From Candidatus Saccharimonadota bacterium (GTDB taxonomy: Bacteria > Patescibacteriota > Saccharimonadia > Saccharimonadales > UBA4665): DNA of 64,000 bases. Shown here one piece after another: positions 1-64,000 of this stretch (positions are counted from its first letter, which is position 1; each line of letters starts with the position of its first letter). The translations under genes and the position numbers were made by a program. Location: positions 186,001 to 250,000 of the forward strand of contig JAQBRT010000001.1 of NCBI GenBank assembly GCA_028286345.1. Direction: 5' to 3'. The notes below the pieces were generated by a model, which made no database searches, was not told where the DNA came from, and worked only from the letters and a program-made list of their open reading frames with translations.

Positions 1-1
1 G

Positions 2-361
2 GCTGGTGGTAGCCTGTACTTTTGGTCCGGCTATGCCATCTTTGCCCTGTGCTACTCAGTGTTTGGCTGGGGCTGGTTGCCATCAAAAGTCGTTGCCGAT
101 GTGTTTGGCTGGTCGCTGAACTATGTTGTGCAGCGCTACTGGGCATTTAATAGTGACCATCTAAAACTCAGCGAAATGCAGCACGCGACGCGCTACATCA
201 CCATTGAAAGTATTGGCTTTGCTATCGACTATGCAATCATCGGGATTCTAAACGCCAACGGCATCACACCATACCTCGGCTTCTTTATTTCGTCTGCCTT
301 CTTTACTGTTTGGAGCTATCTCTGGTACAAGTACTACGTATTCCCAGAAGCTAAGAAATGA
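2..361 (+). CDS. GtrA-like membrane protein (5' end outside window)
   Basis: The reading frame is open from base 2, so the N-terminus lies upstream of the window. The visible 119 residues contain at least three hydrophobic segments and the LNYVVQRYWAF stretch, which resembles the N-(F/L)LxxRxWxF signature of GtrA family proteins. GtrA proteins are small four-helix membrane proteins that take part in moving polyprenyl-linked sugars for cell-surface polysaccharide. A second hydrophobic pair follows (AIDYAIIGILNANG, then YLGFFISSAFFTVWSYLWYK). The TGA stop overlaps the 3' end of the convergent HAD gene by 11 bp. The family call is moderately sure; the sugar substrate cannot be told. Confidence 0.7.
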   Translation, partial: AGGSLYFWSGYAIFALCYSVFGWGWLPSKVVADVFGWSLNYVVQRYWAFNSDHLKLSEMQHATRYITIESIGFAIDYAIIGILNANGITPYLGFFISSAFFTVWSYLWYKYYVFPEAKK

Positions 362-989
362 TATCGGTGATATCTTGCGCGCTGCGGACAAACCCCGCAA
401 TGGGCAGGTGATCAAACTCGGATTGGTCGTTGAGGCCGTTTAAAAAAACATAGACTTCAAGGCCGGCAGAAGTTCCGGCGCTGACACCAGAGACGCTGTC
501 CTCGATAGCGATACAGTCTTTTGGTTCAAGACCAAGCTGCTTAGCAGCCAATATGTAAACTGCCGGATTTGGTTTGTGGGTTGTGACATGTTCTTTGCCA
601 AGGATAAGGCTAAACCGATCTTTGAGGCCAAGATGCTCCAGCATCACATGAAGCACTTTTGTGTCATTGCCTGAGACCACCCCGAGCACCAGGTTGCCCC
701 GATACTGTTTTATAAACTCCGTGGTGTCGCGTACGGGGGTAACGTGATCAATAATATTGTCTTTAAACTCGGCGCTGTAGTCGCGGATAATTTGTTCGGT
801 CACTTCTGGATCAAGTGATGAAAAGTACGTGGCAAAAAAGTTTCTCGTTGTGGTGCCAACAAGCTTTTTAAAATAGTCGTCGGGTATTTCTAGGCCATTG
901 TCGCGGGCAATGCGCTGCATGATTTTAAATCGAGGGTGTTCGCTGAGTACGATAACACCATCAAAATCAAAAAGGAGAGCTTTTGGCAT
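351..989 (-). CDS. HAD-superfamily phosphatase (beta-phosphoglucomutase-like)
   Basis: A 212-residue soluble HAD hydrolase. Motif I is DFDG (residues 8-11, nucleophile D8 and acid/base D10), motif II is SGND near 106, motif III is the lysine before P140, and motif IV is the acidic pair in AIEDS (about 163-164). The helical cap lies between motif I and II, as in the PGM-like/phosphoglycolate phosphatase group. The substrate is probably a small phosphorylated metabolite, but this is not shown. I start at base 989 and not at the longer ORF start (1076), because MPKALLFDFDG is the family N-terminus and a TATAAT box (minus strand, 997-1002) sits 7 nt before it, so the mRNA should be leaderless. 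The longer form would overlap the divergent LexA-like gene. Confidence 0.85.
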   Translation of the reverse strand: MPKALLFDFDGVIVLSEHPRFKIMQRIARDNGLEIPDDYFKKLVGTTTRNFFATYFSSLDPEVTEQIIRDYSAEFKDNIIDHVTPVRDTTEFIKQYRGNLVLGVVSGNDTKVLHVMLEHLGLKDRFSLILGKEHVTTHKPNPAVYILAAKQLGLEPKDCIAIEDSVSGVSAGTSAGLEVYVFLNGLNDQSEFDHLPIAGFVRSAQDITDIIS

Positions 990-1057
990 GGGCCTGATTA
1001 TAGGGTAGAAGGACGTGTTTCGGAAACACTTGCCAGATGTGTAATAATGGTTATGGT

Positions 1058-1537
1058 ATGAACGAAAAACAAACAAACGAACAGGCTGTGGTCCGGCCCA
1101 CCAAGAAGCAGAAAGAACTTCTCAGCTTTATCGACACGTTTATTAAAGAGCACGGCTACAGCCCGAGCTACCGCGAGATTATGAACGGCCTCAATTACAC
1201 CTCAGTTGCGACCGTGGCCTTACACGTTGGCAACCTGATTAAGCGTGGGCATTTGCGCAAGCGTGACCGCTCGGCGAGGTCGCTCGAAGTTGTATCACAA
1301 GACGAAATTGAAGCCACAAAGATCACTACCAACCTAGTTGCGCCAGCAGAAGAAAAGTGGCTGGTCGAAAAGGTTGAACACGCTTTTCAACAGATGGAAA
1401 ATGTTGGTGAACTGGCCGAGGCTAGCCTCGACCACCTGTACGTCTTAATTGGCGCGCTCAAGGTTCTTGGCCTCGATGGTGCTGCCCAGAGCTTTATGCC
1501 GCGCCTGACTGCGCTCAAGCAAAAACAGACAGCATGA
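1058..1537 (+). CDS. LexA-like winged-helix DNA-binding protein without peptidase domain
   Basis: Residues about 12-75 match the LexA N-terminal DNA-binding domain (PTKKQKELLSFIDTFIKEHG, then GYSPSYREI and a wing ending SARSLEVV). The C-terminal half is not the S24 self-cleaving peptidase: no AxG cleavage site or Ser-Lys pair is seen, and it looks like a helical oligomerisation segment. It is therefore likely a repressor that is not itself inactivated by RecA-type cleavage. I prefer ATG 1058 over 1037 because a TAATAAT box (1042-1048) stands 9 nt before it. The stop overlaps the next start as ATGA. Target genes are unknown. The DNA-binding domain call is firm; the regulatory role is inferred. 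Confidence 0.75.
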   Translation: MNEKQTNEQAVVRPTKKQKELLSFIDTFIKEHGYSPSYREIMNGLNYTSVATVALHVGNLIKRGHLRKRDRSARSLEVVSQDEIEATKITTNLVAPAEEKWLVEKVEHAFQQMENVGELAEASLDHLYVLIGALKVLGLDGAAQSFMPRLTALKQKQTA

Positions 1538-2223
1538 ATGACCGTTACATTATCGGCAGAAAAGGTGTAAACCGTAAAAGACGTAGCCGAACCACTGGCG
1601 TGCTACTCCTGGTATTATTGCTGATTGGCGCCGGGGTGTGGTGGACTTTTACCTATGGCCTCAAAACCAAAACCACACTAACCCAGGCTAAGCCGGTTAT
1701 CACCAAAATTAGTTTTGATAACAATAAGACCAAGCATTTTGACGAACCCAATTTTGGCATTGACCTGCCCGTAGACTATGTTGAGCAGCGCCACGACGCC
1801 AAGCCCTACAATGTCTATTCGTTCCAGGGCACCACCAAAGATTCAACGCTGCGCCTGCTCGATGTGTACGAAGACGCCATCCCCGCCACGCTACCTCTTA
1901 ACCGTGTGGTAGCCGTAGAATCCAATGGCCCAAAGATTACACTGCGCGGCGAGGCCTCAGATACCTGCGAAACCTACACCAAAGACCCGCGGACAACTAA
2001 TAATGAGGCCGTGCACGCCAAGTGGCAGGGATTTGATTTTCTGTGTAACGAGGCCGACCTGCAGCGCAATGCCACTGGAACTGTCTCCAAAGAGGGTAAT
2101 AACCAGTTAACTGTCACTGGTGCTTCGGGCCAGCACACATATTTCTTGGTTTTCACCGACCACAATATTAGCCCCGACCTTAAAGTTTTTTACAGTGCCA
2201 TCCAAAGCCTGCAGGTGAAGTAA
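1534..2223 (+). CDS. Single-pass membrane-anchored extracytoplasmic protein, unknown
   Basis: A 229-residue protein with a basic N-terminus (GRKGVNRKRRSRTT), one transmembrane helix at about residues 22-40 (GVLLLVLLLIGAGVWWTF), and an outside domain of about 185 residues. It overlaps the LexA-like gene by 4 nt (ATGA), so the two are co-transcribed and probably translationally coupled. The outside domain has two cysteines about 28 residues apart (DTCETY and DFLCNE), which could form a disulfide; a DsbA-like protein is encoded 3 kb away. I recognise no family. It is probably lineage-specific. Confidence 0.75.
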   Translation: MNDRYIIGRKGVNRKRRSRTTGVLLLVLLLIGAGVWWTFTYGLKTKTTLTQAKPVITKISFDNNKTKHFDEPNFGIDLPVDYVEQRHDAKPYNVYSFQGTTKDSTLRLLDVYEDAIPATLPLNRVVAVESNGPKITLRGEASDTCETYTKDPRTTNNEAVHAKWQGFDFLCNEADLQRNATGTVSKEGNNQLTVTGASGQHTYFLVFTDHNISPDLKVFYSAIQSLQVK

Positions 2224-2267
2224 ATACTACTATATCTAGCGTCTCGGGCCGGTGCTACACTACTAGA

Positions 2268-2360
2268 ACTTAACAAAACATCGCTGGAATCCTGTGCAAA
2301 TCAGGAACTGTGCCGCAACGGTAAGCTGCAATCTGCAGCAAGTCCGATACAGCTTTAAAA
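2268..2360 (+). promoter_or_regulatory. Cobalamin riboswitch aptamer
   Basis: The segment GGAATCC-TGTGCAAAT-CAGGA (2285-2306), followed by GCCGCAACGGTAA and ending AAGTCCGATAC (2340-2350), reproduces the conserved core of B12 riboswitches. Compare the E. coli btuB leader: GGGAATCC, GTGCGAATC, CGCAGCGGTAA. TCCTG/CAGGA forms the L5 hairpin stem, GCTGCA-ATC-TGCAGC (2324-2338) a further perfect stem, and GCT (2283-2285) can pair with AGC (2351-2353) to close the core. The peripheral P8-P12 helices are missing and P1/P2 looks short, so it is a compact form. A likely -10 (TACACT, about 2256-2261) lies just upstream. Which cobalamin form binds cannot be told from sequence. Confidence 0.82.
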
Positions 2361-2396
2361 TCTCTCGAGCAAGAGTCATTGAACCCGTTTTCAAGG

Positions 2397-2425
2397 CCCT
2401 CACTCGAAAGAATGAGGGTATTTTT
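2397..2425 (+). terminator. Riboswitch expression platform: terminator hairpin carrying the SD
   Basis: CCCTCA (2397-2402) pairs with TGAGGG (2413-2418) around a GAAA-type tip, followed by TATTTTT, and the next gene starts at ATG 2426. The 3' arm of the stem contains GAGGG, the only plausible Shine-Dalgarno for that start (7-nt spacing). The same hairpin could thus stop transcription and hide the ribosome site. It lies about 40 nt after the cobalamin aptamer core. Confidence 0.75.
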
Positions 2426-3739
2426 ATGGCCGTTGCAGCCGCCGAACGACAAACACTACAAGACGAACAGTTTTTACTTGAAACAGTAATGCCAGAAGTA
2501 TTCGTGGTGCCCGAAATGCTGAGCGACCACGAAACGGTTGAAAAAACAGCTCGTTTTATTGGGGCTGTTATGGCAGGTCATACAATCGAGCTAGAAGCTC
2601 CCAGTGTTGAAAAGCCTATCGAGTCTTTGTTTGATGCAGTTCATAAAGCCGCGCATGGAGACAAAGAGGCTGAAAAAGTAGTTGAACTCAATGCCCGGAC
2701 TGACATCGTCGAGCGGGCCATCAAGGTTGGTCATGTCACCGAGCCAGTTCCTCTATTCGTGACTGACCAGGGCAAAGTAGTCCAGCATGGCCAGAGCTAT
2801 GACTCTATCCAGGCAAACAGTTTGCGCTACGCTGCCGGACACGGCATTATGCAAGCCCGTACCGAAGCCGAAGCCCGCAATGCTTTCCGTACCGAGCGTC
2901 TCTTACAAGAAGGATACTTTGATGATGGCTACAGCCTAGTGGTATTTTCGCGGGCCGAAAAACTCCCCGGATTCTTTACAGAAACCATGAGTGTATCCAT
3001 ACAAGTTACGCGCAAGCAAGGTGACGGCCTGGCAGTGCAGACAGCATTTGTTGCGGGGATTGCCCAAGAGGGTGGCGCACAACACGACGAACAGAGCCTT
3101 GTAAAATTAGGCGCTCAGTTCGGGGTAGACTTAAGTGGCCTGACCACCGCTGAATTAATTGATAAGCCGCTGCTTATTAAGGATATGACAGCCCTAGAGC
3201 TAGTTAAGCGTTACGATGATTGCGCTGGCGGTACATTTTTTGGCGAATACAAGCAGCGACAGGATTATGAGCAATATTTGACCCAATGCCAAGAGCGCGA
3301 AAAAAGTTTTGCGCCAAAAGTTGCCGCCATTAAAGCTGAGCTGATTGCCGAAGCCGCAACTATCACAACGCCAATGCAGGCCAGCCGACGGCTTAATAAA
3401 ATTTCTGGGAAGCACTTGGTTGAGCAGGCAATTATCGATACTTCAATCGATGCTCGTGTTTTTGGCCCAGGCGCCATGAACGTTGTGCAGGCACGTTTGC
3501 ATAATGCATCTGGGGACAGCGAAGGGCGCGACCGTCAAACGGCTTTAGCGGTTCGGAATGAACGCTCGTCATCATGTCCTTCGGGCATGGATGGTGCTGA
3601 GAGTGCCGGTGGTGACACGGGTGAGACGGACAGCTATGGCTCATTGTCGTTTACCTGCAAAAAAGGCCATTCTAATACTCGTCCTCACGGTATGTTTATC
3701 GAAAACTGTCAGGTTTGCGGCGACAGCGTCCGTTGCTAG
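2426..3739 (+). CDS. Unknown 437-residue protein with C-terminal zinc-ribbon-like motif, under cobalamin riboswitch
   Basis: A soluble, acidic protein with no signal peptide or transmembrane helix. I recognise no family over its length. The C-terminus ends in FTCKKGH-x16-CQVCGDSVRC: Cys and His, then a CxxC and a final Cys, the look of a zinc ribbon. A low-complexity Ser/Gly linker with two more cysteines (SSSCPSGM) precedes it. ATG 2426 is chosen over 2294, because the upstream start lies inside the riboswitch aptamer and GAGGG is well spaced for 2426. Control by cobalamin suggests a role in B12 uptake or salvage, or in replacing a B12-dependent function. The sequence alone does not say which. 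Confidence 0.8.
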   Translation: MAVAAAERQTLQDEQFLLETVMPEVFVVPEMLSDHETVEKTARFIGAVMAGHTIELEAPSVEKPIESLFDAVHKAAHGDKEAEKVVELNARTDIVERAIKVGHVTEPVPLFVTDQGKVVQHGQSYDSIQANSLRYAAGHGIMQARTEAEARNAFRTERLLQEGYFDDGYSLVVFSRAEKLPGFFTETMSVSIQVTRKQGDGLAVQTAFVAGIAQEGGAQHDEQSLVKLGAQFGVDLSGLTTAELIDKPLLIKDMTALELVKRYDDCAGGTFFGEYKQRQDYEQYLTQCQEREKSFAPKVAAIKAELIAEAATITTPMQASRRLNKISGKHLVEQAIIDTSIDARVFGPGAMNVVQARLHNASGDSEGRDRQTALAVRNERSSSCPSGMDGAESAGGDTGETDSYGSLSFTCKKGHSNTRPHGMFIENCQVCGDSVRC

Positions 3740-3742
3740 AGG

Positions 3743-3801
3743 TATAATTAGTAGATATGAACCAGAATCTTTGCTGCGAGGGTGGACCACTTGAAGTCTA
3801 A
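3743..3801 (+). promoter_or_regulatory. TATAAT box and leaderless 14-codon leader ORF overlapping nadD
   Basis: TATAAT at 3743-3748 is followed 8 nt later by ATG 3757, which opens a 14-residue reading frame (MNQNLCCEGGPLEV) ending in TAA at 3799-3801. This short ORF contains the GAGGGTGG Shine-Dalgarno (3778-3785) for nadD and overlaps the nadD start. Ribosomes loading on the leaderless ATG would open or terminate at the nadD start, so translational coupling is likely. The leader peptide could also just be a by-product. Confidence 0.5.
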
Positions 3802-4393
3802 ACGTATTGGCATCTACGCCGGTACGTTTGATCCGATCCATGCTGGCCATTTGGCATTTGCCTTGCAGGCTATTAGCGCCGCTGAGCTGGACCACATTTA
3901 CTTTTTGCCAGAACGTAAACCGCGCGACAAACAAGGCGTAGAACACTTTGGCCACCGGGTAGCCATGCTAAATCGGGCCGTCAGGCCGCACCCGCAATTT
4001 GAGGTGATCGAGCTGGTCGATATAAGCCTGACTGTTAAGCGGACCCTAACAGAGCTTGCTAAGCAGTTTCCCAAAGATCAGCTGGTGTTTTTGATGGGTT
4101 CTGATGTAGCAGGACACCTGCCGCAATGGCCGCACTCTGACAAACTGCTTAGGACCTGCGAACTGGTCATTGGTATCCGCGACACTCATGAGCTTGAAGT
4201 GGTGCAGCAAGAAATTGAGAGCTGGGCAACTAAGCCTCTGGCCGCAACGGTGTTTACTAGCCATGCCCCAGAGGTAACCTCATCAAAAGTCCGTGATGCG
4301 CTCCGGACCGGCCAACTTACAACTGGTTTGCTGACCAGCGTTGCCCATTACAGCAATAAGCACTGGCTGTACGTGTCCGTTCCCACCTCTTGA
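3791..4393 (+). CDS. nadD: Nicotinate-nucleotide adenylyltransferase
   Basis: A nucleotidyltransferase of the NadD/CoaD superfamily. Near the N-terminus, GTFDPIHAGH carries the HxGH-type ATP-binding signature, and near the C-terminus SSKVRDAL corresponds to the (S/T)SxxIR motif. NadD transfers AMP to nicotinate mononucleotide, the step before NAD synthetase. The 200-residue length is normal. TTG 3791 is preferred as start, since GAGGGTGG sits about 5 nt before it; GTG 3782 lies inside that SD and would add three residues. The stop codon overlaps the -35 box of the next promoter. A close paralogous activity cannot be fully excluded. Confidence 0.85.
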   Translation: MKSKRIGIYAGTFDPIHAGHLAFALQAISAAELDHIYFLPERKPRDKQGVEHFGHRVAMLNRAVRPHPQFEVIELVDISLTVKRTLTELAKQFPKDQLVFLMGSDVAGHLPQWPHSDKLLRTCELVIGIRDTHELEVVQQEIESWATKPLAATVFTSHAPEVTSSKVRDALRTGQLTTGLLTSVAHYSNKHWLYVSVPTS

Positions 4394-4418
4394 CAAACAC
4401 AAGCATTATCGCTACACT
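4390..4418 (+). promoter_or_regulatory. Canonical sigma-70-like promoter
   Basis: TTGACA (4390-4395), a 17-bp spacer and TACACT (4413-4418). It overlaps the nadD stop codon and drives the short transcript with the 30-residue ORF. Confidence 0.75.
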
Positions 4419-4430
4419 AGCAACACTTCA

Positions 4431-4505
4431 CGGCAAAAAAGCCGCTGAGACAAAAACATAAAAGAAAAAGTGAGTGAGGGCAAGTAAACAGCTGTTTGCA
4501 TTGCC
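4431..4505 (+). other. Two hairpins in the leader of a microprotein mRNA
   Basis: CGGC-AAAAAA-GCCG (4431-4444) and a longer hairpin in which GGCAA pairs with TTGCC around the palindrome AAACAGCTGTTT (4479-4505). Both lie between the promoter at 4390 and the SD at 4508, so the leader RNA is about 95 nt long and structured. Its function is unknown. Confidence 0.55.
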
Positions 4506-4521
4506 GCGAGAGGTGTTAGTA

Positions 4522-4614
4522 ATGTCAGTAAAAATTAAGATCGTTAAAAGCAGGGCTGAGACTGTGCCCGTACGCGTTCGGCGCCCAAGTTGGCGCGAGT
4601 TTTTGCACTATTGA
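4522..4614 (+). CDS. Basic microprotein, 30 residues
   Basis: A short frame that begins MSVKIKIVKSRAET and ends SWREFLHY, with about nine Arg/Lys and few acidic residues. It is preceded by AGAGGTG at 4509-4515 with about 6-nt spacing, a strong ribosome site, and by a consensus promoter and a structured leader. Its stop overlaps the 3' end of the convergent DsbA-like gene. No family is recognised. The promoter and SD make a real peptide likely, but a leader peptide or chance ORF remains possible. Confidence 0.5.
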   Translation: MSVKIKIVKSRAETVPVRVRRPSWREFLHY

Positions 4615-5285
4615 GTAGTGCTTGGTGTCGTAGTTGGTTGCTTTTTGGCAATCTCGGCGTCGAGTACTTTCTTAAAACCGTCTGGGCTATTACCAATGGT
4701 AACTTGTTTGCCGTCCAGGAAGAAAGTTGGTGTGCCCTGGACATTTAGCTTGGTGCCTTCGGCCATGTCGGCATTGACTAGGTCGTTGACCTTTTCGCTG
4801 GCAAAATCAGCTTTAAACTGGGTGAGGTTTAGGCCAATCTGGGTCGCAAACTGGTCAAAATAACTGGTCGGGTCACTGGCAGCTACCCAGCCGGCTTGGC
4901 CATTAGGGTCGTTGTTTTGGTAAAGTACGTCGTGCATTTCCCAGAACTTGTTTTGTAAGGCTGCGGCTTCGGCGGCGCGGGCGGCTGCAAAAGCGTTAGG
5001 GTGGCGGCTAGTGATGGGGAAGTTACGGAATTGGAAGTGGATTTGCTGGTCGTACGTGGCAGCAACTTCTTTAACTGTGGCGTAGTACTGCTGACAGAAT
5101 GGGCACTGGTAGTCACCGTACTCTACGAGCGTAACGCCGGATTGGCCTTGGCCTTCAACGTGCTGCGTGAGTGTAGAACTAGAACTTTTTGTCCCATTAT
5201 TTGAAGATTTGTTACTGCTAATGGCAAAAATGACACCAAAAATAACTAAGATTGCTACGATTACCCCTAGAAATTGCTTTGACAT
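4608..5285 (-). CDS. DsbA-family thiol-disulfide oxidoreductase, membrane-anchored
   Basis: A 225-residue protein: N-terminal signal-anchor helix (residues 5-22, LGVIVAILVIFGVIFAIS), Ser/Asn/Thr-rich linker, then a DSBA-like thioredoxin fold. The active site is C61-P-F-C64, and the cis-proline loop is GTPTFFLDG. This is the arrangement of BdbD/DsbA proteins that oxidise or isomerise cysteines in exported proteins. Start 5285 is favoured over 5324 by a GAGGGAG Shine-Dalgarno just before it. No DsbB/VKOR partner is seen in the window. Several exported proteins nearby carry cysteine pairs that could be substrates. Confidence 0.88.
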   Translation of the reverse strand: MSKQFLGVIVAILVIFGVIFAISSNKSSNNGTKSSSSTLTQHVEGQGQSGVTLVEYGDYQCPFCQQYYATVKEVAATYDQQIHFQFRNFPITSRHPNAFAAARAAEAAALQNKFWEMHDVLYQNNDPNGQAGWVAASDPTSYFDQFATQIGLNLTQFKADFASEKVNDLVNADMAEGTKLNVQGTPTFFLDGKQVTIGNSPDGFKKVLDAEIAKKQPTTTPSTTQ

Positions 5286-5363
5286 GAATACTCCCTCAGT
5301 CGTTATGTATACCAAGTATAGCAAGTCACGCCAGATGCTACCCGCTAATGGTAAGATGAAAGT

Positions 5364-6404
5364 ATGGTTAACTTTGTCCTCGCACTATTTTTTATCGGTC
5401 TCGCCATTCTTGGAACAGTTCTCCGCAAGACTTATTACCAAACGCCACTACATGAGCTTAAGCGCCGGGCCGAAAAACGTGACGCCACCGCCGAAAGGCT
5501 ATATCGGGCCGCTGCCTACGGGGACAGCCTACGCGGCCTGCTGTGGATATTTATTGCGCTAACCAGCGCCATAGGCTTTGTATTGCTGGCAAGGGTGTTG
5601 GCAGCAGCCTGGTTGAGCGTGGCCATCATAGTTGTCTTGCTATGGATTGCCTTTTCGTGGCTGCCGGCATCTAAAATTAGCAAGTTAAGTGTGCGTATTA
5701 CCTCTGTTTTTACACCAGCAATTACCTGGTTACTCAACTATTTGCACCCCATTCTCAGCCGCTCAGTTGGCGTGGCTAAAAAACGCTATTCGGCGCCACA
5801 TCACACAGGCATTTTTGAGCGTGACGACTTGATTGGGCTAATTGAACAACAGCAAACCCAGGCCGATAACCGCCTCAGTGACGAAGAGCTAGAAATTGTA
5901 AAACGCGCCCTGACCTTTAACGAACATACCGTTAGTGAAGTGCTGATCCCGCGCAAAGAGATCAAAACGGTACTGGCTGATGATACTATTGGCCCGATTC
6001 TGATCGACGAGCTGCACAAGGGCGGCCAGCCATTTGTACTGGTAAAGGACACGCCCAAAGGCATGGTCGTAGGTAGTCTAGAGCTGAACGAGCTGGGTAT
6101 TCATAGCGTCGGCAAAGTAAAAGACCACATGGATACCAAGGTGTATTACCTCCACGAACAGGACAGCTTAAGCGAAGCTTTGCACGCTTTTTACGCCACC
6201 AACCACCCACTGTTTGTGGTGGTCAACGGCTTTGGCGAGTATCTGGGCATCATTACTGTCGAAGCCATTATTGGCCAGTTGCTGGGCCACATTCCTGGCG
6301 ATGATTTTGACCAATACGGCAACGTTGCGGCCATTGCCGCCCGCCACCAGAAAACAAAAGAACCAGAAATAGCTGACGAAACCACCGCTGAAGTGGTAGA
6401 ATAA
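5364..6404 (+). CDS. CBS-domain membrane protein (CNNM/CorC-like)
   Basis: A 346-residue protein. N-terminal membrane part: one helix at residues 3-20 and two more at about 58-100. Then comes a soluble part with the DLIGLIEQQ...LSDEELEIVKRALTF linker typical of TlyC/CorC/YhdP-type proteins, followed by a CBS pair (TVSEVLIPRKEIKTV... and HMDTKVYYLHEQDSLSEALHAF...FVVVNGFGEYLGIITVEAIIGQLLG). The family is tied to magnesium/cobalt efflux or transport regulation, with adenine nucleotides binding the CBS pair. The membrane domain is shorter and more divergent than classic DUF21. The C-terminus is acidic and probably disordered. Confidence 0.8.
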   Translation: MVNFVLALFFIGLAILGTVLRKTYYQTPLHELKRRAEKRDATAERLYRAAAYGDSLRGLLWIFIALTSAIGFVLLARVLAAAWLSVAIIVVLLWIAFSWLPASKISKLSVRITSVFTPAITWLLNYLHPILSRSVGVAKKRYSAPHHTGIFERDDLIGLIEQQQTQADNRLSDEELEIVKRALTFNEHTVSEVLIPRKEIKTVLADDTIGPILIDELHKGGQPFVLVKDTPKGMVVGSLELNELGIHSVGKVKDHMDTKVYYLHEQDSLSEALHAFYATNHPLFVVVNGFGEYLGIITVEAIIGQLLGHIPGDDFDQYGNVAAIAARHQKTKEPEIADETTAEVVE

Positions 6405-6443
6405 CACCGATGAGTTATCAGTTCGCTTCAAATATGAATCCAC

Positions 6444-6488
6444 GGATCGGCAGCAAGTAGCTGGCGCTGCTTTCTGTGCAACCGATCC
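6444..6488 (+). other. Structured leader of aspS
   Basis: GGATCGG (6444-6450) pairs with CCGATCC (6482-6488), enclosing a shorter CAGC/GCTG arm. The helix lies in the 128-nt gap before aspS, 32 nt upstream of the GGAG ribosome site. The T-box hallmark (AGGGTGG...ACCGCG) is absent. It may be an attenuator or protein-binding site, or only an mRNA fold. Confidence 0.45.
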
Positions 6489-6532
6489 TCGACTTTAAAG
6501 CCAACTGAAACAACTAACCGGAGATACCCCTC

Positions 6533-7843
6533 ATGAGAATTTTAAGTTCAGACGTCCATGAACATATTGGCAAAGAAATTACCGTTAGCGGCTGGCTGCA
6601 CAAAAAGCGCCTGCTTGGCGGCCTGACGTTTATCAGCCTACGCGACCGCCGTGGCCTAGTGCAGATTGTTATCCAGAACAAAGACGAAGTCGAAAAGCTA
6701 CGCGGCATGCAAATTGGTACCGTCCTCGAAGTTGGCGGCACAGTCAAAGACGAGCCACGCGCTCCCGGTGGTGCTGAACTCCATGAAGCTACGCTAACCG
6801 TCCTAGTGCCCGTAACCGAAGAGCCGCCAATCGAAATCGATAAACCGCTCAGCCACAAATCAGATAACCTCGACACGCTATTTGATTACCGCGTAATTGG
6901 CCTGCGCAACCTGCAAGAAGCCAAAGTCTTCAAAATCCGTGCCGGCCTCCTTAAATACCTGCGCGAGTTCTTAACTGGCCAAGAGTTTGTTGAAATCAAC
7001 ACGCCAAAAATCCTAGCCGGCGCAACCGAAGGAGGCGCAGAGGTCTTTAAGGTCGACTACTTTGGCCGCGAAGCCGTCCTAGCCCAAAGCCCACAGTTTT
7101 ACAAGCAGATCATGACCGGTGTCTTTGAGCGCGTTTTTGAAATAGCACCAGCCTACCGCGCCGAACTGTCCGCCACCACCCGCCACGTATCAGAAGTCAC
7201 CATGCTCGACATTGAGATGGGCTTTATTGACGGCCATGAGAATGTGCTCGACATGGTCCAAGACATGACCCACTATGCGCTCACCAAAACCTACGAGGAC
7301 TTTGCCGACGAACTAAAGAGCCTCAACGCTCCCGAGCTTGTCCTAACCAAAAAGTTCCCACGATACACTGTTGCTGAGATCCACGAGATGTACACCAAAG
7401 CCACTGGCACCGACACGACCAAAGAAAAAGACATGACGCCAGACGAAGAGAAATGGATCTGCGCCTACACTAAAGAGCACGATGGATCCGAAGCTGTCTT
7501 TGTAACGCACTTCCCAGTCGAAGCCATGAAGTTTTACCACCGCGTTAACCCAGACGACCCAAGTACTGTTATGTGGGCCGACCTGTTATTCCGTGGTGTA
7601 GAAATTGCCACCTGCCCGCAGCGCGAAAACAACTACGAAAAGCTTGTCGAACAGATGAAAAAAGCCGGCCTCGACCCCGAGCATCCCGGCTACAAGTACT
7701 ACCTCCAAGCCTTTAAACATGGCCTGCCAGAACACGGCGGCTGTGGCTACGGCATCGACCGCCTGGTCCAAAAAACCATCGGCCTAGCCAACATCAAAGA
7801 AGCCATCCTGTTCCCACGCGACATTAACCGCTTAGCACCGTAA
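6533..7843 (+). CDS. aspS: Aspartyl-tRNA synthetase, archaeal/non-discriminating type
   Basis: A 436-residue class II synthetase. An OB-fold anticodon-binding domain fills residues 1-100 (VSGWLHKKRLLGGLTFISLRD). The catalytic core has motif 2 with the FEIAPAYRAE loop and motif 3 GCGYGIDRLVQ near the C-terminus, ending LFPRDINRLAP. The length and ending fit the archaeal-type AspRS, which lacks the bacterial GAD insertion domain. Such enzymes often charge both tRNA-Asp and tRNA-Asn, with GatCAB repairing the latter; that is known for the family and only inferred here. A GGAG ribosome site lies 9 nt upstream, after a structured leader. Confidence 0.92.
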   Translation: MRILSSDVHEHIGKEITVSGWLHKKRLLGGLTFISLRDRRGLVQIVIQNKDEVEKLRGMQIGTVLEVGGTVKDEPRAPGGAELHEATLTVLVPVTEEPPIEIDKPLSHKSDNLDTLFDYRVIGLRNLQEAKVFKIRAGLLKYLREFLTGQEFVEINTPKILAGATEGGAEVFKVDYFGREAVLAQSPQFYKQIMTGVFERVFEIAPAYRAELSATTRHVSEVTMLDIEMGFIDGHENVLDMVQDMTHYALTKTYEDFADELKSLNAPELVLTKKFPRYTVAEIHEMYTKATGTDTTKEKDMTPDEEKWICAYTKEHDGSEAVFVTHFPVEAMKFYHRVNPDDPSTVMWADLLFRGVEIATCPQRENNYEKLVEQMKKAGLDPEHPGYKYYLQAFKHGLPEHGGCGYGIDRLVQKTIGLANIKEAILFPRDINRLAP

Positions 7844-7862
7844 GCAAGAAAGTGAAAGACCG

Positions 7863-8819
7863 ATAAAAACTTTTATCTTTGACCCACTATGGGACGACCT
7901 AACAAACCCTGAACAACTCGAAAGTCTTAAACAGGCCGGTCTAGAGCTGCACATCGTAAAGGAGCTGGCACCACTGAGCGAATGCGCTGAGCTATTCGCT
8001 GGCGATGACGAACGCTTGCTTTGCCTCAACCCCGACTATGTTAACTGGGCGCTTACAGTCGATGACGTCAAAGGAATCCCCAACCTTAAAGCAGTTCTGA
8101 TTGCCTCCACCGCCTTTGGCTGGTTGGATGTTGCAGGTATAGCCGATCTGGGCGTTCCAGTTTGTAATGTCCGCGGCTTTTCGTCGCAAGCAGTTGCTGA
8201 GTGGTCTACGATGAGTATGTTTGTGCTGGCTCGCCAAATTCCGCGCTTAATAAAGGACGGTTTCCCACTCGATTACGACAAAGACTACATGAAGTATCGT
8301 GGCGTAGAGCTAAAGGGAAAGACTGTTGGCATTGTCGGCCTAGGGAATATTGGTACCGCCATTGCTGAACGTTGCACTGCGCTAGGCATGCACGTAACGT
8401 ACTGGTCGCGCAGTGCACGTAACAACAACTATAAATATAGTGAACTATCAGATCTCATGGCCACAGCTGATGTTATCTTCCCAGTTTTGGCCGTCAACGA
8501 CGACACTACTAAGCTGCTTACTTACCAACTGCTTGACTCCATGAAGCCGAGTGCGATGTTGATTGATATGGTTGACGAGGTGGGCAAGGGCCACGGGCTT
8601 GTCGATCTTGATTACGCAGTGCAAAAAGTTGCTAATGGATCGCTCTACGGCTTGGGGATTGAGGCTAAGCCAAATACCTTTAATGACTATAACGGTAATG
8701 TTTGGGCTGCACCTCCGTATGCCTGGACAACCGATAGCTCAATGCTTGGGTGTGAATCTCGGCTCGTGGATAACATACTTGCAGCTGCCCAAGACCAGTT
8801 CCCAAACAGAATTAATTAA
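7863..8819 (+). CDS. D-isomer-specific 2-hydroxyacid dehydrogenase-like protein, apparent ATA start
   Basis: The NAD-binding Rossmann core is clear: KGKTVGIVGLGNIGTAIAERC carries GxGxxG, and later MKPSAMLIDMVDEVGKG matches the family's 'lINtaRG' region. The usual catalytic Arg/Glu/His set is not obvious (the normal R-G is replaced by VDEVG), so activity is doubtful. The first ATG in frame is 8016, but the frame upstream encodes a fitting N-terminus (KTFIFDPLWDDL...) back to an in-frame TAG at 7833. There is no ATG, GTG or TTG in that stretch before 8016 except a late TTG; ATA 7863 is the natural position. It follows aspS by 19 nt. Confidence 0.72.
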   Translation: MKTFIFDPLWDDLTNPEQLESLKQAGLELHIVKELAPLSECAELFAGDDERLLCLNPDYVNWALTVDDVKGIPNLKAVLIASTAFGWLDVAGIADLGVPVCNVRGFSSQAVAEWSTMSMFVLARQIPRLIKDGFPLDYDKDYMKYRGVELKGKTVGIVGLGNIGTAIAERCTALGMHVTYWSRSARNNNYKYSELSDLMATADVIFPVLAVNDDTTKLLTYQLLDSMKPSAMLIDMVDEVGKGHGLVDLDYAVQKVANGSLYGLGIEAKPNTFNDYNGNVWAAPPYAWTTDSSMLGCESRLVDNILAAAQDQFPNRIN

Positions 8820-8993
8820 GAGTAAGATTTCTTACAGCCCACCAAGTCTCCATCGTTATACTAGGACGCAAGTACACTTAGTATTTACTAACAAACTGAG
8901 ATTGAACCGGCTGTGCCCTCACCGATCTGATAATCTCGTTAGCAAGCACTAAACGTACTCTTACATCACCTAAAAACCATAGGAGTATTTGCT

Positions 8994-9590
8994 ATGGAAC
9001 AAAACACGCTGCGGCGGGGCATTGCTGTATTTGCCCCACCTTTAGCCGCACTCGCCATTGTGGGACCAGAGATGTTCTCTGGCGGTGCCGCAACCCAAAC
9101 ATTAGAAGCACCGTCCTACGCTGCTGTAGGCCTTTACAGTGGCCAAGAAGAACTGCACGATATGCGTAGCCAAGTTGTTGATGCCCGAGAGGCCGAGCTT
9201 GCACGTGAGCAGGCTGCAGCCGAGCGCGCCGCGGCCGCCCGAGAGCGCGCAGCCCGCATTGCTGCTGCCCGGGCTGAAGCCAACCGTTCACGCAGTAGCG
9301 GTGGACAGCCAAGCGCGCCGCGCATACGCATCCGGCCGCAAACTCGAGACCGCGCCGCATCGTTTGCTGCTCTGCGAAACTGCGAATCAGGAGGTAATTA
9401 CCAGGCAAATACTGGCAATGGCTACTATGGAGCATATCAATTTGACCTTCGAACATTTCATGGGCTTGGCTATTCCGGCCGGCCGGACCAGGCATCGCCG
9501 GCTACTCAGGATGCCGCAGCTGATAGGCTGCAAAAGGGACGTGGTTGGTCGCCTTGGCCCTCATGTGCCCGCAAACTAGGGCTTCTTTAA
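8994..9590 (+). CDS. Resuscitation-promoting-factor-like muralytic enzyme (transglycosylase-like domain)
   Basis: A 198-residue exported protein: N-terminal hydrophobic segment (about 10-26), Ala/Arg/Glu-rich coiled segment (60-100), and a C-terminal Rpf/transglycosylase-like domain (123-198). The core CESGGNYQANTGNGYYGAYQF matches actinobacterial Rpf; the catalytic glutamate would be E131. C130 and C191 match the conserved Rpf disulfide, and WSPWPSCA matches the family ending. Rpf proteins cleave peptidoglycan glycan strands and wake dormant Actinobacteria. Here it could act on the cell's own wall or on a host's. A TAGGAG site precedes ATG 8994. Fold call strong, biological role inferred. 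Confidence 0.88.
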   Translation: MEQNTLRRGIAVFAPPLAALAIVGPEMFSGGAATQTLEAPSYAAVGLYSGQEELHDMRSQVVDAREAELAREQAAAERAAAARERAARIAAARAEANRSRSSGGQPSAPRIRIRPQTRDRAASFAALRNCESGGNYQANTGNGYYGAYQFDLRTFHGLGYSGRPDQASPATQDAAADRLQKGRGWSPWPSCARKLGLL

Positions 9591-9890
9591 CCCCTGGACT
9601 TTAGGCCGGAGCGTTATCGAGTGACCGCCACAAATACCAGCAGGCAACTGACTCATACGGATGCCAGCTGTTGGCTCTGGGAATGAGCCGCCAAACAAGT
9701 CACGGAAGCGCTGTTTGATGGCCGCCGCCGCTTTAACGCTGAGCTGCTGGCCAATAATCGAATCACCAAGTGCCCGGTAATAGTCATGGTGCGGCACAAA
9801 AGTGGCCACGCCCTGTGCGGCAATCACTGGCGCCAACACTGGATCATGAGTGCTGAGATGGTTTGCGGCCTGGCGCAGATGTGTATCCAT
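9576..9890 (-). pseudogene. Truncated AlkA-like DNA glycosylase (5' fragment)
   Basis: The first about 75 residues from ATG 9890 match the start of AlkA-type HhH-GPD glycosylases: DPVLAPVIAAQG..., then YYRALGDSIIGQQLSVKAAAAI and FGGSFPEP. After that the frame loses similarity and stops after 104 residues, inside the 3' end of the Rpf-like gene. The helix-hairpin-helix and catalytic Asp of the full enzyme (about 200 residues) are missing. Short stretches such as GLKSRG in another frame hint at decayed downstream sequence. A TACAAT box (minus strand, 9897-9902) lies 6 nt before the ATG, so it may still be transcribed. Confidence 0.65.
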
Positions 9891-9932
9891 AGCTCTATTG
9901 TAGAGCACTAGGCCGCCTGCTATAGTCGATAC

Positions 9933-10256
9933 ATGGCAGAGGTTTGCACTCACAATAAATACGACGAGCAACCTGATCTTAATGCGGACTACAAAGCCGC
10001 AATAGAATACCGAAAGAGTGGCCAGCGTACCTGGTTCACTGGAGCTGTGCAGGCAGTCGTAGAACTGCGCAGTATAGGAGACAGCCCAGAACGTTTACTA
10101 GCTATCCGCGAAGGGGTTATATGTGGGGCTGGAGCATGCGCGGCCCATAGTGTCCAGGTGGTAGAAACACCAGTCAACGATGGCTCAGTCGACAACTATC
10201 GACCGCCCACTCCACGCGAAAATGAAGAAACTACCTTGACAGTCCGAGCCCAATAA
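9933..10256 (+). CDS. Small soluble protein, unknown
   Basis: A 107-residue protein divergent from the AlkA fragment, with 42 bp between the starts. TATAGT (9921-9926) stands 6 nt before the ATG, so the mRNA should be leaderless. The middle (RTWFTGAVQAVVELRSIGDSPERLLAIREGVICGAGACAAH) looks like one compact domain with two nearby cysteines; the ends are polar. No transmembrane helix. I recognise no family. Confidence 0.65.
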   Translation: MAEVCTHNKYDEQPDLNADYKAAIEYRKSGQRTWFTGAVQAVVELRSIGDSPERLLAIREGVICGAGACAAHSVQVVETPVNDGSVDNYRPPTPRENEETTLTVRAQ

Positions 10257-10421
10257 TTAAAACTATAAGTAAGGTTTTTTAAACAAACAATTTACATGAG
10301 CTTTTATATACACCAGAAAAAACGGCTAAACGCGTGGGCACTTACGTTCTTGCAGCGCTTATCATAGATATCTTAAAACGCTTTTGCTTATAGCCCGGCT
10401 TTGTTAGACTGGAGGTAGTCT

Positions 10422-12371
10422 ATGCGTTGGAAAAATATCGCAAAATCCTCTACGGAAACTGAGGCCCTCGAAAAGCGGGTCGATGCCATGATGGACCCCA
10501 GCCAGGCCGATCCAGGGCCAGCACCGCAAGCAAAGGCCAAAGAAACCATCGATATTTTTGAAGACCCGGCAGCTAAGTCTAAGCTGCCAAATAGCTGGCT
10601 CAACGAAGTTAGCAAAGCTGCTCCTACTCCTACGGAAGTTAACACATCACAAAGCACCGAAATTGATGACATTGCCACCGACCGTGCAGTCGAGGCCATT
10701 ACCCAAGAAGAACCTAAAGACTTCTCGGCACCAAAACGGCCAATTGAAAAACATAGCCGCCTTAGGTTCCTAAAAAACAAGCGCGTTTGGATTCCGGCGC
10801 TTGTCTTGCTGCTGGCCATTGCTGCATTGCCGCTGACGCGCTACCTGCTACTCGGCCTCGTCATTAAAGAGCCTTATACAATTAGCGTCAAAGACAGTAA
10901 AACTGGCGTGGTAGTGAGCGGTGCAAAAGTTACGCTCGGCAATAGCGTTGGTGAAACTGATGGCTCGGGCAAAGTTGTACTGCGGGCGGGAGTCGGGTCA
11001 CGCACGGTAACGGTTACCAAGGCCAACTTTACGGCGGCCACAGCAAAAGTTTTTGTTGGTTTTACTGGGACCAAGCAAAGTACCGTTCAGTTTGTTGCTA
11101 CCGGGCGCTCGGTGCCGGTCAAGATTGTTAACTCTATTACCGGTAAGCCAGTTGCTAATGCCAGGATTGAGGTTGACAAGGCCAGCGCTAAAACCGATAG
11201 CCAGGGAACGGCAACGCTGGTGTTATCGATCGGTTCGGGTACCAAAAAAGCTACCATCACGACCGATGGTTACAATGACCTGGCGGTCACAATTGATGTT
11301 GGCATCCAGCAGCAAAAGTTTAAAATTACCCCTGTTGGCAAGCTATATTTCTTATCAAATAAAAGTGGCAAAATTGACGTAGTAAAATCTGACCTGGATG
11401 GATCCAACCGCCAAACGGTGCTTGCCGGTACTGGCAACGAAGAAACAGCTACAACCAGCCTGATCGCCTCGCGCGACTGGCAGTACCTAGTGCTCAAAGC
11501 CAAGCGTGACAATAACCAAGCCGGCCTATACCTGATTGATACTGCTACAGATAAGGCGACGCAATTTGAAAGCGCCAGTAACACAATTTCGTTGGTTGGC
11601 TGGTATGGGCACACGGTTATTTACGACGTCCTTAAGGGCTCATCCTCGGCCTGGCAAAACGGCCGTGAAGCCATTAAGAGCTATAATGCCGAAACCTCAC
11701 AGCTCAACCAACTAGATCAAAATGCAGCCGAGGGCAGTAGCACTAGCTATGGTTACGAAGCATTTAGTGACCTGCACATTGTGGATAATGCCATTGTCTA
11801 CAGCGTCCAGTGGCTTGCCTCTGGCGGTTTTGACCTATCGACTAAGAGTGCCAGTATCCGCGGGATGCAGCCAAACGGCACGGCCAAAAAAGACTACCAA
11901 ACCTTTCCTCAAAGCAACATAACGGGCATTAAATCGGTAGTTGATGCGCCGGGCGACATTTACTACGCTGTCACGGCTACAGCAGACGGCAGGGCAACCT
12001 ATTATGAGTACCAGAACGCCGCTGTTACCGTTAACACCAATCTAGATGACGCAGGCTTTAATAAGGGCTACCCAACGTATTTGTTTTCACCATCGGGTAC
12101 CCAAACTGCCTGGGAAGAAACCGCTGGTGCCAACCACTTCTTTATTGGTGATAACACCGGTAAACGCCAAAAACAGATTGGCAACCTGAGTGGCCTCCAA
12201 CCATATGCTTGGTTTGGCGAAAACTACATTGTTGCTACCCGCGGCACTGGTGGGCTGTACATCTTCTCACCAACCGACAAAGATAGTGTTAGCAACCCGC
12301 TGCGGATCACTGACTACTTCAAGACTGGCCAGAACTATGCCGGCAACAGCTATAGTTACGGCGGTTTCTAA
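10422..12371 (+). CDS. Membrane-anchored protein with two carboxypeptidase-regulatory-like domains and a beta-propeller-like region
   Basis: A 649-residue protein. Residues 1-120 are a charged cytoplasmic tail, one transmembrane helix follows (about 126-146, VWIPALVLLLAIAALPLTRYLLL). Then come two tandem Ig-like CarboxypepD_reg/PEGA-type domains (YTISVKDSKTGVVVSGAKVTLG... and VPVKIVNSITGKPVANARIEVD...). The rest (about 300-649) has repeated strands such as KLYFLSNKSGKIDVVKSDLDGSNRQTV and YLFSPSGTQTAWEE, like TolB/DUF5050 propeller blades. It is probably a surface protein that binds something; no catalytic motif is seen. A GGAGG ribosome site precedes the ATG. Its stop overlaps that of the convergent LssY_C gene. 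Confidence 0.8.
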   Translation: MRWKNIAKSSTETEALEKRVDAMMDPSQADPGPAPQAKAKETIDIFEDPAAKSKLPNSWLNEVSKAAPTPTEVNTSQSTEIDDIATDRAVEAITQEEPKDFSAPKRPIEKHSRLRFLKNKRVWIPALVLLLAIAALPLTRYLLLGLVIKEPYTISVKDSKTGVVVSGAKVTLGNSVGETDGSGKVVLRAGVGSRTVTVTKANFTAATAKVFVGFTGTKQSTVQFVATGRSVPVKIVNSITGKPVANARIEVDKASAKTDSQGTATLVLSIGSGTKKATITTDGYNDLAVTIDVGIQQQKFKITPVGKLYFLSNKSGKIDVVKSDLDGSNRQTVLAGTGNEETATTSLIASRDWQYLVLKAKRDNNQAGLYLIDTATDKATQFESASNTISLVGWYGHTVIYDVLKGSSSAWQNGREAIKSYNAETSQLNQLDQNAAEGSSTSYGYEAFSDLHIVDNAIVYSVQWLASGGFDLSTKSASIRGMQPNGTAKKDYQTFPQSNITGIKSVVDAPGDIYYAVTATADGRATYYEYQNAAVTVNTNLDDAGFNKGYPTYLFSPSGTQTAWEETAGANHFFIGDNTGKRQKQIGNLSGLQPYAWFGENYIVATRGTGGLYIFSPTDKDSVSNPLRITDYFKTGQNYAGNSYSYGGF

Positions 12372-13207
12372 GCCTTTTTCTTGAGTTTGACCACGGTCAT
12401 TTTGCCGTCGGTCTGCAGGTAACCGCGCCAAGTCCGGTTAACCAGGCGGTAGGGTTTTTCTAGTTGGACAGCAGATGTAGAAGCCACCAGTTTTTTAGCT
12501 TTGAGCTGTTCCAAGATCAATTCCCGTTCGCGGTCAGTATCCGGGTGAACCATATGGGTTAGCTGCATGTTGTGGCGGATAAACATGATCCCAACGTCGA
12601 GCGATGAGGCTCCAACCCACAGTAAATTGTCGCCTTGAATGTGGGCCCGCCGGTGGTGCCAATGAATAGTGTGGACACTGAGCCGTTTTTTATCCTCGTA
12701 GGTAGTCGCCCAAAAACGCACATGGTGCCGGCTGCCCATACTACCAGCAATCGGGATTTCAAAAGCAATGTCCTGCTTGCGGCCAAATAAGTACAAGCTG
12801 CTCACCGGCGCGGTTTCATAGACGGTGCCAAAAATAACAGAAGTAACAGCATGTATGATATTCCTGAAGCTATGTGGATCGGCTACGTGCCAACCAGCTT
12901 GCTCCATGACGCTAATTAATTGCCGGCGCGTGGTGATAATACCGATATTAAGCGGGTCGGAAGCAAAGCCATCGGGCGTTACGCAGTAGCGTGGCAAGTG
13001 GTCGGTCGGGCGAATTGCCCGGATTGCCCGGATGATAGCCGGGATTAAGACGTAAGCCCCCAGGGCATAGGTTACTAATACTGCAAATGCTACCGGTAAG
13101 CGCCTATCAAAATAGGGGAAAATTGTCTGGACAGACAAAGATGCAATAATGATTCCTGGAACCAGAAGCGCAAAGCGTTTTAAAACTCGAGTACCGTATT
13201 GAAACAT
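12368..13207 (-). CDS. LssY_C-domain membrane protein
   Basis: A 279-residue protein with two N-terminal transmembrane helices (about 12-30 and 37-60). They are followed by a soluble domain with the LssY C-terminal signature: DPLNIGIITTRRQLISVMEQAGWHVADP, then TAPVSSLYLFGRKQDIAFEIP, RHHVRFW, LWVGASSLDVG and LTHMVHPDTDRERE. The domain is found alone or fused to PAP2-type phosphatases in the LssY family of envelope proteins; its biochemical role is unknown. ATG 13207 has AGGGGG 6-7 nt upstream and is preferred to 13228. Confidence 0.8.
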   Translation of the reverse strand: MFQYGTRVLKRFALLVPGIIIASLSVQTIFPYFDRRLPVAFAVLVTYALGAYVLIPAIIRAIRAIRPTDHLPRYCVTPDGFASDPLNIGIITTRRQLISVMEQAGWHVADPHSFRNIIHAVTSVIFGTVYETAPVSSLYLFGRKQDIAFEIPIAGSMGSRHHVRFWATTYEDKKRLSVHTIHWHHRRAHIQGDNLLWVGASSLDVGIMFIRHNMQLTHMVHPDTDRERELILEQLKAKKLVASTSAVQLEKPYRLVNRTWRGYLQTDGKMTVVKLKKKA

Positions 13208-13307
13208 AGACGTCCCCCTATAATACAATGAACAGATGTAGTTAACGAAGAAGCAAGTATAAGCTACGACTTTAAAGTGCTTATGGCTATGCTACAATAA
13301 GGAAATT

Positions 13308-13592
13308 ATGGACAGCCAACCAACTCCAGTAACACCACCTCCAGCTACAGAACCAGCACCAGCCGAAGCCCTTGCCACCGAGCCAATGCCAGTAAAAATC
13401 GCTGACACTCCTCAGGTTCCTGAAGCTCCTACCCGCGAGACCCCAGCCTCGCCGGCACCCCCAGCCCCAGCGCCGCCGCCAGCTCCTAAAAAACCAGCCA
13501 ATCCAGCCGCAAAAGCCATTACTGTTACGGTGGTGGTCTTTGTTGTCCTAGCCGCGCTTGCGGTTTTGGCATACACCCAATCAGCCAAGTAA
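13308..13592 (+). CDS. Pro/Ala-rich protein with C-terminal membrane helix
   Basis: A 94-residue protein. Residues 1-66 are Pro/Ala/Glu/Thr-rich and surely disordered; residues 68-90 form one transmembrane helix (AITVTVVVFVVLAALAVLAYT), and only about four residues follow. It is a tail-anchored-like protein with the disordered part most likely in the cytoplasm. TACAAT (13293-13298) 9 nt before the ATG makes it leaderless. A similar design (low-complexity N-terminus, C-terminal helix) is seen at 33034. Function unknown. Confidence 0.75.
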   Translation: MDSQPTPVTPPPATEPAPAEALATEPMPVKIADTPQVPEAPTRETPASPAPPAPAPPPAPKKPANPAAKAITVTVVVFVVLAALAVLAYTQSAK

Positions 13593-13610
13593 TAAGGTAC
13601 AATGAACGGC

Positions 13611-14186
13611 ATGCTCAAAAGCCTTGCTGACGACCTCAAAAAACCAGCCGCCATCGCCGTTATCCCAACTGATACGGTTTATGGCGTTGTTGCCCGCGCC
13701 GCTGACCAAGAAGCCGTTGCCAGGCTGTATGCTCTCAAGCACCGCCAAGGCAAGCCCGGTACCCTTGTTGCAGCAAGCCTTGAGCAGCTCGAAGCCCTCG
13801 GCCTCAAACACCGCTACCTCAAAGCCGTCGAACAGTTCTGGCCCGGACCTTTAAGCGTAATTATCCCTTGTGCCGATCCAGCACTCGCTTACTTACACCA
13901 AGGCAAAATGAGCCTAGCCGTGCGGATTCCTGCTAAGCCAGAGCTCCAAGAACTGCTCCAAGAAACTGGCCCGCTGCTTACCAGTAGCGCCAACCATCCC
14001 AGCGAACCACCTGCCACCACCATTCAGCAAGCCAAAGATTACTTTGGTAATGAAGTTGACGTTTACTTTGACGGCGGCGACCTATCTGAGCACAAGCCAT
14101 CTACAATTATCCGTATCGTTGATGACGCCATCGAGATTATCCGCCAAGGCGCAGTTTTCATCGATGAAGAGGGACACCTAGCTTAG
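13611..14186 (+). CDS. tsaC: Threonylcarbamoyl-AMP synthase (Sua5/YrdC family)
   Basis: A 191-residue YrdC-fold enzyme, single-domain TsaC type. IPTDTVYGVVARA (about 18-30) is the substrate-binding signature, and KHRQGKP, WPGPLSVII, LAVRIPA and LTSSANHPSEPPATT follow in family order. It makes threonylcarbamoyl-AMP from threonine, bicarbonate and ATP for the t6A37 modification of ANN-decoding tRNAs, including the CAU tRNAs of this window. ATG 13611 is preferred over 13602, because TACAAT at 13598-13603 overlaps the first ATG and lies 7 nt before the second. Its stop overlaps the 3' end of murC by 4 bp. Confidence 0.9.
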   Translation: MLKSLADDLKKPAAIAVIPTDTVYGVVARAADQEAVARLYALKHRQGKPGTLVAASLEQLEALGLKHRYLKAVEQFWPGPLSVIIPCADPALAYLHQGKMSLAVRIPAKPELQELLQETGPLLTSSANHPSEPPATTIQQAKDYFGNEVDVYFDGGDLSEHKPSTIIRIVDDAIEIIRQGAVFIDEEGHLA

Positions 14187-15469
14187 GCAAATTGCTGGCG
14201 TAGCCAGTCATCAAGGGAGTTGCCGCCACCGCCAGCCATGCAGACGACCATGTTACCTCGGTCTAGGTGGCTTTGGATGGCGTGCTTGAGGTCGTCATCA
14301 CGTTCGGCGGGCAGGGCTATGCTAGGGTCTGCAAGATGCGTAATAAGTTCTGAGGGTGGCAGGATGCGCTGGTCCGGGTCTTCACGCGCAAGGTAGCTGG
14401 GGATCCAGTAGACTTGTTTGGCGCCGTCAAAGCAGTCTTTGTACTCATCTTTGAGGAAGTGCTGTCGGCGGTCGGTAAGCGGCTCGTAGACCACAACCAC
14501 ATCTTGGCCGGTTTCGGTGGCCATTTCGCGGGCAACACTCATGGCGCCACGGATTTTTTCTGGGGTGTGGGCGTAGTCGCTGTAGAGGTTTAGCGCAATC
14601 ATTTCCATTCGCCGTGACAGGCCGGGGAATTGGTTGCTCAGTTCAATCAGTTTGCTGGGATCAGTATGGGTGATTTTGCGGACGGCTTCCATGGCCAGCC
14701 AGGCATCTAGGCGGTTATAAAAGCCTTTTAAAGTCAGCACTTCATTGTCTTGGTAGCGCATAACCGATACCGTGTCTGAATCTTCCAGGCCTAGATAGTT
14801 GGCATCGTCTTCCCAGATGTAGGTGCGCTTGGATTGCTCGATAAATTCATGGAAAGCTTGCTGGTAATCTTCGCGTGTCGGGAATATTTCGTGGTGGTCC
14901 CAACTGACTCCAGTAATTAACGAAAGTGCTGGTTCGTATGCCAGGAAATTGCGGTCAAACTCATCAGCTTCGTAAATAAAGTATTTGCTGGCCGGATCGT
15001 ATTCGCCCATCTCGGCAAAGATGGTTTTAGCGGGCAGCAAGTAGCTAATTGGTTCGCCGAGCCGCTTGAATAACCAGGTGACCATGGCTGTGGTAGTAGT
15101 CTTGCCGTGGGTCCCGGCAACAGCAATCATCTGTAGGTCTTTGTCCTTTAGGATCTGGTTGAGCAGTTCGTCGCGCTTGCTCATTTTAATGTTTTGGTCA
15201 CGGCAAAACTGTAGCTCCGGCGCGTTAGGATTTTCGAGCGGCAGGGCAGAGGTGTAGACAAACCAGTCGATCGGCTGTTTGTCGTGCAGTTTGGCAATAG
15301 CCTCATGTGTCTGGCCAACATGTACATTGGTAATGCCGTGCTTTTTAAGATAGGCAATATACTGCGAATCCTGCTTATCCGATCCCGAAACTGTGTAACC
15401 GGCCTGATGGGCAATCTGAGCCAGAGGTCCAATGCCCGCGCCACCGATGCCAGAGAAGAAAATATGCAT
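14183..15469 (-). CDS. murC: UDP-N-acetylmuramate--L-alanine ligase (MurC/Mpl type)
   Basis: A 428-residue Mur ligase. The N-terminal Rossmann domain starts with FFSGIGGAGIGPLA, the central ATPase has GTHGKTTT (119-126), and EADEFDRNFL, GVSWDHHEIFPT and DYAHTPEKI follow as in MurC/Mpl. MurC adds the first amino acid of the peptidoglycan stem; Mpl re-attaches a recycled tripeptide. The short length and EADEFD motif leave Mpl possible. It is convergent with tsaC (4-bp overlap). With murJ, the FtsB-like protein and Rpf-like protein here, it supports a peptidoglycan wall. Confidence 0.87.
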   Translation of the reverse strand: MHIFFSGIGGAGIGPLAQIAHQAGYTVSGSDKQDSQYIAYLKKHGITNVHVGQTHEAIAKLHDKQPIDWFVYTSALPLENPNAPELQFCRDQNIKMSKRDELLNQILKDKDLQMIAVAGTHGKTTTTAMVTWLFKRLGEPISYLLPAKTIFAEMGEYDPASKYFIYEADEFDRNFLAYEPALSLITGVSWDHHEIFPTREDYQQAFHEFIEQSKRTYIWEDDANYLGLEDSDTVSVMRYQDNEVLTLKGFYNRLDAWLAMEAVRKITHTDPSKLIELSNQFPGLSRRMEMIALNLYSDYAHTPEKIRGAMSVAREMATETGQDVVVVYEPLTDRRQHFLKDEYKDCFDGAKQVYWIPSYLAREDPDQRILPPSELITHLADPSIALPAERDDDLKHAIQSHLDRGNMVVCMAGGGGNSLDDWLRQQFA

Positions 15470-15528
15470 GCTACAAGTATCGGTTATCCGGGAGGAACTG
15501 GCAAGGGCAGGGTATAATCATAACCAGC

Positions 15529-16137
15529 ATGAATAAACGTCATCTCCACCATGTCTGGCGAAGCCTCCGCCGCGTTAAACCGTGGTATTTCCTGGGCCTC
15601 ACAGTCATCCTGGCAATATTGTCAGTTGGCGCACTGCGGCACAATAATGAGCACATGCTCCAGCTGCGCACGGCCGTCTACACCGCCGATGAAAAAGGTG
15701 TGGCTGTTTCCGAGTCTTTGCAGGAGCTACAGCGCTACGTCACTGCACATATGAACACCAACCTCAGTTCCGGCCGCGACGGCGTCTACCCGCCAATACA
15801 GCTTAAGTACACCTACGACCGCCTGGTAAGGGCCGAAAGCGATGTGGTCGCCCAACAGAACCAAACCCAATACAACGATGCCGTTGCCCATTGCCCTTCA
15901 AGCGGCGATAGCTACCAAGCCCACCTTGACCAACAGAACTGCGTCATCGGCTATATGCAGGACAAGCACAATGTCAGCCTGCCAACTATCCCCGATGCCC
16001 TCTACAAATTCGACTTTGTTTCGCCCACCTGGTCCCCCGACATGGCCGGCTGGCTGATCGTCTGGACAGTTCTTAGCTTTGGACTATTTGTGGTGCTGGT
16101 CATTGCTGACTATTGGTTCAAGAAAAACATCGCCTGA
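15529..16137 (+). CDS. Two-helix membrane protein, unknown
   Basis: A 202-residue protein with a transmembrane helix near each end (about 20-36 WYFLGLTVILAILSVGAL and 172-192 WLIVWTVLSFGLFVVLVIADY). An outside loop of about 130 residues carries two cysteines (HCPSSG, QNCVIG) that may form a disulfide. TATAAT at 15513-15518 lies 10 nt before ATG 15529, nearly leaderless. I recognise no family. The layout suggests an envelope protein with a small extracytoplasmic domain held at both ends. Confidence 0.72.
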   Translation: MNKRHLHHVWRSLRRVKPWYFLGLTVILAILSVGALRHNNEHMLQLRTAVYTADEKGVAVSESLQELQRYVTAHMNTNLSSGRDGVYPPIQLKYTYDRLVRAESDVVAQQNQTQYNDAVAHCPSSGDSYQAHLDQQNCVIGYMQDKHNVSLPTIPDALYKFDFVSPTWSPDMAGWLIVWTVLSFGLFVVLVIADYWFKKNIA

Positions 16138-16178
16138 ACCTCAGGCTGGAAGCGACGCACCGCATAGTCTAAAAGGTG

Positions 16179-16218
16179 AAATCCCTCATAAGATATACAT
16201 ATATCACATATGGGATTT
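16179..16218. terminator. Inverted repeat after convergent genes
   Basis: AAATCCC (16179-16185) and GGGATTT (16212-16218) with an AT-rich 26-bp interior, in the gap between two convergent genes. It may act as a weak terminator in either direction. There is no clear U-run. Confidence 0.35.
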
Positions 16219-16240
16219 GGCACAATTGGGCCGTGGTTGG

Positions 16241-16828
16241 CTAAGACATAAATACGAGAACACCGGCCAGGCCAGTTGCCATAAGCGTAAAGAACACAGG
16301 CTCTGCTTTAAGCCGTTTGAGCGTACGGGTGACCACAAAGCCCGCGGCTAAATAAAAAGGCAGCGTTTGTACAGACGTTAAGTGCCATAAGTCGGGTGGA
16401 AAATAGTAAAAAATGTACTGGTGAAATACAGCTTGGAACGAATAATTGCCCATTAGCTCAATAATGATAGCTTCACCTGCAAAGTAGAATGCTAGGCGGT
16501 TGATTGAATGCGCCTTGCGGCTAGTCAGGGTCCCATGGAGCAAGTAAAGATGGAAGCCCAGTATTCCCCAGATTACCGGTGCGTATTGTGAGGTAAAGCC
16601 ATTGTGAATAGGCAGCACATGATACAGCCAAAGTGGCTCGCCGAACAGGAAAGAATATACGTGGCCAACGAAAACTTCGCCAAACACACCCAGCATACCT
16701 ACCGAAGTCGTATATAGCAGGGCTTGCCTAATCTCTATCTTCTTAAACTTACGAGCGATCAAGCAGTTAATTAAATAGACAAAAGTTATCCAGAATAATG
16801 CAAAAAGTGTTAGTTTTAGGGCTGTCAT
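16241..16828 (-). CDS. Polytopic membrane protein, unknown
   Basis: A 195-residue protein with about six hydrophobic segments covering most of its length, starting LTLFALFWITFVYLINCLIARK and ending with ALMATGLAGVLVF-like hydrophobic sequence. Several His and aromatic residues lie near membrane borders (HNGFTSQY, HLYLLHGTL, VFHQYIFYYF). I recognise no family. No Shine-Dalgarno is evident; the upstream TTAGCAT could be a -10. Confidence 0.68.
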   Translation of the reverse strand: MTALKLTLFALFWITFVYLINCLIARKFKKIEIRQALLYTTSVGMLGVFGEVFVGHVYSFLFGEPLWLYHVLPIHNGFTSQYAPVIWGILGFHLYLLHGTLTSRKAHSINRLAFYFAGEAIIIELMGNYSFQAVFHQYIFYYFPPDLWHLTSVQTLPFYLAAGFVVTRTLKRLKAEPVFFTLMATGLAGVLVFMS

Positions 16829-16869
16829 GCTTTGCCCTTATGCTAACACAAGTGTAAGTTTGAGAATAA

Positions 16870-16899
16870 AAAATAACCCCTCCGAAGAGGGGTTATTTT
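16870..16899 (-). terminator. Rho-independent terminator
   Basis: A 13-bp stem with a 4-nt TTCG loop when read on the minus strand; the GAGGGG/CCCCTC part is GC-rich and the stem runs into a T-rich tract. It ends the transcript of the 16917-17516 gene. Confidence 0.85.
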
Positions 16900-16916
16900 G
16901 CGGTGCTAAACCGAGA

Positions 16917-17516
16917 TTACTGCTTGGTGCCAGTAGAGGTGTTAGCTGTGCCAGCGTTCTGTACGCTGTTAGTGGTAGAACCTGATGCGCTTGCACCCTG
17001 GTCGCTACACTTCTGACCGTTTGGATTCTGCTTTTGGAAAGTAGAAACGGCTTTGGCAACCTGGCCGTTGTCCTGGAGATTCTCCCAGAAAGTGACTTGG
17101 CTACGGTTGATGACCATCTTGTCGTAAGGTTCGTGCAGCTCACAACCAAGCTTTACAAGTGAAACACTCGTGCTTGAGTTGGTGGTCGTAGAACCACTGG
17201 TTGAGGTTTGCAGGTAGTAAATGTTGGTTACAACAAAGTACTTGCTGTTCAACTCGGTAATTTTACCGAAGTAAACCTGACCAGTGTTCAGGAAGACTGC
17301 CTGAAGCTTATCGCTGTTAACGAACTTACTTTCTTTGTCGGTATCACCACCGAAACTGACAACTGCCAGCGCGATGAGTAATAATCCTACTAATGCTGCG
17401 GCAGCAACTACTGCTGCGCGTGCGAGTGGGCTTTTGTCGCTACCACTTTTTTTACTGTGCCCAACGGCGGCAGCAGGTGCTGCGGCTTGAGGCTGTGCAG
17501 AACGTGAAAAATCCAT
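16917..17516 (-). CDS. Membrane-anchored protein with possible small beta-barrel, unknown
   Basis: A 199-residue protein: a disordered cytoplasmic N-terminus (1-30), one transmembrane helix (about 32-56, AAVVAAAALVGLLLIALAVVSF), then an extracytoplasmic domain. The stretch LQAVFLNTGQVYFGKITELNSKYFVVTNIYYL looks like Sm-like strands. Two cysteines (LGCELHE, QKCSDQ) could pair. The C-terminus is Ser/Thr/Asn-rich. GGTGGAG upstream is a good ribosome site, and a strong terminator follows. I know no function. Confidence 0.75.
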   Translation of the reverse strand: MDFSRSAQPQAAAPAAAVGHSKKSGSDKSPLARAAVVAAAALVGLLLIALAVVSFGGDTDKESKFVNSDKLQAVFLNTGQVYFGKITELNSKYFVVTNIYYLQTSTSGSTTTNSSTSVSLVKLGCELHEPYDKMVINRSQVTFWENLQDNGQVAKAVSTFQKQNPNGQKCSDQGASASGSTTNSVQNAGTANTSTGTKQ

Positions 17517-17722
17517 ACGTCTCTAACTCCACCTTTAAACTTTTTATGGTTACCAGGGTAGTGTAATACAGCGACCCGCCCAGCGCAAGGCAAAAACCAT
17601 AAAAGCTATGCACGGTGTTGTGTATAAGTTACATGATAATTTAAATCATCTTTTCACACTTATCACATCTGTTAGAGGGGCGTGAAATAAATATTCTAGA
17701 GGTCAAATATATGCTAACAGGG

Positions 17723-17752
17723 TTGACAAACAAAATCGCACAAGCGTATGTT
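17723..17752 (+). promoter_or_regulatory. Consensus promoter for the 17792 gene
   Basis: TTGACA (17723-17728), an 18-bp spacer and TATGTT (17747-17752). The mRNA would start near 17760 with a leader containing an AGGGAG ribosome site. This shows that an ATG at 17711 is not the start. Confidence 0.7.
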
Positions 17753-17791
17753 AGGGGTACATTACTAATGGTAAGAGAGGGAGAGTCAAAT

Positions 17792-17986
17792 ATGGCTTAT
17801 CAGCACACAAATTCGAAAGGTGTTACATACTACCTTAACTCAAAAGAAGTTACCCTTCGCGGTGGCAAAGTTCAGAGGATCTACTACTTCAGCAAAGACG
17901 AGCGCCCAGAAGCTACTGACCTGCCAGCAGGCTTTGTAGTTAACGAAAACCCACGCAACGGTTTCCTTACCGTTAAGCGCGGCTAG
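17792..17986 (+). CDS. Conserved CPR-type 64-residue protein
   Basis: Starts MAYQHTNSKG and contains VTYYLNSKEVTLRGGKVQ, IYYFSKD and a glycine-terminated VNENPRNGFLTVKRG end. I recall very similar small proteins across candidate phyla radiation genomes, without a known role. It is basic at the ends with beta-rich character. It has a consensus promoter, a good AGGGAG site and a strong terminator right after, so it should be well expressed as a single gene. The start at 17792 is fixed by promoter and SD. Confidence 0.82.
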   Translation: MAYQHTNSKGVTYYLNSKEVTLRGGKVQRIYYFSKDERPEATDLPAGFVVNENPRNGFLTVKRG

Positions 17987-18009
17987 TTTTAGCTCAAAAT
18001 TCAAATTTA

Positions 18010-18041
18010 AACAGCCTTTCGTCCCGAGAGGCTGTTTTTTG
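18010..18041 (+). terminator. Rho-independent terminator
   Basis: AACAGCCT (18010-18017) pairs with AGGCTGTT (18029-18036), with an extra TCG/CGA pair inside, followed by TTTTTG. Confidence 0.88.
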
Positions 18042-18057
18042 TTATAAGATGATAGCT

Positions 18058-18816
18058 ATGAGTACACCTATCCTAATAGTTAAGGGCCTTAAAAAGGTCT
18101 ACGACGACAAAGTGGCAGTTGACGGCATTTCATTCGAAGTTAAAAAGGGCGAGATCTTTGGTATCCTCGGTCCAAACGGCGCAGGCAAGACCACAACACT
18201 CGAGATGATCGAGGGTATGCGTGAGATCGATGGCGGTAGTGTCTCGGTTGACGGTATTGATGTGGCCTCCGATGCCACAGCCGTTAAGCGTATTATTGGC
18301 GTCCAGCCCCAAGCCCCAGCTTTCCAAGACAAAACCAAGTTAACCGAAATTATCGAACTGTTTGGCGCGGCCTACGGCGAAAAAGTTAACGCCATGGAAT
18401 ACCTAAACGATGTTAACCTCGGCGAAAAAGCCAGCGCCTTTGCCGAACAGCTCTCTGGCGGGCAGCGCCAGCGCCTCAGCATCGCCGCCGCCTTGGTGCA
18501 CAACCCGCGGGTGTTCTTTATGGATGAGCCCACCACCGGGCTCGACCCCCAAGCCCGCCGCAACCTCTGGGCCCTCACAAAGCAGGTCCGCGACAAGGGC
18601 GTGACCGTTGTTATGACCACCCATTACATGGACGAGGCCGAAATGCTCTGCGACCGTGTAGCCGTCATGGACCACGGCAAAATTATTGCCCTCGACACGC
18701 CCAAGAACCTCATTAAGCAGTTGTTGCATCGTGGCTTTAAAAAGGAACAGCAGGTTGAGCAAGCTAACCTGGAAGATGTATTTATTGACCTAACAGGAAA
18801 GGCCTTGAGGGACTAG
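18058..18816 (+). CDS. ABC-2-type exporter, ATP-binding subunit
   Basis: A 252-residue ABC ATPase of the DrrA/CcmA/NatA group. Walker A is GPNGAGKTTT, signature LSGGQRQR, Walker B VFFMDEPTTGLDP, and the switch histidine lies in TTHYMDEAE. It pairs with the permease starting 2 nt after its stop. ATG 18058 is chosen over 18049 since TATAAG (18043-18048) abuts the first ATG. Such exporters move lipids, antibiotics or polymers out of the cell; the substrate is unknown. Confidence 0.9.
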   Translation: MSTPILIVKGLKKVYDDKVAVDGISFEVKKGEIFGILGPNGAGKTTTLEMIEGMREIDGGSVSVDGIDVASDATAVKRIIGVQPQAPAFQDKTKLTEIIELFGAAYGEKVNAMEYLNDVNLGEKASAFAEQLSGGQRQRLSIAAALVHNPRVFFMDEPTTGLDPQARRNLWALTKQVRDKGVTVVMTTHYMDEAEMLCDRVAVMDHGKIIALDTPKNLIKQLLHRGFKKEQQVEQANLEDVFIDLTGKALRD

Positions 18817-18817
18817 C

Positions 18818-19924
18818 ATGAAAAAAGAACTCTACACCGTCCTAGTTTTTACCCGCCTCAACACACGCCGCTTCTTCCGTGACCGTTTGGCGCTGTTCTT
18901 TGGCATCATGTTCCCGCTAATTTTCCTGTTTGTGTTCGGTGGCATCTCTGGCAAAAGCGCCAACAGCGTGTCATTCAAAGTCGCCTTAATTAACGAATCC
19001 AACACGGCCTTTGCCAAGCAATTTGTCCGCGAAACCCACGCCAACAAGGTCTTTAAAGTCGATGACACTATCACCACCCTAGGTGCCGCCAACGACAAAA
19101 TGAACAAATCCCAGCTCGACGGCACCATTGTGCTGCCACCCGACTTCGGTAAGGTAGTAGACGGCGCCCCAACCGGCCAGGCCAAGATTCTCTACACCTC
19201 CAACAATGAACAGGCTGGCCAAACGCTTACCTCCATTATGCAGACCGAGTTTAAGGGTATAAACAGTAAGTTCGTCTCAGTGGCTGAGCCATTCTCCGTC
19301 ACGGGCGAGCGCACCAAAAACAAAGCCCTAACCAGCTTTGACTACACTTTTGCCGGGCTTTTAGGCTTTTCTATCCTGGGAATTGGCATATTTGGGCCAA
19401 TTAACGTCTTCCCGGAACTCAAAAAACAGGGTATTTTGCGCCGGTTCCACACCACGCCAATCAAAGTCTGGCAGTACTTTGTATCCACAGTGTTTACGCA
19501 AATTGCTACCGGCCTAGTTGGCCTGGCCGCCATGTTTGTGGCCGCCATTGCCGTCTTCCACCTCAACGTTCTCGGTAACTACTTCGAAATAATCGCTTTC
19601 CTTATCTTTGGCATCACCGTCATCCTAGGCATCGGCCTCGCCATTGGCGGTTGGGCCAAAACCGAACGCCAAGCCGCGCCACTCAGCAACATCATCGTCT
19701 TCCCAATGATGTTCCTCTCTGGCACTTTCTTCCCGCGCTACCTAATGCCACACTGGCTGCAAAACGTCTCCACCTACTTGCCACTGACCCCTGTAATCGA
19801 CGGCGTCCGCTTCATGACCACAGAGGGCAAGCACCTCATGGACCTTGGCCCCCAGCTTGGCGTTATGGCCATCTGGCTGGTTGTGGTCTACGCCATCGCT
19901 TTCCGCGTTTTCCGTTGGGAATAA
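18818..19924 (+). CDS. ABC-2-type exporter, permease subunit
   Basis: A 368-residue permease: one N-terminal helix (about 22-42, ALFFGIMFPLIFLFVFGGISG), a soluble extracytoplasmic domain of about 130 residues, then five helices. This is the ABC2_membrane_3/YhgE-like layout. The LSGTFFPRYLMPHWLQ stretch near the end is the usual ABC-2 motif. GAGGG ahead of the ATG and the 1-nt gap to the ATPase show a two-gene operon. Confidence 0.9.
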   Translation: MKKELYTVLVFTRLNTRRFFRDRLALFFGIMFPLIFLFVFGGISGKSANSVSFKVALINESNTAFAKQFVRETHANKVFKVDDTITTLGAANDKMNKSQLDGTIVLPPDFGKVVDGAPTGQAKILYTSNNEQAGQTLTSIMQTEFKGINSKFVSVAEPFSVTGERTKNKALTSFDYTFAGLLGFSILGIGIFGPINVFPELKKQGILRRFHTTPIKVWQYFVSTVFTQIATGLVGLAAMFVAAIAVFHLNVLGNYFEIIAFLIFGITVILGIGLAIGGWAKTERQAAPLSNIIVFPMMFLSGTFFPRYLMPHWLQNVSTYLPLTPVIDGVRFMTTEGKHLMDLGPQLGVMAIWLVVVYAIAFRVFRWE

Positions 19925-19943
19925 GCAATACCGTCTTCACCTC

Positions 19944-19972
19944 TTGTAAAATTAGCATAAGTGTGATATAAT
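19944..19972 (+). promoter_or_regulatory. Promoter with 12-bp spacer element shared with 59347
   Basis: TTGTAA (19944-19949), a 17-bp spacer containing AGCATAAGTGTG (19954-19965), and TATAAT (19967-19972), 6 nt before ATG 19979. The same spacing and identical 12-mer occur at 59347-59375. Confidence 0.6.
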
Positions 19973-19978
19973 ACCAAC

Positions 19979-21346
19979 ATGTCTAGTTCACAAGAAGGCC
20001 AACCAGCGCCAGTACAAGAACAGCTTTTCGAAGCAACTTCCCACGCTCACACCGCCCGAAGCGATGGACTTCGTGATGCTACGGCTTCCTATACTACCGA
20101 AATTATTATGCCTGGTGACGAAACTGCGGTTGAGCAGCCAACTGCTGAGCAAACGTTGACTGCCGAAACTACCGATGTTCGACTGCGTGCAGCCCACATG
20201 GTCCAGTCATTGAACTTTTTAGCCCAAGTCAGTAAGCGGCGTGGCTTCCGACAGGCCGTCATGAATGATGCGACCCGCCCAGAACTTGAAGCTCGCTATG
20301 GCGACCACCTTGATGCGCTCGATGAAGAAGTTGGCAACAACAAACTAAGCCTCCTGCGCGCTGCTGGTACTGAATTCCGAAAAGCGTACGAGACAGCTAA
20401 TGGCCCAACAGAAACGGATGATCCCGAGTTCCGGGCGGCCTGGAGCCAGTTCTATCGCAACTTCAACGGCAGTGAAAACCGCCGTGCCCGCGATACTCGC
20501 CGCAAGACATTGAAAAAATATGTTGACCTCAAGGGGAACCGTCCACTCGGTGATCAATATACGCTCGAAGATGAACCAACAGTCGCTGAAACACTTGAGA
20601 TTGTCCCGGCGCTACCAGAGCTTTCTAAGCCCGAGAAACTTGCAATTTTTGAGCAGGATAGACGCTTGAAATTTCCTCCTGCAACAAACCGGGAAGAAGA
20701 AAACTCACGGCGATTGCTTAATTATGACTACAAACACGGTATTTTGGAGTTGCTCGACGAAATTGATATCCACACCATTAAAGAATGGCGCAAAAAAGGT
20801 GTCTCAGAAGCCAAGGCTCGTCAGTATGGTGATGAGGCGCGCGTGAGTGTTTTGCATGAGTGGGGAAGCTACCTAGGCAACGCTAAACAGCAGTACCAGG
20901 TATTAACTGACCTGCACATTCAACTCGATGGGGTTAACCCAAACCTAACTCTCGTAAATGCACTCGATGGTGTACTGCACCGTGGCCTCGCAGCCCTCGT
21001 TCGCGATAAGGACTACAAACATTTCTTGTACTTTGGCAAGGAAAAGCTTGGGTTTGACCCGCTACTGACGCGCGAAGATCGCCGGCCGCAAGCTAACCTC
21101 GTCCGCAATAAGACTGTCGAAGACCGCTACACTGTCGAAAACCCAGAAGAGATGATCCAAAAACGCATTGAAGAATGGGCGAGCCGGACAACCGTTGGTG
21201 AGTTACGCACAGGCAAAGATCTAGAGTACGGCATAGTCGGTCAGCGCAACCGTATTATCTTTTGGAACAAAGTTCTTAAAGCCACCGAAGGCGCTGACAA
21301 GCGCATTGCTAATGAGATTCGCGAAGAGCTTGGCTTTGCCGATTAG
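19979..21346 (+). CDS. Unknown 455-residue soluble protein
   Basis: A highly charged helical protein with no signal peptide or membrane helix. Residues 1-70 are polar and probably disordered; the rest is rich in Arg/Glu/Lys with segments such as DTRRKTLKKYVDLKGNRPLG and DIHTIKEWRKKGVSEAKARQ that suggest helix bundles or nucleic-acid contact. I recognise no family. It has a leaderless start behind a promoter whose spacer element recurs in front of the ATP-grasp gene at 59384, so both may answer to the same signal. It follows the ABC exporter by 54 nt but has its own promoter. Confidence 0.75.
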   Translation: MSSSQEGQPAPVQEQLFEATSHAHTARSDGLRDATASYTTEIIMPGDETAVEQPTAEQTLTAETTDVRLRAAHMVQSLNFLAQVSKRRGFRQAVMNDATRPELEARYGDHLDALDEEVGNNKLSLLRAAGTEFRKAYETANGPTETDDPEFRAAWSQFYRNFNGSENRRARDTRRKTLKKYVDLKGNRPLGDQYTLEDEPTVAETLEIVPALPELSKPEKLAIFEQDRRLKFPPATNREEENSRRLLNYDYKHGILELLDEIDIHTIKEWRKKGVSEAKARQYGDEARVSVLHEWGSYLGNAKQQYQVLTDLHIQLDGVNPNLTLVNALDGVLHRGLAALVRDKDYKHFLYFGKEKLGFDPLLTREDRRPQANLVRNKTVEDRYTVENPEEMIQKRIEEWASRTTVGELRTGKDLEYGIVGQRNRIIFWNKVLKATEGADKRIANEIREELGFAD

Positions 21347-21362
21347 GCTACAATAGGGAACG

Positions 21363-22352
21363 ATGGAAACTCCCTTGTTAATTTTGGCTCCCATGGACGA
21401 TGTCACCGACACAGTCTTTAGGCAGGTAGTGCAAGACTGCGCGCCGCCAGACATGACTTTTACCGAGTTTGTGAACGTTGACGGCCTGATGAGCGTTGGC
21501 CGGGCGCGCCTGCTCAAGAAACTGCGCTTTGTGGCCTCAGAAAAGAACCTGGTTGCCCAGCTATGGGGCCTTAAGCCCGAAAACTTTAAAGCCGTGGCGC
21601 AGCAGATTGCCGACGGCTCGCTGGCCCGCGAGTTAGGCTTGCCTGAGGGCCATAACTTTGTGGGCGTAGACCTGAACATGGGCTGCCCAGCCAAATCAGA
21701 GGTTTCTCACGGCGCCTGCAGTGCCCTTATCGAAAACCGGCCACTGGCCAAAGAAATTATCGATGCCACCAGCGAAGGCCTAGCCGGCCGCTTACCACTG
21801 AGCGTTAAAACCCGTGTTGGTTTTAGTCACGTGGATATGAGCTGGATTGAGTTCTTGCTGGAGCAAAAACTTAGCATGTTAATTATCCATGGCCGCACCC
21901 GTAAAGAAATGAGCAAAGTGCCCGCCAACTGGGATCTGATTGGCGAAGCCCGCGAACTGCGCGACAAGCTAACAGTTAACACGTTAATTATTGGCAATGG
22001 CGACGTTATGTCACGCCAGCAAGCCGAAGAACTGGCTGCCAAATACCAGCTTGATGGCGTTATGATTGGTCGCGGGGTTTTTCATGATCCGTATCTCTTT
22101 GCTCAGGAAAGTCCGTGGGAATCGCTGGCCCGCGAAGACCGCCTGGAACTCTACCGCAAGCACGTACAGCTGTTTGCCGACACCTGGCAAAACGGCGAGC
22201 GCGCCGTGCACACCCTCAACAAATTCTGCAAAATCTACGTCAATGGTTTTGACGGCGCTAAAGAGCTGCGCGAGCACTTGATGGCCGCCGAAAGCACCAA
22301 CGAACTCTTAAGCATCCTAGACGAGAGCCGCCAAGCCCAGCCTACCACCTAG
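21363..22352 (+). CDS. dus: tRNA-dihydrouridine synthase
   Basis: A 329-residue FMN-dependent TIM-barrel enzyme. It starts with LAPMDDVTDTVFRQ, carries the catalytic cysteine in DLNMGCPAKSEVSHGACSAL, and has SVKTRVGF, IHGRTRKEM, IGNGDV and DGVMIGRGVFHDPYLF in the right order. Dus enzymes reduce specific uridines in the tRNA D-loop with NADPH. Which position is modified cannot be said. TACAAT (21349-21354) lies 8 nt before the ATG, so it is leaderless. Confidence 0.92.
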   Translation: METPLLILAPMDDVTDTVFRQVVQDCAPPDMTFTEFVNVDGLMSVGRARLLKKLRFVASEKNLVAQLWGLKPENFKAVAQQIADGSLARELGLPEGHNFVGVDLNMGCPAKSEVSHGACSALIENRPLAKEIIDATSEGLAGRLPLSVKTRVGFSHVDMSWIEFLLEQKLSMLIIHGRTRKEMSKVPANWDLIGEARELRDKLTVNTLIIGNGDVMSRQQAEELAAKYQLDGVMIGRGVFHDPYLFAQESPWESLAREDRLELYRKHVQLFADTWQNGERAVHTLNKFCKIYVNGFDGAKELREHLMAAESTNELLSILDESRQAQPTT

Positions 22353-22405
22353 CCTGCAACGGGTGTATACTGGCAAAAAGCTAATGCGGTGGGGAAAGAG
22401 GGATT

Positions 22406-23158
22406 ATGCCAACACTTGAGAAGAACCTGCCAGCCGAACGCCGAAGCGCACTCGCTATCGACACATCAGAATACGACAAAGCAATGGAATTAGCATCAGT
22501 TGCCCATAAGGCAGGTGCAAGTGTTGTAAAGCTTGGCCTTGAGCTTATTACCGCCACGAGTCCACAAGCTTGTTCTGATATTGCCAAAGCCAACAAGCTA
22601 GATTGGGTAGCGGACGCTAAATTGGATGACATTCCTAACACAGTAGCCGGCGCCGTCCGCAATTTATCAAAGCTTGCTCACCCACCAGTCGGCATTACTG
22701 TTCACACCAATAGTGGTATTGAAGCTATGCAGGCAGCTGAGGAAATTGCCAGTGCAAACGGCATAACCATGCTTGGCGTGACGCTCCTGACATCTATCAG
22801 TCAAGAAGAAGCAATGAGTGTTTATGGAATGACCCGTGAAGAGGTTGTTGATAGGCGTTTGAGGTCTGCGGTAATAGCCGGTATTGGTGGGTATGTATGT
22901 TCACCAAAAGAACTTGCCAAAGTTGTTAACGGCGTTCGTGAGTATGAGGATATGTTTGGATTTATCCCGGGTACCCGCTCAGTAGGCGCCGATGCACAAG
23001 ACCAAAAGAACGTCCTCACGCCATACCAAGCTATTCTTGACGGTGCAGACATGCTCGTTATTGGCCGCCAAGTTACCGGCGCTGCAGACCCAGCAGCAGC
23101 CTTTGAAGCAGTTACTGCCGAAATCCAACAGGGGATTGATGAACGGAGTATTGCGTAA
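22406..23158 (+). CDS. pyrF: Orotidine 5'-phosphate decarboxylase
   Basis: A 250-residue TIM-barrel decarboxylase. The catalytic DAKLDDIPNT (D70, K72, D75) is intact, LALAIDTSEYDKA-like first strand, VGITVHTNSG, and the phosphate-binding FIPGTRSVGAD and MLVIGRQVT loops are present. It converts OMP to UMP, the last step of pyrimidine synthesis. A TATACT box and GAGGG site lie upstream. It overlaps pyrE in a TAATG junction, so the two are coupled. Confidence 0.93.
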   Translation: MPTLEKNLPAERRSALAIDTSEYDKAMELASVAHKAGASVVKLGLELITATSPQACSDIAKANKLDWVADAKLDDIPNTVAGAVRNLSKLAHPPVGITVHTNSGIEAMQAAEEIASANGITMLGVTLLTSISQEEAMSVYGMTREEVVDRRLRSAVIAGIGGYVCSPKELAKVVNGVREYEDMFGFIPGTRSVGADAQDQKNVLTPYQAILDGADMLVIGRQVTGAADPAAAFEAVTAEIQQGIDERSIA

Positions 23159-23790
23159 TGGCTGACGTCGCACGATTCGAACATAACTTACAAACTTCTG
23201 GCCAGGTGATTGACCTCGAAGGTATCCACAGTGAATTTGTTAGTGGTATGCATGGCCAGAAAGTTGACTTTGATAAGTTGGGTGACCAAGACGAACTGTA
23301 TGGTGACTGGGTCGATGTGAATGCCGACTATATAGAAGAACAGTTCCCGCGCTTGCCGGAGTATATTCTCGGTGTAGCGAACGGCACGAACCGCGTTGTC
23401 CATAGCGTTGCTAGGCGCATGAACGGACGGGTCGTTGCGCTCGAAAGCCGAAAGGATAAAGACAACGACAAAGTCCTTTATCTGCCGCCCAATGTCGAAA
23501 AGATCATTACACTGACGCGGCCGGCCTTGGTTGCTGTTGTGGAAGACGTTGGTACCACCGGATCTAACTCTGTTCAAGTTGCAGTTGCTGCCAAAGAAGC
23601 TGGGGCTGGTGAAGTGATAGTTGTTACCACCTGGAAGCGCCGTCCACAGCTTGAACGGCTAGAAGAAGCCGGAATAGAATACATGGCGATTATCGATCAT
23701 CCATTGCCAACTTTTACTCCCGAAGACTGCGAAACCCAGCCTGATGGTTTCTGTGCCCGGGATTGGGAATTTAAACCCCGAAAAAAGTAA
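23158..23790 (+). CDS. pyrE: Orotate phosphoribosyltransferase-like protein
   Basis: A 210-residue type I phosphoribosyltransferase. The PRPP-binding loop is VVEDVGTTGSNSVQ (E129, D130), and the upstream ILGVANGTNRVVHSVAR fits the OPRTase core. It is fused in an operon to pyrF by a 1-nt overlap, which supports orotate as substrate. The family catalytic lysine loop is less clear, and the C-terminus (ETQPDGFCARDWEFKPRKK) is unusual. With PyrF it would turn imported orotate into UMP; no earlier pyrimidine genes are in the window. Confidence 0.82.
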   Translation: MADVARFEHNLQTSGQVIDLEGIHSEFVSGMHGQKVDFDKLGDQDELYGDWVDVNADYIEEQFPRLPEYILGVANGTNRVVHSVARRMNGRVVALESRKDKDNDKVLYLPPNVEKIITLTRPALVAVVEDVGTTGSNSVQVAVAAKEAGAGEVIVVTTWKRRPQLERLEEAGIEYMAIIDHPLPTFTPEDCETQPDGFCARDWEFKPRKK

Positions 23791-23850
23791 ACAGGCCCGT
23801 AGTAAAAACTACCCGTACAGCTTGCATTTAAAAGGCGTATGATTGGGCTT

Positions 23851-23955
23851 GTGCCGTGAAAACGGCTGCACATTACAGGAATAGATTGGATACCATCATT
23901 CCCCTGGATTACAGAGTTGCTAAACGGTTTAGCAGTTGTGCGATCCAAGGGGAAT
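23851..23955 (+). ncRNA. Structured RNA leader of unknown class
   Basis: Two strong hairpins. The first is a GCCGT-GAAA-ACGGC hairpin near 23851-23871. The second is a long helix in which ATTCCCCTGGAT (23898-23909) pairs with ATCCA-AGGGGAAT (23943-23955), enclosing GCTAAA-CGG-TTTAGC (23919-23933). It lies in the 202-nt gap before an acidic microprotein whose SD is itself hidden in a hairpin. This layout is that of a riboswitch or RNA-based regulator, but I match it to no known class. It does not show the 6S, SRP, tmRNA or RNase P signatures. Confidence 0.5.
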
Positions 23956-23973
23956 AGCCTCGCGGACAACCAA

Positions 23974-23990
23974 GATCCTTCAGGAGGATC
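23974..23990 (+). promoter_or_regulatory. Hairpin hiding the Shine-Dalgarno
   Basis: GATCCT (23974-23979) can pair with AGGATC (23985-23990); the second arm contains the AGGAGG ribosome site of the gene at 23993. Opening of this helix would switch translation on. Confidence 0.5.
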
Positions 23991-23992
23991 AC

Positions 23993-24217
23993 ATGGAAGA
24001 GCAAGACCAGGTGGCCGACGACGCTGTCGTCACCGCAGGAGCGCCGGCTGAGGCCGCCGCTGAAGATGCTCCCACCGAGGAGGTCGTGGCTGACGCCACA
24101 GAGACCCCCGAGGATGAGGCGGAGGAGACCGTTCCCCCAGTCGAAGAGGCCCCTGAGGCCACCCCCGACGCCGAGGGCACGGACGCCGGCGGCGACGCCA
24201 CCTCCGAAGAGGCCTGA
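23993..24217 (+). CDS. Acidic, disordered microprotein, 74 residues
   Basis: About a third of the residues are Asp/Glu, most of the rest Ala/Pro/Thr/Val/Gly; there is no Lys or Arg at all. The protein must be disordered. Codon use is far richer in G/C at third positions (GAG, GCC, ACC, GTC) than neighbours, so it may come from a high-GC donor or be under unusual constraint. AGGAGG at 6-nt spacing is a perfect ribosome site, though sequestered in a hairpin. No family is recognised. Structured RNA flanks it on both sides. Confidence 0.6.
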   Translation: MEEQDQVADDAVVTAGAPAEAAAEDAPTEEVVADATETPEDEAEETVPPVEEAPEATPDAEGTDAGGDATSEEA

Positions 24218-24222
24218 GGCCT

Positions 24223-24330
24223 ACCCGCGTCCCTTGTAATCACAAGGCTCCCCAGGCGCGGGTATCGGTAGGAGACGGGAGGGTTGGCCTCTGTATGGAC
24301 GCGAAAAGCGCCCAAACATGCCAACCCTCC
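24223..24330 (+). ncRNA. Two strong hairpins between acidic microprotein genes
   Basis: Hairpin A: ACCCGCG (24223-24229) with CGCGGGT (24257-24263), enclosing CCTTGT-AATC-ACAAGG. Hairpin B: GGAGGGTTGGC (24278-24288) with GCCAACCCTCC (24320-24330), a perfect 11-bp stem, with an inner CGC-GAAAA-GCG helix (24299-24310). There is no U-run, so these are not simple terminators. It could be a processed RNA, an mRNA stabiliser, or a riboswitch-like element. Confidence 0.5.
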
Positions 24331-24413
24331 TGCCCGCCGCCCCAATCTATTCCTGAATTTCCAAACTACTATGAAAAATATCGCTGCGCAGGGTAGAGCA
24401 CCCTCGTTACCAT

Positions 24414-24428
24414 AGGAGCATTATGTAA
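24414..24428 (+). promoter_or_regulatory. Start-stop element (ATGTAA) behind an SD
   Basis: AGGAG (24414-24418) is followed by ATG TAA (24423-24428), a minimal one-codon ORF 15 nt before the start of the next microprotein, whose own SD (AGGAG) follows directly. Such start-stop sites can hold ribosomes and regulate the downstream gene. Confidence 0.35.
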
Positions 24429-24443
24429 AATAGGAGAAGCACT

Positions 24444-24563
24444 ATGGCAGACAACCTAGACGACACAAGTCTCATGGACGACATGGACGAAGCAGACCGC
24501 GAGGATTTCCTCGACGACATGGACAAGGCCGATGAGCCGCGCGAAGATGACGACCTGATTTAG
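24444..24563 (+). CDS. Acidic microprotein, 39 residues
   Basis: Starts MADNLDDTSLMDDM; over 40% of residues are Asp/Glu, with an internal near-repeat (DDMDEADRED and DDMDKADEPRED). TAGGAG lies 7-8 nt before the ATG. A strong terminator follows 21 nt after the stop. It is the second acidic microprotein in the same 800-bp region. I recognise no family; DNA-mimic or metal-binding roles are conceivable but unsupported. Confidence 0.6.
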   Translation: MADNLDDTSLMDDMDEADREDFLDDMDKADEPREDDDLI

Positions 24564-24584
24564 CAGGCGTTCACCATCCAGGGG

Positions 24585-24613
24585 ATCCCCGCCACCGCGG
24601 CGGGGATTTTTAT
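24585..24613 (+). terminator. Rho-independent terminator
   Basis: ATCCCCGCC (24585-24593) pairs with GGCGGGGAT (24599-24607), followed by TTTT. Confidence 0.88.
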
Positions 24614-24640
24614 AAGACTACCGGAAGACTTAAAGAGCCT

Positions 24641-25522
24641 ATGAAATTTACCGATATTACTATCATCTACAATCCCAACAGTACCGGCGACAGCGAACGC
24701 CTGGCTATTAATTTACAAAAAGACCTGCGCACACAGCTGCCAAAAGCCACGGTGCAGTGCCTGCCAACCAAATATGCCGGCCATGCCCGCCATTTGGCCA
24801 ACGACATTGCCGAGGCAACCAAAAAACCACTGATTATTTCATCGAGCGGCGACGGTGGCTACAACGAGGTCATCAACGGCATCATCGATTCGGGTAACCC
24901 TGATGCCGTCTGCGCGGTACTTCCAGCCGGTAATGCCAACGACCATAGCCGTACGATGCAGGATGCACCGCTACTCGATTTGATTATCAAAGGTAAGGTC
25001 ACGCAGATCGATTTGCTTAAAGTGGTGGTCAGGAAAGTCGGCGGCGGCGTTACTACCCGCTACGCACATTCATACATCGGGCTCGGGTTAACACCTGTAG
25101 TGGCCGTTGAGCTCAATAAACACACGCTCAACGCTTTCCGCGAAATGCTGGTAGCCATCAGGGCTTTTTATAAATACCAGCCATTTAAAATCGAGCACGC
25201 TGACACAGTTATCAAACTCGACAGCCTGCTGTTTGCCAACATTAACCAAATGGCCAAAATCCTGACGCTGGCACCAAAAAACCGCCCCGACGATGGCAAG
25301 TTTGAACTTATATCATTCCCAGCAGGGCACAAATGGCAGCTGTTTAAACGGCTGGCCAAGGCCGCAGCCAACCGGCTCGACCCGCCGCAGCGCATCAGCC
25401 GCTACCAGTTTACCGCCCTTAAAAACATGCCCCTGCAACTCGATGGCGAGGTCATGAAGCTACCTTACGGCAGCCAGGTCACGGTTGCCAGCGCCGCCAA
25501 GGCCTTAAAAACTATCATATAA
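24641..25522 (+). CDS. Diacylglycerol/lipid kinase-like protein (DAGK catalytic domain)
   Basis: A 293-residue protein of the YegS/BmrU/DgkB group. The start ITIIYNPNSTGDSE matches the 'NPxSG' strand, and SSSGDGGYNEVINGI stands for the GGDGTxNEV nucleotide loop, with the normal GGDGT changed to SSGDGG. PAGNANDHSRT stands for PxGTxNDFAR. The C-terminal beta-sandwich ends LQLDGEVMKLPYG. These enzymes phosphorylate lipid hydroxyls at the membrane. The altered glycine loop could shift substrate or activity. Confidence 0.85.
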   Translation: MKFTDITIIYNPNSTGDSERLAINLQKDLRTQLPKATVQCLPTKYAGHARHLANDIAEATKKPLIISSSGDGGYNEVINGIIDSGNPDAVCAVLPAGNANDHSRTMQDAPLLDLIIKGKVTQIDLLKVVVRKVGGGVTTRYAHSYIGLGLTPVVAVELNKHTLNAFREMLVAIRAFYKYQPFKIEHADTVIKLDSLLFANINQMAKILTLAPKNRPDDGKFELISFPAGHKWQLFKRLAKAAANRLDPPQRISRYQFTALKNMPLQLDGEVMKLPYGSQVTVASAAKALKTII

Positions 25523-25529
25523 ATCAAAA

Positions 25530-25605
25530 TGGTGGGGGCGGTTGGACTTGAACCAACGACCAATCAGTTATGAGCCGACTGCTCTAACCACTGAGCTACG
25601 CCCCC
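25530..25605 (-). tRNA. tRNA-Ile(CAU), lysidine type
   Basis: A 76-nt cloverleaf with encoded CCA: 7-bp GGGGGCG/CGCCCCC acceptor, loop CTCATAA (anticodon CAT) and T-arm GTTGG-TTCAAGT-CCAAC. The body (TTAGCTCAGTGGTTAGAGCA-type D-arm, TTGGTCG variable, TTCAAGTCC T-arm) resembles tRNA-Ile2 more than either Met tRNA. Decoding AUA would need lysidine at C34, made by TilS, encoded at 41085. The Ile2 versus Met choice is a judgement from these similarities. Confidence 0.85.
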
Positions 25606-25688
25606 GAAATGCCCGATGGACACATGTGGTTAACAGAGCAGAGTATACCAGATTACACTGAAAGTTATATAATAGGCGAACGAACGCT

Positions 25689-26135
25689 ATGCAAGAAAAA
25701 ATAAAAAGCTACATTCCCAAAGTTGTTAAATATTTGAACAGCTTACAAGACATCCGGGTCGCCGGGCAGTTGGTGTTTGTAGTGATCGTGCTACTGATCA
25801 GCTGGAGCGGCGTTAAGGCCATCCAGACCAACTATGGCCTGCAGAAGCAGATATCCGGCCTGCGTCAGCAAACAGACGTCCAGCAGCTTAAAAACAACAA
25901 CCTAAAGCTGCAGAACGACTACTACAAGAGCAACCAGTACCTAGAGCTATCTGCCCGCCAGAACTTTGGCTTGGCCTCTCCCGGCGAAAAAGAAATCATC
26001 GTACCTGAAAGCGTTGCCCTAGCAAACACCGTTGACACGCCATCGATCAAGCAAAAAACTGCCATACCAGACACCCGTTCAACCTTCGAAAAACACCTCG
26101 ACGCCTGGATGAAGTTCTTCCTGCACCGCCAATAA
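25689..26135 (+). CDS. FtsB/DivIC-like septum formation protein
   Basis: A 148-residue bitopic protein: cytoplasmic start (1-22), one transmembrane helix (about 24-44, QLVFVVIVLLISWSGVKAI), then a coiled coil (QKQISGLRQQTDVQQLKNNNLKLQNDYY), then a family-like ARQNFGLASPGEKEIIVPE. This is the FtsB/DivIC layout: the protein links FtsL/FtsQ in the divisome. The extended C-terminus of about 45 residues is lineage-specific. TATAAT lies about 15-20 nt before ATG 25689. Confidence 0.85.
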   Translation: MQEKIKSYIPKVVKYLNSLQDIRVAGQLVFVVIVLLISWSGVKAIQTNYGLQKQISGLRQQTDVQQLKNNNLKLQNDYYKSNQYLELSARQNFGLASPGEKEIIVPESVALANTVDTPSIKQKTAIPDTRSTFEKHLDAWMKFFLHRQ

Positions 26136-26136
26136 A

Positions 26137-26164
26137 AAGCAGCCACTCGGGCTAGTGGCTGCTT
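26137..26164 (-). terminator. Rho-independent terminator between convergent genes
   Basis: AAGCAGCCACT (26137-26147) pairs with AGTGGCTGCTT (26154-26164). The U-run follows on the minus strand, so it mainly serves the 26188-26709 gene. Confidence 0.85.
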
Positions 26165-26187
26165 GTAGGCAAGGGGGCGCCTAGAGT

Positions 26188-26709
26188 TTAGTTAGTTGTT
26201 GAGCTGCTGCTCGACTGAGTACCAGGCCCGCTGTGGCGGCCACCAAAGCCGGAGACGTACTTCAAGTAGTCGGTCGAGATACCGTTATCCTTGGCCCATT
26301 GCTCCAAAGCGGTCTTCTCGGCGTCCATAGCTGCTTTGCGCTCAGCATCGGTTTTGCCTTGCATGGCAGTGTGGTTAGCCTGGCGTGCTGCCTGAACTTC
26401 CTTGGCCTTATTGAGGATCAACGTCTTTTGGTCGGCGGTAATTTTGCCATCGGTGACCAGTTGCGTTAACTCTTTCTCAATTTGGGCTTGGCGTTCAGCC
26501 TGGTGCGCGGTGCGGTTTGCGTCAAACACGGCCTTTACGTCCGACTCTTTGAGTCCAAACTTCGTGGCAATCTTTGAGATGAGCGAGCTCTGCCCGTCAG
26601 TAGCCGTGCTCGTGCTGGTGGCGGCCGAGACCACGCCAGCACCGGTCAGCGAGGCAAGCGTCACGCCAGTGGCGATACCTGCAACCAGCAGCGGTTTCTT
26701 GATGTTCAT
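26188..26709 (-). CDS. Secreted helical protein, unknown (DUF2680/YckD-like)
   Basis: A 173-residue protein with a classic signal peptide (KKPLLVAGIATGVTLASLTGAGVVSAA, cleavage after about residue 30). The mature part is helical, with FGLKESDVKAVFDANR and ELTQLVTDGKITADQKTLILNKAKEVQ, the pattern of small exported proteins with DUF2680-like repeats. The C-terminus is Gly/Ser/Thr-rich. AAAGGAG precedes the ATG by 6-7 nt. Role unknown; no catalytic motif. Confidence 0.78.
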   Translation of the reverse strand: MNIKKPLLVAGIATGVTLASLTGAGVVSAATSTSTATDGQSSLISKIATKFGLKESDVKAVFDANRTAHQAERQAQIEKELTQLVTDGKITADQKTLILNKAKEVQAARQANHTAMQGKTDAERKAAMDAEKTALEQWAKDNGISTDYLKYVSGFGGRHSGPGTQSSSSSTTN

Positions 26710-26793
26710 TAATACTCCTTTCGATGCATGCCGTTAGTTTGGCAGCCTCTCCAGCATACGAAGCCAACATGAACGTTTGCTGAAGGCCCACAA

Positions 26794-26822
26794 TTGACAT
26801 TTCCACCTCTGTTTGCTAAACT
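26794..26822 (+). promoter_or_regulatory. Consensus promoter of initiator tRNA
   Basis: TTGACA (26794-26799), a 17-bp spacer and TAAACT (26817-26822), 21 bp before the mature tRNA start. Confidence 0.78.
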
Positions 26823-26843
26823 ACATTAGCTTCAAAGCGATGA

Positions 26844-26918
26844 CGCGGGATGGAGCAGCGGCAGCTCGCGTGGCTCATAACCACGAGGTCCCAGGTTCGA
26901 GTCCTGGTCCCGCAACCA
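26844..26918 (+). tRNA. Initiator tRNA-fMet(CAU)
   Basis: A 75-nt cloverleaf with encoded CCA. Position 1 is C against A at position 72, the mismatch of bacterial initiators. The loop is CTCATAA. The anticodon stem CGTGG/CCACG has only two of the usual three G-C pairs next to the loop; the third is U29-A41. The D-loop is short (AGCGGCA). A consensus promoter and a strong terminator frame it. Confidence 0.93.
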
Positions 26919-26919
26919 A

Positions 26920-26956
26920 GAAAAGAGTCCAACCAATGGTTGGGCTTTTTTCTTGG
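26920..26956 (+). terminator. Terminator of initiator tRNA
   Basis: AGAAAAGAGTCCAACC is complementary to GGTTGGGCTTTTTTCTT across an AAT loop, a long hairpin that ends in a T-run. Confidence 0.85.
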
Positions 26957-27036
26957 TTTTGGATCTGGACTATACGAACGGTTCGGTCGTTAGTCACAGC
27001 CCCCAGCTTTAGCGGGCGGCTGGATTAACGTGCGCT

Positions 27037-27054
27037 GTCCTGGTCCCGCAACCA
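27037..27054 (+). repeat. Exact 18-bp copy of the initiator tRNA 3' end
   Basis: Starts GTCCTGGTCCCGCAA and ends in CCA, identical to 26901-26918. It is followed by its own hairpin terminator (AAAGAC...GGTCTTTTTT, 27056-27086). No complete tRNA surrounds it. Confidence 0.8.
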
Positions 27055-27055
27055 G

Positions 27056-27086
27056 AAAGACTTTTCAGTTTCTGAAAGGTCTTTTT
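27056..27086 (+). terminator. Rho-independent terminator
   Basis: AAAGACTTTTCAG pairs with CTGAAAGGTCTTT (one G-T pair) across a short TTT loop, followed by a T-run. Confidence 0.8.
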
Positions 27087-27213
27087 TGTTTGGTAAGCAA
27101 CGTATTCTAGCTTAAGATCAGATATAGCGGGACGCTTGACGCTGCCCATTACTAGCCGGTATAAAACTTATAAGAGCGACAAAACAGTAAAATGCTACAA
27201 TGGAGATAGGAAT

Positions 27214-27936
27214 ATGCCAGTGAAAGCACCAATTATTGACGCAATCGTAGAGGTTGTCTTTGAGTCGAGTCTACCAAGCCAGGCTCTTGTTGGTATTTTG
27301 TATCAAAACTTTAGTGATGATTTTCACTCCATAGAAAACCTACCAATGCTACAAGTACCCGAGGAGATACGAAAACAAAATCCCGATCTCGCCAGACAGC
27401 CAAACTATCGCATAAACGGTCACGATTTTACTTTATCTCTGGGTGAAGGTGTAATGTACATCGGCTGCTACATAGACCGAAGAGAAAAGTTTTACCCCGG
27501 TTGGGACAAGTTTGGAAGTTTTGCAAATAAAGTCACTTCCTACTGTATCGAAGATGGTATTTTTGGCAGCGTATCTAAAGTGGGCGTGCGTTATATCAAC
27601 TTCTTCGAGGAATCAGGACTTTTCGACAAAACCAAGATAGACCTGAAAGTCGCAGGCAGTACTATTGTTGATCCAAAATCAAATATCTATTTTGAGCACA
27701 ATGAAGACAATAAGAATCTTAAGGTGCAGCTTGCGGGTGAGGCGAATGTTAATAGCCCAAACTTGGGTAGCTTAAAAGGTGCTGTAATGGACATTAGCAG
27801 CTCTAAAGAAGGTCAAATAGAGAAGAGTGAAGTAGCTTCTCTCATAGATAGTTTGCATACTTTCGTTGAGGATCATTTCTTTGACATAATGAAGCCTGAT
27901 GCCCTTCCAGAAGGTGTCGAGAAAAGAGTAGGCTGA
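27214..27936 (+). CDS. TIGR04255-type protein, sporadically distributed
   Basis: A 240-residue soluble protein. The start PVKAPIIDAIVEVVFES, a central YPGWDKF...VSKVGVRYIN, and a late SLHTFVEDHFFDIMKPDAL match the pattern I know for the TIGR04255 family: 'PPI.eav..irF', 'GlRYiN', and 'lH......F...'. That family is scattered across bacteria and archaea with no known activity. ATG 27214 is used, not 27136, as TACAAT and GGAG lie just upstream and the family begins there. It is the first gene of a three-gene unit next to tRNA-fMet. Confidence 0.72.
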   Translation: MPVKAPIIDAIVEVVFESSLPSQALVGILYQNFSDDFHSIENLPMLQVPEEIRKQNPDLARQPNYRINGHDFTLSLGEGVMYIGCYIDRREKFYPGWDKFGSFANKVTSYCIEDGIFGSVSKVGVRYINFFEESGLFDKTKIDLKVAGSTIVDPKSNIYFEHNEDNKNLKVQLAGEANVNSPNLGSLKGAVMDISSSKEGQIEKSEVASLIDSLHTFVEDHFFDIMKPDALPEGVEKRVG

Positions 27937-28205
27937 TGTTATACAGCATCCCAGCTCTCGAAAGCGTGGGCTACACACGCTACACAACGACTGAAATTGA
28001 CGGCTCTATGGTGTTCTCTGAGCCAAACGAAATAACAGGGTTGTTTGGTGAACTCTATGTAACTTCGACACTGCCGTGGCAGTGGGCATTATATGCAAGA
28101 TCAAGTGGAGACATGCAGGATGTCTCGAACTATTTGTTAGAAAATAGAGTTAATATCGATCCAGAAATTGCTCAAGCGATAAACAAGTACTTCTGGGACT
28201 TTTAG
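27936..28205 (+). CDS. Small protein of the accessory module, unknown
   Basis: An 89-residue soluble protein that overlaps the TIGR04255 gene in a TGATG junction, so translation is coupled. It holds several aromatic residues (TLPWQWALYARSSGD) and ends KYFWDF. I recognise no family. It could be a partner or antidote of one of its neighbours, but nothing in the sequence proves this. Confidence 0.7.
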   Translation: MLYSIPALESVGYTRYTTTEIDGSMVFSEPNEITGLFGELYVTSTLPWQWALYARSSGDMQDVSNYLLENRVNIDPEIAQAINKYFWDF

Positions 28206-28216
28206 CGACCTAGTGC

Positions 28217-28804
28217 ATGGAAGATCACATACCTAAAGCTATACCTAGCTCTCTCCAGGAAATGCTGAGGAATGCGTTTGCAACAGGTGCCGTGAGCGAG
28301 ATTCATAATAATTTTTATCAAGCAGTTAACGATGATACGGAGCCATTTGATCAAGGCAATGGTGTTGGGGGCTTGCCGTTTGTTAACTTTCCTGACAAAA
28401 AGATATCTAGCAAGTCAGCGCTAGTTATCTCGAACTCATGTGATACGTCTGACGCGAACGAGCAAGATATTTCAGCACGGTGCACCTATTGTGCTGTCCG
28501 TACGCTAGCCTCACTCAGGACGATGCTCCTTGAGAAAGCAAAAATAAGCGAAAAAAAAGTCAATAAACTAATCGACGACATAAAATCTCAGCGCGTGAGC
28601 GATATGATGTACATACCACGAGGATCGGGAATGACAGAGGAATCGGTAGCCATGCTATCTTTTGTGATGTCTGCCGACGCAGAAGCTGTTGAGGCCACTC
28701 ATAAGCCCACGATCGTCTTTACTCTGTCCCAGAACGCTCTTTACCTACTGCTAACAAAACTGTCTATACACTTCTTGAGATTCGGAGAGATAAAGTATAG
28801 CTAG
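28217..28804 (+). CDS. Third protein of the accessory module, unknown, Cys motifs
   Basis: A 195-residue protein. A hydrophobic strand with ALVISNSCD is followed by ARCTYCAVRTLASL, so one Cys and a CxxC could bind metal. The middle is charged (KISEKKVNKLIDDIKSQ), and a hydrophobic C-terminal stretch (NALYLLLTKLSIHFLRF) may be a membrane-associated helix. It follows the small gene by 11 nt. I recognise no family. Confidence 0.68.
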   Translation: MEDHIPKAIPSSLQEMLRNAFATGAVSEIHNNFYQAVNDDTEPFDQGNGVGGLPFVNFPDKKISSKSALVISNSCDTSDANEQDISARCTYCAVRTLASLRTMLLEKAKISEKKVNKLIDDIKSQRVSDMMYIPRGSGMTEESVAMLSFVMSADAEAVEATHKPTIVFTLSQNALYLLLTKLSIHFLRFGEIKYS

Positions 28805-28895
28805 CAGTTAGCTAGCTACCAGAGCACTATCTCTGTTAAGGTTAAACCACCTTACGAACTCTGTACAGATCTGGTTCCAATTCGACTGCACCTGG

Positions 28896-28936
28896 GCAAC
28901 TAAGAAAAGAGTCCCAACACAGTTGGTTCTTTTTTG
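28896..28936 (+). repeat. Degraded copy of tRNA-fMet 3' end and terminator
   Basis: GCAACTAAGAAAAGAGTCCC is one substitution and one indel away from GCAACCAAGAAAAGAGTCC at 26912. It again forms a terminator hairpin (GTCCCAAC/GTTGG...TTTTTT). It marks the far end of the accessory module. Confidence 0.6.
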
Positions 28937-28949
28937 TTAGTGAGTCAGA

Positions 28950-29399
28950 TTAGGCCAACAGTGTTCCAAGCTGATCCAAAGCCTGATTCAGCCCTGGCTC
29001 CATGCCTTGCAAGTACTGGTCGGCGTTTGGTCCTGCGGAAAGCACCTCGGCAGTAATGTCGAAGGTTGTCTGACCATCAGACTCGGTTAGGACGATCGTT
29101 TGCTGAGTCGTAAATAATTTGTTGCCGTCGACATCAAGCGGAGAGCTGACAGTGACTAGTTTAGATGGTTCTTCCACGACAGTATATTCCCCCGTTACAG
29201 GCATAATGTTGCCATCTGGATCCTGCGTATCAATCCTTATAGCACCGCCGGGGCGGACATCTAGCTCACATGCGGGAATGCTAAAAGGCGCGGGCATGTA
29301 CCATTGCTTAAATTGGTCCGGCTGTGTCAGGGCATCCCAAACAGCTTGGCGCGGTGCCGTAAATGTCCGGGTAATGTGTAATGGTTGGTAGTCGCTCAT
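28950..29399 (-). CDS. AHSA1/SRPBCC-domain protein
   Basis: A 149-residue protein of the Aha1-type START-like fold. TRTFTAPRQAVWDALTQPDQFKQWYMP is the family start; RPGGAIRIDTQDPDG, VTGEYTVVEEPSKLV and a C-terminal helix (GLNQALDQLGTLLA) follow. In bacteria these ligand-binding proteins very often sit behind an ArsR-type regulator, as here (4-nt gap). Ligand unknown. Confidence 0.88.
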   Translation of the reverse strand: MSDYQPLHITRTFTAPRQAVWDALTQPDQFKQWYMPAPFSIPACELDVRPGGAIRIDTQDPDGNIMPVTGEYTVVEEPSKLVTVSSPLDVDGNKLFTTQQTIVLTESDGQTTFDITAEVLSAGPNADQYLQGMEPGLNQALDQLGTLLA

Positions 29400-29403
29400 G
29401 ATC

Positions 29404-29709
29404 TTATCCTTTCTTTAAATGATTTTCTAAATTATCGAGCCGCTGGTACCAATTTTTTTGGAACGAGTTAGCCCAATCTTCTAACTGTAAAAAAGGCTCT
29501 GCTTTCAGCGCGTAAATCCGCTGTTGCGCAACCGGCTGGACGGTCACTAGGCCGGCATCGGCAAGGGTGTGCAGATGCTTGGAGGCTTGTGGCTGGCGCA
29601 GGTCCAATAACAGGGCAACCTCATTTACTGAACGTGGCTGTACGCGTAGCAACTCCACGATTTTCAATCGGGTTGGATCTGCTAGGGCGTTAAATGTTAC
29701 TGCGTTCAT
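29404..29709 (-). CDS. ArsR-family transcriptional regulator
   Basis: A 101-residue winged helix: FNALADPTRLKIVELLRV, recognition helix in QPQASKHLHTLADAGLV, wing QQRIYALK. No metal-binding ELCVCDL box. It belongs to the ArsR/SRPBCC pair type. Start 29709 is chosen because a TATATT box lies 6 nt upstream. An inverted repeat over the -35 box (29732-29753) suggests it represses its own operon. Confidence 0.88.
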   Translation of the reverse strand: MNAVTFNALADPTRLKIVELLRVQPRSVNEVALLLDLRQPQASKHLHTLADAGLVTVQPVAQQRIYALKAEPFLQLEDWANSFQKNWYQRLDNLENHLKKG

Positions 29710-29715
29710 ATTTCC

Positions 29716-29753
29716 AATATACCCCAAGTTGAATATTCTTGTCAAGGAATATT
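29716..29753 (-). promoter_or_regulatory. ArsR-operon promoter and operator
   Basis: On the minus strand, TTGACA (plus 29740-29745) and TATATT (plus 29716-29721) are 18 bp apart. AATATTC (29732-29738) and GAATATT (29747-29753) form an inverted repeat with an 8-bp centre that covers the -35 box, the expected place for autorepression. Confidence 0.6.
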
Positions 29754-29810
29754 AAGTTTTCAGAAGAAAGCTATAAGAACAGCAGTTCGGGAAGTTAGTG
29801 GGCTAGTATG

Positions 29811-30704
29811 TTAGTTAATGCCAATGGTGACCAGGCCACCAACTATAAATGCCACGCCGACCCATTGCATAGGCGATACCCTCTCTTTAAAGAAGAAAAT
29901 ACCAATCAGCACAATAGGTAGTACAGAGGCACTTTTGATGGCTCCCACATATCCTGCGTTAGGGCTCAATAGCTTTGCCTGGAAGGTCGCGAGCAGGTTC
30001 AGGGTGTAGGTAAGGCCGATGATAGCCAGTGGCCATAGATGGTTCCGCACACCGGTTTCTAATTTCTGCCAGTAGTCAGCATGATGATCACGTCTCTGCC
30101 TGAGCACCAGAGCAGTAACAAACAGGATTAATGGAATGCTCACAAGAGACGAATAAAAGTTAAACGTGGTTGGGTTGCTAACACGGAGCATGTTTACCTC
30201 AATGTTTGAGTAGTAGCTGCGAACTACAACTGAGATCAGTACTAGCACCAAAGCGATCTGGCTATTGCGGACATCGACTTTTTGCCGACGCTTAGCCAGG
30301 TTAATTAGGTAGGCACCAGACATAATCATGAAGGCGCCTAGGACACCCATGCCAGTAGGTGTCTGCCCGAGCACAAAATAGGCTCCGGCGATATTACCGA
30401 CTGCAACCAGCGATAGCAGTGGCGCCACATAACTGATATCAGCAATGGTGATTGCTTTAAAGTAACAGTAGACATCGATTGAACTACCGATGGCGTAGAT
30501 AGCCATCAGCTGCCAAAAATGCACCGGCAACTGATCCGGCCAATAAAACTTAGCCAAAAAAAGCGAAATGATAATAAATGGCATGCCCGCAGCCTGCTGA
30601 ATCCAGGTGAGCGCCATGCTGTCGATATTTTTAGCGACTCTTTTCTCGGTCGAGCGCCGAGTCGTCTGCATGAGCAGGGCAGTAATTGATAGCACGAACC
30701 ACAT
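29811..30704 (-). CDS. EamA/DMT-type transporter
   Basis: A 297-residue protein with about ten hydrophobic helices in two halves. The second half ends ASVLPIVLIGIFFFKERVSPMQWVGVAFIVGGLV, the EamA hallmark; the first half carries FKAITIADISYVAPLLSLVAV. Members export amino acids, metabolites or take up carboxylates. The substrate cannot be deduced. Confidence 0.88.
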   Translation of the reverse strand: MWFVLSITALLMQTTRRSTEKRVAKNIDSMALTWIQQAAGMPFIIISLFLAKFYWPDQLPVHFWQLMAIYAIGSSIDVYCYFKAITIADISYVAPLLSLVAVGNIAGAYFVLGQTPTGMGVLGAFMIMSGAYLINLAKRRQKVDVRNSQIALVLVLISVVVRSYYSNIEVNMLRVSNPTTFNFYSSLVSIPLILFVTALVLRQRRDHHADYWQKLETGVRNHLWPLAIIGLTYTLNLLATFQAKLLSPNAGYVGAIKSASVLPIVLIGIFFFKERVSPMQWVGVAFIVGGLVTIGIN

Positions 30705-30719
30705 TCGTGCAATTATATG

Positions 30720-30881
30720 CTAGCTGCCGCTAAACCGCACCATGACTTGCATGTAGCCGTCTTCGGCGATAAGTGCCCCTGATGGCACCCAGCCGTCATC
30801 AATTGAGGCGCGTATTTTTGAGACCAATGCTTGCGGCGTGTCACTCTCAACAATTTTATAGTCTATAACTTTCTGCAACAT
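30720..30881 (-). CDS. DUF1737-like small protein
   Basis: A 53-residue protein beginning MLQKVIDYKIVESDTPQALV and ending MQVMVRFSGS. The pattern (strand, helix, GWVPSGALI, strand) matches DUF1737, a small alpha/beta domain with no known role. AGGAGG stands 5 nt before ATG 30881, a perfect ribosome site, so the earlier start at 30920 is rejected. Confidence 0.78.
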   Translation of the reverse strand: MLQKVIDYKIVESDTPQALVSKIRASIDDGWVPSGALIAEDGYMQVMVRFSGS

Positions 30882-30945
30882 TCGACCTCCTTTAGTTACT
30901 GAGGCGATTATCATGCACACTGAACTGTTTCGAATAGCGGTATTT

Positions 30946-32238
30946 TTACAGCAGGTTGCTAAAAACAGTCGACATTAGTGTATGCAGCCTGCCGTGGTCG
31001 GACCAATACACCATCCGCTGTTCGGTAAAGTAGCCGGCGCTAAAAACAACTAAAAAGGTTAGGGCAAAGTTTAATGCACGGAAAGACAGTTGCAGGCGCA
31101 AACGCAGGTGCGATAAATCAAACTGTAGAATGCCAAGGCTGCGTTGCTGCCAGGCATATTTGACGTAACGCACCATGGCAACTGGTAATATAACCATCGA
31201 TTGCAGGAAAGCGTAAGCCGGGAAGAGCAAATATTCTTTTCGCCAGCCACGGCCGATGTTGGCCACAAACATGTAGAGCCAGGCAATGCAGGTTAGCAAA
31301 AAGAAAGTCAGCGGATAGTTTACAAATTCCAGCCAACGCAAAGGCAATAGCAAGTACACCAGCAGCGAATTGTAAAAGAGGATAAAGTAGTGCTGCCAGC
31401 TAAAACTACCGATGTTAACTACGTGGTGCCGGACGCCACCAGCAAACCAAATAACCCGCTGGCGGTACCACTCGCCAAAGTTTGCCGGTACTTCGGTGTA
31501 GAACGTAAACGAAATGTGCCCGACCCTGTAGCCCATAATGTGCGCCAGCTTGCCGATCTCAATATCGCCACCAGCAAAAAAGTTAGAGTGGTGCTTAAAC
31601 ACGTGCCTAAATACCGAGGCTTTAGCAATGTTGCAGGCACCAGAAGTGAGCCACGAATCCGAACGGCGGTTATCCATGGCTAGGCGGTATTCGTAGGCCT
31701 GCAAAACTTCAAAAAGCTTGCGTGGGTTCTTAACTTCACAGCGCAAAGAGGCAATGTCGAGGCCGTTTTTATTAAATGTCCGGACGAGATTATTGAGGTT
31801 TTTGGGCGAGTCAGTATCGGCATCAATCAAGATGCAGGGGGTTGATCGTGGTACACCTAAGCGCCTAGGGTTACTAAACGCCCCCTTGTAAATCGTGTAA
31901 GCATTTTTGATTGGTTGGCCGCCCGTTTTGGGCAAATCGACTGTTATGTAGCGTAAGCCGTTCGCTTTACAGATGGCGCGCAGGTCTGAGTAAAACTCCT
32001 TGGTTTCGTAGCGCGAGGTACAAATGATAACTTTATCGGCGTATTTTTTCAAAAACCTGACGTTTTTGAGGTAACTTATATCGCCGTATACGGTTGGCAT
32101 CAAGAGGTAGTTGGGCTTTTTGTCGTAGCCTGGCTTTACCCGGATCAGTGGCTTACTGGCGTTGATCAATTTTGGTACGTAGTCAATCAGGGCGACAAAC
32201 GCCAGGGTAGTAAGCAGTAATAAAGTTAAGTTGTTCAT
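30946..32238 (-). CDS. Membrane glycosyltransferase, GT2-like
   Basis: A 430-residue protein: one N-terminal helix (about 3-20), a GT-A-like domain in which ILIDADTDS carries the metal-binding Asp triad and GGDIEIGKLAHIMGY the acceptor-site acidic residues, then RQRVIWFAGG (QxxRW-like) and three to four C-terminal helices. This is the layout of processive or polyprenyl-linked GT2 enzymes that build surface polysaccharide. Start 32238 is preferred; the upstream frame overlaps the terminator and another gene. Confidence 0.82.
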   Translation of the reverse strand: MNNLTLLLLTTLAFVALIDYVPKLINASKPLIRVKPGYDKKPNYLLMPTVYGDISYLKNVRFLKKYADKVIICTSRYETKEFYSDLRAICKANGLRYITVDLPKTGGQPIKNAYTIYKGAFSNPRRLGVPRSTPCILIDADTDSPKNLNNLVRTFNKNGLDIASLRCEVKNPRKLFEVLQAYEYRLAMDNRRSDSWLTSGACNIAKASVFRHVFKHHSNFFAGGDIEIGKLAHIMGYRVGHISFTFYTEVPANFGEWYRQRVIWFAGGVRHHVVNIGSFSWQHYFILFYNSLLVYLLLPLRWLEFVNYPLTFFLLTCIAWLYMFVANIGRGWRKEYLLFPAYAFLQSMVILPVAMVRYVKYAWQQRSLGILQFDLSHLRLRLQLSFRALNFALTFLVVFSAGYFTEQRMVYWSDHGRLHTLMSTVFSNLL

Positions 32239-32245
32239 AAAATAA

Positions 32246-32275
32246 ATATGAGGAGAATTTTGGTTCTCCTCATAT
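32246..32275 (-). terminator. Perfect 12-bp inverted repeat before the glycosyltransferase
   Basis: ATATGAGGAGAA (32246-32257) and TTCTCCTCATAT (32264-32275) around a 6-nt loop, followed on the minus strand by ATTTATTTT, which runs into the start codon at 32238. It would end the transcript of the 32282-32452 gene or act as an attenuator. Confidence 0.65.
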
Positions 32276-32281
32276 ATCCGG

Positions 32282-32452
32282 TTACCCGTTGTCGCGGGCG
32301 ACGCGCCTCCGGGCCAATAGCCCAAGAAGCAGCAATACTAAAACAGAGATTCCTCCGTATAGCCAAGCTGTACGGTGAGTGTTTGTTGCAGCAAGTGCGG
32401 CCGTTCCCCCAACAACTGAGGTTGTACCTAGGACGTGTCCATCGACGCTCAT
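32282..32452 (-). CDS. 56-residue membrane protein
   Basis: Starts MSVDGHVLGTTSVVGGTAAL, has one transmembrane helix (about 32-47, YGGISVLVLLLLGLLA) and ends in a basic tail (RRRVARDNG). A Gly/Thr/Ala-rich stretch followed by a helix and an Arg cluster recalls cell-wall sorting signals, but there is no LPxTG and no signal peptide. AGGGAG lies about 6 nt before the ATG. It precedes the glycosyltransferase with a terminator hairpin between. Confidence 0.65.
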   Translation of the reverse strand: MSVDGHVLGTTSVVGGTAALAATNTHRTAWLYGGISVLVLLLLGLLARRRVARDNG

Positions 32453-32576
32453 CAGGTTCTCCCTACAATTATTTGAAACTCGATTATCATAACAATATTA
32501 TGCAAAATAAGCAATTTAATTCTCTAATAGCATGAGCGCTATATTTATGCGAACACTAGGGTTTTTGGCTGAAAAG

Positions 32577-32582
32577 TTATAT
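32577..32582 (+). promoter_or_regulatory. Probable -10 box for the 32679 microprotein operon
   Basis: TATAAT-type box within GTTATATAATAAATG, about 95 nt before the SD (GGGAG) at 32667-32671. No clear -35 is seen. Confidence 0.45.
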
Positions 32583-32678
32583 AATAAATGTAACGATATC
32601 TCAAAGAAGCAATCTCACCCAGCGGCCTGCTCCAAAACAGTGACTCGTCAGGTAATTTAAGTAACCAGGGAGCACAGA

Positions 32679-32738
32679 ATGCCAAGGGACAAAGGCCGTA
32701 AAGAAGTAAAAAAACCAAAAAAGGCCACACAGGTTTAA
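32679..32738 (+). CDS. Lysine-rich microprotein, 19 residues
   Basis: The frame reads MPRDKGRKEVKKPKKATQV and is preceded by GGGAG at about 8 nt. The composition (KGRKEVKKPKK) resembles short basic proteins annotated in many bacteria. It is followed after one base by the ATG of the next gene, so the two are likely translated together. Confidence 0.55.
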   Translation: MPRDKGRKEVKKPKKATQV

Positions 32739-32739
32739 T

Positions 32740-32985
32740 ATGGCGCTCACAGACCGCCAGTACAAGCGCACTTTCCTCGAATCCGCAGAAGCGGCTGTTA
32801 TTAAAGTACAGCTCGAAACCATGGTTAAGGATCCGATGTACAACACCCAGTCGTTCTATACGACCCTGCAAGTCGATGACTTTACTTTTGTCGAAAAGCA
32901 CTTGGCATACCTCAGTGACCACCCTAAGCTCAAGGCTACAGAGTACATGTCAAACCTGCGCCTCAAAACAAAATCCCGTAAGTAG
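32740..32985 (+). CDS. Small conserved-looking protein, unknown
   Basis: An 81-residue soluble protein: MALTDRQYKRTFLESAEAAV, helical middle, YTTLQVDDFTFVEKHLAYLSDHPKL and a basic end (LRLKTKSRK). Its ATG comes 1 nt after the stop of the Lys-rich microprotein. No known domain. The basic tail suggests possible binding to nucleic acid or ribosome. Confidence 0.7.
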   Translation: MALTDRQYKRTFLESAEAAVIKVQLETMVKDPMYNTQSFYTTLQVDDFTFVEKHLAYLSDHPKLKATEYMSNLRLKTKSRK

Positions 32986-33033
32986 TCGGCTACCGGGTGT
33001 CACATATTTCGACTCTACGCTACAATGAGGGTC

Positions 33034-33360
33034 ATGGCTTTAACGACTACTAACGCAACCGGTGCCCAAACTCAAACCCAGAGCCCACAGTCTGCTGGCT
33101 CGGCCACAACCGGCACCCAAAGCTCCAGCATCCAGCCTGGAACTGCGGCAGGTGCCCTGACCAGCACCGGTGGTGTTCCTTTGCAAAACACAGCGCTTTC
33201 AGTGGTGCCACTAAGCACCCAAAGTACTGGCGCCACCCAGACTACACCGGTACAGCATCATACAAACCCGGTCCTAACAGGGGTTTCGATTGTGCTGTTT
33301 CTTGTTTCTGTCGTATTATTCTCTCTGTTAGCACGCGATGACAAAACCACAACAGAGTAA
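33034..33360 (+). CDS. Low-complexity protein with C-terminal membrane helix
   Basis: A 108-residue protein: Thr/Gln/Ser/Gly-rich disordered stretch (1-75), then one transmembrane helix (about 82-100, LTGVSIVLFLVSVVLFSLLA) and a short charged tail. The same design is seen at 13308. ATG 33034 is chosen because TACAAT (33021-33026) overlaps ATG 33025 and sits 7 nt before the second ATG. Function unknown. Confidence 0.72.
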   Translation: MALTTTNATGAQTQTQSPQSAGSATTGTQSSSIQPGTAAGALTSTGGVPLQNTALSVVPLSTQSTGATQTTPVQHHTNPVLTGVSIVLFLVSVVLFSLLARDDKTTTE

Positions 33361-33445
33361 TCAGGCATAATGCTTGCGCTTAAGTAAGCCCGAGGGCTAT
33401 CATAAACATGATAACTAAAAAATAAACACTTGGCACATACTCGGA

Positions 33446-33473
33446 TTGACAAATAAGCAAAAGCGTGTATAAT
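33446..33473 (+). promoter_or_regulatory. Strong consensus promoter
   Basis: TTGACA (33446-33451), a 16-bp spacer and TATAAT (33468-33473), the best match to consensus in the window. Confidence 0.85.
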
Positions 33474-33535
33474 ACATAGTGTTAGTGATCACAAACAAAA
33501 ACTATTAACAAAAAACAAAAAGACAGGAGCGACTA

Positions 33536-33622
33536 GTGAAAACCGCTGGCCTCGCATTTGAGTTTGCTACTACAACAAACCAAGGCATCCTCAAAATCGA
33601 TAAGTTACTCAAGAAATTGTAA
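33536..33622 (+). CDS. 28-residue microprotein with own promoter and terminator
   Basis: A GTG-started frame, MKTAGLAFEFATTTNQG then a Lys/Leu-rich amphipathic end (IDKLLKKL). AGGAG lies 6 nt before the GTG, a fully consensus promoter 62 nt upstream, and a strong terminator 13 nt after the stop. This complete single-gene unit makes a real, abundant peptide likely. The amphipathic cationic C-terminus could be membrane-active or a signal; no family is recognised. Confidence 0.62.
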   Translation: MKTAGLAFEFATTTNQGILKIDKLLKKL

Positions 33623-33635
33623 TTAACCTATCACT

Positions 33636-33665
33636 AAAAGCCCGATTTAAACCGTCGGGCTTTTT
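33636..33665. terminator. Bidirectional Rho-independent terminator
   Basis: AAAAGCCCGA (33636-33645) pairs with TCGGGCTTTT (33655-33664). T-runs follow on both strands. The stop codon of the minus-strand ferric-reductase-like gene lies in its loop. Confidence 0.88.
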
Positions 33666-34303
33666 GTTTGCCTCAAAAACCGCTGGTAATAGTTAAAGGC
33701 CAAGCTGGCAATTAGGGTTAAGCCGTAAAACCACCAAACTTTCATAAACCAACCGTGCTGTAGCTGGCTGCCGAGCCGCAGCCCGTGGTAGAAGATGGCA
33801 ACCATAGCTGCATCGCCGGCGTATGTTACATAACGCCACCAGGAGCGCTTACTAAACCAGGGCCGTAGCTCGTAAGTCAGAAAAACCAGCAGGCTGACAG
33901 AGCCAAGTAGGGTTACCCAGGCTAGGCCGGGTGCAACGTAGTGCTCGTAGCTGCTAGGTGGCAAGCCTTGGCCGTCCCTAAACAGCCGGTAGATCAGGAT
34001 TCCGGGGTGCAAACAAATGCAGGCCAGTACAATAAACCGCGTTACCGCAAAGTAGCGCTTGAGGGTATGAAAGTCGAGTCCTAGCAATCGCCGGATAACG
34101 CTGGCAACGTAGTGTGACCACATGGTGCTGTATGCAATCAGCCCCAAAACAGGGAAGACCTGGTAGGCGTTGAGCTGGCTGAAGTGATACGAGTGGTCGC
34201 TGCCCCAGGCAGTAATGGCCAACGCGACTGCACCAGTGGTGATGAACCAGGCTAGTACTTGGCAAAATAGTTTCAGTTTGGTGGCGCTTGATGGCTGGTT
34301 CAT
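33647..34303 (-). CDS. Ferric-reductase-like transmembrane haem protein
   Basis: A 218-residue protein with about six helices. Histidines inside or at the edges of helices (MWSHYVASVIRRLLGLD, CLHPGILIY, FYHGLRLG, QLQHGWF) fit bis-histidine b-haem binding of the Ferric_reduct (YedZ/NOX-like) domain. It lacks the cytosolic FAD/NAD domains, so it would pass electrons between partners. It is divergent from a cupredoxin gene (45 bp between starts), which may be its partner. Confidence 0.75.
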   Translation of the reverse strand: MNQPSSATKLKLFCQVLAWFITTGAVALAITAWGSDHSYHFSQLNAYQVFPVLGLIAYSTMWSHYVASVIRRLLGLDFHTLKRYFAVTRFIVLACICLHPGILIYRLFRDGQGLPPSSYEHYVAPGLAWVTLLGSVSLLVFLTYELRPWFSKRSWWRYVTYAGDAAMVAIFYHGLRLGSQLQHGWFMKVWWFYGLTLIASLAFNYYQRFLRQTKSPTV

Positions 34304-34348
34304 GGGATAGCTTCAGCGTATACTGATTACTATTAGGAGGCAAGTTAC

Positions 34349-34780
34349 ATGAAAGATAAGAAATCCTTAGTACTAATTCTGGTAGTGGTAGCTGTGGTAG
34401 TAATAGTCGTTGGAGCAGTACTAGCTTTGGGCGGCAACAAAAAGTCAGACCAAATGGGTTCCATGCAAATGACCAACACAGATACTTCACAGGCCACCAA
34501 AGAGGCGGCTCAGAGTACCAATGCCATCAACATCAAGAACTATGCATTTGATCCGAGTAATGTCACCGTTAAAGTCGGCACCACCGTTACCTGGACTAAC
34601 CAGGACAGCATTGGCCACACAGTTACTTCAGACGATAGCGATACTAACACTATGAAGCTGGAGAGTAAGTTGCTATCCAAAGGCGAAACTTACAGTGTTA
34701 CGTTCACCAAAGCCGGCACCTACACCTACCACTGCACGCCGCACACTTACATGAAAGGCACAGTCACAGTTACCGAATAG
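34349..34780 (+). CDS. Membrane-anchored cupredoxin (plastocyanin-like)
   Basis: A 143-residue protein: signal-anchor helix (about 6-28), a Met/Thr/Ser-rich linker with MGSMQM that may itself bind copper, and a cupredoxin domain. The type I copper ligands are visible: H in GHTVTS, then C, H and M in YHCTPHTYMKGTVTV. AGGAGG precedes the ATG. It carries electrons or copper outside the cell; the divergent haem protein and the DsbA-like protein are possible contacts. Confidence 0.9.
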   Translation: MKDKKSLVLILVVVAVVVIVVGAVLALGGNKKSDQMGSMQMTNTDTSQATKEAAQSTNAINIKNYAFDPSNVTVKVGTTVTWTNQDSIGHTVTSDDSDTNTMKLESKLLSKGETYSVTFTKAGTYTYHCTPHTYMKGTVTVTE

Positions 34781-34823
34781 TAGTTTTAATCTACTTTTCA
34801 GTTTTCTGGCTATACTAATAAAA

Positions 34824-35054
34824 ATGAAAGAAGTAATCCTTGATGAGGCTGAGCTCTCGCCGGCCGCACGCATCATCTTAGCCAAAAGTGGCGACGCCAC
34901 AATGGCCCACGAGCTTCCTGACGGCACAGAAGTTAATGGCACTGTCCGGGAAGCCTTTGAGCGTTGCCCGCACTTGTTACACCTAGGTGCGGCTGGCCTG
35001 ACCTTGGCCATCCAAGAGGGGATTGACCGTGCCGCCGCAAACGGTGGGGCTTAA
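34824..35054 (+). CDS. Small protein, unknown
   Basis: A 76-residue acidic soluble protein (KEVILDEAELSPAARIILAKSGDATM, then LPDGTEVNGTVREAFERCPHLLHLG). One cysteine, no motif known to me. A TATACT-like box about 15 nt upstream (GGCTATACTAATAAAA) suggests its own promoter. It stands 8 nt before the next gene and probably forms an operon with it. Confidence 0.65.
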   Translation: MKEVILDEAELSPAARIILAKSGDATMAHELPDGTEVNGTVREAFERCPHLLHLGAAGLTLAIQEGIDRAAANGGA

Positions 35055-35062
35055 GGGCTGTT

Positions 35063-36313
35063 ATGGGGGTGGAGGTTGCTAGCTTAAGACTCGATGAAGA
35101 CCCAGAGTTGCTAGCTCTAATCGCCGCCGAGGAAGCTGAGCAAGCTGCCCGCGCCCAGCTGCTAGGCGACCAGCCAACAGAGGCTCGCAAGTACAACATT
35201 GGCGGTGAGCTATATGACGAAGAATCCCTTCGTGCCGTTTGTTCTTACTTTAGCAAAATGGGCGACCTGGCGTTTAAAGCCGTTATTTCGTCATACGAAG
35301 TCCACGGCCAAATTGAGCTTCCTGCTCATCACCAGGAGCCAAAACCAAAAGCCGAACCAAAGGCCGAACCAGAAGTTGTGCACGAAGTTGAACCGCCACA
35401 ACCTGCTGCCGAGGCACCGGTCCTGACCTTTGAGCAGGAAATTTTTAAGCGTGAGTTAGCCCAAGAACAGGCCGAGCTAGTAGTTTCACCGGAGGCTCTT
35501 GTCCCCGCAGTCGCCATTAAGCAGACAGCTGAGGCTATTACGGAAGCCATTGAAGGCGCCAAGGATCAGCCGCTACAGGTTATTAGCTTAGTAGCAGCTC
35601 CGGAACGTCCTCAAACGCCAAGCGTGCCGGAAGTTCCAGGAGTTCCAGAGCCAGTGGCTAATGAAGTGGCCGATGAAGTAGCTATAACAGAGCCAACTGC
35701 GCCACTTGCCGAGGTGACCAAAATAAACCCAGAGATTATTACAACTCCGGCAATGATTGACCGCGAATTGCTGGCCCAAGTTGAGCCGGAACTCTTCCAA
35801 GACTTGGAGGCGATCATTGAGCACGTTGGTGAAGACATAGTAGAAAACCAGCCAGAATCCGTTTTCCCGGAAGAAACACAGCAGGCAATCGAAGACTATA
35901 TTGCGGTTTCTACCCCGGAAGAAGCAGTCGTTGTAGAAACACTTAACATGTTAATTAGCCTGGCAAGTGAGCGCTTAACAGACTTGATACAATCTGACCA
36001 AACCGAATCCATAGAGTCGATTGAGATACAAAAGCTCATCATGAACTGGTACCAAGGACTTGCCGAGCGCGGCCTCACTCCAGAAAACCTTACGGCCGAA
36101 GCTTTCGTCGAACTCATAATGTCGCGGAGCCTAAAAGCTGCTGAGTTACCATTACCTCTTGACACTGAAGAGGAAATAGAAGAACCGCACGAAAAAGGTA
36201 CCCTCGAAAAAGGTGCTAGCCAAAACCAGCTGGGCTGGCAATTTAGTAGTTACGGCCCTGACAGCACACCATATCGGTTGCCATTAGGCTGGTTACGCTC
36301 ACAGGTTGCTTAG
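35063..36313 (+). CDS. Acidic Glu/Pro-rich protein, unknown
   Basis: A 416-residue soluble protein. Residues 1-90 include an ordered part (KYNIGGELYDEESLRAVCSYFSKMGDLAFKAVIS). Residues 95-250 are Pro/Glu/Ala/Val-rich and probably disordered with a PKAEPKAEPE repeat. Residues 260-380 look helical (ELFQDLEAIIEHVGEDIVE..., LIMNWYQGLAERGLTPENLT). The end (GWQFSSYGPDSTPYRLPLGWL) is aromatic. No family is recognised. Its stop overlaps the convergent membrane protein by 4 bp. Confidence 0.7.
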   Translation: MGVEVASLRLDEDPELLALIAAEEAEQAARAQLLGDQPTEARKYNIGGELYDEESLRAVCSYFSKMGDLAFKAVISSYEVHGQIELPAHHQEPKPKAEPKAEPEVVHEVEPPQPAAEAPVLTFEQEIFKRELAQEQAELVVSPEALVPAVAIKQTAEAITEAIEGAKDQPLQVISLVAAPERPQTPSVPEVPGVPEPVANEVADEVAITEPTAPLAEVTKINPEIITTPAMIDRELLAQVEPELFQDLEAIIEHVGEDIVENQPESVFPEETQQAIEDYIAVSTPEEAVVVETLNMLISLASERLTDLIQSDQTESIESIEIQKLIMNWYQGLAERGLTPENLTAEAFVELIMSRSLKAAELPLPLDTEEEIEEPHEKGTLEKGASQNQLGWQFSSYGPDSTPYRLPLGWLRSQVA

Positions 36314-36579
36314 CGGAAAAACCCGGCAATCGTGGCAGCCAAAACAAGGCCGCCTAGGATCCTGCGGAACAAGCTGCCGCCGCTCGTAAGCTCCATGTAA
36401 GCCCAAGCCAGTAGGCTGGCTGTGCCAAGGGCCACCAGGCCGCTGTGTGTTTTGCCATGCTTGAAAACCCGTGAAAGTATTTCGCAAATAATCCATAACC
36501 ACAACGGTGGATTAGGTATTTGCATGATGACAATTTTGCCGCTGCGGTTCTTAAAAAACTTATCAACAATTTGGGGCAT
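36310..36579 (-). CDS. Small membrane protein, unknown
   Basis: An 89-residue protein with two or three hydrophobic segments (LWLWIICEILSRVF, SGLVALGTASLLAWAYMEL, ILGGLVLAATIAGFF) and a basic N-terminus (KFFKNRSGK). No recognised domain. On the minus strand a TATGAT-like box (rc of ATCATA, 36588-36593) lies near the start. It is convergent with the acidic protein gene. Confidence 0.6.
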   Translation of the reverse strand: MPQIVDKFFKNRSGKIVIMQIPNPPLWLWIICEILSRVFKHGKTHSGLVALGTASLLAWAYMELTSGGSLFRRILGGLVLAATIAGFFR

Positions 36580-36650
36580 AAGTAGATATCATAGCAGCTC
36601 TGAAAAGCTGTGCCTGTTACATATCTGACAGTGCATGTACAATAGCCGCT

Positions 36651-38396
36651 ATGAACCGGGCCGTTTACAAATACCTTATGAGCACTTATGGCAGTGCCCC
36701 AGGCATCTGGTTTGCATTTGTCATGCAGGCTATCTCGGTGTTTATTATCCGGGTTTACGTGGTGGTAGTTATGGCCCAGGTGACCTCAAATGTTGTTTCT
36801 GGCGATACGGCAGCGGCTAAACGCCATCTGCTTATCTTTCTGCTTGCTTATATTGGAGGCGCGATTATTGGTTCGGTTGGCGAGCTGGTTGGTATGCGCA
36901 CCGAGAACAGTACGTATTACAACCTCCACCGAAAGTTTCACGGCCGGATGATCGAAAAGGACATGTCGTTTTTCCGTGACAACCAAACAGGGTATTTGGT
37001 AAGTAGCTACCGGCAGCACCTGGACTCGGTTATTATCCTAATCCGCTTGCTGCGTACTGAGGTTTTGGCAACGGTGATTTCCTTGACGGCACCGGTTGCG
37101 GTACTGTTTTTTGCCAACGCCAAAGTTGGCTTTATAGCACTCGCCATTATTGTCGTACAGATAGCCTACGTACTATGGAGTTCTCATAAAGCCGACAAGT
37201 ACCGCCACCTGACACACGAACTCTACCGTAAAACAACTGCTGAAGTTTCTGATGAGATCACCAACATTGTGGCCTTTAAATCGAGTGGTGTAGAGTCGCA
37301 GGCCAAAAAGCGGCTGGCTGCTCTGTCCCATGCCGAAAGCCATGCCTATTGGCAGCGTCGACGCATTGCGGCACTACTTGACCTGCCACGCAGCATTACT
37401 ACTTCGATTGGTATTTCGCTGGCAATTTATGTGGTGGTATCCGGTGCTTCGGCTCATGACCCTAAGTCGCTGGGTATGATTGTGCTGGTGCTGACCTATA
37501 TGTTCCAGATTGTCCGCAACGTTGCGGTTTTGCCTGAGCTAATTACTAACCATGATGACCTGGTTACCAAGATGTACCCAACGCTTAAGTACCTTACCAC
37601 CGAAGACGAAGTTATCCGTGACCCGGCCAAGCCTAAGCCGCTGGCTATCACTAAAGGGGCGATTAGAATTAATAAAGTGACTTTTAGCTACGAGTCTACG
37701 CACCACAAAATCTTTGATGGCCTATCAATAAGTATTGCCGGTGGCGAGCGCGTTGGCGTGGTGGGCCTGAGTGGTGCCGGGAAGAGTACGCTCGCAAACT
37801 TGCTGCTTCGCTTCGACGAGGTGGACGATGGCTCAATTGAAATTGACGGCATAGATATTCGCAGTGTCCGCCAAAGCGAGCTACGCCAAAAGATCGCCTA
37901 CGTGCCCCAGGAGCCACTACTTTTCCACCGCTCGGTCCGCGAAAACATTGCCTATTACGACGACGAGGCTACAGACAAACAGATTATTAAAGTCGCCAAG
38001 GCCGCCCATGCCCACGAGTTTATCCAGAAATTGCCGCACGGCTACGACACTCTAGTTGGTGAACGCGGCATTAAGCTGAGCGGCGGCCAAAAACAGCGCG
38101 TTGCCATTGCCCGCGCCCTACTAAAAAATGCGCCTATCCTCTTGTTTGATGAAGCCACCAGCGCCCTCGACAGCGAGAGCGAACAGATTATCCAAAACGC
38201 CCTACCAGAAATCATGGGCAAACGTACAGCCATGGTTGTAGCCCACCGCCTGAGCACCGTTGCCGGCCTAGACCGCATCATCGTCATGCACGATGGCAAG
38301 GTCGAAGAGCAGGGCACCCACGCTGAGCTGCTCAAGAGAAAAGGCCGCTACTATGCGCTCTGGCAAAAACAGACCAGGACCGAATCAGGTGTATAG
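36651..38396 (+). CDS. ABC exporter, fused membrane and ATPase domains
   Basis: A 581-residue half-transporter of the MsbA/Sav1866 type: six-helix domain (1-320), then the ATPase with Walker A GLSGAGKST, signature LSGGQKQR, Walker B ILLFDEATSALD and H-switch VAHRLST. Works as a homodimer, exporting lipids, peptides or drugs. TACAAT (36638-36643) lies 7 nt before the ATG, leaderless. Two ABC-2 genes follow directly and may be co-transcribed. Confidence 0.92.
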   Translation: MNRAVYKYLMSTYGSAPGIWFAFVMQAISVFIIRVYVVVVMAQVTSNVVSGDTAAAKRHLLIFLLAYIGGAIIGSVGELVGMRTENSTYYNLHRKFHGRMIEKDMSFFRDNQTGYLVSSYRQHLDSVIILIRLLRTEVLATVISLTAPVAVLFFANAKVGFIALAIIVVQIAYVLWSSHKADKYRHLTHELYRKTTAEVSDEITNIVAFKSSGVESQAKKRLAALSHAESHAYWQRRRIAALLDLPRSITTSIGISLAIYVVVSGASAHDPKSLGMIVLVLTYMFQIVRNVAVLPELITNHDDLVTKMYPTLKYLTTEDEVIRDPAKPKPLAITKGAIRINKVTFSYESTHHKIFDGLSISIAGGERVGVVGLSGAGKSTLANLLLRFDEVDDGSIEIDGIDIRSVRQSELRQKIAYVPQEPLLFHRSVRENIAYYDDEATDKQIIKVAKAAHAHEFIQKLPHGYDTLVGERGIKLSGGQKQRVAIARALLKNAPILLFDEATSALDSESEQIIQNALPEIMGKRTAMVVAHRLSTVAGLDRIIVMHDGKVEEQGTHAELLKRKGRYYALWQKQTRTESGV

Positions 38397-38405
38397 TAGG
38401 TGGAG

Positions 38406-39326
38406 ATGATAAAGGTACGAAGCCTCACTAAGCGCTATGGTAAAAAACTAGTCGTAGATACTGTTTCTTTTGAGGTCGAAACCGGTAAAGTCACTGGTTT
38501 CCTTGGCCCAAATGGAGCGGGCAAGTCTACGACTATGCGTTTAATGCTAGGCCTCGATAAAGGCGGTGGTGCAACGACATTTGACGGCAAGCCGCTGCGG
38601 TCCTACGCCGATCCTTCTAAAATGGTCGGCATCTTACTCGAAGCCAAGGCTTTTCACCCAACCAGAACTGCCGAGAACCACCTAAAAATCCTAGCTACGT
38701 CGGGCGGCATCCCAGTCTCCCGGGTCGCTGAAGTGCTGGAGATGGTTGGCCTTAAAGAAGTCGCAAAGCAGAAGCCTGGTAAGTTTTCGCTTGGCATGAG
38801 CCAAAGGCTGGGGATTGCCGCGGCGCTACTCGGCAGCCCAAAGTACCTCATGCTAGACGAGCCGGCCAATGGCTTGGACCCAGAGGGTATCGCTTGGCTG
38901 CGCGAGTTTATCAAGGACTATGCCTCAAAAGGTAATGGCGTATTTATATCCAGCCACTTGCTAAGCGAAATGGCACAGATGGCCGACAATGTGGTTGTTA
39001 TTGGCAAAGGAAAGCTCATAGCCAGCACCTCGGTCAAACAACTAACCACCGGCACCAGTAATTCCTACGTTTTTATCCGTTCAAACGATTCTAGCGGCCT
39101 CAAAGCCGTACTAAAACAGCTTGATGCCTCATTTGTAGCCCGGGACGGCGGCTTTGCTGTCAGCGGTGTTAAGACAGATAAAATTGGCCAAGCGGCCTTT
39201 GAAGCCAAGGTTCCTGTTCTGGAGCTCAGTGATCATATGGCAACCCTTGAAGAAGCTTTCCTAGAACTAACAGCTGATGCCGAAGAATTTCACGCCCAAG
39301 GGGTAGGTAAGGATAAAACTACATGA
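38406..39326 (+). CDS. ABC transporter ATP-binding subunit (bacitracin-export-like)
   Basis: A 306-residue ATPase: Walker A GPNGAGKSTTMRL, signature FSLGMSQRLGIAAAL (a non-GG form usual in BcrA-type ATPases), Walker B YLMLDEPANGLDPEG, then a C-terminal extension ending LEEAFLELTADAEEF. ATG 38406 is preferred to GTG 38400 because TATAGT (38392-38397) lies 8 nt upstream. Partner permease overlaps it by 4 nt. BcrA-type exporters often protect against antimicrobial peptides. Confidence 0.9.
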   Translation: MIKVRSLTKRYGKKLVVDTVSFEVETGKVTGFLGPNGAGKSTTMRLMLGLDKGGGATTFDGKPLRSYADPSKMVGILLEAKAFHPTRTAENHLKILATSGGIPVSRVAEVLEMVGLKEVAKQKPGKFSLGMSQRLGIAAALLGSPKYLMLDEPANGLDPEGIAWLREFIKDYASKGNGVFISSHLLSEMAQMADNVVVIGKGKLIASTSVKQLTTGTSNSYVFIRSNDSSGLKAVLKQLDASFVARDGGFAVSGVKTDKIGQAAFEAKVPVLELSDHMATLEEAFLELTADAEEFHAQGVGKDKTT

Positions 39327-40066
39327 AACGCGCACTAACTGCTGAATTCCGAAAACTTCTTACCGTACGCTCAACTTATGTACTGACGGCCATCGCATTA
39401 CTATTTGTGAGCATCGGCTCATTTTATGGCAGCGGCTTTAAGAGCGGCGTGTACGACACGCACTACCTAGCTAACGCTGCTTTAAGTAGCGTGCAGGCTA
39501 TTTCATTCTTTGGTGCCATAGTTTCTGTCCTGTTAATGGCCCACGAATACCGCTATAGCACCATTGTCTACGCCTTAACGATGACCAATAACCGCAATAA
39601 CGTCCTGGCCGCCAAGATACTAGCGGTGCTTGTCTATACCATAACCATAACCGTTGTGGCGCTTGGCGTGAGTGTGGGGCTGGCAACACTCGGTGCTTCC
39701 ATAGCAGGGCATCACATCCCACATCAGGACTTTGATGTCTTAGCCTACTTGGCCCGAAGCATCTTTTACTGTTCCGGCTTTGCTCTCGCCGCACTGCTGT
39801 TTACGACGCTGCTCCGTAATATAACTGCCAGTATCGCTGTATTGTTTATTGTTCCAAATACTTTAGAAACCCTGCTCAGCCTGCTGCTAAAAGGCAATGC
39901 AAAATACTTGCCGTTCACAGCTCTGCAGAACGTGCTTGCCGCGCCCACGGCTCAGCCCGGCCTGCAACGGCTTTCGCCGACCCATAGTGCAGGTGTTTTC
40001 TTTGCTTACATTTTTGTTGGTTGGATCATAGCCTGGTGGCTTTTCCTACGACGTGACGCTAACTAA
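39323..40066 (+). CDS. ABC-2 permease subunit
   Basis: A 247-residue protein with six helices; starts KRALTAEFRKLLTVRSTYVLT, the usual start of BcrB/ABC-2 permeases, followed by SFFGAIVSVLLMAHEYRYSTIVYALTMTNNRNNVLAAKIL. ATGA overlap with the ATPase gene shows they form one transporter. A terminator follows 23 nt after the stop. Confidence 0.9.
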   Translation: MKRALTAEFRKLLTVRSTYVLTAIALLFVSIGSFYGSGFKSGVYDTHYLANAALSSVQAISFFGAIVSVLLMAHEYRYSTIVYALTMTNNRNNVLAAKILAVLVYTITITVVALGVSVGLATLGASIAGHHIPHQDFDVLAYLARSIFYCSGFALAALLFTTLLRNITASIAVLFIVPNTLETLLSLLLKGNAKYLPFTALQNVLAAPTAQPGLQRLSPTHSAGVFFAYIFVGWIIAWWLFLRRDAN

Positions 40067-40088
40067 CAATTCAAAACCTCAACAAACA

Positions 40089-40111
40089 AAAAACTCCTAA
40101 AAGGAGTTTTT
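40089..40111. terminator. Bidirectional terminator
   Basis: AAAAACTCCT-AAA-AGGAGTTTTT, with T-runs on both strands. Serves the ABC genes on the plus strand and tRNA-Met on the minus strand. Confidence 0.88.
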
Positions 40112-40123
40112 GGTATTCCGTAA

Positions 40124-40200
40124 TGGTAGCGGCGACAAGACTTGAACTTGTGACCCCAGGCTTATGAGTCCTGTGCTCTAACCAGCTGAGCTACGCCGCC
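40124..40200 (-). tRNA. Elongator tRNA-Met(CAU)
   Basis: A 77-nt cloverleaf with encoded CCA: acceptor GGCGGCG/CGCCGCT (G1-U72), loop CTCATAA, anticodon stem CAGGA/GCCTG and T-arm ACAAG-TTCAAGT-CTTGT. The GTAGCTCAGCTGGTTAGAGCAC and GGGGTCAC stretches resemble bacterial elongator tRNA-Met. TACAAT on the minus strand about 20-25 nt upstream may be its -10. Confidence 0.9.
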
Positions 40201-40257
40201 TTATCTGTGTGAAATACAGGGGTGATTGTAACATGATTTAGGATTTATGGCCAGCCC

Positions 40258-41025
40258 TTACTTGAGGCGAAAGGCCAGGTAGGTAATAGTTACCAGGCCA
40301 ATGATAATCACGGATATGCGCGTCCAGTGGGTTGATAGGCGTTGGGCAAGCCGGGCACCAACGTAGCCGCCAATAAAGTTGCCAGCGGCCATGATACCAC
40401 CAAGGTGCCAGTTAATTTGGCCAGTGCTAAACAAGCAGACAATCGAAACGGCGGCTATAACCAAGCCGGCCAGGTTTTTAAGGGCGCTCATTTGGTGGGT
40501 ATCGTGCATGCTTGTAAAACCAAGAAAGGCCAGCATCATAAACCCAAAACCGGCACCAAAATAGCCGCCGTAGATGGCCATTGGCAGGATAGCAAGGCCA
40601 AGCGCAAACATAGGCTGGGCTTGTTTGCGGGCCTTTGTTTTCTTAATGTGGCTGTGCAATTGGAAGTGTAGTAGCGGCTGGAAGGCAAACAGCACCACGG
40701 CTAGCAGCACCAGGCCAGGCACGAGTTGTTCAAAGCTATGCGGCGTGGTGTATCGCAGAATGAGCGCGCCAATAATGCCGCCAATGAAACAGGGAATCAC
40801 CAGAAATAAGTAGCGGTTGGGGACTTTTGCCAAATATTTGCGATATCCAAAGATAGAGCTGATTTGGCCGGGTAAAATCACAATGTTACTGGTCATGTTG
40901 GCCGCTAATGGTGACAAGCCGGCCGCCAGTAGTGCCGGGAACCCCAAAATAATACCACCGCCAGCGATGGCGTTCATGCCGCCGACAACAATGCCGACTA
41001 AAAATAGAAAGAAATCTTGGAGCAT
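40258..41025 (-). CDS. TSUP-family permease (TauE/SafE)
   Basis: A 255-residue protein with about eight helices. GGMNAIAGGGIILGFPALLAAGLSPLAANMTSNIVILPG and the later YGGYFGAGFGFMMLAFLGF are the two family repeats. TSUP proteins move sulfite, sulfoacetate or other organosulfur anions; the specific substrate is unknown. Start 41025 with LQDFFLFLVGIVVGG follows the family. Confidence 0.9.
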   Translation of the reverse strand: MLQDFFLFLVGIVVGGMNAIAGGGIILGFPALLAAGLSPLAANMTSNIVILPGQISSIFGYRKYLAKVPNRYLFLVIPCFIGGIIGALILRYTTPHSFEQLVPGLVLLAVVLFAFQPLLHFQLHSHIKKTKARKQAQPMFALGLAILPMAIYGGYFGAGFGFMMLAFLGFTSMHDTHQMSALKNLAGLVIAAVSIVCLFSTGQINWHLGGIMAAGNFIGGYVGARLAQRLSTHWTRISVIIIGLVTITYLAFRLK

Positions 41026-41084
41026 ATTTGTTTTAGCAACTCAGTTCACAGTATAACATCACTGTCGGTGTTATTATTAAGGTT

Positions 41085-41972
41085 ATGGATATTCAGGTAC
41101 AGCCTGGACGCTATGTTGTAGCAGTCAGTGGTGGGGTCGATTCTATGGCCTTACTTAGCATGTTAAGTGTTTTGCCAGGCCTTAAATTAACAGTAGCGCA
41201 TTATGATCATGGTATAAGGGAAGATTCAGCTGAAGACCGGCGCCTGGTTGCGACCGAAGCCCAAAAGTACGGCTTACCATTTGTCTATGCCGAAGGTTCA
41301 CTAGGATCCGATACCAGTGAAGCCACGGCCCGCAACGCACGCTACGCTTTCTTGCGCAAAGTTCAGCAAGCCACCAATGCCCGCGGCATCATCACGGCCC
41401 ATCACCAAGATGACTTGTTAGAGACGGTGATTATGAACTTAATCCGTGGTACTGGGCGCAAGGGCTTGAGCCCGCTGGTTAATGTTCATGATTTGCACCG
41501 CCCGCTGCTACATCTTTCAAAACAGGATTTATGGCTGCATGCGTTAGACAACCAGTTAATTTGGCGTGAAGACAGCACCAACCAAGATCTACGCTATATG
41601 CGTAACTACCTGCGCCATAAAGTTATGCCCAAAATGTCGCCGGCTGACCGCCAAAAGCTGGTTCAGCTGACCCGGAGGCAAGCCGAAATTAACCACCAAA
41701 TGGATACTTTACTTGCTAACTATATGCATATTCAGGACCAACGAGAGGTTTTAAAGCGCCAATGGTTCCTAGATTTGTCGCATAAAGTAGCCCAAGAAGT
41801 TATGGCGCATTGGCTGCGTACACACAGTATTAACGACTTTGATAAACGGGGCATTGACCGCTTGGTTGTAGGGGCAAAAGTGACCAAGCCAGGCAAGACT
41901 CTGGACATCGTAAAAGGCAACCAATTGATCATAACGCCAAACTATCTGTTGTTAAAGAAGTCAAACCGGTAG
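41085..41972 (+). CDS. tilS: tRNA(Ile)-lysidine synthetase
   Basis: A 295-residue N-type ATP pyrophosphatase with SGGVDS (15-20), AHYDHGIRE, ITAHHQDDLLETVIMNLIRGTGRKGL and the RNYLRHKVMP motif of TilS. It lacks the long C-terminal domain of larger enzymes, as in short-form TilS. It makes lysidine at C34 of tRNA-Ile(CAU), probably the tRNA at 25530. TATTAT about 8 nt before the ATG makes it leaderless. Confidence 0.92.
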   Translation: MDIQVQPGRYVVAVSGGVDSMALLSMLSVLPGLKLTVAHYDHGIREDSAEDRRLVATEAQKYGLPFVYAEGSLGSDTSEATARNARYAFLRKVQQATNARGIITAHHQDDLLETVIMNLIRGTGRKGLSPLVNVHDLHRPLLHLSKQDLWLHALDNQLIWREDSTNQDLRYMRNYLRHKVMPKMSPADRQKLVQLTRRQAEINHQMDTLLANYMHIQDQREVLKRQWFLDLSHKVAQEVMAHWLRTHSINDFDKRGIDRLVVGAKVTKPGKTLDIVKGNQLIITPNYLLLKKSNR

Positions 41973-42006
41973 AAAAGGCTAGGTTAACAGCGTATAATAC
42001 TATCCT

Positions 42007-43896
42007 ATGGATAAAAAACCGCTTCGACCCAACCGTAAGACTGCTAACTCTAAAAATAAGGGCATGAAAAATGCCGGTTTTATTTCCCTGGTCGTCCTGT
42101 TTGCCCTGATTGCCCTGGCGTTCACAAACCAGGCTCCAAATCTCAAGCAAATTGATTCAACACAGGCTATTAGGGACGCCAATAGTGGCCGCTACAGCAA
42201 GATTGTTAAAACTGGCAACGAACTGATCATTACCGAAAAATCGGCAAAGCCTGACCGTACTGGTAATGTAAAACCAACGCTAAAAGCCTACGTTGACGGC
42301 AGTGCAAGTTTGAAAGACCAGGGCTTTGACACTAAAAAAGTTGCCATTAGTTATAGTCCCGAAGCGCAAGGTGGCTCCAACTGGGTCAATCTTGCCGGAC
42401 AGATCGTCCCTGTTATTTTGATTGCTGGCTTCCTGTACTTTATGATGCGCAGTGCCCAAGGCCAAGGTAACCAGGCTATGAGCTTTGGCAAAAGCCGGGC
42501 CCGTCTTTATGGCAATGAAAAAGATAAGGTAACCTTTGCCGATATTGCCGGCTCTGCCGAATCAAAGCAAGACCTTGAAGAAGTTGTAGAGTTCTTAAAG
42601 TTCCCTAAAAAGTTTGCTGGCATGGGTGCCCGCATTCCTAAGGGCGTTCTGCTAGTCGGCCCTCCAGGTACCGGTAAGACTATGCTGGCCCGTGCTGCTG
42701 CCGGTGAAGCCAACGTGCCATTCTTTAGCATTTCCGGTTCAGAATTTGTAGAAATGTTTGTTGGTGTTGGCGCTAGCCGTGTCCGCGACCTGTTTGCCAA
42801 GGCCAAAAAGAACGCGCCATGTATTATCTTTGTTGACGAGATTGACGCCGTTGGCCGCCGCCGTGGTTCCGGCATGGGCGGTGGGCACGACGAACGTGAG
42901 CAAACCCTCAACCAGATCCTTGTAGAAATGGACGGCTTTGAACAGGGTGAAAATGTTATTGTCCTAGCCGCAACCAACCGGGCCGATGTCCTTGACCCAG
43001 CCTTGCTACGCCCCGGCCGTTTTGACCGCCGCGTAAATATCGGCCTACCAGACCGTAGGGACCGCGAAGCTATTCTTAAAGTTCATTTTGCCAAGAAGCC
43101 CCTGGCTAAAACCGTCGATATTGACGCCCTAGCTGCTAAAACCGCCGGTTCTTCAGGTGCCGACCTAGCTAACATCACCAACGAGGCAGCTATTATTGCA
43201 GCCCGCAACAGCCGCTCAGAAATTACCCAACACGATGTTACCGAAGCCTTTGAGCGCGTTGCCATTGGCCCAGAGCGCAAGAGTAAAGTCATGACTAACA
43301 AAGACAAAGAGGTGACCGCCTACCACGAAGCCGGCCACGCCCTAGTTGGCCATGTCCTGCCAGATAGCGACCCAGTGCACAAAGTTACGATTATCCCACG
43401 TGGCGGTACCGGCGGCGTAACCTGGTTTATCCCGCCAGAAGACCGTATTTACGTCTCGCTTGTCCAGTTTAAGGACATGCTTGCCCGTGGTATGGGTGGC
43501 CGTATTGCCGAAGAAGTTATCCTTGGTGCTGACCACATTACAACTGGTGCCGGTAATGACCTGCAGAATGCCGCCGAACTGGCACGCGACATGATCATTA
43601 ACCAAGGTATGGGCAAAATCCTACGCGACCAAGTCTTCCATGTTGAAGATGCCATGATGATCGACCGCATTGTCCACGAACGCGAATACTCCGATGACAC
43701 CGCCAAAGTTATTGACCAAGAAGTTGAAGCCCTGATTACCGAAGCGGCTAACCGTGCCCGTGTTGTCATCAAAGCCAACCTAAGCCACCTCGAAAAGCTC
43801 AAGGACGAGCTGCTCGAGAAAGAAACCGTTGACGCCGACGATGTCCTAAAGGCTTTAGCAGGTTCTAAGCTACCTCAGGCAGCCGCCCTGTATTAA
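42007..43896 (+). CDS. ftsH: ATP-dependent zinc metalloprotease FtsH
   Basis: A 629-residue membrane AAA protease. Helices at about 23-40 and 127-145 flank an outside domain. The AAA module has GPPGTGKT near 218 and [15 protein letters not shown]. The zinc site is HEAGH near 440, with the third ligand in HITTGAGND. It removes damaged or short-lived membrane and soluble proteins. TATAAT (41993-41998) is 8 nt before the ATG, leaderless. It follows tilS, as in many bacteria (tilS-hpt-ftsH), though hpt is missing. Confidence 0.95.
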
Positions 43897-43909
43897 ATCT
43901 GTCAAAGGT

Positions 43910-43943
43910 GAGAAAATAAAAACAGTAAGGGTGGTATTTTCTC
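43910..43943 (+). promoter_or_regulatory. Inverted repeat over the promoter of the TraG-like gene
   Basis: GAGAAAATA (43910-43918) and TATTTTCTC (43935-43943), 16 nt apart. TATTTT (43935-43940) would be the -10 box, 7 nt before ATG 43948, so the repeat could be an operator or the stem of a hairpin. Confidence 0.45.
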
Positions 43944-43947
43944 CACA

Positions 43948-46440
43948 ATGAGCCGTTTTAGCAACAAGCAAACCCCCAACAACATCGAAGCTGCCGGTGT
44001 TGTTTTGCTGCTGCAAGTGCCGCGGACTAATGAAAAGAAAGAACTAGCCGCCGAGCAGATGTTTGCCTCGCTGCACGGCCTCCTAACGCTGCCGTCGCAC
44101 AAACGCTTCCAGGTTGCTACCCGCGAACGCCTGAGCTTTGAGGTTGCCGTACTCAAAAAACGGATTGGTTTTTACGTCTGGGTCCCAGAATACCTCAAGG
44201 GTTTTGTTGAAGAGCAGATTTACGCCCAGTATCCGAGCGTCCAGATTTCAGAGATAGAGGACTACTCAAAGTCTGGGGATGACCAGTTTGCCACAGTTCT
44301 CAGTACCGAACTTAAGTTTTCGGCTAATGAGGCGTTGCCAATCAAGACCTTTCAAAGTTTTGAGGTTGACCCCCTAGCTGCCATCACCGCCACGTTGTCA
44401 AAGTTCGAGGCCGACGAAGAAGCCTGGATCCAGATGGTTATGAAGCCGGCCGCCAGCGGCTGGCACAAAAAGAGCGAGCGCTACATTTCTGGCCTGCGTG
44501 GCAGCAAGACCAGCACGACCGGCCTACTGAGTGCCCTATGGTCACCCCCAGAAACCAAGACCGAAACTGCCAAGCTGACCGAATACGAAACTGCCAGGGC
44601 AGGGTCTGCCGAAGAAAAAAGCCACAAACTGGCGTTCGAGTCAGTCATGCGCATTGTCTACCGTGGCAACGTGCCAGCACCCCAAGCCAAACTGCGTATG
44701 CAGTCAATCATTGCCAGCTATAAGCAGTTCAACACCACCTACCTCAACGGTTTTGAGCAGAAACGTATTACTGAAGATCCGCGCCAAATCGATATATACC
44801 AAAGCCGTAACTTCGTAAAGCCCAGCCTGCTGCTCAACATCGAAGAAGTCGCCACCCTCTACCACCTGCCGCACACCAATGTGGAGACGCCGTATATTCT
44901 CTGGGCGCTGAGCCAAACGGCAGAACCGCCAGCTAACCTGCCGATCGTTACCGATGCCTACCGCGGTGATATTAGCCCGGTGGCGGCAACTAACTTCCGT
45001 GGCCACAACACAATGTTTGGGCTGCCACGCGTAGACCGCGGCCGGCACTTATACATCATTGGCCAAACTGGAGTCGGTAAGTCCGGTATGCTTGAGCTGC
45101 TTACTATCTCAGATATTTTTAGCCCCTACGGTTTTGCGGTCATTGACCCGCACGGCGACTACGCACTCAATGTCATGTCACGGATTCCAGCCGAGCGGGC
45201 AGGGGACGTTATTTATTTCAACCCGGCAGATACCGACTTTCCGATTGCCTTTAACCCAATGGAAGTCACCGATCCCAAGCTCAAAACGCACACCGTCTCA
45301 GAGCTGATTGGCGTGCTAAAGCGCATGTTTGAATCCTGGGGGCCACGGTTGGAATACATCCTGCGCTACACGCTACTAGCACTGCTCGATTACCCGGATG
45401 CCACCATGCTCGACATCACCCGGATGCTAACAGATAAGAAATTCCGCCAAGATGTCCTCAAGTACGTCGAAGACCCGGTGGTACGCAACTTCTGGACCAT
45501 CGAGTTTGCCAGCTGGAACGATAAGTTTGCCGCCGAGGCCGTTGCGCCAGTACTCAACAAGGTTGGTGCTTTTACAGCTAACCCACTGGTGCGTAATATC
45601 ATTGGCCAACCCAAGAGCAGCTTTAATATCCGGCACATTATGGATGAGCGCAAAATTCTAATCGTCAACTTGAGCCGTGGGCTGGTTGGTGAAGATAACG
45701 CCGCCTTGCTGGGTGCGCTGCTAGTTACTAAAATCCAGCTGGCTGCCATGAGCCGGGCAGATATTCCTGCCTCTGAGCGCTCACCATTCTATCTTTACGT
45801 CGATGAGTTCCAGAACTTTGCCACCGATTCGTTCGCGACTATCCTCTCGGAAGCCCGTAAGTATGGCTTAAATCTGACAGTGGCCAACCAGTATATTGCC
45901 CAGATGTCGATAGAAGTTAAAGATGCCGTTTTTGGTAACGTCGGTTCAATCTTGGCTTTCCGGATGGGTGCCGATGATGCCCGCAGCATGCAGCGCTATT
46001 TTGAGCCACGCTTCCTAGAATATGACCTGGTACACATGCACAACCGCCACTTTGTAGTCAGCCTAACAATCGAAGGCGAAAAAGTGCCAGCTTTTTCAGG
46101 TGTGTCACTCAACCTGCCACCACAGGCAGAAGTTGGTAATGTTGAGGAAATTATCAAACGTTCCCGGGCACAATACTCTGTAAGCCGTGACTTTGTTGAG
46201 CGCTACGTTGGCGAACGCTACCTAATTAAGCAAGAAGAAAAGCCAACGCCACCACCGAAAGCAGCACCAAAAGTAGTTGCCCCTGCCGTAGGGCACACCG
46301 CTGTCGGAACACCAACCCCACCAGCGCCCGAAGAAGATAAGCCAAAACGTAAACGTACCCGCAAGCGCGGCAAGAAGAAAACCGGCGACCAGCCGGCGCC
46401 AGCAGCCAAAGATTCAAGCGAGCTGAGGATTAGTCACTAA
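43948..46440 (+). CDS. TraG/VirD4-like (type IV secretion) ATPase
   Basis: An 830-residue cytoplasmic protein. The N-terminal 330 residues are family-specific; the motor domain has Walker A GQTGVGKSGM (about 372-381), DPHGDYALNVMSRIP, Walker B-like YLYVDEFQNFATDSF (about 617) and LTVANQYIAQM. This matches DUF87/TraM-recognition coupling proteins of type IV systems in CPR genomes. The C-terminus is Pro/Lys-rich and basic (KPKRKRTRKRGKKKTG), fit to bind DNA. There is no membrane helix. It may drive DNA or protein transfer or pilus work; no other T4SS genes are in the window. Confidence 0.85.
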   Translation: MSRFSNKQTPNNIEAAGVVLLLQVPRTNEKKELAAEQMFASLHGLLTLPSHKRFQVATRERLSFEVAVLKKRIGFYVWVPEYLKGFVEEQIYAQYPSVQISEIEDYSKSGDDQFATVLSTELKFSANEALPIKTFQSFEVDPLAAITATLSKFEADEEAWIQMVMKPAASGWHKKSERYISGLRGSKTSTTGLLSALWSPPETKTETAKLTEYETARAGSAEEKSHKLAFESVMRIVYRGNVPAPQAKLRMQSIIASYKQFNTTYLNGFEQKRITEDPRQIDIYQSRNFVKPSLLLNIEEVATLYHLPHTNVETPYILWALSQTAEPPANLPIVTDAYRGDISPVAATNFRGHNTMFGLPRVDRGRHLYIIGQTGVGKSGMLELLTISDIFSPYGFAVIDPHGDYALNVMSRIPAERAGDVIYFNPADTDFPIAFNPMEVTDPKLKTHTVSELIGVLKRMFESWGPRLEYILRYTLLALLDYPDATMLDITRMLTDKKFRQDVLKYVEDPVVRNFWTIEFASWNDKFAAEAVAPVLNKVGAFTANPLVRNIIGQPKSSFNIRHIMDERKILIVNLSRGLVGEDNAALLGALLVTKIQLAAMSRADIPASERSPFYLYVDEFQNFATDSFATILSEARKYGLNLTVANQYIAQMSIEVKDAVFGNVGSILAFRMGADDARSMQRYFEPRFLEYDLVHMHNRHFVVSLTIEGEKVPAFSGVSLNLPPQAEVGNVEEIIKRSRAQYSVSRDFVERYVGERYLIKQEEKPTPPPKAAPKVVAPAVGHTAVGTPTPPAPEEDKPKRKRTRKRGKKKTGDQPAPAAKDSSELRISH

Positions 46441-46491
46441 ACCCTTAGAAACTGCTGTCATCTACCCCGTTACTGGGCTATACTGGAAGGC

Positions 46492-48081
46492 GTGAATCCT
46501 AGCGTCCCAAGCGGCAAAAAACGTCTCATTAACGTCGGTAATGCCGCTGCTCTATTAATTGCAGCTTCGCTGATTGGCCAAGTGCTTGGTTTTTTGCGCA
46601 CCAAACTCGTTAACGGCAACTTCCCGCTCCACGGCGGGCAGAGCACAGACGCCTACTTTGCAGCCTTTAGCATCCCTGATTTTTTCTTCTTTACACTCGC
46701 AGCTGGTGCCTTGGGCGTGGCCTTTATGCCAGTATTATCCGACCACCTGCAAAAGAACGACCGTCGTGGCGTATGGGAGTTGTCAGCCAGCTTACTTAAC
46801 TTACTGGCTATCATCATGGCCATTGTGGGGGTGGTCATGCTGGTATTTGCCGAGCCGCTCATCAAGTATGTTGTAGCTCCAAACCTGTCCCCAGAACAAT
46901 TACACAATGCTGTGATTATCATGCGGTTTTTGTCGTTTAACCCCTTAATGTTCACGATCGCCGGTATCTTAACGAGTGTGCAGCAAACCATGGGCCGGTT
47001 TTTCTTCTACGCTGTTGCGCCACTGTTTTACAACTTGTCGATCATTATTAGTATTTTTCTTTTCCGCGACAATATTGGCATTGTGGGACTGGGTATAGGG
47101 GCATGTATTGGCGCCTTCGCCCAATTAGTAGTCGTGTTCCTAGGCTCGCGCAAGCTTAACTTCCACTGGCATCCGGGGATTAACTGGAAGCAAAAAGACT
47201 TTAAGCTCATCCTCGGCAACCTGCCAGCCCGATCACTAGACCAGGGCATTGACCAGCTCAACAGCATCGTTGAGACGCGTATCGCCAGCACGCTTGGCAG
47301 CGGAAATATCTCTAACTACAACAACGCCTATACTCTCAGTACAGCGCCAATCTTATTGATCGGTACAGCAGTCTCCACGGCTGCCTTCCCGCGGCTTAAC
47401 CAACGCCTGAGCCAGGGCAGGCCGGACCTTTTCCGTAAAGATTTCTTGATGGTGCTCAGGGCTATGGTATGGATTAGTGCGCCAGTCGTGGTCATTTGTT
47501 ACTACTGCCGGGGCTATTTAGCCCGTCTTATCTTTGCCAGTGGCAACAACGAAATCGCAATTATCTTTGGCTTCCTAACCCTGGCCATCTTTTTCCGCAT
47601 CCTGTACTCCATAATCTCACGCTGGTTTTATGCCCAAAAAGATACCAAAACCCCACTATTTGTCTCGGTGTTTACGATTGGGCTTAATGTTCTCCTGGCT
47701 TACAGCCTGGCCAAACCGGAATCCTATAACGTTGCCGGGCTGGCCTTGGCACAGTCAATAGTAGCCGTAGTCGAGGTTACCATCTTATTTACCATCATGC
47801 TCATTCGCGACCATCACTCATTTGACCTTAACTTTTGGAACGGTATCATTAAGATTTTGTCAGTTACCGGCTTTAGCGTGGTTGCTGGCTTTATTATGAT
47901 TTCGCTCTATCCACTTGGCGCTGGTGACCGTGGTTTTATCACGCTCGGCAGTAAACTGGCATTTATTAGTTTGGTGACAATGGGTACGCATATAGTCGTC
48001 TCTGGTATCTTTGGCCTGGAAGAAGTCAGGCCAATTTTCCGGCGCGTTAAAAATATCATGTTAAAGCCAATCAAGCTTTAA
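46492..48081 (+). CDS. murJ: Lipid II flippase MurJ
   Basis: A 529-residue MATE-fold protein with about 14 helices. AASLIGQVLGFLRTKLVN, TDAYFAAFSIPDFFFFTLAAGALGVAFMPVLSD, NPLMFTIAGILTSVQQTMGRFFFYAVAPLFYN and FYAQKDTKTPLFVSVFTIG are MurJ hallmarks. It moves lipid-linked peptidoglycan precursor across the membrane. A GTG start follows TATACT (46479-46484) by 7 nt, so it is leaderless. Confidence 0.93.
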   Translation: MNPSVPSGKKRLINVGNAAALLIAASLIGQVLGFLRTKLVNGNFPLHGGQSTDAYFAAFSIPDFFFFTLAAGALGVAFMPVLSDHLQKNDRRGVWELSASLLNLLAIIMAIVGVVMLVFAEPLIKYVVAPNLSPEQLHNAVIIMRFLSFNPLMFTIAGILTSVQQTMGRFFFYAVAPLFYNLSIIISIFLFRDNIGIVGLGIGACIGAFAQLVVVFLGSRKLNFHWHPGINWKQKDFKLILGNLPARSLDQGIDQLNSIVETRIASTLGSGNISNYNNAYTLSTAPILLIGTAVSTAAFPRLNQRLSQGRPDLFRKDFLMVLRAMVWISAPVVVICYYCRGYLARLIFASGNNEIAIIFGFLTLAIFFRILYSIISRWFYAQKDTKTPLFVSVFTIGLNVLLAYSLAKPESYNVAGLALAQSIVAVVEVTILFTIMLIRDHHSFDLNFWNGIIKILSVTGFSVVAGFIMISLYPLGAGDRGFITLGSKLAFISLVTMGTHIVVSGIFGLEEVRPIFRRVKNIMLKPIKL

Positions 48082-48127
48082 TCTGTTAATAGGGTATAAT
48101 AACACCTTGAACTAAAGAGAGGCTGTC

Positions 48128-49906
48128 TTGAAGCAAGACCACATTCGTAATTTTTGTATTATTGCGCACATCGATCACGGCAAGTCCACATTGGCTGACC
48201 GCTTGCTCGAGATGACCGGAACTGTTGATAAGCGCGATATGAAAGCCCAAATGCTCGACAAAATGGATCTGGAGCGGGAAAAAGGAATTACCATTAAACT
48301 TGCGCCGGTACGAATGGAATACAAGGGCTACGAACTCAACCTGATCGATACACCGGGCCATGTCGACTTTAGCTACGAAGTTTCGCGTAGCCTTGAGGCT
48401 TGCGAGGGTGCTTTGTTGGTGGTTGACGCTTCCCAGGGTATCCAAGCCCAAACATTAGCTAATGTGTATCTGGCGCTTGCCGCCGATTTGACTATAATTC
48501 CGGTCCTAAACAAGATCGATCTGCCAGCTGCTGACGTTGAGCGGGTGAGTGCCGAGATTATAAGTCTGCTTGGCTGTGCCAAAGAAGACATCCTGCACAT
48601 TTCTGCCAAAACAGGGCAGGGGGTTGATGCAGTTTTGGAGCGGGTAGTGGCCAGTGTCCCCTGCCCCAAGCCGCCAGCAGGGGAGCAGACCCGGGCACTA
48701 ATTTTTGACAGCTATTATGATGATTACCGCGGCGTTATTTTGTATGTCCGGGTGTTTGATGGCTCAATTACCAAAGCCGCCCAAATTAAAATGCTTGCCA
48801 CTAGCGCCGCTGGCATCGCCCTGGAGGTCGGGGCATTAACACCAGGGATGAACCCTCGCCCTTCCCTGCACACCGGCGAAATTGGCTACATTGTCACCAA
48901 CCTTAAATCGACGCGTGAAGCCAAAGTTGGCGACACGATTACACTTGTCAGTAGCCCGGCGGTAAACCCCCTGCCCGGATACCGTAATGTTCAGCCATTT
49001 GTCTATGCCGGCTTCTTCCCGGACAGTAACGAAAACTACCAGCTCCTTAAAGATGCGATAGAAAAGCTATCATTAAGTGACTCCGCCCTACAATATGTGC
49101 CCGAAAATTCGCCAGTACTCGGTTTTGGCGTGCGCGTTGGCTTCTTGGGCTTGCTGCACATGGATATTGTCCGGGAACGCTTGGAGCGCGAGTATAACCT
49201 TGAGCTGGTCGTCACAAACCCCTCCACCGACTACCAGATTAGTCTCAGTAACGGCAATGAACTTGATATTAAAAGTGCTGCCGACTTGCCAGACCCGGCA
49301 CAGATTACCGAGATCCGTGAGCCTTGGATTAAGGGCGAGATTGTCGTGCCACAGGATTACGTTGGCCCAATTATCCAGCTTATTTCTAACAAGCGCGGCC
49401 TGCAAAACAATATTAGCTATGTCGAAGCCCGGGCTTTGGTAAGTTTTGAGGCTCCCCTAGCCAACTTGCTGACAGACTTTTATGACCAACTCAAGAGCCT
49501 CACTAGCGGTTACGGCTCGTTTAACTACGAACTCGACAATTACCGTGCCGAAGACTTAGTACGTGTAGACTTTTACGTTGCCGGCGAAATGATTAGCGCA
49601 CTGAGCCTTATGGCGCACCGTAGCGAGTCACAATCCCTGGGCCGAGAAGTTGTTGGCAAACTCAAAGAAGTTATTCCACGCCAAAACTTCCAGGTGGCTT
49701 TGCAAGCAGCCATTGGCGGCAAGTTTATTGCCCGCGAAGACATTTCGGCCTATCGCAAAGACGTTACTACCGGTTTATACGGCGGCGACGTCTCCCGTAA
49801 GAAGAAAGTTCTCGCCAAACAAGCTAAGGGTAAGGCTAGAATGAAAAGATTCGGCAAGGTTGATATCCCTGCCGAAGCTTTCACAGTCATGCTCAAGCGC
49901 GACTAA
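48128..49906 (+). CDS. lepA: Elongation factor 4 (LepA)
   Basis: A 592-residue GTPase: AHIDHGKSTLADRL (P-loop), DTPGHVDF, NKIDLP, EF-G-like domains and the LepA-specific C-terminal domain ending KRFGKVDIPAEAFTVML. It back-translocates or rescues stalled ribosomes. It starts with TTG behind AGAGAGG; TATAAT lies at 48095-48100, so it has a leader of about 20 nt. Confidence 0.95.
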   Translation: MKQDHIRNFCIIAHIDHGKSTLADRLLEMTGTVDKRDMKAQMLDKMDLEREKGITIKLAPVRMEYKGYELNLIDTPGHVDFSYEVSRSLEACEGALLVVDASQGIQAQTLANVYLALAADLTIIPVLNKIDLPAADVERVSAEIISLLGCAKEDILHISAKTGQGVDAVLERVVASVPCPKPPAGEQTRALIFDSYYDDYRGVILYVRVFDGSITKAAQIKMLATSAAGIALEVGALTPGMNPRPSLHTGEIGYIVTNLKSTREAKVGDTITLVSSPAVNPLPGYRNVQPFVYAGFFPDSNENYQLLKDAIEKLSLSDSALQYVPENSPVLGFGVRVGFLGLLHMDIVRERLEREYNLELVVTNPSTDYQISLSNGNELDIKSAADLPDPAQITEIREPWIKGEIVVPQDYVGPIIQLISNKRGLQNNISYVEARALVSFEAPLANLLTDFYDQLKSLTSGYGSFNYELDNYRAEDLVRVDFYVAGEMISALSLMAHRSESQSLGREVVGKLKEVIPRQNFQVALQAAIGGKFIAREDISAYRKDVTTGLYGGDVSRKKKVLAKQAKGKARMKRFGKVDIPAEAFTVMLKRD

Positions 49907-49943
49907 ACATTTGTCTTAAAAGATACTGGGACTTTGCAGCCTC

Positions 49944-50852
49944 TTAGCTGTGGTTGTAGTTCCAAACAGTATATGATCCAGCTGCCTGGGTGCTGCCACT
50001 TGGTGTGAATGCTATACGGTAGGTTTGGCCTTTGGTAAGACCCCTGAAGCAAGTGTGGTCTCGGTTGCCATCGTGATGGAACTCACCAGTAGTTGAGCGG
50101 GTAGTCCAGCTACCGTTCTTTGACTGCTGTATGGACATCCTGTACTTATCTATATTACCTACGCCACCTAGCTTATTGTTGTTGATAGTATTGGCGGTAC
50201 AAACATAGCCGTCGGCACTTACAACACTACTGCTGTACTGAGTAGTACTACTGCTCAGGCCCCAACTGACGGTACCACTAACTTCTGTTAAGCTTACAGC
50301 TGGTACGGATGCAGCGGGAGTTGGTTTACTGCGAGCAACGCCATTGTGTGATTTGCATGCGGCAGCGGAAATATGAGCATCTTCGATAGTACGCTTGCCT
50401 GGGTTAAGCGTGTACGTGCAGTAAACGAGAGGTGATGGCTTGGCTGTGGTTGTTGCAATAACTTTTGTACCAGTTAATGCTGCCCAGGTCTTTGGGCCTA
50501 CAATGCCGTCAGCAACGAGGCCATGACTTTTCTGGAAGGCCATAACCTTTGCTTTGGTACCTGGGCCAAATTTGCTGTCTTGTGTAGCACCAACCTTGCT
50601 CTGGACTAACTTAACACATGGCCCAACATTACCAACTCCAAGGGTCGGGGTGCCGGTGCAGGTAGTAGAGGGAGTGACTTTCGGAGTGCTGCTGGATTGG
50701 GCACTAGCTGATGCGCTACTGCCAGTTTCAGGTGCAACCTGGGCATGGCCAGCAACTGCTTGGAATGTAAAGGCAGTAATAATGCCCACGACAACAAGGG
50801 CTAATACAAAGTGGTGGGCGATGCCACGCGAGTCGAGTCGTTTGATTTTCAT
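49944..50852 (-). CDS. Secreted peptidoglycan-binding protein
   Basis: A 302-residue exported protein: signal peptide (1-38, FVLALVVVGIITAFTFQAVAGHAQ), Ser/Thr linker, a PG_binding_1 domain (about 65-125: LGVGNVGPCVKLVQSKVGATQDSKFGPGTKAKVMAFQKSHGLVADGIVGPKTWAALTG). Then comes a region of unknown fold (185-302) with Cys residues (YVCTANT, DHTCFRGL) that may form a disulfide. It binds cell wall, its own or a host's. A consensus promoter and an AAGGA site stand upstream. Confidence 0.87.
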   Translation of the reverse strand: MKIKRLDSRGIAHHFVLALVVVGIITAFTFQAVAGHAQVAPETGSSASASAQSSSTPKVTPSTTCTGTPTLGVGNVGPCVKLVQSKVGATQDSKFGPGTKAKVMAFQKSHGLVADGIVGPKTWAALTGTKVIATTTAKPSPLVYCTYTLNPGKRTIEDAHISAAACKSHNGVARSKPTPAASVPAVSLTEVSGTVSWGLSSSTTQYSSSVVSADGYVCTANTINNNKLGGVGNIDKYRMSIQQSKNGSWTTRSTTGEFHHDGNRDHTCFRGLTKGQTYRIAFTPSGSTQAAGSYTVWNYNHS

Positions 50853-50909
50853 CTGATTTCCTTTTATGTTTGGTGTTGTATTTTTGTTTTTTAAGAGGTT
50901 ATGGTCGTG

Positions 50910-50938
50910 ATTATGGTAGTGGTTACACTATTTGTCAA
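50910..50938 (-). promoter_or_regulatory. Consensus promoter for the peptidoglycan-binding gene
   Basis: On the minus strand TTGACA (plus 50933-50938), a 17-bp spacer and CATAAT (plus 50910-50915), about 58 bp before the start codon. Confidence 0.75.
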
Positions 50939-50963
50939 GACAAACTTAAGAAAAGCTGAAAAC

Positions 50964-50972
50964 TTATCCACA
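50964..50972 (+). other. Single DnaA-box consensus
   Basis: TTATCCACA, an exact match to the consensus TTATNCACA, in the divergent gap between two genes. There is only one, with no AT-rich unwinding region or dnaA/dnaN genes, so it is not an origin. It could be a chance match or a DnaA-controlled promoter. Confidence 0.3.
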
Positions 50973-51009
50973 AGCAGCCGCAGCCTGTATAATGAAAAAC
51001 GTAAGCATT

Positions 51010-51657
51010 ATGAATACAGAAAGCAAAATCAATCATCGTTTAATCGGCTACTTATTTACGCCATCCTGGCTGAGTGCTATTTTTTGTGTCACCGTTGGCT
51101 TATTAGTAACGGCTGCTACTATAGTGTCACTCCAATTCAGGGGCAGTAGCCTTAAGTTGTTGTACGAAAACTATCAAGAAACCCATGCAACTACGGTTCA
51201 ACCACTGGGCAGCACAGGACAGGTCTACCAAACTGACGGCCTGCACATGCTCATAAGCAACGCACCACTGCTGGTATTTTGGGCGCTGGTGGGAATTGTT
51301 GTCTACTTGTTAGCGATCAATGTTGTTGGTGCCCTCCAAAAGGCCCGAGAGCTGAACCTTGAGCTCGAATTTACCAACGGCAACCGCCGGCGTTTACTGA
51401 AAACGGTGTTTTTACACTTTGCTGTGCGCTGCCTGGTGGTTGCTGTTTGGTTACCGTATATCTACTTTTTCCTCCACCACGTTATCCCGTATGTTTTGAC
51501 CGCTGCAATTGCTGGTGGCTTACTAACGTTGGATGGTGCGCTTGATGCCTTTTTGGCGTTTGCCGTTATGGCCGCAGCCCTGCACGTACACATATTTTTA
51601 TTGCGTGTCTTGCTCCTCCGGCCCCGGGTGCTGAGCCGGGTGCTGTATGTTAGCTAG
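51010..51657 (+). CDS. Polytopic membrane protein, unknown
   Basis: A 215-residue protein with about five helices (LSAIFCVTVGLLVTAATIVSL, APLLVFWALVGIVVYLLAINVV, FLHFAVRCLVVAVWLPYIYFFL, and two more). ATG 51010 is chosen because TATAAT (50988-50993) overlaps the earlier ATG 50992. No family is recognised. Its stop overlaps the convergent kinase gene by 8 bp. Confidence 0.7.
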   Translation: MNTESKINHRLIGYLFTPSWLSAIFCVTVGLLVTAATIVSLQFRGSSLKLLYENYQETHATTVQPLGSTGQVYQTDGLHMLISNAPLLVFWALVGIVVYLLAINVVGALQKARELNLELEFTNGNRRRLLKTVFLHFAVRCLVVAVWLPYIYFFLHHVIPYVLTAAIAGGLLTLDGALDAFLAFAVMAAALHVHIFLLRVLLLRPRVLSRVLYVS

Positions 51658-52288
51658 TTGCTAAATCGTAGAGAAAGTTAAGAATATCGGCAGTAACTTC
51701 AACTGCTGGGCGCTCGGTGCTTATTTCGAGGAACATATTGGTTTGGCGGTAGTGGTTAATAACAGGTACGGTTTTATCGCGGAACTCGTCGAGCCGGACT
51801 TTTATGATTTCAATAACATCGTCAGTCCGGTCACCCCGGTCACCTTTAGAGCGTTCTTCTTGGCTTTTGCGCCAACGTTCAAAGACGCCAGCCTCTGTTA
51901 TGTCTAGGTGGATAATAGCTTTAAGTGGATGGCCCGATTGCTTCGTGGCTTCCACGACCCCATCTTCTTCGCCATGCCAGCGGCCAACTGAACTTAAAAT
52001 AAGCGGATGGCCGCTAAATTCTTCTTGGCTTAAGTAAGGAAGCACGATATTTACATAATCTTCTGTAGGAATGAGCTTACCCATGCGCAGTGCTTCTTGG
52101 GAGCGCTCTGGGATAATACTGCCTCGCAAAATATCACCACCGCCAAGCAGTGGGCAGTCAAATAGTTCTGACAAAATCCGTCCCTGGGTGTCTTTGCCGG
52201 CAAAAGGCATGCCAAAGATATTTATTGAACCCGTGCCGAGCCAATTTTTGATTACTGCAATCTTATCGGTGTCGAACTCGTGTGCCAT
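51650..52288 (-). CDS. Adenylate-kinase-like nucleoside monophosphate kinase
   Basis: A 212-residue P-loop kinase: INIFGMPFAGKDTQGRILSELF in place of the usual GxPGxGKGTQ, then LGGGDILR, GKLIPTEDYVNIVLPYL, ILSSVGRWHGEEDGV (NMP-binding DGFPR region changed), and a lid-like ERWRKSQEERSKGDRGDRTDDV. The Asp in AGKDTQ is found in related eukaryotic-like adenylate kinases. The altered motifs leave the substrate open. A TATAGT box lies 12 nt before ATG 52288. Confidence 0.8.
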   Translation of the reverse strand: MAHEFDTDKIAVIKNWLGTGSINIFGMPFAGKDTQGRILSELFDCPLLGGGDILRGSIIPERSQEALRMGKLIPTEDYVNIVLPYLSQEEFSGHPLILSSVGRWHGEEDGVVEATKQSGHPLKAIIHLDITEAGVFERWRKSQEERSKGDRGDRTDDVIEIIKVRLDEFRDKTVPVINHYRQTNMFLEISTERPAVEVTADILNFLYDLATS

Positions 52289-52324
52289 ATCTAGTTTCTC
52301 ACTATAGCATAATTTAAACACTCT

Positions 52325-52349
52325 GGCACTCTTGTGTATTGAGTGCTAA
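52325..52349 (+). promoter_or_regulatory. CIRCE operator before hrcA
   Basis: GGCACTC, a 9-bp spacer and GAGTGCTAA: one arm is slightly degenerate against TTAGCACTC-N9-GAGTGCTAA. The -10 box TAAAAT (52347-52352) overlaps its 3' arm, so HrcA would block RNA polymerase. Confidence 0.85.
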
Positions 52350-52358
52350 AATGTGCGC

Positions 52359-53066
52359 ATGACAGAGCGACAGCAGAAATTACTGAGTGCTATTGTTGAG
52401 CAATACGCCGAAGTTGCCAGCCCAGTTGGTAGTTCTTTGTTGGCCAAGGCTTTCAATGTTAGCTCGGCTACAGTTCGCGCCGACATGGCCGAGCTGGAAC
52501 GCCAAGGCTACATTGCCCAACCTCACACCAGCGCCGGCCGTGTACCAACCGACAAAGGCTACCGGTTGTATGTTAATAGCCTGGCAAATGGTGAACAGCC
52601 AAGCCTCAGCGAGGGCCGTGGCGAAAAGGCCCTTAGTGCCCGTGTCCAGCATGCCGGCACACCGGAACGTATGATCCGTAACTCGGTAGACACACTGGTT
52701 GAGCTAACCCACAACCTCGGCCTAGCCACTATTGGCAACCAGCTTTATATGAGTGGCCTATCCAATTTATTTGGCCAGCCAGAGTTTATACAGGGCGGCC
52801 AAGTCCAGCAAGTTGCCCGTCTGCTCGATAACCTCGAACCCTGGTTGCGCGAGGCCGCACCCAACGAACCCCTCAGCGTCTATATCGGCCAAGAAAACCC
52901 AATTGGCCGCACTGCCGGCTGTACGCTTATAATCAGCCGTTTCCGCAGCCCATTCTCAGACAGCAGCTATATTGGTATCCTTGGACCAACCCGCCAAAGC
53001 TACCGCGATGTCATGGCGCTAGTGGCCCGCGCCGGGCGCGAACTTGAGGAGGTACTTTATGCATAA
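52359..53066 (+). CDS. hrcA: Heat-inducible transcription repressor HrcA
   Basis: A 235-residue protein, shorter than the usual 330-350. The N-terminal winged helix is intact (TERQQKLLSAIVEQYAEVASPVGSSLLAKAF, VSSATVRADMAELERQGYI, PHTSAGRVPTDKGYRLYV). The C-terminal GAF-like/insertion part is reduced, but ends with the family's YIGILGPTRQSYRDVMALV. It binds CIRCE and represses dnaK-type operons. ATG 52359 follows TAAAAT by 6 nt. Confidence 0.93.
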   Translation: MTERQQKLLSAIVEQYAEVASPVGSSLLAKAFNVSSATVRADMAELERQGYIAQPHTSAGRVPTDKGYRLYVNSLANGEQPSLSEGRGEKALSARVQHAGTPERMIRNSVDTLVELTHNLGLATIGNQLYMSGLSNLFGQPEFIQGGQVQQVARLLDNLEPWLREAAPNEPLSVYIGQENPIGRTAGCTLIISRFRSPFSDSSYIGILGPTRQSYRDVMALVARAGRELEEVLYA

Positions 53067-53337
53067 AGTCGAACGCTACCCCGTATACTCTGGAGAAGAG
53101 CAGGCCTTACGTCACCTGACGCTGTACACACTTGCGTTTTATGATATGTTTGAAAATGATCCAGTTCAAGCCCGGGCCTACTGGCGCACAGTTGAGCGCG
53201 ATGTCACCCAACAATTTGGCCTAGAGTATGAAGACTTTGACGAGCTCGCATCCAAGGCCGACATAGCTGCGCAAGATGCGCATTATTCATTAGATTTTGA
53301 GTTAGGAGAGATATCCAATGCCAGACAAGAAGCCTAA
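53059..53337 (+). CDS. Unknown protein in the hrcA-grpE operon
   Basis: A 92-residue acidic soluble protein (HKVERYPVYSGEEQALRHLTLYTLAFYDMFENDPVQARAYWRT). GAGGAGG lies 6-7 nt before ATG 53059 inside the hrcA 3' end; it overlaps hrcA by 8 nt and grpE by 20 nt. The tight overlaps show coupled translation with chaperone genes, so a role in the heat response is likely. No family is recognised. Confidence 0.75.
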   Translation: MHKVERYPVYSGEEQALRHLTLYTLAFYDMFENDPVQARAYWRTVERDVTQQFGLEYEDFDELASKADIAAQDAHYSLDFELGEISNARQEA

Positions 53338-53794
53338 AAAAGGGACTAACCCTGCTGCCGAACTTGAGCAGCAAATTGCCAGCCTAACCGAAGCGCTGCA
53401 GCGCGAACGTGCTGACGCCATGAACTTGCGCCGCCGTCACGACGAAGATATGGCCAGCGTACGTAGCCGCGTCAAATCTGCCGTGGTTGCTGACTTGCTG
53501 CCGGTAGTCGATAACTTCGAGCGTGCCCTCAAGCACGTTCCCGATGACCTGGCTGACAACCAGTACATCAAAGGCGTTCAAGGCGTAGTAAAACAGTTTG
53601 AAAAAACCCTTGCTGACATGGGCGTTGAGCGCATTAAAACCGTTGGCGAACCGTTTAACCCAGAACTACACGAAGCTGTAAGCATGGAAGAAGGCGAGGG
53701 CGGTGAAGAAATCGTCAGCGAAGAACTCCAAGCTGGCTACAAAATTGGCACCGACGTAATCCGCCACGCCATGGTAAGGGTAAAGGCACAGTAA
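53318..53794 (+). CDS. grpE: Nucleotide exchange factor GrpE
   Basis: A 158-residue protein with an N-terminal coiled coil (AAELEQQIASLTEALQRERADAMNLRRRHDEDM), then VVADLLPVVDNFERALKH, GVQGVVKQFEKTLADMGVERI, and FNPELHEAVSMEEGEG...GYKIGTDVIRHAMVRV. It releases ADP from DnaK. It sits directly before dnaK with one unknown gene between. Confidence 0.94.
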   Translation: MPDKKPKKGTNPAAELEQQIASLTEALQRERADAMNLRRRHDEDMASVRSRVKSAVVADLLPVVDNFERALKHVPDDLADNQYIKGVQGVVKQFEKTLADMGVERIKTVGEPFNPELHEAVSMEEGEGGEEIVSEELQAGYKIGTDVIRHAMVRVKAQ

Positions 53795-54042
53795 TGGCTC
53801 GGATAATTGGTCTCATGGCACCCGATAACAAAGATCAGTTTGCGCCGTTAGCTGAATACCTCAAAGAAGATGTAGATGAATTCTATGGATTAGTAGGCGA
53901 TCAGTTGATGAAGGATTTGACCGAAAAACCAAAAACAATGGAGCGCTCAGGAGCATTTTTGATCGAAGTTGACACAAAAGACCGACGTATCGTCTGTTTT
54001 CCGTTTCGAATAGCCGAAGTTGTTAGTGTGAATGAAGCTTAA
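53794..54042 (+). CDS. Unknown 82-residue protein between grpE and dnaK
   Basis: A small acidic soluble protein (ARIIGLMAPDNKDQFAPLAEYLKEDVDEFYGLVGDQL, then FLIEVDTKDRRIVCFPFRI). It overlaps grpE by 1 nt (TAATG). No family is recognised. It is the last gene before the dnaK CIRCE promoter. Confidence 0.7.
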   Translation: MARIIGLMAPDNKDQFAPLAEYLKEDVDEFYGLVGDQLMKDLTEKPKTMERSGAFLIEVDTKDRRIVCFPFRIAEVVSVNEA

Positions 54043-54052
54043 GTTACAACAG

Positions 54053-54090
54053 TTAGCACTCTTGACACATGAGTGCTAATTTTCTAGACT
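54053..54090 (+). promoter_or_regulatory. Perfect CIRCE operator and promoter of dnaK
   Basis: TTAGCACTC (54053-54061), a 9-bp spacer and GAGTGCTAA (54071-54079). The -35 TTGACA (54062-54067) lies in the spacer, and TAGACT (54085-54090) 17 bp later is the -10. HrcA binding would cover the whole promoter. Confidence 0.95.
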
Positions 54091-54136
54091 AGAAGTACTA
54101 GCATTTCCACATATTTCGCTAAACGAAAGGATATAT

Positions 54137-56044
54137 ATGGCAAAAATCATTGGTATCGACCTCGGTACAACTAACTCGGCAATGGCTGTTATGCAGTCTG
54201 GTAAGCCGGAAATTATTGCAAACTCAGAAGGCAACCGTACTACACCATCAGTAGTTGCCGTAAATAAGAACGGCGAGCGCCTGGTAGGCCAAGTTGCCCG
54301 CCGCCAACAGGTGACCAACTCCAAGAACACCGTCTACGAAGTAAAACGCCTGATCGGCCGCAACTTTAACGACAAAGAAGTCCAGCGCGACATCAAGCTC
54401 ATGGGCTACGAAATGGTCAAGAGCGGCAACGGCGTTAAGGTAAAAATGGGTGACAAAGAATATAGCCCAGAAGAAATTAGCGCTATGATCCTAGGCAAGC
54501 TTAAGGCCGACGCCGAAGCTTTCTTGGGGGACACCGTAACAGAGGCAGTTATTACCGTCCCAGCCTACTTTGATGACTCCCAGCGCCAGGCCACTAAAGA
54601 CGCCGGTAAAATCGCCGGCCTAGAGGTAAAGCGCATCATTAATGAGCCAACCGCCGCCGCTTTGGCGTATGGTCTCGATAAGGCCGACAAAGCCGACGAA
54701 AAGATTGCTGTTTACGACCTTGGGGGTGGTACTTTCGATGTTTCTATCCTGGAACTCGGCGACGGCGTCTTCGAAGTTAAATCTACTAATGGCGACACCC
54801 ACCTAGGTGGTGCCGATTTTGACCGCGTTGTCATCAATTACTTCGCAGACGAGTTCAAAAAAGCCCACGGCATCGACATTACCGAAGACAAAGCTGCCAT
54901 GCAGCGCTTGCGTGATGAAGCTGAAAAAGCCAAGATTGAGCTTTCAACAGCCCAAGAAGTTGACGTTAACCTACCGTTCCTAACTGCCGACGCCGATGGC
55001 CCAAAGCACTTTGAACACAAACTAACCCGAGCCAAGCTTGAGGACTTGGTTGGCGACCTTATTGCTAAGACTGCTGGCCCTTGCGAAAAAGCCCTCAAAG
55101 ACGCCGGACTTAAAGCCAGCGAAATTGACGCCGTTGTTTTGGTTGGTGGTATGACACGCATGCCCGCCGTCCAAGAAAAGGTCAAACAGATCTTCGGGAA
55201 AGATCCAATGAAAGGCGTTAACCCTGATGAAGTCGTGGCTATTGGCGCAGCTATCCAGGGCGGTGTCCTCCAGGGTGATGTTAAAGATGTCCTGCTGCTA
55301 GACGTAACACCTTTGAGTCTCGGTATCGAAACCATGGGCGGCGTCATGACCAAACTGATTGAGCGCAACACCACCATCCCAACCAGTAAATCAGAAGTTT
55401 TTTCTACCGCCGCCGACAATCAGCCACAGGTCGAAATCCACGTTGGCCAAGGTGAGCGCGATATGATCGAGGGCAACAAGAGCCTTGGCCGCTTCATACT
55501 TGATGGCATTCCACCCGCACCACGCGGCGTTCCACAGGTCGAAGTAACCTTTAACATTGACGCCAACGGTATCCTGCACGTGTCCGCCAAGGACAAGGGT
55601 AGCGGCAAGGAGCAAAGCATTACCATCTCCGGTTCCGGCAACTTAGATAAAACTGAAGTTGAAAAGATGGCCAAAGAAGCCGAAGTCCACGCCGATGAAG
55701 ACAAGGCTAAGAAAGAGCTCGTAGAAACCCGCAACTTACTCGACAGCACTGTTTACCAAGCCGAAAAACTGGCCAAAGAAAACGCCGACAAGATTAGCGA
55801 CGATGACAAAAAGACCCTTGAAGAAGCCACTGAAGCCGCCAAGAAAGTTGTTGGCAACGCTGAAGCCACCAAGGATGAACTAGAAGCAGCCGCCAAAGAA
55901 CTCAACGACAAACTGATGCCGATCGGCGCCAAAATGTATGAGCAGGCAGAGGCCGACGCTCCTGCTGATGGTGGCCAAGAAGCCGGCAAGCCAGCCGACG
56001 AACCAATCGAAGGCGAAGTTGTCGACGAAAAAGAAGAAAAGTAG
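54137..56044 (+). CDS. dnaK: Chaperone DnaK (Hsp70)
   Basis: A 635-residue Hsp70: [50 protein letters not shown]-type phosphate loop, [13 protein letters not shown], then the substrate domain ([27 protein letters not shown]) and an acidic tail. It folds and refolds proteins with DnaJ and GrpE. Controlled by the CIRCE promoter upstream; AAAGGATATAT before the ATG is the ribosome site. A terminator follows. Confidence 0.97.
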
Positions 56045-56057
56045 CATAATGTGGGTT

Positions 56058-56091
56058 ACCCCGTGCTGGCCACTGGCCTCAGCGGGGTTTT
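56058..56091 (+). terminator. Terminator after dnaK
   Basis: CCCCG (56059-56063) pairs with CGGGG (56083-56087) with a GGCC/GGCC inner arm, then TTTT. It may be partial, as co-directed genes follow. Confidence 0.7.
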
Positions 56092-56105
56092 AAGTAGGAT
56101 TTACT

Positions 56106-56714
56106 ATGTACGCATATATTGATGGCGAAAACTTTAGGCACCGGCTCGTAGAAGGCCTTAAGGGCGCGCGCTTACTCGAAAATGGCCACACGCCATTCCG
56201 GTTTAATGTCCCCGCCCTGATAACTAAAGTTCTCGGGCAGCGCCCCATACAGATTAACTACTACACCTCGCGCGTTAAGCAACCAACTTTCCCAATCCCT
56301 GATAAACTGGCTGAACAAATAGATACTATTAGCGAAATCAACCGCCGCTGGATCGCCGACTTAACAAATGAGGGCGTAAACGTCATCAAAGCTGGCTTCC
56401 TGAAAGTCCACGACAGCACGCGCTGCATCCACTGTGGCGAGAAGACCCAAATCCTGCAAGAGAAAGGCGTTGATGTCCGTTTAGCTACCGACATGGTACT
56501 GGCCGCCGCCCAGGAGCACATCACCCACATCATCCTATTTAGTTCCGATGCCGACATGATCCCAGCTATCGACCACTGCCGCCAGAACAATACCAAAGTC
56601 ACTTATGTCTGTTTTGAGGAAGAGCTCAATAAGGGTGTTTCCGCAGCCTGCGACGAAACGCTAACCTACAGCCGCCAAGATATTATTGATGTATATAACG
56701 GAGTACAAGCATGA
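56106..56714 (+). CDS. NYN-domain (PIN-like) protein
   Basis: A 202-residue putative RNase of the NYN group. MYAYIDGENFR carries the first Asp, TDMVLAAAQEHITHIILFSSDADMIPAI the later acidic residues of the metal site. A CIHCGEK motif in the middle could bind zinc with another ligand. It lies between dnaK and dnaJ and overlaps cutA by 4 nt (ATGA). RNA cleavage is inferred from the fold; the target is unknown. Confidence 0.85.
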   Translation: MYAYIDGENFRHRLVEGLKGARLLENGHTPFRFNVPALITKVLGQRPIQINYYTSRVKQPTFPIPDKLAEQIDTISEINRRWIADLTNEGVNVIKAGFLKVHDSTRCIHCGEKTQILQEKGVDVRLATDMVLAAAQEHITHIILFSSDADMIPAIDHCRQNNTKVTYVCFEEELNKGVSAACDETLTYSRQDIIDVYNGVQA

Positions 56715-57034
56715 ACGACACTATATTCGTCGAGCTACAAACTAGCTGTGCTGACCGCCAGGAAGCCGAAAAGATTGCTGACGCCCTGCTTGCCAGCAAA
56801 CTTATTGCTTGCGCAAAATTCTTTCCAATAGACAGCAAGTTTTTGTGGAAGGGCGAAGTACAACAGGGGTCAGAAGTGATGCTTAACATGTTAACTATTC
56901 CTGATAACTTCGAAAAAGTTAAATCAGCCATTACCGGACTCCACAGCTATGACACTTTTGTACTGCAGCAAGTGCCCTTAACACGCGTATCAACTGAAGC
57001 CCAGGCATGGCTGGACGAATCGTTAGGGGTCTAG
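56711..57034 (+). CDS. cutA: CutA-family protein
   Basis: A 107-residue CutA1-like trimeric protein: FVELQTSCADRQEAEKIADALLASKLIACAKFFP, WKGEVQQGSEVMLNMLT, LHSYDTFVLQQVPL and a Trp near the end (AQAWLDESLG). The family's ferredoxin-like trimers are tied to copper tolerance, but the function in most bacteria is unknown. Coupled to the NYN gene. Confidence 0.9.
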   Translation: MNDTIFVELQTSCADRQEAEKIADALLASKLIACAKFFPIDSKFLWKGEVQQGSEVMLNMLTIPDNFEKVKSAITGLHSYDTFVLQQVPLTRVSTEAQAWLDESLGV

Positions 57035-57035
57035 G

Positions 57036-57428
57036 ATGTACGGCTTGGGCATGAATTGGCACAACATATCAAGAGCGTTTAAACGTACACCTACAGAAGC
57101 GGCCAAAACTCCAGAGGTCTTGCTGCCCGGCCGCTTGCAGTTCAGCGAAGCGGAGATAAAGAAACGCTTTAACGGCATAGCGCTGCGGGCCGAGAGGCTA
57201 GACAGGGCTGCAATGGACATGCGCGGTGTAGTCGGAACTTATATAGAGTCAGCCCAAAATAACCAAGAACTAGCACCTATACGTGCTGCATTCTATGACC
57301 GCCAGGAACAAATTGGCAGGCGATACAGCTTGGAGATTTATGAAATGGACCAAGTTGTTAACTATGCTAAACATCTAGTCTTTGAATTGCCTGAGCAACA
57401 GCAAGCCAAGGGGGACGACAATGAGTAA
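57036..57428 (+). CDS. Unknown protein coupled to dnaJ
   Basis: A 130-residue soluble helical protein (SEAEIKKRFNGIALRAERLDRAAMDMRGVVGTYIESAQNN). It begins 1 nt after cutA, with ATG 57051 as an alternative start, and overlaps dnaJ by 8 nt. No family is recognised. Its place suggests a role with the DnaK/DnaJ system. Confidence 0.68.
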   Translation: MYGLGMNWHNISRAFKRTPTEAAKTPEVLLPGRLQFSEAEIKKRFNGIALRAERLDRAAMDMRGVVGTYIESAQNNQELAPIRAAFYDRQEQIGRRYSLEIYEMDQVVNYAKHLVFELPEQQQAKGDDNE

Positions 57429-58515
57429 GCGTGATTACTACGAAGTCCTGGGCGTTAACAAAGACGCCAGCGCCGATGAAATCAAAAAAGCTTTCCGCAA
57501 AGCTGCCGTTGAGCACCACCCGGACCGCGGAGGCGACGAGGCCAAATTTAAAGAGGTCAACGAAGCCTACGAAGTTCTCAAAGACCCCAGCAAAAAGCAG
57601 CGCTACGACCAATTTGGCCATGCTGGCGTTGGCGGTAACGGCGGTAGCCCATTTGGCGGCGGATTTGGTGGCCAAGGCCAAAACGTTAACTTTGACTTTG
57701 GCGACCTTGGCCTGGGCGACATTTTTAGCAGCTTCTTTGGCGGCGGCGCTGCTGGTGGCCGTCCGCGTGAAGCCCGTGGCCGCGATGTTGAAACCAGCGC
57801 CACCATCAGCTTTGAAGACGCCATTTTTGGCACCGAAATCGATCTACAGCTCAACCTCCAAGACACCTGTGACCACTGTAAAGGTAAGACCGTTGAGCCC
57901 GGTTATGAATTAAAAAAGTGCGACACTTGTGACGGCCAAGGCCAGGTTATGAGCGTAACGCGCACAGTGTTTGGTAACATCCAACAAGCCACTATTTGCC
58001 CAACCTGTAAGGGTAGTGGTAAAGTGCCGGAAAAAGTCTGTAGCGTTTGTCACGGCAAAGGTACCGAGTCTAAAAAGCAGTCCATAAAGCTTAACGTACC
58101 GGCCGGTATCGACGACGGTGCCACTATTCGCTTGCGCGAACGCGGCGAAGCCGTTGCCAACGGCCCCAAGGGCGACCTCTACGTCAACTTGCGCGTCAAA
58201 CCCCACAAGCATTTCACCCGCGAGGGCGACCTTATCTTAAGCGAAGAGCACATCGACTTTGTCCAAGCCTCCTTGGGTGCCGAAATCGATGTCCAAACCG
58301 TTGATGGCGCCATCCGCATGAAAGTCCCTGCCGGCACCCAAAGCGGCGCAGACTTTAAGCTAAGCGGCCATGGCGTTCCGCACATAAAGGGCGACAGCCG
58401 CGGCCCGCACATCGTGACTATTGTTGTCGACACCCCAACCAAGCTCAACAAAAAACAGCAAGAACTGCTTAAAGAGTTCAACCAGGCTGGCGGCAAAAGT
58501 AGCTTCTGGGCCTAA
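57421..58515 (+). CDS. dnaJ: Chaperone DnaJ (Hsp40)
   Basis: A 364-residue type I DnaJ: J domain with HPD (AVEHHPDRGGDEAKFKEVNEAYEVLKD), Gly/Phe-rich region, four zinc motifs CDHCKG, CDTCDG, CPTCKG and CSVCHG, and the C-terminal domains. It stimulates DnaK. ATG 57421 is the family start and overlaps the previous gene. Its stop overlaps the 3' end of the convergent GGDEF gene by 4 bp. Confidence 0.95.
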   Translation: MSKRDYYEVLGVNKDASADEIKKAFRKAAVEHHPDRGGDEAKFKEVNEAYEVLKDPSKKQRYDQFGHAGVGGNGGSPFGGGFGGQGQNVNFDFGDLGLGDIFSSFFGGGAAGGRPREARGRDVETSATISFEDAIFGTEIDLQLNLQDTCDHCKGKTVEPGYELKKCDTCDGQGQVMSVTRTVFGNIQQATICPTCKGSGKVPEKVCSVCHGKGTESKKQSIKLNVPAGIDDGATIRLRERGEAVANGPKGDLYVNLRVKPHKHFTREGDLILSEEHIDFVQASLGAEIDVQTVDGAIRMKVPAGTQSGADFKLSGHGVPHIKGDSRGPHIVTIVVDTPTKLNKKQQELLKEFNQAGGKSSFWA

Positions 58516-59183
58516 GGGCGGCGGCGCACATAGCTAAGCCGGTCTTTTTTGATATCGTACATAGCGTCATCCGCTTCAAGCAGCATTGTGGTTAGCACCT
58601 TCAAAGGGTTGCAGTCATGTGCCAAGTGCACTTCACTGTGCCCAATCGACATCCCAAAGTTATCTTTAGTTACATGTTCGACTTTGAGTGCTGATTCCGT
58701 GCAGCTCACCTGCACTTTTTGAATAACGTCCGCAGCATGCTCTGAGCTATCAATTTTGTAGAGAATCGTAAACTCATCACCGCCAAAGCGGGCGACAATA
58801 TTGCCTCGAAATGCTTCCTGCAAGCAGCTGCCGATGCTTTTCAATAGTTCATCACCTGTATCATGGCCGTGATTATCATTAATGTCCTTAAACTTATCGA
58901 GGTCTGCAAAGAGCACAACAAAACGCTCAGTGGGCAGGGCGTTTTGCAAGCTATCCTGTGCTGAATCCAAAAAACCGCGGCGATTGTACAAACCCGTGAG
59001 GGAATCGGTAATTGCCTTTTGTCGTTCAGATTCGCGCTCAACCAGCAACACCCCCGCTATAAGCCCGTGGCGGAACGACGCTTCGTGCACCAGTCGTTCG
59101 GTAGATGTAGCATCGGTCCAGGCGAGTATTGGCACGTTAGGCTCGTCCTTATCGAAGACAAGGGATTGTCTTAGTGTCTCCAT
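58512..59183 (-). CDS. GGDEF-domain protein (diguanylate cyclase)
   Basis: A 223-residue soluble protein. Residues 1-55 form a short N-terminal part without a known sensor; the GGDEF domain starts at DSLTGLYNRRGF (60-71) and has FADLDKFKDINDNHGHDTGDELL and the active site RFGGDEF (132-138). The RxxD inhibitory site before GGDEF is absent. All catalytic features for making c-di-GMP are there. No PilZ or EAL partner is in the window. Confidence 0.92.
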   Translation of the reverse strand: METLRQSLVFDKDEPNVPILAWTDATSTERLVHEASFRHGLIAGVLLVERESERQKAITDSLTGLYNRRGFLDSAQDSLQNALPTERFVVLFADLDKFKDINDNHGHDTGDELLKSIGSCLQEAFRGNIVARFGGDEFTILYKIDSSEHAADVIQKVQVSCTESALKVEHVTKDNFGMSIGHSEVHLAHDCNPLKVLTTMLLEADDAMYDIKKDRLSYVRRRP

Positions 59184-59218
59184 TAATAAGTATTATTTTG
59201 GATTTTCAAGCGAAAAGC

Positions 59219-59224
59219 TATAAT
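59219..59224 (+). promoter_or_regulatory. -10 box of microprotein 59235
   Basis: TATAAT, 10 nt before ATG 59235, a near-leaderless start. Confidence 0.6.
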
Positions 59225-59234
59225 AAATATCACA

Positions 59235-59345
59235 ATGACAAAGCTTAAGCAGAACGAACAGGGGTTTATCCCAATGCTGATTAGTATTGTCATCATTCTT
59301 GTGGGCATTATCTATTTTGCCTACACACGAGTCTCACAACACTAA
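59235..59345 (+). CDS. 36-residue single-pass membrane protein
   Basis: Starts MTKLKQNEQGFIPMLISI and continues as a hydrophobic helix to about residue 30, then YTRVSQH. The Q-GFIPML start followed by a helix resembles the N-terminus of type IV pilins (G-F-x-L-I-E) but lacks the E5 and the rest of a pilin. I recall such GFIPML microproteins in Saccharibacteria genomes. Function unknown. Confidence 0.6.
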   Translation: MTKLKQNEQGFIPMLISIVIILVGIIYFAYTRVSQH

Positions 59346-59346
59346 C

Positions 59347-59375
59347 TTGCAAAAAAAGCATAAGTGTGTTAATAT
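59347..59375 (+). promoter_or_regulatory. Promoter with 12-bp spacer element shared with 19944
   Basis: TTGCAA (59347-59352), a 17-bp spacer containing AGCATAAGTGTG (59357-59368), and TAATAT (59370-59375), 8 nt before ATG 59384. GTGTTA-ATA-TAACAC (59366-59380) also forms an inverted repeat over the -10 box. Confidence 0.6.
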
Positions 59376-59383
59376 AACACCTA

Positions 59384-60358
59384 ATGGCCCACCTAAATGC
59401 CGACGTTGCTATTCTCATGCCAGCCCTTACTGACCTCGAACGTCATACAGAACGTTACGGTGGTTTAGTTAATGAACTCGCCGCTCTGTCTATTAAGAGC
59501 TTCTTTGCGCCCCAGCACGTCAGCTTTGATAGTGATGCTGAAACCTTTACGAGTCCTTATGACATCAACCACAAAGTACTTGGCGAAACGGCCTTCGCCC
59601 CAGTTGTTCGCGACTTGACCATGCCTAAAGAGCGTAAGCCACTCTATGAATCTGGTCTTATGCTTGTCCACCACCCAGCATTGAATGACTTTTTAGCCCA
59701 CAAAACTAATATGACGTTGGCAGCTCCAGAAATCCAACCCGCCACCGCCATTGCTGATGCTTCAGAAGTTGCTGGTGTTCTCGATACACTCCCCGGCAAC
59801 AAACTGATCGTAAAGCCAATTCGCGGTATGCGCAGCCAAGGCATAGCCGTAGGCGACAAGGCCACGCTGTCTAAAGCGGCATTTGAGCCGGGACAGTACC
59901 TCGTGCAAGAGTTTATTGATACCATCGGTGGTATTCCGGAATTCGGCGTTCAAGGCATTCACAATATTCGTGCAATTTCGATTGGCAATAAGCTAATTGG
60001 TGCAATTTCACGCATTGGTGGCACGAGTAATGACTTACTACTCAATGATGCATACGGTGTATTTATTCCCCCCGAAGACCTGCCAGAAGGTATGCAGCGC
60101 ATTAGCGACACCGTTCATACTGTGCTTGCAGCTCAGCCTGGCAATGGCGAAAACATCATTGCTATCGACATGATGCGCGGTATTGGCGCCGATGGTGAGC
60201 AGGTTGACGTCCTGTGTGAAGTTAACCGCCGCCCACAGCGCATTAGCCGCTATGACACTCATGATGCCCGCAACCTCAACAATGACGCGCTACTGACAAT
60301 TGGTGGGCTGTGGGATAGCGCCGAGGCCGCCTTGCTGGTACGCCAGCTCGAAAAATAA
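59384..60358 (+). CDS. ATP-grasp ligase-like protein (first of cluster)
   Basis: A 324-residue protein with an ATP-grasp/glutathione-synthetase-like core. KLIVKPIRGMRSQGIAVGDK carries the ATP-binding lysine and glycine loop, QYLVQEFIDTIGG the hinge with QEF, and VDVLCEVNRRPQRISRYD the metal-binding E-x-N pair. It would join a carboxylate to an amine with ATP. The N-terminal 100 residues are divergent. It starts a run with a second ATP-grasp gene 15 nt further on. Confidence 0.8.
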   Translation: MAHLNADVAILMPALTDLERHTERYGGLVNELAALSIKSFFAPQHVSFDSDAETFTSPYDINHKVLGETAFAPVVRDLTMPKERKPLYESGLMLVHHPALNDFLAHKTNMTLAAPEIQPATAIADASEVAGVLDTLPGNKLIVKPIRGMRSQGIAVGDKATLSKAAFEPGQYLVQEFIDTIGGIPEFGVQGIHNIRAISIGNKLIGAISRIGGTSNDLLLNDAYGVFIPPEDLPEGMQRISDTVHTVLAAQPGNGENIIAIDMMRGIGADGEQVDVLCEVNRRPQRISRYDTHDARNLNNDALLTIGGLWDSAEAALLVRQLEK

Positions 60359-60373
60359 CGTACACTTAAAACT

Positions 60374-61273
60374 ATGAAAAAACTTTTAATCATTGGCAGC
60401 CCGCTCGAACTCCAGGAGTCAGCTAACCCTGGCATTGCTGAGTTTGCCGGCCGCGCAATTAACAGCGGTGAAGTTGCTATTAGCTACTGCCGTATTGACC
60501 AAATTGTTTATGTAGTCGACAACCAAGCAGCCCGCATGATTAATGGCGTTACCGGCGAAGATATTTCCGAGAATGACCTCGTCTGGCTGCGTGGCCGCCT
60601 GGCATCATCGGTTAATGATGTGGCTAATATCGCCAATTACCTCAAGGACAAGGGCGTCGAGTCTCGCAATAGCTTCTATAGCGGGCGCCGGGCCGTCGGC
60701 AAGATTGCTCAAATGTACCTGTTAGCGCGTAATAACTTGCCAATTGCCCGCACTGTGGTTGCGCCACACGAATATGTCACCGAATATGTCGAGAAGTTTT
60801 TGACGTATCCGTTGATACTTAAGGATTGCTATGGATCTCATGGCGAGCAGAATTACTTGGTTCGTGGCCGCGAGCAGCTGGCGCAGATTTTGGCCGATAA
60901 TCCCGGTGTGCGCTTTATGGCCCAACAATTTATTAAGGGAACAGGCGACTACCGCATTCTATTTGCCGGCAGCGAACACTTGATTATTCATCGCCGTGGC
61001 TCTGACGATACGCATCTCAATAATACCTCTCAGGGCGCTAAAGCCAGCTTGATTCCAGACAATGAGTTCCCACAGCAGATCGTGGCCGATGCCCGAGCGT
61101 TTGCCGACCTGCAAGAATACGAAATTGCCGGTGTTGATGCCATCATTGATGACGAGACTGGCCAGCACTACTTCTTAGAGATTAATTCGCAACCACAAGT
61201 TGAAAGTGGCGCCTTTGTTCCGGAAAAAGAACAGCTACTTGGTAGCTACTTCCGCAATTTACTCGGGTTGTAG
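60374..61273 (+). CDS. ATP-grasp ligase, RimK-like (second of cluster)
   Basis: A 299-residue ATP-grasp protein: YPLILKDCYGSHGEQNYLV (ATP-binding Lys and glycine-rich loop), FMAQQFIKGTGDYRILFAG (hinge and D-x-R), and GVDAIIDDETGQHYFLEINSQPQ (metal-binding E-x-N). Most like RimK/lysine-biosynthesis LysX-type peptide ligases. TACACT (60361-60366) lies 7 nt before the ATG. The 3' end overlaps the minus-strand unknown gene by 15 bp. Confidence 0.85.
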   Translation: MKKLLIIGSPLELQESANPGIAEFAGRAINSGEVAISYCRIDQIVYVVDNQAARMINGVTGEDISENDLVWLRGRLASSVNDVANIANYLKDKGVESRNSFYSGRRAVGKIAQMYLLARNNLPIARTVVAPHEYVTEYVEKFLTYPLILKDCYGSHGEQNYLVRGREQLAQILADNPGVRFMAQQFIKGTGDYRILFAGSEHLIIHRRGSDDTHLNNTSQGAKASLIPDNEFPQQIVADARAFADLQEYEIAGVDAIIDDETGQHYFLEINSQPQVESGAFVPEKEQLLGSYFRNLLGL

Positions 61274-62200
61274 TGGCTTAAAGTCACGATTAGCCAGAAT
61301 AAATAGCACATTCCGGTGTTCGGAACCGTCGAGCGTCCGCTTATCGGGCTGTGGAAAATTATTTATTGTGTCGATTAGGAAGGTGCCATCAGGAGAAACT
61401 GACCGTTCGGCCTCAGCAAAAATCCTTTGCTCAAGGCTGGTTTGGTAATCTGCAATTTTGGCTGCCACCAAGAACTCAAACTTATTATCAAGATTAATGT
61501 CGTCGTAATGCTCGTCAATAACGCGCTCTAAGTCGGCAACCATGGCCTGATAGGTTGCTCGATTGCTAGCCGGCAAAGCGCGGTAGTAAAAGAGCGATTC
61601 ACCGATGATACAGTGTGTATATAGGTAGATATACAGTTGCAGGCCCATACGATCCGATAAATCATAGGCGTCTTTACCGACTTCATACAGCTTGTCGATG
61701 GGTAGGCTGGACTCATCCTCGGCGATGACCCGATCGTAGAGATAAAGGAAATTAGTGGCGTAGGTGGCCAGTACGCGCAAGGCTTCGTCATCTTCCAGAA
61801 GCGCAGTGCGCATGGCTTCAACCTGTTCGCGCGGGCAAAACGCATAAAACTGATCGCGTACGTCAATGCCGTAGACATGTTTTAAGAAAGTAATGCGGAA
61901 CAATAACAGGTTGCAGGTGCGCAGCAGCGGGTATTTTTCAAAAAATGGCCGGCGCAGCTCACGGGCATTATTTACTTTGGCAAGAGGGGCGTTTTGGGCT
62001 TCGTCGTAGACGGTTTGCAATGACGCTTGGTGGTCTCCGTCACCGGTAAACCAGTCAGTTAACTTGTTAAGTAAGTCTTGGGCCTGGGGGTCTTGGTCCC
62101 AAAAGTGCAGGCGAGTACCCAAGTGAAACTGGGCATCTGTTGGGAGCTTATCCAGATGCTTAAAATAGTAGTCGTAAATGCTCTTGCTTAAATTACTCAT
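61259..62200 (-). CDS. Unknown 313-residue helical protein inside the ATP-grasp cluster
   Basis: A soluble, acidic, mainly helical protein: SKSIYDYYFKHLDKLPTDAQFHLGTRLHFWDQDP, many aromatic residues (NFLYLYDRVI, LQLYIYLYTHCIIGESLFYYRALP) and DANFEFLVAAKIADYQT-like segments. No family is recognised. TATTAT (minus strand, plus 62208-62213) 7 nt before its start makes it leaderless. It is divergent from the protease gene and convergent with the second ATP-grasp gene, so it is probably functionally tied to them. Confidence 0.75.
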   Translation of the reverse strand: MSNLSKSIYDYYFKHLDKLPTDAQFHLGTRLHFWDQDPQAQDLLNKLTDWFTGDGDHQASLQTVYDEAQNAPLAKVNNARELRRPFFEKYPLLRTCNLLLFRITFLKHVYGIDVRDQFYAFCPREQVEAMRTALLEDDEALRVLATYATNFLYLYDRVIAEDESSLPIDKLYEVGKDAYDLSDRMGLQLYIYLYTHCIIGESLFYYRALPASNRATYQAMVADLERVIDEHYDDINLDNKFEFLVAAKIADYQTSLEQRIFAEAERSVSPDGTFLIDTINNFPQPDKRTLDGSEHRNVLFILANRDFKPLQPE

Positions 62201-62245
62201 TCGTGTTATAATACACCGGTGTTATATGAAGTTGTTATACACCTT
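62201..62245. promoter_or_regulatory. Divergent promoter region with GTGTTATA repeats
   Basis: GTGTTATAATACACC (62203-62217) is followed by GGTGTTATATG and later TTATACACC, giving nested inverted GGTGTATA/TATACACC copies. The -10 boxes for both divergent genes fall inside, so a regulator could bind here and act on both. It resembles the GTGTTA-ATA-TAACAC repeat at 59366. Confidence 0.45.
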
Positions 62246-62262
62246 ATTTAAGCAAGATTTCT

Positions 62263-62742
62263 ATGAAAGAACCAGTAACAATCATCGGCCGTTCTGAGCC
62301 TGTAGACTTTCCCGAGTTTCGGTTAAAGGCTGTTGCTGCACGCATCGATACCGGCGCCAAGACATCCTCAATCTGGGCATCTAACATCGTAGAAACTAAT
62401 GGCAAGTTGCACTTCACCTTATTTGATAAGCCGAGTGCCCACTATAGTGGTATTGCCGTTGTCGCTAACGATTACGCCATAAAGGTTGTTGCTAGCTCTA
62501 ACGGACTGGCAGAAGAGCGCTATGTGGTGCGCTTACAAGTAGAGCTGGCTGGCCGCAAAATCCGCGCCCGCTTTACGCTTGCTAATCGGGCTTCCCAAGC
62601 TTATCCTGTGTTAATTGGGCGCAACATTCTCCGCGGCAAATTCCTAGTTGACGTCGCCCAGGGGCATCCGCTCCATGCCGAAGAACGCCGCCGCAGTAAA
62701 GAGCTTCAAGCCAAACTTGAAGCACGAAAGGAGCAAGCATGA
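62263..62742 (+). CDS. Retropepsin-like protease (RimB/ATP-dependent zinc protease family)
   Basis: A 159-residue single-domain protein. LKAVAARIDTGAKTSSI carries the aspartic-protease-like DTG (D29), and PVLIGRNILRGKFLVDVAQ is the usual end. This is the family often labelled putative ATP-dependent zinc protease, which sits next to RimK-type ligases in many genomes and has been linked to removing or trimming added amino acids. It overlaps the rimK-like gene by 4 nt (ATGA). Confidence 0.88.
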   Translation: MKEPVTIIGRSEPVDFPEFRLKAVAARIDTGAKTSSIWASNIVETNGKLHFTLFDKPSAHYSGIAVVANDYAIKVVASSNGLAEERYVVRLQVELAGRKIRARFTLANRASQAYPVLIGRNILRGKFLVDVAQGHPLHAEERRRSKELQAKLEARKEQA

Positions 62743-63641
62743 ATATCGTTATCCTGTCCAAAGGTCCTGGTAATTACTCGACCAAACGCCTAAAAGAAGA
62801 AGCGCTTGCCCGTGGCCACGAAGTCCGGATTGTTAACTATGCCAAGTGCTACGTAACCCTAGAGAGTGGTAAGCCAGTCGTCCGTTACAAGGGTAAAGAC
62901 CTTGGTAAAGTTGACGTTGTTATCCCGCGCATCGCCTCTAGCCTGACCAAGTATGGTAGCTCTATCGTGCGCCAGTTTGAGATGCAAAACGTGCCAACTA
63001 TCACCAGCTCTATTTCCATCGTCCGTTCCCGCGACAAGCTGCGCAGTATGCAGCTTCTGGCCAAGGCTGGAGTTGGCATTCCAAAGACCGTCTTCGCCCG
63101 TGAAACTGCCGATGTGGACGACGTCCTTGAACAGGTAGGCGGTGCCCCAGTAATTATCAAGGTTGCCCGTGGTACGCACGGCAACGGTGTTGTACTGGCC
63201 GAAACCCGCAAAGCCGCCAAGGCGGTAATGCAGGCCTTCTATGTGGAAGGCGTGAACTTCTTGGTGCAAGAGTTTATTGAAGAAAGCGCCGGTGTTGATA
63301 TCCGTGCCTTTGTAGTTAACGGCAAAGTTGTGGCCAGCATGATGCGCCAGAGCCTTGACGATGACTTCCGCTCCAACCTCCATCAGGGCGGTGAGGGCAT
63401 TGCCGTCAAGTTAACCGACGAAGAGCGCAAAACGGCCCAAAAAGCCGCCAAAACCATGGGCCTGGCCGTCTGTGGTGTGGATATGATGCGCAGTGCCCGC
63501 GGCCCGCTGGTTCTGGAAGTCAATTCCAGCCCGGGCTTTGGTATCGAAAAAGTTACCGATCACAACGTTGCTTCAAAGATTATCGATTACGCCGAGCAGG
63601 TTGCTAAAGCCGGCCGTCGTAAAGATAAAGTCGGCGCTTAA
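62739..63641 (+). CDS. rimK: RimK-family amino-acid ligase (third ATP-grasp)
   Basis: A 300-residue RimK: NIVILSKGPGNYSTKRLKEEAL, DVVIPRIASSLTKYGSSIVRQFE, PVIIKVARGTHGNGVVLAET (ATP loop), FLVQEFIEESAGVDIRAFVV, and PLVLEVNSSPGFGIEKVT (metal site). RimK adds glutamates to the C-terminus of ribosomal protein S6 or makes poly-glutamate; the substrate here is unknown. Coupled to the retropepsin-like gene. Confidence 0.9.
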   Translation: MNIVILSKGPGNYSTKRLKEEALARGHEVRIVNYAKCYVTLESGKPVVRYKGKDLGKVDVVIPRIASSLTKYGSSIVRQFEMQNVPTITSSISIVRSRDKLRSMQLLAKAGVGIPKTVFARETADVDDVLEQVGGAPVIIKVARGTHGNGVVLAETRKAAKAVMQAFYVEGVNFLVQEFIEESAGVDIRAFVVNGKVVASMMRQSLDDDFRSNLHQGGEGIAVKLTDEERKTAQKAAKTMGLAVCGVDMMRSARGPLVLEVNSSPGFGIEKVTDHNVASKIIDYAEQVAKAGRRKDKVGA

Positions 63642-63664
63642 AGCGCTCATGCTATAGTGGGAGT

Positions 63665-64000
63665 GTGACTCCCGAAGTAACCCTTGGCGCAATAATTCTT
63701 GTCCCTGTAATCATATTTATGGCGTTGCGCGTCAACGCTACGCTAGTCTTTTTGAGCCTGTGTTTAGGTGACGTTTTGGTGCAATTTGTGGCACCGGATG
63801 CCGGCTCGTTCCTGGCAATGTTTTCGGCGCATGCGATCCAGACCGAGAAGCTACAAGGTAACAACGTCAGCATTGGCCTGCTGCTCTTGCCGGTACTGCT
63901 AACAACGGTGTTTATGATTAGAACGGTTAGCGGAAAGTTTAAATTAGCGCTCAACTTGCTGCCTGCCGTAGGCGCTGGCCTGCTTGGTGCACTGCTGATT
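63665..64000 (+). CDS. Polytopic membrane protein (3' end outside window)
   Basis: A GTG-started frame open to the window edge, 112 codons. Hydrophobic segments TLGAIILVPVIIFMAL, ATLVFLSLCLGDVLVQF, SIGLLLLPVLLTTVFMI and LPAVGAGLLGALLI are separated by a short loop with IQTEKLQG. TATAGT (63653-63658) stands 6 nt before the GTG, as for other leaderless genes here. The family is not recognised. Confidence 0.65.
   Translation, partial: MTPEVTLGAIILVPVIIFMALRVNATLVFLSLCLGDVLVQFVAPDAGSFLAMFSAHAIQTEKLQGNNVSIGLLLLPVLLTTVFMIRTVSGKFKLALNLLPAVGAGLLGALLI

Follow-up and report, generated by a model that had tools for sequence, protein, structure and literature searches.

A compact cobalamin-type riboswitch and an orphan protein family occur together with B12-dependent NrdJ in Saccharibacteria

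A compact cobalamin-type riboswitch and the 437-residue protein encoded behind it are joined across an order of the Saccharibacteria, almost only in genomes whose supply of DNA building blocks rests on NrdJ, the B12-dependent class II ribonucleotide reductase (RNR); this points to an unrecognised response to B12 shortage. Saccharibacteria are tiny, host-dependent bacteria that live as epibionts. The pair lies in a 64,000-nucleotide stretch of DNA (the window; G000:C2:186001-250000) from a genome that is 98% complete and, at 0.9 Mb, bears out the description "genome-reduced" given in a sequence-only reading of the window. No earlier report of the riboswitch-protein pair was found in the open-access literature searched, subscription papers being mostly outside its scope.

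The compact aptamer and its expression platform

Direct reading of window positions 2256-3739 showed the core motifs GGAATCC, GTGCAAATC, GCCGCAACGGTAA and AAGTCCGATAC, all of which the sequence-only reading had quoted for a B12-riboswitch core. That reading had named the Rfam cobalamin models as a check. The search with cmscan matched the AdoCbl model RF01482 to positions 2262-2380 of the plus strand with an E value of 3.6e-6 (251-base search), and the score of 39.6 bits is below the gathering score of that model, 50 bits. A default Rfam scan is therefore silent on the riboswitch; at the gathering threshold, it lists three tRNAs only. All three tRNA genes (25530-25605, 26844-26918 and 40124-40200) have a CAT anticodon, and one of them may be tRNA-Ile2 rather than tRNA-Met. 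The riboswitch is the sole cobalamin riboswitch detected in its genome. A homologue in one relative (G021) passes the gathering score of RF01482 with 62.3 bits. The parts of the RNA and the genes next to it are listed in Table 1.

Table 1. Features of the riboswitch locus, in window coordinates
Feature	Position	Strand	Remarks
Conserved upstream sequence, possible promoter and transcript start	2223..2282	+	ACTATATCTAGCGT...GTGCTACACTACTAGAACTTAACAA; similar in many relatives
P3	GCTG 2283-2286 / CAGC 2350-2353	+	RF01482 match; covariation in 52 sequences
Inner stem	TCCTG 2290-2294 / CAGGA 2302-2306	+	RF01482 match; covariation in 52 sequences
L5	TGCCGC 2311-2316	+	Part of the aptamer core, 2283..2353
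CGG/CCG stem	CGG 2319-2321 / CCG 2344-2346	+	RF01482 match; covariation in 52 sequences
Variable stem	GCTGCA 2325-2330 / TGCAGC 2334-2339	+	RF01482 match; covariation in 52 sequences
P13/L13 hairpin	2362..2375	+	CTCT-CGAGCA-AGAG; covariation, 95% of cells paired
SD-sequestering hairpin	2396..2419	+	Fold -13.5 kcal/mol, z -3.65
Shine-Dalgarno GAGGG	2414..2418	+	3' arm of the hairpin; 7 nt before ATG 2426
Orphan protein ORF, 437 aa	2426..3739	+	ORF, alignments A1-A5, AlphaFold2
nadD-like cytidylyltransferase	3782..4393	+	Pfam PF01467; frequent downstream neighbour in relatives (synteny)

The window RNA shares with RF01482 and its clan, CL00101, the core motifs, P3 and the inner stems, and the L5-L13 kissing loop. 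It differs from RF01482 in being about 105 nt long, with no outer helices and little of the peripheral extension, in having one bulged base in the kissing loop, and in standing before a gene of no known family. Under the kissing-loop model taken from PMC10653944, the possible L13-L5 pairs are U2311-A2371, G2312-C2370, C2313-G2369, C2314-G2367 and G2315-C2366, with A2368 bulged. The sequence just before the aptamer (window 2223-2282) is also conserved in many genomes as TACTATATCTAG...GCTACACTACTAG...TTAACAA and is possibly a promoter.

RF01482 matched in 50 of the 93 genomes of the window's taxonomic family, once in each, and most matches stand a short way ahead of a related protein, 370-550 aa in length. 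We then scored a structure consisting of P3, the inner stem, the CGG/CCG stem, the variable stem and P13, as drawn from the window sequence, in 52 homologues. Both sides of a pair had changed in 277 cells, compared with 99 +/- 8 after shuffling, and such double changes were seen in 18 of the 22 pairs. In the same homologues 90.1% of the cells were paired, compared with 68% after shuffling and 31-45% after sliding; drawing the structure on one aligned sequence favours this percentage and hardly the double-change number. The covariation that the sequence-only reading had made a check of its claim is thus present.

The loops are nearly constant. L13 reads CGNGCA in 63 of 63 leaders whose P13 stem has three or more pairs (60 CGAGCA, 2 CGCGCA and 1 CGTGCA), where the search pattern fixed CGNGC but neither the last A nor the base at N. 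Five pairs are possible between L13 and the constant TGCCG of L5, with N bulged. Both the L5 and the L13 columns are invariant in alignment A4, the constancy of L5 being partly imposed because TGCCGC was the search key. That the RNA is a chance or degenerate element without regulatory function, as a score under the Rfam gathering threshold could suggest, is hardly credible given covariation that indicates selection on the element, constant loops and order-wide conservation. The riboswitch is genuine despite its low score, as seen from the covariation, the near-constant kissing loop and the alternative pairing in relatives. Judged by its sequence, the window RNA is a real cobalamin-type riboswitch that represents a known class in compact form, and we infer that its ligand is cobalamin.

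The expression platform had been read as a terminator hairpin whose 3' arm holds the Shine-Dalgarno site. The stable hairpin and the GAGGG within it stood up, and GAGGG or AGGG occupies the same position in most relatives. A terminator as the main platform was rejected, since a consensus rule-based scan called none; an interrupted T run, TATTTTT, follows the hairpin. The hairpin is better described as SD-sequestering, the two roles not being exclusive.

The 5' half of the hairpin (CTCGA, 2403-2407) can pair alternatively with the P13/L13 strand (TCGAG, 2365-2369). Across 51 leaders, the complementarity between the P13/L13 strand and the segment up to the Shine-Dalgarno site exceeded that of shuffled sequences (mean z -1.84), with p<=0.05 in 26 of the 51 leaders and p 0.125 for the window alone, and the complementary bases lie mostly in the 5' half of the hairpin. 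A switch between P13 and the platform is established for other corrinoid riboswitches (PMC10653944, PMC9600662), and in the model of the P. megaterium metE riboswitch P13 competes with the expression-platform hairpin, as in the window RNA (PMC10653944). Since the window arrangement is of this known type, the RNA is probably an OFF switch by which cobalamin represses expression, chiefly at translation. With cobalamin bound, L13 would dock on L5 and P13 would remain folded; the CCCTC arm would then be free to pair with GAGGG, and translation would stop. Without cobalamin, P13/L13 would pair with the 5' half of the hairpin, leaving the Shine-Dalgarno site free and allowing the protein to be made.

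Genus g21 (L053, L117 and L124) departs from RF01482 in another way: P13/L13 (TTAGC-CGAGCA-GCTAA) falls in the opening codons of the ORF, and the start codon and the Shine-Dalgarno site come after the aptamer core but ahead of P13, so that ligand docking would directly cover the start codon. Similar in-ORF hairpins were also seen in L125 and L128.

The 437-residue protein

A GTG start at 2294, which would extend the ORF to 481 aa, was rejected because it lies inside the aptamer. The protein consists of a core domain (about residues 20-380), an invariant cysteine, Cys384 (SSSCP), a flexible linker, and a predicted zinc ribbon, C411/H414...C428/C431; the last of these is the C-terminal Cys/His cluster noticed by the sequence-only reading, to which C384 is added. 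In alignments A1 (25 sequences, 29-47% identical to the window protein) and A5 (57 diverse sequences), the context of C384 is SSCP, SGCG, GCPG or CGAGSCG. C411, C428 and C431 are invariant in the 57 members of A5, and position 414 is H or C in most of A1. The zinc ribbon occurs in several types, which have been exchanged between the cores of the family. AlphaFold2 predicted the structure with pLDDT 83 and pTM 0.75, with a confident core and a low-confidence linker (383-399).

The protein had been described as a member of no known family, and the profile searches and structure prediction returned no match that gives a function. Pfam contained no match for it and NCBIfam none beyond chance; PHROGs and PDB sequences contained no relative beyond weak zinc-ribbon or chance matches; and Foldseek found no fold relative (best E 0.28 in PDB and 0.14 in BFVD). 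In the libraries searched, the family has no described relative. A phage or viral origin was rejected, as IMG/VR and phage records held no relatives. The L37Ae/eL43-type zinc ribbons have the same four-ligand spacing and match weakly by profile (best E 0.0012), but the likeness is limited to about 40 residues and the core of the window protein is unrelated. Like NrdJ, which belongs to a cobalamin-dependent pathway, the window protein has a C-terminal zinc ribbon after a flexible linker; it differs in its 437-aa length and in showing no profile or fold similarity to NrdJ. Homology to the TSCPD/NrdJ tail, suggested by SSSCP and the zinc ribbon, was rejected for want of any profile match. Pfam also found no B12-binding domain PF02310, DUF4430 or alpha/alpha toroid in the window protein. 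No signal peptide or membrane segment was evident by eye, and the protein alone is thus unlikely to be an importer.

Iterative profiles placed 98 of the 103 proteins of the set, nearly all of them riboswitch-linked, in one family, and profile-profile comparison supported one family for all clusters but one. The members diverge widely: mean identity to the window protein is 26%, whereas the syntenic neighbours NadD and the CBS protein reach 42% and 38%. The locus is also polymorphic. Genomes of the same family whose NadD proteins are 52-57% identical have riboswitch proteins that are only 20-24% identical, as if divergent types had been swapped at one site. Many members end in -LAA, -VAA or -AA (e.g. 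L005, L021, L022 and L214), resembling ssrA/ClpXP degrons; -AA ends were found in 17 of 88 family members, compared with 5 of 330 other proteins (p 9e-9).

Distribution and gene neighbourhoods

Using riboswitch model R1 and protein profile A5, we found the riboswitch in 47 of the 156 genomes of the class and the protein in 41, all of which have the riboswitch; none of the 109 genomes without the riboswitch has the protein. The members from which A5 was made were riboswitch-linked, so the profile could overlook distant members that are not, and the strict filters of the RNA scan can lose weak riboswitch matches. A genome usually carries one riboswitch with an ORF of the window-protein family behind it, so the pairing that the sequence-only reading proposed to look for in related genomes does recur order-wide.

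True NrdJ was found in 59 of the 156 genomes, counted as matches over the curated cut-off, with G206 left out (403 bits, 800 aa, class I-like) and G143 added for its split NrdJ. The riboswitch is present in 46 of the 59 genomes with NrdJ and in 1 of the 97 without, 13 genomes having NrdJ with neither riboswitch nor protein detected and 96 having neither NrdJ nor riboswitch. The association has a Fisher p of 2e-26, a value that ignores kinship and is inflated by relatedness. The contrast recurs within genus g53, where G169, G204 and G214 have both and G132, G134 and G137 have neither. One genome (G163, locus L211; 98% complete) has the riboswitch and the protein with no NrdJ detected. Within the window's taxonomic family, CobA adenosyltransferase is found in 57 of 59 genomes, NrdJ in 83 of 92 and PF02310 over its cut-off in 0 of 92, which makes NrdJ the likely cobalamin user in these genomes. 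The NrdJ of the window genome is a separate gene (G000:C1:24791-26623). As to BtuCDF-type import, no FecCD (BtuC-type) permease PF01032 was found in the window genome, and weak partial matches, with a best score of 37 bits, were seen in 11 of 39 genomes. Besides NrdJ and CobA, the B12-linked functions searched for were a B12-binding domain, a FecCD-type permease, DUF6580 and DUF4430, and the bacterium may, as the sequence-only reading supposed, be unable to make B12.

Genes resembling cobalamin-uptake genes stand under the same riboswitch in relatives. DUF4430, which is absent from the window genome, follows the riboswitch in G001, G008, G021, G022 and G088. DUF6580 scored over its cut-off in 8 of 59 genomes, all 8 of which also have DUF4430, and stands directly behind DUF4430 in the regions read. 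In G008, G029, G030 and G066, DUF4430, DUF6580 and a large protein with the size and tail type of the window protein stand in one row, the large protein coming after DUF6580. Of the six riboswitch genomes that lack the protein, four (G021, G028, G095 and G111) have uptake-like genes in its place, which in G021 and G028 are DUF4430 and DUF6580. In G156 and G194, the ORFs that follow the riboswitch are unrelated to the family.

Transcobalamin and intrinsic factor combine a prenyltransferase-like alpha/alpha toroid with a DUF4430-type C-terminal domain. In two deep relatives, G111 (L206) and G095 (L209), two proteins that both look secreted are encoded behind the riboswitch, one with DUF4430 and the other with a prenyltransferase-type alpha/alpha toroid. 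These are the two domain types of transcobalamin as two proteins, and the gene pair looks like a split transcobalamin-like binder; the window protein has neither domain.

Two further arrangements were observed. In G037 the gene order is nrdJ, cobA, riboswitch and protein. G024 (75% complete, NrdJ not found) has class I nrdA and nrdB behind a cobalamin riboswitch whose variable stem is longer (L097:114-4002). At 1037-1537 of the window lies the ORF of a predicted protein of 166 aa whose sole Pfam domain is a LexA DNA-binding domain, and short ORFs resembling it occur near the riboswitch in many relatives. The nadD-like gene is probably not part of the function.

Possible roles of the protein

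The reading we favour is that a compact cobalamin OFF riboswitch controls a Saccharibacteria-specific protein that may well help to obtain or handle cobalamin for NrdJ. The protein would be made on cobalamin shortage and would aid acquisition or handling of the cofactor. The uptake-like genes under the same riboswitch type in relatives support this explanation. Against it stand the missing function from any sequence or fold match, the 13 NrdJ genomes without detected riboswitch or protein and the converse case of G163, the unrelated ORFs of G156 and G194, and the nrdAB genes of G024. The sequence-only reading had proposed a part in cobalamin acquisition or use; the link to NrdJ and CobA and the uptake-like operon genes strengthen this proposal, in which an acquisition role of the protein itself would be an extrapolation. 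More tentatively, the proteins could be a new and polymorphic family serving cobalamin acquisition or handling, one that replaced transcobalamin-like uptake genes under an ancestral riboswitch and became the main response to shortage of the NrdJ cofactor.

Another classical use of cobalamin riboswitches is the control of a B12-independent isozyme. In G024, as in the window, one cobalamin-linked target lies behind the riboswitch; that genome encodes nrdA and nrdB there, whereas the window protein is not an RNR. The main rival to acquisition or handling is a cobalamin-sparing dNTP backup, a protein made when AdoCbl is short that replaces or protects NrdJ, for example through deoxynucleotide salvage or NrdJ maintenance. 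The tight link of riboswitch and protein to NrdJ, the nrdAB arrangement of G024, the gene order in G037 and the loose likeness of the invariant cysteine, flexible linker and zinc ribbon to NrdJ tails would all suit such a backup. It nevertheless seems rather unlikely, since neither profiles nor fold comparison link the protein to any RNR, kinase or salvage enzyme, since it shares an operon with uptake-like genes in several relatives, and since four of the six protein-less riboswitch genomes have uptake-like rather than RNR genes at the riboswitch.

We regard it as decidedly unlikely that the protein acts on the host, being made on cobalamin shortage and exported to draw cobalamin or precursors. 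The host-dependent life style, a divergence faster than that of syntenic neighbours (26% vs 42% for NadD) and the exchange of C-terminal zinc ribbons between cores are as in host-facing proteins; however, no export signal was recognised, and relaxed constraint or recombination of old types could also explain the divergence. It is very unlikely that the riboswitch controls a protein only indirectly linked to cobalamin, such as a regulator that uses AdoCbl as a host-state signal. Nucleic acids and proteins are frequent partners of zinc ribbons, and the -AA ends, as a possible ClpXP-type degron, would suit a short-lived regulator, but nearly all Saccharibacteria that lack NrdJ have neither the riboswitch nor the protein, contrary to what a general host-state regulator predicts.

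Under the favoured reading of acquisition or handling, the riboswitch, order-wide and with a single main target, singles out a gene whose part in cobalamin supply can be tested, and the large dark family of proteins gains a tie to a defined metabolite. Default Rfam cut-offs miss the compact cobalamin riboswitches of this group, through which cofactor supply would be connected to DNA synthesis in an epibiont.
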